Origin: a virus
Virus record (IMG/VR): IMGVR_UViG_3300021085_002574
Location: 1 to 24,426 of that record
DNA: 24,426 nt
Reading direction: 5' to 3' (one strand)
The stretch's first letter is position 1. Each line of letters begins with the position of its first letter. The notes below the pieces were generated by a model. The model did no database searches, was not told where the DNA came from, and worked only from the letters and a program-made list of their open reading frames with translations. Below, piece by piece: positions 1-24,426 of the stretch. The position numbers and the translations under genes were made by a program.

Positions 1-92
1 CTAGCACTTGGGAAGATGATGATGGTGTAGAACAAACGAGACTTGGTGTAAGATATAACGAATTGCTAAGTTTTATAATAACAACAATATAG
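1..92 (+). CDS. C-terminal end of a probable tail-fibre or tail-appendage protein (partial)
   Basis: An open frame enters from the left edge (first full codon at base 3) and stops with TAG at 90-92, leaving 29 residues. The tail contains a Trp-Glu-acidic stretch followed by RLGVRYNELLSFIITTI. This resembles the last helix of many phage tail-fibre proteins and of S74-type chaperone tails, which often end in a Y-x-x-L-hydrophobic segment. That comparison is from memory and the piece is very short, so only the existence of a coding end is reasonably supported. Position next to small genes and the curli block suits the end of a tail module. Confidence 0.45.
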   Translation, partial: STWEDDDGVEQTRLGVRYNELLSFIITTI

Positions 93-101
93 GAGAAAAA
101 A

Positions 102-344
102 ATGGCGATAACATTAACAAGAACAGTGCAGAGAGTGGAGACATATCCTCTAGTAGACGCTACATCAGAAACTGTATCTGATACTAAGCCTACTGTTATG
201 GTAGTTTATAACGAGAAGTTTGATGACCCTGATGACGCACAGCTTCCAGTTACAGCTACTAAAGTTAGTCACTTTAACTGTACTGATGATGTGACAGGTG
301 AAGATGCTTTAGTACAAACTATCTGTACAGCAATTTGGGCTTAA
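102..344 (+). CDS. Small conserved-looking phage protein, unknown function
   Basis: Encodes 80 residues with no signal peptide, membrane segment or catalytic motif that I recognise. It is Thr- and Val-rich with an acidic middle (FDDPDDAQ near residues 40-47), which suggests a small beta-rich soluble protein. The start is well supported by AGGAG at 91-95, six bases upstream of ATG. It follows the fibre remnant by nine bases and is followed one base after its stop by the next gene, so it is probably co-transcribed with the tail genes. It could be a minor virion or tail-associated protein; no function can be assigned. Confidence 0.8.
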   Translation: MAITLTRTVQRVETYPLVDATSETVSDTKPTVMVVYNEKFDDPDDAQLPVTATKVSHFNCTDDVTGEDALVQTICTAIWA

Positions 345-345
345 T

Positions 346-549
346 ATGTGGAACAAAGCAACCGTAAAGGTAGATAAAGATAAATTCTTGGCTTGGGTTA
401 AAGATAACGAAATACAGATGAAGAATGTCATAGAGGTTGGTGAAAAGATCAACCTTAATGGCAAACTTAGATCAGTAGAATCACACACTAATAAGAATGG
501 ACTTTTATCAATACAACTAAAAGAAGTAAAGCAGAAGAAATCTAAGTAA
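346..549 (+). CDS. Small basic protein, unknown function
   Basis: Encodes 67 residues, strongly Lys-rich, ending in a basic tail (KEVKQKKSK). No signal peptide, membrane segment or metal-binding motif is visible. The start lies one base after the preceding stop and the next gene begins directly after this stop, so it sits in a tight unit. There is no clear Shine-Dalgarno sequence of its own, so translation probably depends on reinitiation from the upstream gene. The basic composition might suit nucleic-acid or envelope binding, but that is inference only. Confidence 0.75.
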   Translation: MWNKATVKVDKDKFLAWVKDNEIQMKNVIEVGEKINLNGKLRSVESHTNKNGLLSIQLKEVKQKKSK

Positions 550-897
550 ATGGATGCTATAACTGTTATCCAAGAGGTAGGGTTTCCCATTGCCGCTTCA
601 CTTGGTCTTGGTTGGTTTATATATAAACTTATTATGCGAATTGTAGATGGCATGGAGACTAAACTTGATGTGGTAGATCAAAAAGTAGCAGAGCAAATAT
701 CAGCTATAGAAGATAGGCTAGGCACAAAACTTGATTCCCAACATGGTATTTTGGTAGCATTAATTGATAGGGTGCGAAGTTTAGACAATGAGATCATAAG
801 GCAAGATACTCTTATTAAGACTATTCTTGGCGTACCACAACTAATAGATAGCAGTAAAATTGCTAAGGCAGATAGAGATGACCAAAGAAAAGATTAA
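550..897 (+). CDS. Membrane-anchored coiled-coil protein, possible holin-like protein
   Basis: Encodes 115 residues. Residues about 8-28 (GFPIAASLGLGWFIYKLI) form one hydrophobic segment. They are followed by a predicted amphipathic coiled coil (about 35-95) with heptad-like Val/Leu/Ile spacing and a charged tail. One N-terminal membrane helix plus a coiled coil resembles BhlA/UviB-type putative holins and other small phage membrane proteins. It is far from the lysozyme (8050) but next to the curli genes, so a structural or envelope role is also possible. It starts directly after the preceding stop and overlaps the next gene by 20 bases. Confidence 0.75.
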   Translation: MDAITVIQEVGFPIAASLGLGWFIYKLIMRIVDGMETKLDVVDQKVAEQISAIEDRLGTKLDSQHGILVALIDRVRSLDNEIIRQDTLIKTILGVPQLIDSSKIAKADRDDQRKD

Positions 898-1420
898 AAG
901 AAAAAGAGGTAGACCCAGTAATGCAGAACTCGCTAGGAGAAAAGAAGAAGCTGAAAAAGATAAAATAATAAAATTAGTATCTATCGTAGGTATTCTTTTA
1001 ATTTTAGGTATCTTTATTCAAAATGCTATTGCTGATCAAATAGTACATAAGTTTAAATCACCATCTTTTAGTGGAATAAATACATCTAGCCATTATCTAA
1101 CTATAGAAAATCAAGAATTTAATCGTAAGCTTACAATCAAAGAAGAAATAAAAGCCTTACAAGATGAAATAGAAAGAGAAAAAGAAAACTCTACACTTGC
1201 TAGGTTCATGCGAAACTTAGAAAGCAGAGTCTATGCTGAACTTTCAAGACAGCTAGTTAGTAACTTATTTGGCGAAACGCCTTCTGATTCAGGAATTATT
1301 GAACTAGAAGGAAATATAATTGAATATACGAGTGATGGCGTAACATTAACCCTAAAAATAACAGAAGCAGATGGCACAGTCACAGAAATTACAATTCCTA
1401 TCGGTACTTTTACTTTCTAG
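878..1420 (+). CDS. csgF: Curli assembly factor CsgF-like protein with a long cationic N-terminus
   Basis: CsgF binds the CsgG outer-membrane pore and couples curlin export to fibre nucleation. I chose ATG 878 over an in-frame TTG at 860, giving 180 residues. Residues 5-22 are strongly basic and include KRKRGRPSN, like an AT-hook core. A hydrophobic segment spans about 31-48, with a likely signal cleavage after AIA (about 52). The mature start, QIVHKFKSPSFSG, matches the CsgF pattern FQFRNPNFGG, the part that inserts into CsgG. A later segment resembles CsgF in having a Leu-rich helix (SRQLVSNLFG) and a C-terminal beta part (about 145-180). It overlaps the membrane-protein gene upstream and csgG downstream. 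The long basic n-region is unlike enterobacterial CsgF. Confidence 0.85.
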   Translation: MTKEKIKRKRGRPSNAELARRKEEAEKDKIIKLVSIVGILLILGIFIQNAIADQIVHKFKSPSFSGINTSSHYLTIENQEFNRKLTIKEEIKALQDEIEREKENSTLARFMRNLESRVYAELSRQLVSNLFGETPSDSGIIELEGNIIEYTSDGVTLTLKITEADGTVTEITIPIGTFTF

Positions 1421-2237
1421 TTGTTCAATTTTTGACCAGTATGAAGATACATACGATCAAAGAGCAAATAACGACATAGTAAGGATAGATCAACTGCATT
1501 CTAAAGAATTAGCTAATGTACAAAAACCTCTAGTACAACCTATAGTAGCTGTATATCCAACAGCATTTACAGATCAAACAGGACAAAGAAAAAGTAACAG
1601 TGAATTTGCTTTATTTTCTACTGCTGTAACACAAGCACCCTACACATTATTAATTAGAGCATTAAAACATTCTAGTAATGGTGAATTTTTTAGAGTAGTA
1701 GAAAGGGTTGGTTTAGATAACTTAACAAAAGAAAGACAGCTAATTAGATCAGCAAGAGAACAATTTGCAAAAGATGGTGAAGAAAAGAACGTACCGCCAC
1801 TGCTCTTTGCAGGTGTATTGCTAGAAGGTGCTGTAATAAGCTATGATAGTAACTTGTCAACTGGTGGTGTTGGTGCTAGGTATCTAGGAATAGGTAAAAG
1901 CATTCAATATAGAGAAGACAATATTACAGTTAGTCTTCGTATGGTATCAGTTGCAACAGGTGAGATACTTATAGAAGTATTAAGCCAAAAAACCATATTT
2001 AGTTATGGCAAATCAGAAGATGTTTTTAGATTCATAGAGATGGGTACTGAACTTGTAGAAATTGAATTAGGTAATTCAAGAAACGAGTCAACAACGATTG
2101 CACTGATGAAAGCTATAGAAGGTGCAGTCTTAGAGCTAATAAATATCGGATACGATAGGAGTTTTTGGAAACATGAAGAAACTGAAATTACTAAGCCTGA
2201 TTGCGATGATGATTGCATCACCAACATACGCGGCTGA
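1371..2237 (+). CDS. csgG: Curli secretion channel CsgG (outer-membrane lipoprotein)
   Basis: CsgG forms a nonameric outer-membrane pore that exports curlin subunits. The 288-residue frame begins with a short lipoprotein signal whose lipobox is LSSC, with lipidated Cys18. Family landmarks appear in order: a VAVYPTAFTDQTGQ start, FSTAV followed by a Leu-rich helix with RALK, LTKERQLIRSARE, an EGAVISYDSN stretch, GGVGARYLGIG, VSLRMVSVATGEIL, then the F-R-F-I-E and DRSFWK ends. Length is close to the family norm (about 277 in E. coli). The loop preceding FSTAV differs from the E. coli Tyr/Asn/Phe constriction region: the Phe is kept while the Tyr and Asn positions appear changed. It overlaps csgF by 50 bases and the curlin-like gene by 65. 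Confidence 0.93.
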   Translation: MAQSQKLQFLSVLLLSSCSIFDQYEDTYDQRANNDIVRIDQLHSKELANVQKPLVQPIVAVYPTAFTDQTGQRKSNSEFALFSTAVTQAPYTLLIRALKHSSNGEFFRVVERVGLDNLTKERQLIRSAREQFAKDGEEKNVPPLLFAGVLLEGAVISYDSNLSTGGVGARYLGIGKSIQYREDNITVSLRMVSVATGEILIEVLSQKTIFSYGKSEDVFRFIEMGTELVEIELGNSRNESTTIALMKAIEGAVLELINIGYDRSFWKHEETEITKPDCDDDCITNIRG

Positions 2238-2904
2238 TAACGAAATATTTGTAGATCAATCAGGAACAGGTGCAAATATAGATTTAGAACAACTAGGTAT
2301 ATCTAATATTATAGGTGGTCTTAACACAGAAGCAGGAAGTCTCACAGCTTTTGATTTAGATGGAAATTCTATGACTTTAGATATCAATATGATTGGTGCA
2401 ACAAATAAATTTTTAGGTGATATATACGCTGATAACTTTACAGGTTTGTATAATTTCACTGGTTCAACTAATTCTTTTACTATCCAAGTAGACCCAACTA
2501 ATAGTTTTGGTGCAGATGGTTCTGATCATAATATTGCAGTAACTGGTGCTTCTAATACATTTACATTGAATCAAGGAACTACTGCACTATCCGCAAGTCT
2601 TAATTTAGATTGGATTATTCAAGGTTCTAACAATACCATTACATCAAATATAAATATTGACGGTGCTACTAATTATATGGATATAGATGGTTCTGATAAT
2701 ACAGTTACATATACAGGTACTGGTGTTAATGCTTCAGCAGGTGGATATTTCTATCTAGACCATACAGGTGGTCAAAGAACATTTAATATTCAACAATTAA
2801 GTACACAGGACAATGACTGGCTCAAAATCATATCAGTGGGTGGCAACTCTTCTTCTACTGTTTGTGTTATCCAAAACGATCAAGGCACAAGCACAGGCTG
2901 TTGA
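2173..2904 (+). CDS. Secreted curlin-like repeat protein (candidate CsgG substrate)
   Basis: Encodes 243 residues with a clear Sec signal peptide (KK start, hydrophobic core, cleavage near TYA-A at 20-21). Just after it, VDQSGTGANIDLEQLGISN gives the curlin-type spacing Q-x-G...N...Q-x-G-x-x-N. The rest is low in charge and rich in Asn, Gly, Ser and Thr, with recurring G-x-x-N-x-hydrophobic units (GATNKF, GSTNSF, GASNTF, GSNNTI, GATNYM, GSDNTV) spaced roughly 12-25 residues. This looks like a beta-solenoid or amyloid-like repeat. Two Cys sit near the C-terminus. AGGAG at 2159-2163 is about nine bases before ATG. It overlaps csgG by 65 and the FecR gene by 92 bases. It is not a canonical CsgA, and substrate status is inferred from context. 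Confidence 0.8.
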   Translation: MKKLKLLSLIAMMIASPTYAADNEIFVDQSGTGANIDLEQLGISNIIGGLNTEAGSLTAFDLDGNSMTLDINMIGATNKFLGDIYADNFTGLYNFTGSTNSFTIQVDPTNSFGADGSDHNIAVTGASNTFTLNQGTTALSASLNLDWIIQGSNNTITSNINIDGATNYMDIDGSDNTVTYTGTGVNASAGGYFYLDHTGGQRTFNIQQLSTQDNDWLKIISVGGNSSSTVCVIQNDQGTSTGC

Positions 2905-3931
2905 TATTGGAGATATATCTGAGCTAAATGGCTCAGCACAAATAGTTAGAGATAAGCCCTATAATGCAAACCTAAAATTTGCTATACAAAGCAATGATGA
3001 AGCTATTACTTCTAATGGAAGAATGGCAATTAAATTTCTTGATGAATCTACAGTCAAACTTACTGAACACTCACAGCTATTAATAGATGAATATATCTAT
3101 GACCCCGACCCATCTAAATCTAAGATGGCTCTTACCTTTGGATTAGGCACAGCAAGATTTATCACAGGCAATCTTAATAGAATAGATAAACAGAATATAA
3201 AACTTAAAACTCCTACTGCAAATATAGCAATCAGAGGTACAGATTTTACAGCTACTGTAGATGAACTAGGCAGGTCATTAATAATACTGCTACCCGATGC
3301 TCTGGGCTTGTCTAGTGGTGAGATAGAAGTAGTTACTGCTATGGGTACAGTTTTACTAAATAAACCATTTCAAGCCACTACAGTTAATGTCTTTGAATCT
3401 AAACCTAGTAAACCAGTTATCTTAGATTTAACTCTAGATATTATTGATAATATGTTAATAGTCACACCACCAAAAAAAGAAATAAGTCTTACAGAAGAAA
3501 TTGCACAAAATTCACAACAAAATATATTAGATTTTAACGATTTAGATATTGATTATCTTGATAAAGATTTTTTTGGTAAAGATGAATTAGAGTTTACAGA
3601 ACTAGATATTAACTATCTTGATACTAACTATCTTGAAGATTTATTAAATGTCTTAGATGCACTTGCAGTAAATAAACAAGAAGATGTTTTAGCTGTAGTT
3701 GGTGGTATTGACGTTCAAGGCACAAAAATTGGTCAAGATACAGAAACACAGATAACCACTCTAATAGCAGGTAATGTTATAAGTCTTAGAAGAGATGTTA
3801 ATAATTCTGCAAGATTAGATCTAAATGGTGATGATGCTTATACTCTTATCATAATTCAAGATGGCGTTTCTAATGTTATTAAGATAAATGGCGGTGGTGA
3901 CTCTGTTATTAGTATTACGCAAAGCGACTAA
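2813..3931 (+). CDS. Periplasmic or exported FecR-domain protein with a curlin-like C-terminal repeat
   Basis: Encodes 372 residues. A signal peptide (WVATLLLLFVLS core, cleavage near AQAQA, about 25-29) leads into a FecR domain at about 33-165. Its markers are LNGSAQIVR, ITSNGRMAIKFLDES, and TPTANIAIRGTDFTATV. An acidic linker (about 240-285) repeats LDIDYLD / LDINYLD. The last 25 residues carry IIQDGVSN...INGGGDS...ITQS, which matches curlin spacing. FecR-domain proteins read or relay envelope signals, and to my knowledge such genes often neighbour CHASE2 cyclases, one of which lies 986 bases downstream. The 92-base overlap with the curlin-like gene suggests coupled synthesis. The stop overlaps the convergent gene by four bases. 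Confidence 0.85.
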   Translation: MTGSKSYQWVATLLLLFVLSKTIKAQAQAVDIGDISELNGSAQIVRDKPYNANLKFAIQSNDEAITSNGRMAIKFLDESTVKLTEHSQLLIDEYIYDPDPSKSKMALTFGLGTARFITGNLNRIDKQNIKLKTPTANIAIRGTDFTATVDELGRSLIILLPDALGLSSGEIEVVTAMGTVLLNKPFQATTVNVFESKPSKPVILDLTLDIIDNMLIVTPPKKEISLTEEIAQNSQQNILDFNDLDIDYLDKDFFGKDELEFTELDINYLDTNYLEDLLNVLDALAVNKQEDVLAVVGGIDVQGTKIGQDTETQITTLIAGNVISLRRDVNNSARLDLNGDDAYTLIIIQDGVSNVIKINGGGDSVISITQSD

Positions 3932-4413
3932 TTCCACCATGCAGGTTTATCTGTACCTTTTTCCCATTTAGCATAATGCTTTTCAGCAATCATATATTTA
4001 CGATATGCATCAATATGATCTAAACTGTTTTTGTATTCTAAAGGCATAGCCTGTGCAAAAGGTGTTATATCACCTTCTTGTATATTCATAGGAAACCTTT
4101 TTAAACCATCCCATAGTTTTGTCCATGAAGCATGGTGCCTTCCATATCTGAAATAATACTCTTCACATAATGTTATGAAGTGCAGCAATAACCATCTGTA
4201 GTTTTCATGTGTTTCACGCGCCCACACAGTGCAAGGGTGGTTGTAATATGCTTTCTTATACAAACCCATCTCCTCACAGTAGTCTGCAGGACTAAGGTAT
4301 CTGTGAGCCGTAGATAGCATCTGCGCTGTTTCTAATGGCATTTTTACTATTAGCTTATCGGGCAATGCTCTAGCTGATGCGACAGCACAATCTTCTACTG
4401 CAAATATATTCAT
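3928..4413 (-). CDS. Conserved phage protein of the 'MNIF...KMPLETAQML' type, unknown function
   Basis: Encodes 161 residues. The N-terminal MNIFAVEDCAVASARALPDK and the following KMPLETAQMLSTAHRYL, then HPCTVWARETHENYRWL, YYFRYGRHHAS and TPFAQAMPLEYK, match a family I recall from cyanophages and other marine phages. It is usually annotated hypothetical, sometimes as pyrimidine-dimer glycosylase. I see no resemblance to T4 endonuclease V and do not endorse that name. Conserved His, Cys, Trp and Arg positions suggest an enzyme or nucleic-acid-binding protein. Its ATGA overlaps the upstream stop, so it is the last gene of a three-gene leftward cassette driven from 4866-4871/4844-4849. Confidence 0.85.
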   Translation of the reverse strand: MNIFAVEDCAVASARALPDKLIVKMPLETAQMLSTAHRYLSPADYCEEMGLYKKAYYNHPCTVWARETHENYRWLLLHFITLCEEYYFRYGRHHASWTKLWDGLKRFPMNIQEGDITPFAQAMPLEYKNSLDHIDAYRKYMIAEKHYAKWEKGTDKPAWWN

Positions 4414-4580
4414 TTATCTGCTTTAATTAAGTCTAGTAAAAAAATAATTGTATCTTCTTTATATTCTGCTTGTTTTAAAGCATCAATCACATCAAACCTT
4501 GTATATCCTAGATCAATCATTTGGTTCATTTTAGCAACAATTTTATTTATCGCTATTTCTCTTTTGCTTAGTTTTTTCAT
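4410..4580 (-). CDS. Small helical protein, unknown function
   Basis: Encodes 56 residues from ATG 4580, which has a good AAGGAG six bases upstream. Longer in-frame starts lie inside the upstream gene and lack such a site. The sequence (MKKLSKREIAINKIVAK..., then GYTRFDVIDALKQAEY) is amphipathic and helix-rich, possibly a small DNA- or protein-binding fold, with no recognised family. It is the middle gene of the leftward cassette. A perfect hairpin at 4604-4621 separates it from the first gene, and its stop overlaps the next start (ATGA). Confidence 0.75.
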   Translation of the reverse strand: MKKLSKREIAINKIVAKMNQMIDLGYTRFDVIDALKQAEYKEDTIIFLLDLIKADK

Positions 4581-4603
4581 ATTTTTCTCCTTAAATGAAG
4601 GTC

Positions 4604-4621
4604 TGCTGTTAAACAACAGCA
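4604..4621 (-). other. Perfect 7-bp-stem hairpin between the first two cassette genes
   Basis: TGCTGTT and AACAGCA form a perfect inverted repeat with a four-base loop. It contains the stop codon of the 66-aa gene and lies 24 bases before the next start. No T-run follows in the leftward direction, so it is not a standard terminator. It may be an mRNA processing or stability element, or an attenuator. The half-sequence TGTTAAACAA is shared with the operator-like dyads at 4828 and 11158. Confidence 0.55.
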
Positions 4622-4809
4622 AACCCTTTGTGACAAATTGCAGCAACACAATGTTCAACTTTATATAGTTGAAATATTGCTGTAACTCTTGTTGATTCAG
4701 GCACACCAACCACAATAGGTCTAAATTGTGAAAGGTTATATTTTTCTAGAGCTTTTTCTAAATTAGCTAAATTAGCGTAACTTTTTGTATCTGTTAGTAA
4801 GTTGTCCAT
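4609..4809 (-). CDS. Small phage protein, first gene of the leftward cassette, unknown function
   Basis: Encodes 66 residues from ATG 4809, with AGGAA upstream. The earlier in-frame Met codons fall in the promoter repeat and are not credible. It has an N-terminal helix (YANLANLEKALEKYNL) and a C-terminal beta-like half (RPIVVGVPES, TAIFQLYK, GFAVV). This arrangement is familiar from short phage proteins of unknown function. Two Cys are present in the last 15 residues. It is transcribed from the 50-bp promoter repeat immediately upstream, and its TAA lies within the hairpin at 4604-4621. Confidence 0.75.
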   Translation of the reverse strand: MDNLLTDTKSYANLANLEKALEKYNLSQFRPIVVGVPESTRVTAIFQLYKVEHCVAAICHKGFAVV

Positions 4810-4824
4810 TTTTTGTTTCCTATT

Positions 4825-4874
4825 TTTGTTTAACATAATAAACATTATATAGACTTTTATGACCAATACAACCC
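4825..4874 (-). promoter_or_regulatory. Leftward promoter/operator, copy 1 of an exact 50-bp repeat
   Basis: On the minus strand, TTGTAT (4866-4871) and TATAAT (4844-4849) are separated by 16 bases. A 16-bp dyad, GTTTATTATGTTAAAC (4828-4843), abuts the -10 box where RNA polymerase would start. The same 50 bases occur at 11155-11204. The -35 side also forms AACCC-TTTAT-GGGTT at 4870-4884, which copy 2 lacks. The element faces the three-gene cassette 4809-3928. The dyad position would let a repressor block initiation. Confidence 0.75.
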
Positions 4875-4882
4875 TTTATGGG

Positions 4883-4911
4883 TTATTTATTAATTTATTT
4901 TTTGATATGAT
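4883..4911 (+). promoter_or_regulatory. Possible rightward promoter for the cyclase gene
   Basis: TATGAT at 4906-4911 resembles a -10 box and has a weak TTATTT about 17 bases upstream. The cyclase ATG begins only seven bases after the box, so initiation here would give an almost leaderless mRNA. There is no Shine-Dalgarno sequence before 4918, which agrees with that. The surrounding DNA is very AT-rich, so chance is a real alternative. Confidence 0.3.
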
Positions 4912-4917
4912 GGTTTT

Positions 4918-6696
4918 ATGAAAAAACTTATATTTCCGATACTAATACTTACATCATTACCTCTAATTTTTGGAAGTAATGTGCAACAGGTAATAAAGCT
5001 TAGAACTTTTGATAACTTTATCAAACAGTATATGCCATCTGATAATTTTGTAATTCTTAATATTACTGAAGATGATGTGGAAAGAGAAGGAGGTTATCCT
5101 CTACCACGAAGACGATTAGCAGAGATTCAAGTAGAACTCATAAATCGTGGTGCTATTGGTGTCGGATGGGTTATATCTTTCCCGCAAGAAGATAGGCTAG
5201 GAGGTGATGTAGCTTTTGCAGAAGCACTTGGATATGCACCTTCAGTTATCGCTATGTTTGAAGATGGAAAAAATAAGTATCCTAAATCCACTGGTACGGT
5301 TGTCAAAGGTAATCATGTTGATGGTATAGTAAGTATGGGCGTTAAGGAAAACCTGAACACTCTTACAGATAATACATTGCAGGGTCTAGCCATTGCGCCC
5401 ACTGAAGTTGATCAGTTAGTAAGAAGAATACCACTTTTAGTAAGCACTCCTGATGGTGAATGGATACCTGCATTCGGCACACAAATATATAAAGCTTTAT
5501 TTAATGTAGACACATACATTGTTGCTACTGGTGTAAATGGTATTGAAGAAATATCTATAAGGGGTATACCTCCTGTTAAAACAGACGGTCTTGGTCGTAA
5601 GTGGATTAGTTGGGTTGATACTAAACAAACAGATCTTAAAGAAATGAACGTAGAAGGTAAGTTTGTATTTGTAGGTGTTACAGCTAATGGTGTAATGCCT
5701 CAGATTGCAACTCCAGTCGGATTATTAGAGCCGCATCGCATACAGGCAGCCCTTGCTGAGTCAATTCTTATACAGGATAGCCCATATATACCTGATTGGT
5801 CTTTAGCTGCAGAAATGATTATATTTTTTGTTTCTGTAAGCCTTATATGGCTTGTATTAAACGCTTTTGGTGTCACTTGGGGTGTTTTGTTAGCTATATT
5901 AATAATGTTTTCCACAGCTTATACAGGATATAAACTCATACACAACGGAATCTTGCTTGATGTAACTTGGTCTTTAATATCACAGTTTATAACAGGCTCT
6001 TTAGCTCTATATTTAAGATTTAGAGAACAATGGAAACTTAGGGAACAGATAAAAGGTCAATTTGAGCATTATCTTGACCCAAGACAAGTCAAAAAATTAC
6101 AAGATAACCCTACATTATTAAAACTTGGCGGTGAAAGGCGTTATGCAACTTTTTTATTTACAGATGTTCGTGGTTTTACAGCTTTATCAGAATCATTGGA
6201 ACCTGAACAAGTAACTTACATCATGAACAGAGCATTGACTGCACAACAAGAAGCAGTGCAAAAACATGGTGGTATGGTTGATAAATATATAGGTGATGCA
6301 ATGATGGCTATTTTCAATGCACCTATTGATCTAAAAGAACATGAAACAAAGGCATTAGAATGTGCTATAGATATACAAAAAAATATGCACGAACTAAATT
6401 ATGTATTGGTAGATGAAGGCATAACACCAGTTACTATAGGTATAGGAATAAATACAGGATATGCAGTTATAGGCAATATGGGTTCTAAAAATAGATTTGA
6501 TTATACTGCTATAGGTGATGCTGTTAATGTTGCGGCAAGACTTGAATCAGGAACAAAACAAGCAGGTGTAGATTTGTTGATTGGTCAAACTACAAAAAAT
6601 GCTATAAAATTAGAATTAACATCTTTAGAGCCAATACAGGCTAAAGGTAAAAGCGAAAAATTACAGGTGTATACATGGGGTTCAAATTATCGTTAG
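4918..6696 (+). CDS. CHASE2-domain transmembrane class III adenylate cyclase
   Basis: Encodes 592 residues predicted to make cAMP from ATP in response to a periplasmic cue. An N-terminal anchor (about 4-20) is followed by a CHASE2 sensor (about 25-285), three membrane helices (about 294-318, 321-342, 350-370), a linker and a class III cyclase domain (about 400-585). Catalytic parts look intact: metal-binding Asp416 (FTDVRGF) and Asp460 (YIGDAM), purine-reading Lys456 and Asp528 (FDYTAIGD), and transition-state Asn537 and Arg541 (NVAAR). The Lys/Asp pair favours ATP over GTP. Length and order match cellular CHASE2 cyclases, so it is not a fragment. It ends 22 bases inside the i-spanin gene. 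Such a complete sensor cyclase is very unusual in a phage. Confidence 0.93.
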   Translation: MKKLIFPILILTSLPLIFGSNVQQVIKLRTFDNFIKQYMPSDNFVILNITEDDVEREGGYPLPRRRLAEIQVELINRGAIGVGWVISFPQEDRLGGDVAFAEALGYAPSVIAMFEDGKNKYPKSTGTVVKGNHVDGIVSMGVKENLNTLTDNTLQGLAIAPTEVDQLVRRIPLLVSTPDGEWIPAFGTQIYKALFNVDTYIVATGVNGIEEISIRGIPPVKTDGLGRKWISWVDTKQTDLKEMNVEGKFVFVGVTANGVMPQIATPVGLLEPHRIQAALAESILIQDSPYIPDWSLAAEMIIFFVSVSLIWLVLNAFGVTWGVLLAILIMFSTAYTGYKLIHNGILLDVTWSLISQFITGSLALYLRFREQWKLREQIKGQFEHYLDPRQVKKLQDNPTLLKLGGERRYATFLFTDVRGFTALSESLEPEQVTYIMNRALTAQQEAVQKHGGMVDKYIGDAMMAIFNAPIDLKEHETKALECAIDIQKNMHELNYVLVDEGITPVTIGIGINTGYAVIGNMGSKNRFDYTAIGDAVNVAARLESGTKQAGVDLLIGQTTKNAIKLELTSLEPIQAKGKSEKLQVYTWGSNYR

Positions 6697-7079
6697 CATT
6701 AGGTGGCTTGCTGCTAATATCCCTTACAAGCAGCACTTGGTATATAAACAAATTACAAGATCAAATAGCAGTTTTAAAAGGCAATCAAATAGCTTTAGAA
6801 AATTCTATAGAACAACAAAACGAATCTATTAAAAAAAATCTAGCAAAACAAAAACAAACACAAGAGCAAGTAAATGTTCTAACTGCAAAGAACCAAGAAG
6901 CACAAAGAGAAGTTAATAAACTTAAAAATACTTTTGCAAAACATGATCTAGATAATCTTGCTTTAGCTAAACCAAAGCTAATAGAAAATATAGTTAATAA
7001 GGGAACAAAGAAAGTCAAAGAAGACTTTGTAGCTTTAACCAATCCTAATCAGTTTGATGAAAAATCTAATAATAGTTAG
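6675..7079 (+). CDS. Inner-membrane spanin-like protein (Rz-like)
   Basis: Encodes 134 residues. An N-terminal membrane anchor (about 4-22) is followed by a long Gln/Lys/Glu-rich coiled coil (about 25-90) and then NTFAKHDLDNLALAKPKLIE and a VNKGTKKV stretch. This tail is typical of phage i-spanins, which link inner and outer membranes and disrupt the envelope at the end of lysis. AGGTG lies six bases before ATG. It overlaps the cyclase end by 22 bases and the o-spanin start by 23, the overlapping layout usual for Rz/Rz1 pairs. It is therefore the first gene of the lysis block and is physically joined to the cyclase gene. Confidence 0.85.
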   Translation: MGFKLSLALGGLLLISLTSSTWYINKLQDQIAVLKGNQIALENSIEQQNESIKKNLAKQKQTQEQVNVLTAKNQEAQREVNKLKNTFAKHDLDNLALAKPKLIENIVNKGTKKVKEDFVALTNPNQFDEKSNNS

Positions 7080-7443
7080 TTTAACCTTATTCTACTTCAC
7101 AGCGTGTTCTATGTTGCCAACGCAACCTAAACCTGTGGAAGTTATAACAGTTGCAGAGCCATCCCCTATGTATCACCCGCCACTCCCAATAGAGTTATCT
7201 ATGGCGGATATTGATTGGGAAATTTTAACCCCCCAAATAATGGAAGAGTACCTTTCAGATTTAGAAACAGGCTCTGCACCTGAAACAGCATATTATTCAT
7301 TGACCACTAAAGATTATGAAAATCTATCAATGAACATGGCAGAAATAAAACGCTATATCAAAGAAACTTTACACATCATTAAGTTTTATAGAGATTATGA
7401 TAAGCAAGATCAACCTGAAGAAAAGGTGTCAGACACAAGATAA
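7057..7443 (+). CDS. Outer-membrane lipoprotein spanin-like protein (Rz1-like)
   Basis: Encodes 128 residues from ATG 7057, three bases after a TTG that could also open the frame. A lipoprotein signal ends in lipobox FTAC (Cys17). A Pro-rich stretch follows (PTQPKPVEV, YHPPLPIEL), then DIDWEILTPQIMEEYL, LTTKDYENLSMNMAEIKRYI and an Ile/Lys-rich helix. The LTxKDYENLSxN segment is familiar from o-spanin-like proteins of T4-like and marine phages. It is longer than lambda Rz1 but within the range of larger o-spanins. It should partner the upstream i-spanin across the periplasm. Confidence 0.8.
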   Translation: MKNLIIVSLTLFYFTACSMLPTQPKPVEVITVAEPSPMYHPPLPIELSMADIDWEILTPQIMEEYLSDLETGSAPETAYYSLTTKDYENLSMNMAEIKRYIKETLHIIKFYRDYDKQDQPEEKVSDTR

Positions 7444-7484
7444 TCTGATACCATTTAGATTCATTCATTATAGGAGAGACTAAT

Positions 7485-7649
7485 ATGTTAGGAATGATAG
7501 GAGAATGGTTGGGTATTATTACAGGTGTCGTATGCGGAGCATCAATACTATGTGCTTTAACCCCAACCCCAAAAGATGATGCCATGATTGGAAAGCTCTA
7601 TAAAATTTTAGAGTTGATGGCTTTAAACATCGGCAAGGCAAAGCAGTAA
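7485..7649 (+). CDS. 54-residue single-helix membrane protein, holin candidate
   Basis: A short gene lying between the spanins and the nuclease. ATG 7485 is preceded by AGGAG at 7472-7476, a good ribosome site. One hydrophobic segment (about 5-24, ending SILCALTP) precedes a charged, helical cytoplasmic-type tail (TPKDDAMIGKLYKILELMALNIGKAKQ). The TPTPKDD plus LxLxxxNxGKAK pattern is one I recall from small proteins in the lysis regions of marine phages. Position directly before the endolysin block, small size and one helix fit a holin or pinholin-like role. The function is inferred. Confidence 0.7.
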   Translation: MLGMIGEWLGIITGVVCGASILCALTPTPKDDAMIGKLYKILELMALNIGKAKQ

Positions 7650-7652
7650 GCT

Positions 7653-8048
7653 ATGTCTAAATCAGTCACACCATTTGTATACAACGCTATACTTGAAAGG
7701 GTAATAGATGGAGACACCATAGATGTGACTTTAGATTTAGGCTTTGACGTAAAGCTTCACAAACAAAGATGCAGACTTAATGGGATTGATACCCCTGAGT
7801 CACGAACTAGAAATTTAGAAGAAAAAGCACTTGGTCTTCAAGCAAAAGAAAGGCTAAAAGAATTATGTGCTGTAAAATTAGTAATACAATCACATGGGAA
7901 GGGAAAATATGGAAGGATTCTTGCGACACCTTTTACAAAAGATGGAAAAGATATTTGCCAAGCCCTTGTCAAAGAAGGACACGCAGTTGAATACTGGGGT
8001 GGCAAAAAAACAGCCAAAGTCAAAAAAGATGGAACTTGGGGAGAGTAA
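7653..8048 (+). CDS. Staphylococcal-nuclease-fold (SNase/thermonuclease-like) protein
   Basis: Encodes 131 residues, about the size of the bare SNase domain. Diagnostic parts are VIDGDTIDV (first strand and metal Asp), RLNGIDTPES (catalytic Arg and following acidic residue), the helix EEKALGLQAKERLKEL, and YGRILA (second catalytic Arg) with a Tyr/Trp-rich end. Calcium-dependent SNases cut DNA and RNA. No signal peptide is present, so it should act in the cytoplasm, perhaps in host DNA breakdown, or be released at lysis. It starts three bases after the holin-like gene and stops one base before the endolysin start. Confidence 0.88.
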   Translation: MSKSVTPFVYNAILERVIDGDTIDVTLDLGFDVKLHKQRCRLNGIDTPESRTRNLEEKALGLQAKERLKELCAVKLVIQSHGKGKYGRILATPFTKDGKDICQALVKEGHAVEYWGGKKTAKVKKDGTWGE

Positions 8049-8049
8049 T

Positions 8050-8499
8050 ATGAAAATATCACAAGAAGGAATAGCGCTTATTAAAGTATTTGAAGGGTGT
8101 AAATTAGAATCTTATAAATGTGCCGCAGATGTTTGGACAATAGGCTATGGTCATACAAAGTCTGTAGCAGAAGGGCAAGAGATAACACAGGAAGAAGCAG
8201 ATAGTATATTGCTTTCTGATCTAGAGATATATGAAGATGCTGTGCTTAAAGCTGTAGAAGTACCATTACATCAACATCAATTTGATGCTTTAGTTTCATG
8301 GACTTTTAATCTTGGTGGTGCAAACCTAAACGCTTCAACGATGCTTAAAGTAATTAACAAAGCTGAATATGAAGATGTTCCTGCACAGATAAAGAGATGG
8401 AATAAAGCAGGTGGAAAGGTGCTACAAGGTCTTATAAGGCGTAGAGAAGCAGAAGCACTATTATTTGAAGGTAAAGACTGGGAAAATGGCACTAAGTAA
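8050..8499 (+). CDS. GH24 lysozyme-type endolysin
   Basis: Encodes 149 residues, a normal length for T4/P22-like muramidases that cut peptidoglycan between MurNAc and GlcNAc. I chose ATG 8050 because the family start MKISQEGIALIKVFEG lies there and GGGGAGAG sits just upstream; a longer frame from 7894 only overlaps the nuclease gene. The catalytic pattern E-x8-(D/C)-x5-T is met by Glu15, Cys24 and Thr30 (WTIGYGHT), the Cys variant known in phage lysozymes. LVSWTFNLG and RRREAEALLFEG are further family marks. No signal-anchor is seen, so release should depend on a holin. Confidence 0.93.
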   Translation: MKISQEGIALIKVFEGCKLESYKCAADVWTIGYGHTKSVAEGQEITQEEADSILLSDLEIYEDAVLKAVEVPLHQHQFDALVSWTFNLGGANLNASTMLKVINKAEYEDVPAQIKRWNKAGGKVLQGLIRRREAEALLFEGKDWENGTK

Positions 8500-8710
8500 A
8501 ACACAAACTAAAAGACTCGGTGGAATATTAGCAATAATGTTTGGTGATGATATACCTAGTGAAAACTTAACTGCTTTGATTGCAGATGGTTTTATAAAAG
8601 TAGAGGGTCAAAAATACACTCTTACTGATAAAGGCTTAGATGAAAAAAACCGTCTTTGTACCCTATGTGGTTTAAATATCAAATACAGTTCAGAAAATAA
8701 AATTAGTTAA
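8486..8710 (+). CDS. Small winged-helix-like protein, unknown function
   Basis: Encodes 74 residues from ATG 8486, 14 bases before the endolysin stop. The stretch LTALIADGFIKVEGQKYTLTDKGLDEKNRL looks like a recognition helix followed by a beta-wing with the LTxKG ending of winged-helix proteins. A CTLC motif follows near the C-terminus, a possible single metal or disulfide pair. It may be a small DNA-binding regulator of late genes, but no family is certain. Its stop overlaps the convergent gene by eight bases. Confidence 0.75.
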   Translation: MALSKTQTKRLGGILAIMFGDDIPSENLTALIADGFIKVEGQKYTLTDKGLDEKNRLCTLCGLNIKYSSENKIS

Positions 8711-8882
8711 TAAAAACTTTTGATTCAAGCTGTTTGTATCCCCACATTTTTTTAAATGTAATTTCTGCTTCATCTATACTTAATTTTTTTTCTTTGTACA
8801 TTTCTCTTTCCATTCTATTAGCTTGATACCATCTATAAAAGTTTACAGTGTACGGTGTATCATCATCATATAAAAAATCCAT
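8703..8882 (-). CDS. 59-residue small early protein, unknown function
   Basis: A short leftward gene whose ATG at 8882 follows AGGGG with a six-base spacer. The product begins MDFLYDDDTPYTVNFYRWYQ and continues as a charged helix with Trp and Tyr (NRMEREMYKEKK, FKKMWGYKQ). It is soluble, aromatic-rich and has no recognised motif. It is the last gene of the leftward early cluster, and its end overlaps the convergent late gene by eight bases. The leader GGGGTTATTATG is shared exactly with the gene starting at 10875. Confidence 0.75.
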   Translation of the reverse strand: MDFLYDDDTPYTVNFYRWYQANRMEREMYKEKKLSIDEAEITFKKMWGYKQLESKVFIN

Positions 8883-8890
8883 AATAACCC

Positions 8891-9271
8891 CTATGAAAAA
8901 GAAACGAATTGCATATAAGGCTCTTCTTTGTAACCTTTAGGCATCCATTTAGTTATTTTTTTTATGGTATCAATATTTCTATCAAATGAAATAGTGTTAC
9001 CTTTACCATCATCACATGCTAACAATGCTTTTCCTGCATAACATCTACCTTTTGTATGATCTTTAGTTACTAATTTGAAGTATCTATTTTCAATTAGCAA
9101 ACCTTCATCATCAATGTACATAATTACATTTCCACCAAGTCGCACCACATCAAAACATCTGCAATCAATCAGACTTGTTATGTTTGCAGGATTTTCGTTG
9201 TTTGTTACAACTTCTGTAGTAATTTCTTGATTATGTGGGTCAATTACAATTACATCTATTTTCTTACTCAT
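8891..9271 (-). CDS. DUF3846-like protein, unknown function
   Basis: Encodes 126 residues. The order DVIVIDPHNQEIT..., VVRLGGNVIMYIDDEGLLIENRYF, then GKALLACDDGKGNTISF resembles the DUF3846 family of phage and plasmid proteins, in which a beta-sheet core carries a Y-x-D-D-E-G hairpin. Their role is unknown to me. The start overlaps the preceding gene's end by eight bases, so it is translationally coupled within the early operon. Confidence 0.75.
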   Translation of the reverse strand: MSKKIDVIVIDPHNQEITTEVVTNNENPANITSLIDCRCFDVVRLGGNVIMYIDDEGLLIENRYFKLVTKDHTKGRCYAGKALLACDDGKGNTISFDRNIDTIKKITKWMPKGYKEEPYMQFVSFS

Positions 9272-9467
9272 TTATTACCTCAACTAATTTAAAGTATTGC
9301 TTAATTGCAATCTCAATTCTTTTATTAATATTTGCATGACCGTTCTCAAAACGACATATCATGCTTCTGTTTGGAATGCCTTTTGTAAGGTATCCAAGAT
9401 GTTGCGCTAACTCACTTTGAGTAACGTCATGTTTTTTTCTTAATTCATAAAGCTCTAGACCATTCAT
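9264..9467 (-). CDS. Small XRE/Cro-family helix-turn-helix regulator
   Basis: Encodes 67 residues, about the size of a lone HTH domain. The helix-turn-helix is at about 15-45: VTQSELAQHLGY as helices 2 and turn, then IPNRSMICRFENGHANIN with the recognition helix and the usual F-E-N-G end. It should bind a phage operator as a dimer. The GTTTA-N6-TAAAC dyads at 4828, 11158 and 21782 are natural candidate targets, since it is encoded in the operon one of them would control. That link is inference. Its ATGA overlaps the upstream stop. Confidence 0.85.
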   Translation of the reverse strand: MNGLELYELRKKHDVTQSELAQHLGYLTKGIPNRSMICRFENGHANINKRIEIAIKQYFKLVEVINE

Positions 9468-9649
9468 TTTATATCCTCCATTTCTATTCCAAGATTATCT
9501 AAAACTGTTGCATACCACGCATCAATAGTTTGATTGCAGTCATTCTCTGTCCAATCACATGGGTCAATTTTTTTATAGTTCCACTTAGTAAACCATATTA
9601 CGAACACATGCCAAAGTTTAGGATTTGTTTCTATACAAGGCTTATGCAT
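9464..9649 (-). CDS. Small Trp-rich early protein, unknown function
   Basis: Encodes 61 residues from ATG 9649, chosen over 9682 because AGAGGT lies just upstream of it. The sequence is rich in Trp, Cys and charged residues (WHVFVIWFTKWNYKKIDPCDW), with a helical end containing TIDAWYATVLDNLG. No known family. Overlaps both neighbours by a few bases. Small, aromatic early proteins like this are often host-takeover or anti-defence factors in other phages, but nothing specific shows it here. Confidence 0.7.
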   Translation of the reverse strand: MHKPCIETNPKLWHVFVIWFTKWNYKKIDPCDWTENDCNQTIDAWYATVLDNLGIEMEDIK

Positions 9650-10028
9650 TTTTTTTACCTCTTTTAATAATAGTTCTTGCATAAACTATACTTCCATAAT
9701 TTATACCATCATCATTAAATTCATCATTGATATCAGTTCTTACTTGGCGCATATTTGAAAAAGGGTATTCAGAAACAACAAGTTCACTAAAAATGTCACC
9801 TGCAACTTGCCACGCTCGCAAATCACCATTAGCACCAATATAAAAACAATCAGATGAAGTCTCTAACTGTACATATTTATTAATCCAGTAAACATCTAGC
9901 TTACCTCTAACCTCTTTTAAGGGTATGTTTTTGTTTCTTAACCAATTAGCCTGTCCATCATAAGATAAGCGATTAGATGATCTTAGCTCTATCTTGTAGA
10001 CGTTTTTCATTCGCATTTCTTCTATCAT
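9642..10028 (-). CDS. Small early protein, unknown function
   Basis: Encodes 128 residues from ATG 10028, which shares one base with the stop of the upstream gene (TGATG). A TTG at 10031 could extend it by one codon. The sequence has alternating beta-like stretches (VYKIELRSSNRLSY, KLDVYWINKYVQLE) and one Cys. No family recognised. The C-terminus is strongly basic (TIIKRGKKNA), as in some nucleic-acid-binding proteins. Confidence 0.75.
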   Translation of the reverse strand: MIEEMRMKNVYKIELRSSNRLSYDGQANWLRNKNIPLKEVRGKLDVYWINKYVQLETSSDCFYIGANGDLRAWQVAGDIFSELVVSEYPFSNMRQVRTDINDEFNDDGINYGSIVYARTIIKRGKKNA

Positions 10029-10192
10029 CAATGTAACTCCTTGCCATATTTAATAGCGTTGTGAAGTCTTATCCACTCTTCACTGTTTATTGTCTCTCTA
10101 ATAACATGCACTTTCATGCTCATAAAATCTAATTTATATTTGTTTGATAGTTGCTCTATAACATCAAACATTAATTCTTGTCTTGCACTCAT
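10028..10192 (-). CDS. 54-residue small early protein, unknown function
   Basis: A short gene bridging an otherwise empty 157-base interval. ATG 10192 overlaps the preceding stop (ATGA) and its TGA shares one base with the next start (TGATG), so it is coupled on both sides. The product is one helical, charged chain: MSARQELMFDVIEQLSNKY followed by MKVHVIRETINSEEW and IKYGKEL. Coding preference and coupling support it as real. No function known. Confidence 0.7.
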   Translation of the reverse strand: MSARQELMFDVIEQLSNKYKLDFMSMKVHVIRETINSEEWIRLHNAIKYGKELH

Positions 10193-10377
10193 AGTATTTT
10201 CCCAGTTTTTTTATCTATAGCTGCTATGAAACCATAATGATCTCTAAGCACCCACCATTTATTAAATTCAGCACTTAATTCTTTGCAGGGTTGGTTGTAT
10301 GTCATACCCGCATCTGATGCTCTGCTTATATATTGATATTTAGCTTGTTCATATGTTGTGGCTTTGTTATTTGACAT
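10189..10377 (-). CDS. Small early protein, unknown function
   Basis: Encodes 62 residues from ATG 10377, which has GGAG about eight bases upstream; an earlier in-frame ATG at 10392 lies within the upstream gene. Sequence features are a helical start (TTYEQAKYQYISRASDAG), a lone Cys (NQPCKEL) and an aromatic end (KWWVLRDHYGFIAAIDKKTG). The last part could pair as a beta-hairpin. No family recognised. It overlaps both neighbours. Confidence 0.7.
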   Translation of the reverse strand: MSNNKATTYEQAKYQYISRASDAGMTYNQPCKELSAEFNKWWVLRDHYGFIAAIDKKTGKIL

Positions 10378-10570
10378 ATTTACACTCTCCACTTATCTCA
10401 AAGTCATACCATTGGTATAACTCTTCTCTGTTTTCTAAATAAATTTTATTAAAAAGAAGTTCTAGTTTTCTATCAGCCTCTTCGTATCCAAATTCTTCAA
10501 TAAACTCAATCATGTTGTGCTTTATACATATCATGGTTAATGAGTCTACAAAATTACTTACATGCTTCAT
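10367..10570 (-). CDS. Small acidic early protein, unknown function
   Basis: Encodes 67 residues, helix-rich and acidic in the middle (MIEFIEEFGYEEADRKLEL), with two Cys. Its ATG overlaps the preceding stop (TAATG), so it is coupled to the upstream gene. No known domain. The arrangement of amphipathic helices suits a small protein-binding factor, but no role can be assigned. Confidence 0.72.
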   Translation of the reverse strand: MKHVSNFVDSLTMICIKHNMIEFIEEFGYEEADRKLELLFNKIYLENREELYQWYDFEISGECKYVK

Positions 10571-10875
10571 TACTTAACCCTCCACAATCTAACTTCATAA
10601 GTTTGTTCATCTTTTTTAATTGTTCTTGATATTACTTTTGGGTAATCAGTAGCGTAATATGTGCCGCCTTTCCACTTAGGATTATCTTTAATCTGCTCAT
10701 AACCGTTTGCTAGTCGCATTTTTTGCGCTGTCAAATAAATCTTAGTTAGATTAGCAGGGTTGTTTACAAGTATTGAGTCTCCTATTTGCATTTCATCAAT
10801 AAGTGATTCAGCATCTATGTTTGAAATAGTGTTGCTACAAGGTAGCGGTATGTTTTTTTCTATATTAACAGTCAT
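10570..10875 (-). CDS. Small early protein, unknown function
   Basis: Encodes 101 residues. The first 50 carry a hydrophobic/acidic mix (IDAESLIDEMQIGDSILVNNP), then a helix (LTKIYLTAQKMRLANG) and an aromatic beta-like end (KGGTYYATDYPKVISRT, YEVRLWRVK). The N-terminal D-S-I-L-V plus the helix hints at a small RNA/DNA-binding alpha-beta fold, without a named family. GGGGTTATTATG precedes it, as at the 59-residue gene. Confidence 0.75.
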   Translation of the reverse strand: MTVNIEKNIPLPCSNTISNIDAESLIDEMQIGDSILVNNPANLTKIYLTAQKMRLANGYEQIKDNPKWKGGTYYATDYPKVISRTIKKDEQTYEVRLWRVK

Positions 10876-10884
10876 AATAACCCC

Positions 10885-11130
10885 TTATAGCACTGCTATT
10901 TTTTCTGCTAGGTCATGAAAGTTTGCATCTTCTAAAGCTTCACTAGCAACTGTTAATATTTTATCCCCATCCCATTTAGTAAATTTACTAACTACAAGCG
11001 CAAGCGCTTCCTCATCTGTAGCATGATGATCAGCAACAAATGATTTTTTCTTAATTGCTTCAAGCAATACAGGTAACACTTGATCAATCATTGCATCAGT
11101 GCTTTGGTTTGTGTCTAAAGTAATATTCAT
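10885..11130 (-). CDS. First gene of the leftward early operon, small acidic protein of unknown function
   Basis: Encodes 81 residues from ATG 11130, set by a strong AAAAGGAG seven bases upstream; upstream in-frame Met codons lie in the promoter. The product is acidic and helical (STDAMIDQVLPVLLEAIKKK, DEEALALVVSKFTKWDGDK, ASEALEDANFHDLAEKI). No Cys-based site or known fold. As the promoter-proximal gene it is probably the most strongly expressed of the set, as is common for early host-takeover proteins. That role is inference. Confidence 0.78.
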   Translation of the reverse strand: MNITLDTNQSTDAMIDQVLPVLLEAIKKKSFVADHHATDEEALALVVSKFTKWDGDKILTVASEALEDANFHDLAEKIAVL

Positions 11131-11154
11131 ATTATCTCCTTTTAAATTATGTAC

Positions 11155-11204
11155 TTTGTTTAACATAATAAACATTATATAGACTTTTATGACCAATACA
11201 ACCC
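11155..11204 (-). promoter_or_regulatory. Leftward early promoter/operator, copy 2 of an exact 50-bp repeat
   Basis: Identical to 4825-4874. On the minus strand -35 TTGTAT (11196-11201) and -10 TATAAT (11174-11179) are 16 bases apart, with dyad GTTTATTATGTTAAAC at 11158-11173 at the start point. It lies between the recombination block and the small early genes and drives 11130 to 8703. Copy 2 differs just outside the repeat, so the duplicated unit is the promoter and operator alone. Confidence 0.75.
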
Positions 11205-11230
11205 CAAAACGTACTTTTTTTTAAATTATT

Positions 11231-11578
11231 TTAGAAAGGTAAGTCATTGTCATCTATATCATGCATTTGTGTGCCTTCCCACAAGCTTTTTGCATATTCT
11301 TTTCCAAAGTTACCTTTCATACCATAGTTTTCAAAAAATAACTTTTCTGATCCATATTTTGTATGCAGTAGCTGATGATGAAATAAACAAAGAGGAATAA
11401 CATTTGCATCTTCTGCTTTTAGAGACATACCGCGCACACCTAGCCAAGGCTTCAATAAATGATGTGCTTGTACTATTCTATGATGCGAATAGTAGCCTGC
11501 CTTACATATGGTGCAAGGCAAACTACGAACATACTGCAGATGTTTTGTATTCTTAGAAGGGCGCTTTTTGTTCATCAT
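11231..11578 (-). CDS. HNH endonuclease with an SSB-like acidic C-terminal tip
   Basis: Encodes 115 residues from ATG 11578 (a TTG at 11581 and an ATG at 11575 are alternatives). The N-terminus is basic. CTIC (about 20-23) and the pair AHHLL, then VIPLCLFHHQLLH, give the beta-beta-alpha metal HNH site with its Cys ligands; the family recalls DUF968-type phage nucleases. The last residues, DDNDLPF, copy the SSB C-terminal tip (acidic run then P-F) that recruits recombination and repair enzymes. It overlaps the upstream gene by 26 bases and ends the recombination operon. Confidence 0.85.
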   Translation of the reverse strand: MMNKKRPSKNTKHLQYVRSLPCTICKAGYYSHHRIVQAHHLLKPWLGVRGMSLKAEDANVIPLCLFHHQLLHTKYGSEKLFFENYGMKGNFGKEYAKSLWEGTQMHDIDDNDLPF

Positions 11579-11912
11579 CAACTAGTTTTAATGAACAGCT
11601 TTGAAAGTCAATACCGCTATTAGCACTTACTTGATTCCAAGCGCCATATTTGTAAAACGAACCATCAAAATATATTTTTCCTCCAACATCGGGACTTCTT
11701 TCATTTAGCTTTTCATTGGCATCATGAACATAAACTAAACCTGCACTAAACATCAATTCATGTTTAATTTGTCCTTTGTCATTCTCACTTTCTACCATGA
11801 CACCATATCTTTTGACACCTCCAATAGTAAAGCTACCTCTTTTTATAACCTTTGACTTTGTCTCATTAAACAAAGCACCTTTCAAATTATCATCAAATTT
11901 ATCATTCATCAT
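11553..11912 (-). CDS. Small protein with an SSB-like C-terminal tip, possible ssDNA-binding protein
   Basis: Encodes 119 residues. A basic, beta-rich body (KVIKRGSFTIGGVKRYGVMVE, HELMFSAGLVYVH, GGKIYFDGSFYKYGAW) is followed by an acidic tail ending DDEQKAPF. The P-F end and acidic run resemble the protein-docking tip of bacterial SSB, and an OB-fold would fit the strand pattern, but no family match is certain. AGGAG lies three to seven bases before the two possible Met codons (11912 and 11909). Its place next to the annealing protein and exonuclease suits an ssDNA-binding role. Confidence 0.75.
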   Translation of the reverse strand: MMNDKFDDNLKGALFNETKSKVIKRGSFTIGGVKRYGVMVESENDKGQIKHELMFSAGLVYVHDANEKLNERSPDVGGKIYFDGSFYKYGAWNQVSANSGIDFQSCSLKLVDDEQKAPF

Positions 11913-12177
11913 TTACTCCTTTTATAGTTAATTTATATTGCCAACCTTTGCTGTTCCAAATTCTTTTTTTCTCTACCACTTCACCATATAAACACAGATC
12001 ATATTTTTCTCTAGCGTAATCTTTTCTTAGATTTCTTATGGCTGCACTAATAGTAGGCTCACCATACATCTTGCCTGTTTTGTTTCTTATAGTTTGTTGT
12101 AAATCCCAAAACGTCCACCACTTACCATTGCGCATACACATAAAAACAAAATCATCTAGAGTTGTTGGTTTAATCAT
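11902..12177 (-). CDS. Small winged-helix-like protein, unknown function
   Basis: Encodes 91 residues. The order FMCMRNGKWWTFWDLQQTIRN, then TISAAIRNLRKDYA and a basic beta end (KRIWNSKGWQYKLTIKG) fits a winged helix, where a recognition helix is followed by a hairpin. Such proteins accompany replication or recombination genes in phages. No more specific family is recognised. The start overlaps the annealing-protein gene by eight bases and its stop overlaps the next gene. Confidence 0.75.
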   Translation of the reverse strand: MIKPTTLDDFVFMCMRNGKWWTFWDLQQTIRNKTGKMYGEPTISAAIRNLRKDYAREKYDLCLYGEVVEKKRIWNSKGWQYKLTIKGVNDE

Positions 12178-12859
12178 TGGCGCTATTTTCGTATATTGCT
12201 AATAATTTATCATAAGCAGCTTTTGTATCACCATCTGATGCTACCTGTGCTTTTATTATTGTTTCTTTGTTAAGTGTGAATATTCTTTTGCAATCACTGC
12301 TTTTTGGGTCTGATAAAAATGTTCTTAAATGATGTAGGTACTTTTCTTCATTATCAGTATTTATTACAACAGCTTTATTGTCAGATTCAATTTTATATTT
12401 ACCTTTAACTTTTTTTATTATCTCAGAAGCCCTGCTTGCTACAGGCTTTAGTTTTGTTGCGCTTGGCTTGCTGTTGATAGCGTTATCAACCTCAAAAGCA
12501 CTAGCATATTCACCGCCACCTAATCCGCAACATGCAAGCGCTCTACCTATTGCACTTGTGCAACAATTTTCAAGTGCCGATGTTTTATTAACCATGCCTG
12601 CTGCTCTATATTCTTCTGCATAGTCATTGCCTAATACCCTAAGTTCCCCATCAATGTATACGCTTACAGTGGCTTTGACTACCACTCTAGTATCATCATG
12701 GTGTATAACTTCTGTTGCAATTTGTGCATCAGTTCCTAGATGTTTTCTAAAGCTGTGTACTCGTGTGTCTACAGTGGTATAAAACTTTCCTTTGATATTA
12801 ACCTTATCTGTATTTGGCAGATTAGCTATTTCACTGATTGCATTTTTTAAATTCTCCAT
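12170..12859 (-). CDS. Single-strand annealing recombinase (Rad52/Erf-like superfamily)
   Basis: Encodes 229 residues from ATG 12859, which shares one base with the exonuclease stop (TAATG) and has GGAG six bases upstream; an ATG at 12871 lacks such a site. The N-terminal half carries a beta-beta-beta-alpha type core (TDAQIATEVIHHDDTRVVVKA, then YRAAGMVNKTSALENC). The segment TSAIGRALACCGLGGGEYASAFE is characteristic of phage annealing proteins of the Erf/Sak type. The C-terminal half is Lys-rich. It should pair complementary ssDNA made by the exonuclease just upstream. Exact subfamily is unsure. Confidence 0.82.
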   Translation of the reverse strand: MENLKNAISEIANLPNTDKVNIKGKFYTTVDTRVHSFRKHLGTDAQIATEVIHHDDTRVVVKATVSVYIDGELRVLGNDYAEEYRAAGMVNKTSALENCCTSAIGRALACCGLGGGEYASAFEVDNAINSKPSATKLKPVASRASEIIKKVKGKYKIESDNKAVVINTDNEEKYLHHLRTFLSDPKSSDCKRIFTLNKETIIKAQVASDGDTKAAYDKLLAIYENSAND

Positions 12860-13635
12860 TATATTCTCCATAGTTTTTTTGCTTCTTGTTTTTCTTTATT
12901 TGACCATTTCCAATCATCAAAGTTTGGAAAAAACAATTCAGCTATTCCGTTTACATCATTACTATAAGAAAGCACGTTCATCATACTCATACATGCCCTC
13001 TTAACCTCATTAATATGCGTATCTACATTTTGAACAGGTGTTGTAACGACTTGTTGTTTAGTCTTTGTTACATGCACATAGTCAATTATAGGCACACAAT
13101 TTTCAGCAGCCGCATAAATGCTAAGCTGTCTTGAAACCGTATCTAACATTTTTGTTGGTAGGCGATTCACCGTTTTTATATCACGAACTACCCCTTCATA
13201 CTGCAAGTCTAAATATCCAATAATTGGGATTGGTAGAAAATCATACTCTAGTACAATTCTTTTTTGCGTATCAATAGGCTCACCTAATTCTCTAAAGTGT
13301 GGTATTGCTATATCAATATATGAATTTAATAAATCTCTTTCTTTTGATACCTTATCTAAATCAAAGCCAATTTTTTCATCTTGTGCCTTAATCATTTTTT
13401 CATCAAATATTTCTTTAGCTAATGTTTGACATTGTTTAACAGAAAGATTTTCATAAACTGCTTTGCAAATAACATCATCAACAGCTATACCTCTCCACAT
13501 AGCAGGTGAACCAAAGCTATCACGATAGCCACCAACATAAGTAAGAACCCATCTTGCGGGATTTGTTATAAACTCATTTATAGATGATGCACTAAGATAT
13601 TCTATATTGTGCGCTTCAAAGGGGTTGTTAGTCAT
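12859..13635 (-). CDS. PD-(D/E)XK exonuclease (RecB/Cas4-like) of the phage recombination pair
   Basis: Encodes 258 residues. SASSINEFITNPARWVL is the usual start of RecB-family phage nucleases (S-x-S-x-hydrophobic, Pro-x-x-W). The active site appears in GYLDLQYEGVVRDIKTVNR (Asp then Asp-x-Lys). ITYRQLSIYA-like residues follow as MLDTVSRQLSIYAAAE, the Gln-Tyr helix of this fold. I do not see a four-Cys iron-sulfur cluster. It should chew one strand to create ssDNA for the annealing protein. It begins 86 bases from the divergent regulator gene. Confidence 0.88.
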   Translation of the reverse strand: MTNNPFEAHNIEYLSASSINEFITNPARWVLTYVGGYRDSFGSPAMWRGIAVDDVICKAVYENLSVKQCQTLAKEIFDEKMIKAQDEKIGFDLDKVSKERDLLNSYIDIAIPHFRELGEPIDTQKRIVLEYDFLPIPIIGYLDLQYEGVVRDIKTVNRLPTKMLDTVSRQLSIYAAAENCVPIIDYVHVTKTKQQVVTTPVQNVDTHINEVKRACMSMMNVLSYSNDVNGIAELFFPNFDDWKWSNKEKQEAKKLWRI

Positions 13636-13721
13636 ATTATTATCAATGTTATAAAAAATTATTTATGCAGTTTAAGACAAATTGGGTGGATATGCAACCC
13701 ATGTTCTGATAGAATTAAAAA
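13636..13721. promoter_or_regulatory. Divergent control region with an inverted repeat
   Basis: This 86-base gap separates the leftward recombination block from the rightward Cro-like gene. It holds TGGGT-N9-ACCCA at 13683-13701, a candidate operator. Facing left, TTGCAT-N17-TAAACT is a plausible promoter that overlaps the dyad. Facing right, TAGAAT is a possible -10 box, with no clear -35. A Shine-Dalgarno sequence for the regulator is not obvious. A Cro-like protein made from the adjacent gene could bind here. Confidence 0.5.
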
Positions 13722-13934
13722 ATGAAATTAGGAATATGGTTAAAAGATAACAAGCATACACACAATACATTTGTTAATTATGCTTATGATGAAGGTGCAA
13801 CTTTTTCAATACATGCATTAGCAAAATGGTGTCGCGGTGTGCGTATACCTAGAAAAGAAGAGATGCAAATTATCTATGACCTCACTAATGGAAATGTAAC
13901 CCCAAATGATTTTTATAACCTAAAAGAAAAATAG
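13722..13934 (+). CDS. Cro/Cox-like small DNA-binding regulator
   Basis: Encodes 70 residues. LGIWLKDNKH starts like short phage Cro proteins; the HTH is loosely conserved (YAYDEGATFSIHALAKWCRGVRIPRKEEMQIIYDLTNG), with the ALAKWC-G-RIP-K pattern and the closing NVTPNDFYNL typical of that family. It lies divergent to the recombination operon and just before the initiator gene, the usual place for a Cro-like switch. The likely operator is the dyad at 13683-13701. The first HTH helix is atypical, so binding might be weak or altered. Confidence 0.82.
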   Translation: MKLGIWLKDNKHTHNTFVNYAYDEGATFSIHALAKWCRGVRIPRKEEMQIIYDLTNGNVTPNDFYNLKEK

Positions 13935-13973
13935 TTCTTGCAATGGTGATACTTTATAAGTACATTATGGGCT

Positions 13974-14363
13974 ATGAGTATTGATGCACTAGGTTGGGTA
14001 AAAAAACAAAAATGTAATACGCCTTCAACAAAATTAGTGCTTTTTATACTTGGCAACTATGCCGATGAAAAAAATAGTTGTTACCCTAGTGAAAAACATT
14101 TGGGTAAAATATGTGGTATATCAGATAGGCAAGTGCGCAGAGCGCTAACATGGCTTACAGAAAATAATTTAATTACTATACAGCACCGCAAAGGTACTTC
14201 TAATCGCTATTTTCTTAGTATGGACGCACATGTCCACACTAGTATGGACATACATGTCCTACCTGTTAGGACACCAGTGTCCGCCTATACTAAAGATATA
14301 CAAAAGAATAAGACTAAAAAATTGAATAACAAAAAAAGGAGTAAGAATGAACTTGCAGGCTAA
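13974..14363 (+). CDS. Replication initiator-like helix-turn-helix protein (lambda-O-like position)
   Basis: Encodes 129 residues. The N-terminal winged helix (about 5-70) is marked by YPSEKHLGKICGISDRQVRRALTWLTENNLIT, as in phage initiators and the HTH_36 family. The C-terminal third is a flexible, polar region ending in a basic Lys/Asn-rich tail. Inside this C-terminal coding part lie three dyad iterons (14222-14282), the layout of lambda gene O and its origin. A weak promoter (TTGCAA-N17-TACATT) may precede it. It overlaps the primase-helicase start by 17 bases. Initiator function is inferred. Confidence 0.8.
   Translation: MSIDALGWVKKQKCNTPSTKLVLFILGNYADEKNSCYPSEKHLGKICGISDRQVRRALTWLTENNLITIQHRKGTSNRYFLSMDAHVHTSMDIHVLPVRTPVSAYTKDIQKNKTKKLNNKKRSKNELAG
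14222..14282. repeat. Three dyad iterons, putative origin of replication
   Basis: Three 14-bp units each have the form GGAC-N6-GTCC: GGACGCACATGTCC (14222-14235), GGACATACATGTCC (14246-14259) and GGACACCAGTGTCC (14269-14282). Starts are 24 and 23 bases apart. The second and third are perfect dyads with six-base arms; the first keeps four to five bases. The flanks TTAGTATGGAC, CTAGTATGGAC also repeat. They lie inside the initiator-like gene. An AT-rich stretch follows at once (14283-14346). Confidence 0.75.
14283..14346. other. AT-rich stretch next to the iterons, possible unwinding element
   Basis: These bases, from the last iteron to the primase-helicase start, are dominated by A and T with A-runs (ACTAAAAAATTGAATAAC and neighbours). 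They also encode the Lys/Asn tail of the initiator-like protein and hold AAAGGAG for the next gene. Placement beside ordered dyads matches lambda-type origins. Composition alone is weak evidence in such an AT-rich genome. Confidence 0.45.
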
Positions 14364-16035
14364 ACTAAAGAATGAACATAATATAAATGCAGATAATTGC
14401 GATATTGGAACACACAAAATTAATTGTCCACAATGTCAACCACCACACAACCCAAAGGATAGACCTCTTAGTCTGACTATTGATACTGATACCGCGTTAT
14501 GGCTATGCCATCATTGCAATTTTAGCGGCTCAGTGAAAGAAAAAGGCGCAACTGGTGTGGTTAAAGCAAAGGTAGTCAAGAAAGATATAAATTTTAATCA
14601 AAAATCTAATAATTTTTTGGATACATATTTTACAGGCAGATCAATAAGTAGAGATACCTATGAAAGTTTTAATATATTTTCAAATGATAGTAGATGGATA
14701 GCTTTTCCATACAACGGATTTAATAACAGGTGTGACAATATTAAATATAGGACTGTAGACAAACAGTTCAAACAAACACCAAATGCTAAAAAAAGTTTAT
14801 ATAATTATGCGCATGTTAAAGATGCAAAGACTGTTGTTTTTGTAGAGGGTGAGATAGATGTAATAAGTCTTTGGGAGGTTGGCATAAAAAATTGTACAAC
14901 CATACCCGATGGTGCGCCTGCGAAAGTATCATATAAAGAGAATGACAAAAGGTTTAGCTGTTTACAGACACACCCACTTAAAGCACATAAGATTATTTTA
15001 TTTGTTGATTCTGATGGTGCAGGTGAAAACTTGAACAAAGAGTTGGTTCATAGGTATGGAAAAGATAGATGTTGGGTAGTGCAGACACCAAAAGACTGCA
15101 AAGATGCAAATGATGTACTTGTAAAGCATGGAGCAAGCGCTCTAAAGCAACTGGTTGAAAGAGCAAAGCCATTGCCTGTTGATGGCTTGTATACAGTAAA
15201 AAATTACACACAAGAAGTATTAGATTTATATAATGGCAACTATGATAAACCTTTAGAAATTGGTTATCCAAACCTAGACAAGCTATACAAAGTGCAAAAA
15301 GGTACGTTTCATGTTTGGACTGGTATACCAAATCATGGGAAAAGTACGTTTTTAGATCAAGTGCTAGTACGTTTAGCCAAGCAACATGGTTGGAAGTTTG
15401 CTTTATTTTCACCCGAACATTCAACCAAGATGCATATTAGAAGGCTTGCACAAATAGTTGCTGAGAAGCCATTTGATCAAGGTTTCACTAGCAGAATGAA
15501 GACTGATGAATTACATGCTACTTTAGAGTGGATACATGAGCATTTTTATTTTATTGAAACAAGGGAACATATACCAAATATTACAAAAATTCTTGATATT
15601 GCGAAGCAAAGTTGTCAAAAATTTGGCATTAATGGGATTGTTATAGACCCTTACAATGAAGTTGATGCTAGAAGGCAAGGTAATTATAGAGAAGATGAAC
15701 ACATAAGAGACTTTATATCTAACTGCAAAAGGTTCGCTAGAACACATGATTGCAGTGTTTGGGTTGTAGCACATCCTACAAAAATGCAAAAAGATAATGA
15801 TGGGGGTTATGCGCCACCAACAGCGTATGATATAGCAGGTGCTTCACATTGGCATAACCAAAGTGATGCAGTTGTTACCGTACATAGAGATTTTGATGAT
15901 GATAGTGTTAGTATTATTACTAGGAAGATAAGAGAGCAAGGATTATACGGCTCAATTGGTGAAGCTAAGTTTGAATACGATCAAGTAAAAAGAATTTTTG
16001 TAGAACGTGATTATAACGCTGACTGGGACTATTAA
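14347..16035 (+). CDS. Primase-helicase (T7 gp4-like: zinc ribbon, TOPRIM, RecA-like helicase)
   Basis: Encodes 562 residues, close to T7 gp4 in length and order. The zinc ribbon lies within residues 18-60 (NCPQC ... LCHHC). The TOPRIM primase part shows VFVEGEID (Glu167) and FVDSDGAGE (Asp221, Asp223). A helicase half follows: Walker A GIPNHGKST (Lys332), a Walker-B-like GIVIDPYNEVD, and VVAHPTKMQ near the sensor region. It should make primers and unwind DNA at the fork with the origin just upstream. AAAGGAG lies six bases before ATG. It is the second gene of the rightward early unit. Confidence 0.93.
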   Translation: MNLQAKLKNEHNINADNCDIGTHKINCPQCQPPHNPKDRPLSLTIDTDTALWLCHHCNFSGSVKEKGATGVVKAKVVKKDINFNQKSNNFLDTYFTGRSISRDTYESFNIFSNDSRWIAFPYNGFNNRCDNIKYRTVDKQFKQTPNAKKSLYNYAHVKDAKTVVFVEGEIDVISLWEVGIKNCTTIPDGAPAKVSYKENDKRFSCLQTHPLKAHKIILFVDSDGAGENLNKELVHRYGKDRCWVVQTPKDCKDANDVLVKHGASALKQLVERAKPLPVDGLYTVKNYTQEVLDLYNGNYDKPLEIGYPNLDKLYKVQKGTFHVWTGIPNHGKSTFLDQVLVRLAKQHGWKFALFSPEHSTKMHIRRLAQIVAEKPFDQGFTSRMKTDELHATLEWIHEHFYFIETREHIPNITKILDIAKQSCQKFGINGIVIDPYNEVDARRQGNYREDEHIRDFISNCKRFARTHDCSVWVVAHPTKMQKDNDGGYAPPTAYDIAGASHWHNQSDAVVTVHRDFDDDSVSIITRKIREQGLYGSIGEAKFEYDQVKRIFVERDYNADWDY

Positions 16036-16038
16036 ATT

Positions 16039-16695
16039 ATGGATATTGGAAAAATATACGATCTTATAGCTAATGAATATGAAAATAATTATTCAGATGA
16101 GCGTGTAGGTGAAATTGTAGAAGCTGAAAACAACTATATAAAAGAGGTTATGCCCTATCAAGATGGAACAATATTAGATTGCGGAAGTGGAACAGGATTA
16201 CTTATAGACTTGCTTGGCATAAAACAAAACTTATACACTGGTATTGATGAATCAAAAAACATGATGCAAATAGCAAAAAAAAAATATCCACAACACAAAT
16301 TTTTAAGAGGTGATGTTTTTAAACATAAAGGACTTTATGACTGTGTAGTAAGTCTTTTTAGTGTCCCCGACTATTGCGGCATTGATATAATAAAAAAATC
16401 ATATGATCTTTTAAATGAAAAAGGTTTATTTGTATCAACATTTATAAATGCAGATGGCGCATATAAAAAAATACATTGCATAGAGGAACTTGGTGTTGAT
16501 TATGAGCCACATAGGTTTACATATGCACAAATTAAAAGCGAACTAGATAAAAACAAATTCTCTTGGTATTATATATTATCAATATGCAACATAGAGACAT
16601 GTACAGATGTACAAGAAATGACCAACTATCTTTTAAACAATAAACACAATTTAAAAAAAGCTAAATACTTTTTCGTGATGGGACAAAAAATATGA
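16039..16695 (+). CDS. Class I SAM-dependent methyltransferase, substrate unknown
   Basis: Encodes 218 residues. The Rossmann signatures are TILDCGSGTGLL (motif I), YTGIDESKNMMQIAK (acidic residue that binds the SAM ribose) and FLRGDVF. No DNA-methylase active-site motif such as DPPY or PC is visible, so the target could be a small molecule, protein or RNA. Its ATGA shares bases with the PAPS-reductase-like gene, which suggests they work together. It begins three bases after the primase-helicase stop. Confidence 0.88.
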   Translation: MDIGKIYDLIANEYENNYSDERVGEIVEAENNYIKEVMPYQDGTILDCGSGTGLLIDLLGIKQNLYTGIDESKNMMQIAKKKYPQHKFLRGDVFKHKGLYDCVVSLFSVPDYCGIDIIKKSYDLLNEKGLFVSTFINADGAYKKIHCIEELGVDYEPHRFTYAQIKSELDKNKFSWYYILSICNIETCTDVQEMTNYLLNNKHNLKKAKYFFVMGQKI

Positions 16696-17825
16696 GACTA
16701 AATTTAAACATGAATGTATTTGATGCAGCTTTATCAAGACTGCAAGAATTATATGAACAAGATCACACAATAGTAATATCTCAAAGTGGAGGTAAGGATT
16801 CTACAGTTTGTATGGAACTAGCTATCATGGCAGCAGATGCCGCAGGCAAGCTTCCGATAAATGTCATACATAGAGATGAAGAGATATTATTTCCAAATAC
16901 TTATGAATATTTAGAAAGGTGCGCTCAAAGACCCGAGATTAATTTTCATCATGTATGGGCAGGTCAACCAGTTGTAAATGTATTTAATAGAGCCAACCCT
17001 TACTGGTATATATTTGATGAAACAATACCCAAAGAAGAATGGGTAAGACAACCTCCTGATTATGCATATCAAATTAAAGAAAAAAATATACAAGCTTTAG
17101 TTACAAAAGAAAGGTTTCCAACTGAAGAGGGGAAAGATTTACTTTCATGCATAGGGTTAAGAGTACAAGAAAGCCCAAACAGAAGAATGGGTTTATTTTC
17201 AAGCAAAGGACATATCACAAAACCAAATAAGCTTGGTGTTAAATACTTGCGACCTATTTATGATTGGACTGATGGAGATGTATGGAAAGCAATTAATGAT
17301 TTTAAATGGGACTATAACCATGCATATGATGTGATGGTAAAACATGGAAGGTCAAAAAATAAGTTAAGGATTGCTCCACTTACAATGACAACTTCAGGAA
17401 TTCCTGATTTGCAGTTAGCACAGAAAGCATGGCCTCGTTGGTTTGACTCTGTTTGTCATAGACTAGATGGCATAAGAACAGTTGCACAGTTTGGTAAAAT
17501 TTCATGTCAACCTAGAAGAAGAGCAGGTGAAACTTGGGAAGAATGTTATCAACGTGAGTGTATTGATGAAGCGCCAACTTGGATAAAACAAAGATCAGAA
17601 CTAGCATTGCGCAATCAACTAGAGAGACACAGAAGACAAAATGGCAACATACCGTTCCCGCAAATTAATGCAATAAGAGCAAATCCAATCGGCTCATACA
17701 AAAAACTTTGCATGGCTATGTGGAACGGAGACCCTTTCAGCATGAAGGCTGCTTTTTTACCATATATGGAACCTGAATATTTTAGAAAAGGAGAGGGCTT
17801 TTGGGGTGGTAAACCAACATTCTAA
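16692..17825 (+). CDS. PAPS-reductase-like PP-loop protein (IbrA/DndC-like)
   Basis: Encodes 377 residues, longer than a plain PAPS reductase. A PP-loop, SQSGGKDSTV (residues 30-39), is followed by helix and strand elements of an adenine-nucleotide alpha-hydrolase fold, and later by RPIYDWTDGDVWKAI, the usual closing region of these enzymes. The C-terminal part has Cys, Trp and basic residues (RRRAGETWEECYQREC). In cells this superfamily includes DndC, which puts sulfur into DNA, and IbrA, which pairs with a ParB-like IbrB. The ParB-like protein here is two genes downstream. The actual reaction is unknown. Confidence 0.85.
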   Translation: MRLNLNMNVFDAALSRLQELYEQDHTIVISQSGGKDSTVCMELAIMAADAAGKLPINVIHRDEEILFPNTYEYLERCAQRPEINFHHVWAGQPVVNVFNRANPYWYIFDETIPKEEWVRQPPDYAYQIKEKNIQALVTKERFPTEEGKDLLSCIGLRVQESPNRRMGLFSSKGHITKPNKLGVKYLRPIYDWTDGDVWKAINDFKWDYNHAYDVMVKHGRSKNKLRIAPLTMTTSGIPDLQLAQKAWPRWFDSVCHRLDGIRTVAQFGKISCQPRRRAGETWEECYQRECIDEAPTWIKQRSELALRNQLERHRRQNGNIPFPQINAIRANPIGSYKKLCMAMWNGDPFSMKAAFLPYMEPEYFRKGEGFWGGKPTF

Positions 17826-18160
17826 TGAGTGCTACATTCCGCAAAACTGATAAATTTTATATGGACATTAAAGACTTATTAAAAAAAGAAAAAAGTTTAT
17901 GGCTTGAAGAAAACATTAATTCTGTTAAATGGATTTGGGCTAAAACATATGCGAAAATTGCACCACATTATTATATAAGAAAGCATGAACAACCATATCT
18001 TTACGGTATTCTTCAAAGAATGATAGAATCACATGGTCAAGATGAACTTTACACAAACCATAAGGGTACGACATATCCTTGCAGATATTTTTATCATGGT
18101 AAATATAAATACTGGGAAATGTCACCCGTAATAAACAGAGCAGAGGTAAGCAATGGCTAA
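17825..18160 (+). CDS. Conserved-looking protein lying between the PAPS-reductase-like and ParB-like genes
   Basis: Encodes 111 residues, with one-base (TAATG) and eight-base overlaps to its neighbours. The features are IWAKTYAKIAPHYYIRKHE, helix YLYGILQRMIESHG, a Cys-Arg-Tyr segment and YKYWEMSPVINRAE. I recall similar short proteins in phage clusters, always unnamed, ending with the Y-W-x-M-x-x-P-hydrophobic-x-x-R pattern. The Trp, Tyr and His content suits a nucleotide or nucleic-acid contact. Always placed between these two partners, it may be their third component. Confidence 0.78.
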   Translation: MSATFRKTDKFYMDIKDLLKKEKSLWLEENINSVKWIWAKTYAKIAPHYYIRKHEQPYLYGILQRMIESHGQDELYTNHKGTTYPCRYFYHGKYKYWEMSPVINRAEVSNG

Positions 18161-18965
18161 ATTTAAAGGTAAGGCACAAGTAGAGAAAAAAAATGAGGTA
18201 TTAAAAGCACTTGATGTGCAATATATTACACATGATAGAATTGTACCGAACACCTACAACCCTAATAGACAATCAGAAGATGAATTTGAACTACTAAAAA
18301 GATCAATGACTGAAGATGGTTTTACACAGCCGATTGTGTGTGTACAACATGAAGATCAAAAAGGAATGTTTAGAATTGTTGATGGCGAACATAGATGGAG
18401 ATGCTCAAAAGAATTAGGTTATGCAGAGATACCTATAGTTGTCACACCTATGACAATGGAACAGGCAAGAATCGCAACACTAAGACACAACAGAGCAAGA
18501 GGTTCAGAAGATATTGAATTAACAGCTAATGTATTAAGAGACTTAGAAACACTTGGTGCTTTAGACTGGGCGCAAGATAGTTTGATGATGGACGATCTAG
18601 AACTGCAACGTATGCTTGATGATATTCCTGCTCCTGATGCAATGGCAGGTGAAGAGTGGAGCGGTGCATGGATACCATCAGATAATGATTCCGCAGAAGA
18701 TGGAGTTGAAGGTGTTGAGCATAAAACTAATGACGGTGTTATGGTTAAATCCTTGACTGTTGAAGCGTTAAACAGACAAAGAGAAGTTGAACAAATAGTA
18801 GCAAATGCAAAGACTGAAGAAGAACGAAAAATGGCAGTACAAGAAGCAAACTTTTACAGACTTAATTTAGTGTTTAGTGGTGAAGAAGCAGATACGGTAA
18901 AAAAAGCTTTAGGACAAAATCCTGCTGAACAATTGTTGGCATTCTGCAAGCAAGTACAGGACTGA
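18153..18965 (+). CDS. ParB-like nuclease-fold protein (IbrB-like)
   Basis: Encodes 270 residues. The ParB/Srx fold is marked by VPNTYNPNRQSEDEFELLKRS, the helix DGFTQPIVC and box VDGEHRWRCSKELG, the nucleotide-binding segment of the family. The C-terminal half is helical and acidic with no recognised domain. Members bind or cleave DNA, or use CTP/ATP as cofactors. GAGGTAAG precedes ATG by a few bases. It shares a cluster with the PAPS-reductase-like protein, the pairing also seen in IbrA/IbrB. DNA modification, regulation or anti-restriction are possible roles. Confidence 0.87.
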   Translation: MAKFKGKAQVEKKNEVLKALDVQYITHDRIVPNTYNPNRQSEDEFELLKRSMTEDGFTQPIVCVQHEDQKGMFRIVDGEHRWRCSKELGYAEIPIVVTPMTMEQARIATLRHNRARGSEDIELTANVLRDLETLGALDWAQDSLMMDDLELQRMLDDIPAPDAMAGEEWSGAWIPSDNDSAEDGVEGVEHKTNDGVMVKSLTVEALNRQREVEQIVANAKTEEERKMAVQEANFYRLNLVFSGEEADTVKKALGQNPAEQLLAFCKQVQD

Positions 18966-19075
18966 TGCCATATCAAGGATTTGTACGTTTACATCAATAT
19001 GTGCCAAAAAAGGCTGCAAATATTAAAAAACAGTGCATTCTAAGCCGCCTGAAGAGATTATTAACACCTAACTGA
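18965..19075 (+). CDS. 36-residue basic peptide, possible coupling ORF
   Basis: The ATG shares one base with the ParB-like stop (TGATG), and the frame ends four bases before the next gene. The product, MPYQGFVRLHQYVPKKAANI and a basic helix (KKQCILSRLKRLLTPN), is strongly cationic. It may be a real micropeptide or only a reinitiation bridge keeping ribosomes moving. Without it, 114 bases would be an unusual gap in this tight unit. Confidence 0.45.
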   Translation: MPYQGFVRLHQYVPKKAANIKKQCILSRLKRLLTPN

Positions 19076-19079
19076 TGCT

Positions 19080-19718
19080 ATGGGTATAGACTATATTTGC
19101 ACTGCTGTAGCTGAAAGGCGACCTTTTGTTATGTATCTTGAAGACCATATACCAAACCTTCAAGTTGTATGGGATAAAAACAAAGACCCAATGGAAACTT
19201 TTACGCGAGCGTGGAAAACATATCCCGACAAACCATCACTTAGGCTACAAGATGATTTAATTTTATGTGAAGGTTTTTTATCTAAAGCTCATGCAGTAAT
19301 ACAAAAACATCCAAACTCTGTTATTCAATTTTTTAGTATGCGAACAGCAGATATACAAACTGGGACTAGGTGGGAAAATGGCTCTAACTGGATAGGAAAT
19401 TTATGTCATTATTTGCCTGCAGGAATGGCAGGTGAAATATACGAGTTCAGCAAAACATGGAAGCGTAAAGAAGAACATCCAACAGCAGATGATCTTTTAA
19501 TGGCGGATTATTTTAAAGAGAACAAAATTAAATATCTTTTGCATTGTCCAAACTTGGTAGATCATGCAGAAGTTTATTCAGTTATAAACAGAAGCAGATC
19601 TAAATACAGAAAATCAAAAACATTCGTCAATCCTGAATATAAACACTTCCCTTTAATAAAAGATTTTAGTGTTCGTATGAAATATTTAGATATTGATGAT
19701 TTTACTGAAATAGAATAA
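19080..19718 (+). CDS. Glycosyltransferase-like protein (GT-A-like fold suspected)
   Basis: Encodes 212 residues. Family-like parts are AERRPFVMYLEDHIPNLQVVWD, the following FTRAW, and SLRLQDDLILCEGFL, a Q-D-D acidic motif of the kind that binds a metal and nucleotide sugar. I recall phage proteins with the same layout (R-R near the start, W-D, then L-Q-D-D) and no firm function. No membrane segment is visible. It overlaps the oxygenase-like gene by one base. A sugar-transfer role on DNA or envelope is possible, but unproven. Confidence 0.7.
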   Translation: MGIDYICTAVAERRPFVMYLEDHIPNLQVVWDKNKDPMETFTRAWKTYPDKPSLRLQDDLILCEGFLSKAHAVIQKHPNSVIQFFSMRTADIQTGTRWENGSNWIGNLCHYLPAGMAGEIYEFSKTWKRKEEHPTADDLLMADYFKENKIKYLLHCPNLVDHAEVYSVINRSRSKYRKSKTFVNPEYKHFPLIKDFSVRMKYLDIDDFTEIE

Positions 19719-20221
19719 TGGCAGATCAAAACTTTGATGTACCACTTAAACCTTTCCAAATAAGCAATCCTGTAGTAGCAATAACAACAATTGATCTCAA
19801 TGAACAGTACATAGAGCCTGCAAATGATGTGCTAGATAATTTGTTTCCTGTAAAAGGTAGGTCACTTAGAACTTGGGGAAGAAATAAAAATCAACATGCA
19901 AGCAAAGACCCACACTGGATGCGAATAAAAAAAGGTACTCCGTTGCACACAGACCCTCTATATGAAAGGTATAGCCATCACTTTGTTTTAAAGGCAGAAG
20001 ATTATGGTCTGAGAGGTTATGATAAGGTAGAAACAAAAATCAAAAGAGGTACTGTGTATGTACTTGATGTGCATTCACCACACCAAGTAACATATCACGA
20101 TGAAAAAAATCCTTGGTATCTAAGCGTATCTTTTGATGCTAACTCAATAGTTCCTTTTGAAGAGTCAATACCAATACTTATCAAATACGCTTTAACCGCT
20201 GACTTCATAAAAACTAAGTAA
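19718..20221 (+). CDS. Putative 2-oxoglutarate/Fe(II) oxygenase-like protein
   Basis: Encodes 167 residues. A candidate iron site is His77-x-Asp79 (PLHTDP) with a later His at 119 or 122 (LDVHSPHQV) after GTVYVLDV, the spacing of cupin-like 2OG oxygenases. The usual downstream Arg is not obvious; Lys130 lies nearby. Asp/Asn-hydroxylase-like or nucleic-acid oxygenase are both possible. ATG shares a base with the upstream stop (TAATG). Its end overlaps the convergent gene by eight bases. Confidence 0.72.
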   Translation: MADQNFDVPLKPFQISNPVVAITTIDLNEQYIEPANDVLDNLFPVKGRSLRTWGRNKNQHASKDPHWMRIKKGTPLHTDPLYERYSHHFVLKAEDYGLRGYDKVETKIKRGTVYVLDVHSPHQVTYHDEKNPWYLSVSFDANSIVPFEESIPILIKYALTADFIKTK

Positions 20222-20690
20222 TATTCTGCGCATTGTATGAATTCTTTAATGCATGCATAAGGTGATCTTTGGCAATGTTAAAGTCATTATAGCCATTAAC
20301 AATACTCTCAAAGTATCGGCTTGATGGCGGGTATACATCATTACTGTTCATTAAATAAATCATAACTTTGGTAGTACCAAACATATCACCTAAAGCAGGT
20401 ATATTGATAACTTGCTTTCTATATAAGTTAGGATACCCTTCATAAATATCTAACTTACCTTCACAAACATCAGTAATCCTCCATAAACCTAAAGGTACTT
20501 GTCCATCATCACTAGGCTCTATATCAGCAACACCTCTAAACTTTAAGGCAAAGCCATCAACTATTGCGCTACCCAATGGCTCAGCATGTGGGCATCTGTA
20601 TTGCATTTGTCCCATGTTTAGATTGCTTCCATATGCACCGTATAAGTAATCCATATTTTTCACAGGTTTTTCTTCTAGAATTTTATTCAT
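20214..20690 (-). CDS. Gamma-glutamylcyclotransferase-like (GGCT/AIG2) protein
   Basis: Encodes 158 residues. YGAYGSNLNMGQM holds the substrate-binding Y-G-S-N-L loop, and KLDIYEGYPNLYRK carries the likely catalytic Glu of the GGCT fold. Members cleave gamma-glutamyl amines or peptides into 5-oxoproline and a free amine. AAAAGGAG lies ahead of ATG. It is the second gene after the amidoligase, a pairing described for phages by Iyer and colleagues (amidoligase comparative study). Together they may make and remove a peptide-like link. Confidence 0.9.
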   Translation of the reverse strand: MNKILEEKPVKNMDYLYGAYGSNLNMGQMQYRCPHAEPLGSAIVDGFALKFRGVADIEPSDDGQVPLGLWRITDVCEGKLDIYEGYPNLYRKQVINIPALGDMFGTTKVMIYLMNSNDVYPPSSRYFESIVNGYNDFNIAKDHLMHALKNSYNAQNIT

Positions 20691-20706
20691 GTTATCTCCT
20701 TTTTAA

Positions 20707-21732
20707 TTAATTTAGTTCTAGTTGTCGTTCTTGGTAAAAAGTTTTGACTTTGTTGTCAGCACCATCTAACCATCCACCATCTACTTCTTGTGTTGTAGTA
20801 TTTGGTGTATTTACATTTATTGTTTGCAAGCTTGTAATCAAACCATGCACAACCATAAAATCTTTTAACCTTTCTAGGTTTATATTTGTTTCTCTCGCTC
20901 CATCATATAAAGCTGTAAGCGTGTGATTTTCAAAACGTATAATATTGTTTGTATCATAATCAACAATATCCCAACCTTTAAGGCTGCTATTCCATCTGAT
21001 CTCGTAGCCTGCATTTTCTACAGCGTTTCTAATTTTACCAAATGCTCTACTGTTACTAACCCTTCTAGTAGCAGTGGCAAGCTTTGCACTTTTTTCCACA
21101 AAAGCTTGTAAAAAACTAACCCAGTTTATTATCTTCTCAAAATTAAGAGTTCCGCTGTGTTGTCTAAACTCCATTGTTCCGTATCTAGCAAGACTTTGTA
21201 AATTTACTTTGTAATATCTACCAACAGTGCTTGCTAAACGCATTTTAGTATTTGCTCTTTTAATATACCTCTTATTGTTTCCAATGCTTGCACACCACCT
21301 TGAACCATTACCCCTTCTACTTCTAGGCATAATCATATCTATTTGGCTCTCGTAGTCTGCATATCTTTCATAAGCATTTTGTATTTGTCTAACAGTAAGA
21401 TCATTAACATCTAAATGAACATGCATACCACACTGTATGTCTACACCAATACCATCAAGATCATCTAATGCAGTTAAAATTTTCTCTAACTGCAACGCAC
21501 CCTCAACACCCTTTAGTATAGGGCTAACCAATTCGCCACCAACACCATCTAAACTGGCATCAGTAACAATCTTCCAGTAAGGTCTAGTGTTATGGTGATA
21601 ACCCTCAAAGTAACACTCAATACCATCTACATTGTTAATAGTCTCTGCAACTGTTCTAGGTGATATACCTACAAATTCCAATTCAACCCCAAAGGTTCTA
21701 TCTGTAAGTGTTGGGTAAGTTAAGCTATTCAT
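20707..21732 (-). CDS. Amidoligase-family enzyme (COOH-NH2 ligase type)
   Basis: Encodes 341 residues. FGVELEF opens the glutamine-synthetase-like catalytic fold and is followed by VTDASLDGVGGELVSPIL, CGMHVHLDV and GTMEFRQHSGTLN, the metal/ATP and acid-base motifs of Amidoligase_2. Members join a carboxylate and an amine with ATP. The C-terminal 80 residues are less conserved and may bind the partner. The start has GGAG at 21741-21738 (minus strand). Its promoter region carries the GTTTA-N6-TAAAC dyad. The substrate is unknown. Confidence 0.9.
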   Translation of the reverse strand: MNSLTYPTLTDRTFGVELEFVGISPRTVAETINNVDGIECYFEGYHHNTRPYWKIVTDASLDGVGGELVSPILKGVEGALQLEKILTALDDLDGIGVDIQCGMHVHLDVNDLTVRQIQNAYERYADYESQIDMIMPRSRRGNGSRWCASIGNNKRYIKRANTKMRLASTVGRYYKVNLQSLARYGTMEFRQHSGTLNFEKIINWVSFLQAFVEKSAKLATATRRVSNSRAFGKIRNAVENAGYEIRWNSSLKGWDIVDYDTNNIIRFENHTLTALYDGARETNINLERLKDFMVVHGLITSLQTINVNTPNTTTQEVDGGWLDGADNKVKTFYQERQLELN

Positions 21733-21886
21733 ATTATCTCCGTTTAAATTAATTACTTAATACAGTTATTTTACATAAAATGTTTATAAATGTAAACATG
21801 TAAATATAAAATAAATGGACTTATTGTGCTTTTTTCTTTACTTTTTGGCTGTTTGACTACAGAATAACGATAAATAGAGATAAATT
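21733..21886. promoter_or_regulatory. Divergent intergenic region with promoter and operator-like dyad
   Basis: Facing left, -35 TTTACA (21791-21796) and -10 TAAAAT (21768-21773) are 17 bases apart. The dyad GTTTATAAATGTAAAC at 21782-21797 covers the -35 box and part of the spacer, so a bound protein should block this promoter. Facing right to the packaging genes, I see no convincing promoter; TTGACT near 21853 lacks a good -10. The rest is AT-rich without further structure. Confidence 0.6.
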
Positions 21887-22444
21887 ATGGTTAAAAAATC
21901 AAACACGAACAAGCTTACACCAACGCTGTTAGAAGAAATACGAAATAAGTTTGTGCAAGGTATAGAAGCAAATACTGGTGGTAGAAAGCTTTTCACAATA
22001 GATCAATTAGCAGCTGATTATAATGTGGCAAAACCAACTCTTTATAAACATGCAAAAAAAGATGATTGGACTTACAAGCAAAAACAATTCCAAGACAGCT
22101 ATCTTTTAGAGTTAGATGCACGAAGAAAAAAAGAATTAATACAAGAAAGCTTAAATTTTGACAAAACAAGTCTTGCTATTGCTAAAGGCATAATGGGACA
22201 AGTAGGAAAGGTGATCAGTAAAAATGCTGCACCTGATAAAGATGTGCAACCGCAAACACTGGTCGCATTATCTAGCGCTGCTACAAATGCACAGAAGTTA
22301 GCAAAACTGGCGCTAGGTGAAGCCACTGATAACATGGAAGTAAATACTAATGTCCAAGACAGCGAAAGTTTCAGAAGGGCTTTGGAACGACTGGATAGGC
22401 TCGCCGAAGATATCGGAGAAGATGACCCTTCAGCTATACACTGA
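21887..22444 (+). CDS. terS: Terminase small subunit
   Basis: Encodes 185 residues. An N-terminal HTH (FTIDQLAADYNVAKPTLYKHAKKDDWTYKQ) should recognise the packaging site, followed by a long oligomerisation helix (LDARRKKELIQESLNF) and an acidic tail. This domain order and the place directly before the large subunit define it. The start is weakly supplied with ribosome-site bases (AGAGAT). It overlaps the large subunit by 23 bases. Confidence 0.85.
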   Translation: MVKKSNTNKLTPTLLEEIRNKFVQGIEANTGGRKLFTIDQLAADYNVAKPTLYKHAKKDDWTYKQKQFQDSYLLELDARRKKELIQESLNFDKTSLAIAKGIMGQVGKVISKNAAPDKDVQPQTLVALSSAATNAQKLAKLALGEATDNMEVNTNVQDSESFRRALERLDRLAEDIGEDDPSAIH

Positions 22445-23654
22445 ATGGTTAGGCACAGCTAGAACAAAACAAAGAACACCCAAAGTACCCTTTCACATAT
22501 GGCTAATACTTGCAGGCAGAGGTTGGGGAAAAACTAGAACAGGCGCACAGGATATAGCCCACTATGCATTGACTAACCGAAATGTAATATGTGCTGTAGT
22601 AGCACCAACCTTTGGTGATCTAAGAAGAGTATGCTTTGGTGGTCCTAGTGGCTTAGTATCAATAATACCTGAAGAGTGTTATTACGTTTCACGCGGAAGA
22701 AAAAGCTATAGTACAAATACTGCAGAAATAAGATTAGCTAATGGCTCAAAAATTATGGGTTTTGCTGCAATTGAGCCTGATAGGTTAAGGGGTCCACAGT
22801 TTCACAGGGCATGGTGTGATGAGTTAGCTGCATGGCGATACCCTGAAACATTTGACCAGTTAATGTTTGGTCTAAGGCTAGGAGACAACCCACAGTGCAT
22901 TATCACAACCACCCCAAAGCCAACGCCTATCATACGAAGTTTAATAGAGAGAGATGATGTGCATGTAACCACTGGTAGTACATTTGAAAACAAAGACAAC
23001 TTAGCAGAGTCAGCGCTAGCAATGCTCAAAGAAAAATATGATGGCACAACACTAGGAAGACAAGAACTATACGCAGAGGTGCTTAGCTCAATGGAGGGCG
23101 CACTATGGACTGATGCACTTATAGAAGAAGCAAGGCTTCCTGAAAATACAGAAAAAGACTTAATACAAATTATTGTTGCTATTGACCCTGCAGTCACTAA
23201 TGGAGAAGACTCAGATGAAACTGGTATTGTTGTTGTAGGTAAAGATGCTAATAATGAATTTTATGTACTTGAAGATATATCGGGGAAGTATTCTGCAGAT
23301 AAATGGGGTAAGATAGCAATTAATGCTTTTTACGAATGGGGAGCAGATAGGGTAATTGCAGAGACTAATAACGGTGGAGATTTGGTGGAAAGATTATTAA
23401 GGAACATAGATACAAATATACCTTATAAATCAGTAACCGCTACAAGAGGTAAAATGGTGAGAGCCGAACCTGTTGCAGCACTTTATGAGCAGAGGCGCGT
23501 TCATCACGTTGGTTATTTTTCTATATTAGAGTCACAAATGACTACATATACAGGAGATAGACCAAAACCAAGTCCTGATAGATTAGATGCATTAGTTTGG
23601 GGTTTAACTGAACTAAGCAAATCTAAAGGGCAAATTAATTGGAGAATAAGCTAA
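22422..23654 (+). CDS. terL: Terminase large subunit (ATPase and nuclease)
   Basis: Encodes 410 residues from ATG 22422, set by GGAGAAG a few bases upstream; an ATG at 22350 lacks a ribosome site. Walker A is LAGRGWGKTRT (Lys37), Walker B the AWCDELAAW segment, then a coupling-type TTTPKP motif. The nuclease half has VAIDPAVTNG, VIAETNNGGD and PDRLDALVWGL, with the three acidic residues of an RNase-H-like fold. It drives DNA into the prohead through the portal, whose gene starts at its stop codon. Confidence 0.95.
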   Translation: MTLQLYTEWLGTARTKQRTPKVPFHIWLILAGRGWGKTRTGAQDIAHYALTNRNVICAVVAPTFGDLRRVCFGGPSGLVSIIPEECYYVSRGRKSYSTNTAEIRLANGSKIMGFAAIEPDRLRGPQFHRAWCDELAAWRYPETFDQLMFGLRLGDNPQCIITTTPKPTPIIRSLIERDDVHVTTGSTFENKDNLAESALAMLKEKYDGTTLGRQELYAEVLSSMEGALWTDALIEEARLPENTEKDLIQIIVAIDPAVTNGEDSDETGIVVVGKDANNEFYVLEDISGKYSADKWGKIAINAFYEWGADRVIAETNNGGDLVERLLRNIDTNIPYKSVTATRGKMVRAEPVAALYEQRRVHHVGYFSILESQMTTYTGDRPKPSPDRLDALVWGLTELSKSKGQINWRIS

Positions 23655-24426
23655 TGTCAGAACAAACATTTTTACAGAGACTTTTTAACATACAACAACA
23701 AGAAGTTAAACAATCTAATATGATGGGATATTTTGGAGTTGGTACAGATCAACCCAAAGATTATAAATATGAGGATTTAGCTAAAGAAGGCTATCTAAAA
23801 AACGCAATTGTTTATCGTTGCGTAAATGAAATATCTAAAGGTGCAAGTGCAGTACCTTTTGTAGTAAAAGCAGGAGATCAGATAATTGAACAACATCCAC
23901 TCATTGACCTTCTTAACAGACCCAATCCTTTACAATCCTACTCAGAGTTCTTTAATAGCTTGTTTGGTTATGTGTTGCTTAGTGGCAATGCATATATACT
24001 CAAAGTAGGTGGAGAAACAGGAACGCCTAAAGAGCTACATCAATTAAGACCTGATCGTATTAATATCAAAGGTAGTGGTAACGCTATTCCTGATAAATAC
24101 GAATATGTAATCAATGGCAGAATACAAAATACCTACGAGGTAGATCAAGACAGTGGCTTTAGTGAAATTAAGCATGTGAAGCTATGGAATCCATTAGATG
24201 ACTACTATGGCTTATCACCCATGAGCGCTGCTGCAGTAGAGGTTGATCAATTTAATATGTCTAGCAAACATAATGTAAATCTTTTAAACAACGGTGCAAG
24301 ACCAAGTGGTGCTGTAATATTTAAACCAAAAGATGATGCAGGTTTTGATGTAAACCTATCTGAATCACAAAGACAACAACTACTCACAGATTTAAATAAT
24401 AGATTTAGTGGAACAGCTAATGCAGG
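23654..24426 (+). CDS. Portal protein, HK97 type (partial, cut by window end)
   Basis: Encodes at least 257 residues, running off the right edge. AIVYRCVNEISKGASAVPFVV, then HPLIDLLNRPNP, FFNSLFGYVLLSGNAYIL, LRPDRI and LWNPLDDYYGLSPMSAA, follow the order of HK97-family portals. Portals form a dodecamer at one capsid vertex and pass DNA. Its ATG overlaps the terminase stop (TAATG). About one third of a usual portal is missing. Confidence 0.93.
   Translation, partial: MSEQTFLQRLFNIQQQEVKQSNMMGYFGVGTDQPKDYKYEDLAKEGYLKNAIVYRCVNEISKGASAVPFVVKAGDQIIEQHPLIDLLNRPNPLQSYSEFFNSLFGYVLLSGNAYILKVGGETGTPKELHQLRPDRINIKGSGNAIPDKYEYVINGRIQNTYEVDQDSGFSEIKHVKLWNPLDDYYGLSPMSAAAVEVDQFNMSSKHNVNLLNNGARPSGAVIFKPKDDAGFDVNLSESQRQQLLTDLNNRFSGTANA

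Follow-up and report, generated by a model that had tools for sequence, protein, structure and literature searches.

The window analysed here is the whole of the IMG/VR virus contig IMGVR_UViG_3300021085_002574, 24,426 bp long, and its plus strand carries a curli (type VIII secretion, T8SS) cassette followed by lysis genes. The first cassette gene (550..897) encodes a small protein of 115 amino acids with one predicted transmembrane (TM) helix and a coiled coil, whose homologues stand at the equal place in related cassettes. It is followed by the genes of the curli pore accessory protein CsgF (860..1420; Pfam CsgF, 2.5e-15), whose true start probably lies downstream of 860, and of CsgG, the outer-membrane curli secretion pore (1371..2237; Pfam CsgG, 1.1e-47). 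The next gene (2173..2904) encodes a curlin-like repeat protein, a candidate secreted fibre subunit, recognised by its homology to the annotated curlins of Pelagibacter phage HTVC008M and Methylophilales phage Melnitz; the Melnitz homologue matches Pfam Curlin_rpt at 8.6e-6, and the window copy stays below the cut-off. CsgF, CsgG and a curlin-type gene therefore occur together, the first two by Pfam and the third by homology. The csg genes are followed by those of a FecR-domain protein of 372 amino acids (2813..3931; Pfam FecR, 2.3e-9) with a hydrophobic N-terminus that by eye resembles a signal peptide, and of an adenylate cyclase of 592 amino acids with an ATG start (4918..6696). Between these two genes lies an insert of small genes on the minus strand (3928..4866), including that of a phrog_624 DNA-binding protein; the insert gene at 3928-4413 is present too in the relatives L004, L007 and L008. 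Downstream, all on the plus strand, are an Rz-like i-spanin (6675..7079; phrog_739, 9.5e-12), an Rz1-like o-spanin (7054..7443; phrog_812, 1.6e-15) and an endolysin of the phage lysozyme type (7894..8499; Pfam Phage_lysozyme, 9e-48). The cyclase gene closes a phage curli cassette of a kind already known from marine phages, pelagiphage cassettes with FecR and adenylate cyclase having been reported before (PMC9599517); the present case shows it in a siphophage lineage as well.

The preliminary description had left room for the stretch being host DNA. Contamination of this kind is ruled out by the virus record, by the phage genes of the window (terminase, spanins, lysozyme and primase) and by the structural genes of two sister contigs of 46 kb (G001) and 53 kb (G002), whose terminases match that of the window at 71 and 88%. 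The lineage was assigned to the siphophages because the related G002 has portal, major head (major capsid), tape-measure and tail genes. Compared by terminase and tape-measure protein, even the nearest isolates are distant and form a diverse set, with Roseobacter and Pelagibacter phages among them, and a marine alphaproteobacterium as host is a guess. No structured RNAs were found within the window.

Other features of the window were recorded. A perfect repeat of 50 nt (4825-4874 and 11155-11204) lies upstream of two opposite-strand gene blocks and contains, on the minus strand, TTGTAT-16-TATAAT; it may be an early promoter common to both blocks, brought along by the insert that parts FecR from the cyclase. 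A family of 33-nt repeats (79-100%) at minus-strand gene starts (11124-11156, 20684-20716 and 21726-21758) resembles a ribosome-binding or leader element common to these genes. At 20214-21732 an amidoligase (phrog_2443, 9e-45) stands beside a protein that by eye is gamma-glutamylcyclotransferase-like, a pair also found in G002.

The cyclase and its active site

The cyclase is a real, intact and selectively maintained membrane enzyme, as the preliminary description had held for its integrity. Both Pfam domains are well over the cut-off (CHASE2 at residues 14-307, E 6.1e-24; Guanylate_cyc at residues 410-581, E 4.2e-20), the active site is present, the AlphaFold model has a mean pLDDT of 88 and a pTM of 0.67, and NG86 dN/dS values of 0.12-0.17, obtained against eight relatives, indicate purifying selection, some of the dS values being near or above 1 and thus saturated. 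In the model an N-terminal helix is followed by the CHASE2 region, of mixed alpha/beta structure, by three helices at 295-316, 319-342 and 350-372+, and by the cyclase domain. The sensor region and the membrane helices are hence complete, as had been claimed, with CHASE2 placed between an N-terminal TM helix and three further ones. In Foldseek searches the catalytic domain superimposed on Pseudomonas aeruginosa CyaB (3r5g) and Arthrospira CyaC (1wc1) with an rmsd of 1.6 A, and BFVD has a full-length viral match, a 'COG4252' protein of an uncultured Caudovirales.

The catalytic residues had been listed as Asp416, Asp460, Lys456, Asp528, Asn537 and Arg541, and all are placed correctly except Asp528. 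The metal-binding pair Asp416 and Asp460, Lys456 and the transition-state residue Arg541 are kept in 80/80 viral relatives in the alignment, and its companion Asn537 in 79/80. The second purine-recognition position is Thr530, which is taken to have this role from CyaC-type cyclases and from the alignment; it is Thr or Ser in 79 of the 80 viral relatives. Asp528 lies two residues upstream and varies in bacterial cyclases (E, A, D, N or T). The enzyme belongs to class IIIb, since it is Thr530 and not Asp528 that sits at this position. Adenine is specified in these enzymes by Lys with Asp (IIIa) or Lys with Thr or Ser (IIIb), and by alignment the window cyclase has Lys456 with Thr530. The predicted product is cAMP from ATP, the specificity being read from these two residues. 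Class III cyclases can take other bases, and one near PDB relative by sequence, Synechocystis Cya2, is a guanylyl cyclase; a different product or role, for example a cyclic nucleotide other than cAMP by which nucleotide-based host defence is disturbed, might be envisaged on these grounds. It is very improbable, because the Lys456 and Thr530 pair is of the adenylyl type, the aligned Lys position is Glu in Cya2 (chain 2w01), and the neighbourhood has no link to defence. Among the cultured phages, the Melnitz cyclase (L162 9923-11974) has Ser for the transition-state Asn and Asp for Thr530, and may therefore be altered or inactive.

Distribution of the cassette and its lysis neighbourhood

Such an enzyme had been considered exceptional for phages, which does not hold: at least 599 IMG/VR stretches encode relatives of the cyclase, it is annotated in cultured HTVC008M and in four strains of Melnitz, and it has been published (PMC9599517). 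The phylogeny against bacterial CHASE2 cyclases that the preliminary description had proposed was run with 35 viral and 59 bacterial proteins, and in this tree, obtained by a quick method and with long branches flagged, the viral copies form one clade (SH-aLRT 98). A recent capture from a known bacterium was rejected, since the nearest bacterial proteins share no more than about 25-30% identity in full-length comparison and the viral copies are one clade. The CHASE2 region is retained in the aligned relatives. Parts of the window cassette have different nearest relatives, the cyclase being 90% to that of L002, and CsgG and FecR 90% and 86% to those of L006, which points to recombination of the cassette. 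A supposed Acinetobacter phage, MD-2021a (L163, CAKLQH020000011.1), was dropped as a relative because it carries bacterial chromosome genes (mfd, the isc cluster and cyaA).

The gene order in the IMG/VR loci is one or two small single-TM proteins, CsgF, CsgG, curlin-like protein, FecR and cyclase, and then spanins and/or lysozyme. The block recurs in HTVC008M and Melnitz, where a second gene for curlin lies between FecR and cyclase and where the cassette adjoins baseplate and tail genes, not lysis genes. A 'histidine kinase', sometimes two, has been described at the head of the cassette (PMC9599517). At this place stand one or two TM proteins of 88-116 amino acids without a kinase domain; they, and among them the window protein, are probably what the label refers to, and it is then probably a misnomer. 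Homologues of the window protein occur, in one or two copies, both in the IMG/VR relatives and in the cultured phages HTVC008M and Melnitz, where they match at E 1e-22 to 1e-25. Small coiled-coil proteins with a single TM helix stand first in the cassette at 550-897 of the window, at 4848-5410 of L161 and at 5216-5854 of L162. A holin function for the 550-897 protein was discarded, the match being weak (E 0.012) and the homologues in myophage cassettes lying away from lysis genes. FecR and cyclase are reported to be absent from bacterial curli operons (PMC9599517). A survey of 385 alphaproteobacterial genomes agrees: CsgF was found in 6 of them, 5 over the cut-off, and near these five genes no homologues of the cyclase, FecR or the small TM protein were found with HMMs made from the phage genes.

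The cyclase gene had been said to overlap the i-spanin, and so it does, the ATG of Rz being at 6675 and the stop of the cyclase at 6696, with 22 nt in common; the same 22-nt overlap recurs in nine relatives. The cyclase could then act as a lysis timer, co-expressed with spanins and endolysin so that late cAMP would set or support the moment of lysis, and a lysozyme gene is indeed found within 3 kb downstream of the cyclase in 46 of the 49 metagenomic relatives with enough sequence. A lysis role has also been proposed for the curli pore itself (PMC9004378). However, the timing with lysis that had been drawn from the overlap looks weak, since, of the 36 relatives in which a spanin was detected, 13 show a cyclase/spanin overlap and 23 have gaps of 14-411 nt, and since the cultured myophages HTVC008M and Melnitz are exceptions to the lysis-gene order. 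Moreover, no cAMP receptor is known in phage or SAR11, a cNMP-binding domain having been found in none of 42 phage records and in only 14/247 genomes of the SAR11 order, and the adjacency fits simple co-transcription in a late operon. The timer is hence unlikely. Since lysis genes are not found beside the cassette of the cultured myophages, their proximity is a trait of particular lineages rather than of the module itself; late co-expression may still occur, given the lysozyme genes within 3 kb. What stays constant is the FecR-cyclase pair with the curli genes upstream. In podophage-type relatives a protein weakly similar to GTA_holin_3TM (L028 9700-10394; E 0.0058, under the cut-off) lies between cyclase and lysozyme, and a small TM protein is likewise found there.

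FecR, cAMP and a proposed sensor

In 70 of the 73 loci with enough sequence FecR is the gene immediately before the cyclase, and in 60/70 the distance from the FecR stop to the cyclase start is -8 to 0 nt, so that the genes touch or overlap as in translational coupling. Opposite-strand small genes part the two in the window and in a few relatives, most others having no gap. In bacteria a FecR domain lies no more than 4 kb from 16 of 51 CHASE2 domains, where 0.33 would be expected, an excess of about 50-fold; the count covers 23 genomes that were picked for having related cyclases and are not independent. Campylobacterota CHASE2 cyclases mostly lie beside FecR, TPR and phosphodiesterase genes (PMC9239204), and in a Burkholderia biofilm operon FecR is paired with a CHASE2 kinase (PMC5192318). 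The CHASE2 cyclases of Sinorhizobium meliloti respond to a protein signal via an outer-membrane beta-barrel (PMC13001267), and CyaD1 with its CHASE2 deleted produces cAMP constitutively (PMC5498481). The FecR protein is likely the sensory partner of the cyclase. Its predicted structure has a pLDDT of 36 and is unusable for the FecR-CHASE2 contact. The C-terminus of FecR bears curlin-like motifs in all 43 copies; a curlin fusion was rejected, the profile-profile match having a probability of 0.7%, which is not significant.

It is proposed, with moderate confidence, that the receptor-type membrane adenylate cyclase and the FecR protein encoded upstream of it form a two-protein sensor that is a fixed part of the phage curli cassette. 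Late in infection the phage would install the CsgG/CsgF pore and export the curlin-like protein. FecR, in the periplasm or at the outer membrane, would detect the state of this machinery or of the envelope and would signal to the periplasmic CHASE2 region. The three TM helices and the linker helix would then alter the cytoplasmic cyclase dimer, leading to the formation of cAMP from ATP, and cAMP would alter the behaviour of the infected cell. Behind the sensor stand the gene identity, active site, fold and selection of the cyclase, the conservation of the cassette, the FecR-cyclase pairing in phages and the FecR-CHASE2 clustering in bacteria. Against it are counted the opposite-strand insert in the window and the closest alphaproteobacterial cyclases, which adjoin type I secretion genes (TolC/ABC/HlyD-type, neighbours named by eye) and not FecR.

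The cassette cyclase has so far been explained by analogy with model Gammaproteobacteria, in which cAMP turns on curli via CsgD (PMC9599517). SAR11 is the cultured host group of HTVC008M, and genomes of this order were surveyed for cNMP-binding domains and class III cyclases. The genomes were chosen, and the order so named, by the presumed site of the 16S probe SAR11-441; the site of G269 lies within its 16S gene. A cNMP-binding domain was detected in only 14/247 genomes, although the host of the window phage may differ, and 13 of these 14 show matches of a single type, which mostly fall in a frame of 870 aa. No class III cyclase was detected in the 247 genomes, and no cNMP-binding domain in the 42 phage records, many of them fragments. 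Hence the proposed cAMP step has no obvious receptor in SAR11, bacteria that seem mostly to be without anything known to read cAMP, and the analogy to Gammaproteobacteria is weakened for this group. This matters because marine phages very commonly carry the cassette. The results suggest a more testable idea, namely that FecR and CHASE2 are a sensor of the secretion machinery.

A host-reprogramming role, in which phage cAMP acts on host CRP-family regulators and changes metabolism or surface structures, is possible but doubtful: the host of the window phage may be other than SAR11, many alphaproteobacteria have cAMP-binding proteins and close bacterial cyclases stand beside a cNMP-binding and EAL protein (domains assigned by eye), but so few genomes of the SAR11 order have the binding domain. 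The lack of class III cyclases and near lack of receptors in that order would also suit an enzyme that gives no signal inside the infected cell, either draining ATP or making cAMP that leaves the cell, at lysis or by way of the curli pore, and acts on neighbouring cells. This is quite improbable; for a drain, the conserved CHASE2 sensor and its FecR partner would be needless. Returning to the FecR-cyclase sensor, a bolder and rather unlikely reading is that phages bring a full cAMP-making sensor into cells without a class III cyclase or canonical receptor, where cAMP would act through a non-canonical receptor or outside the infected cell, switched by the amyloid secretion machinery via FecR.

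Comparison with known systems

Bacterial FecR and CHASE2 pairs (PMC9239204, PMC5192318) have adjacent genes for a FecR-domain protein and a CHASE2 receptor, as in the phages; the phage version differs in being joined to a curli cassette, and no phosphodiesterase or TPR partner was identified in it. The cyclases CyaD1, CyaD2 and CyaK of S. meliloti, with NsrA and Clr (PMC13001267, PMC5498481), are likewise CHASE2 cyclases whose control comes from outside the cytoplasm. As receptor for cAMP this species has Clr, whereas a cNMP-binding protein was not found in the 42 phage records.

Alphaproteobacterial cyclases (L082-L085, L088, L094 and L097) share the domain architecture, at about 25-30% full-length identity, and also stand beside a secretion apparatus. 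This apparatus is of the TolC/ABC/HlyD type instead of curli, and a gene with cNMP-binding and EAL domains lies next door. In all seven (L082, L083, L084, L085, L088, L094, L097) the cyclase comes directly after the type I secretion-like genes and opposite the cNMP-binding and EAL protein, an arrangement that suggests a circuit leading from cAMP to c-di-GMP and linked with secretion.

The closest system is the T8SS cassette of the pelagiphages (PMC9599517, PMC7029224, PMC9004378; HTVC008M and Melnitz), which has equal genes in equal order and whose cyclases fall in the one viral clade. The window cassette differs from it in that FecR and cyclase are split by the opposite-strand insert, in that there is no separate second curlin gene, and in that spanins and endolysin follow directly. 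Moreover, the carriers described in PMC9599517 are podo- and myophages, while the lineage described here is that of a siphophage.
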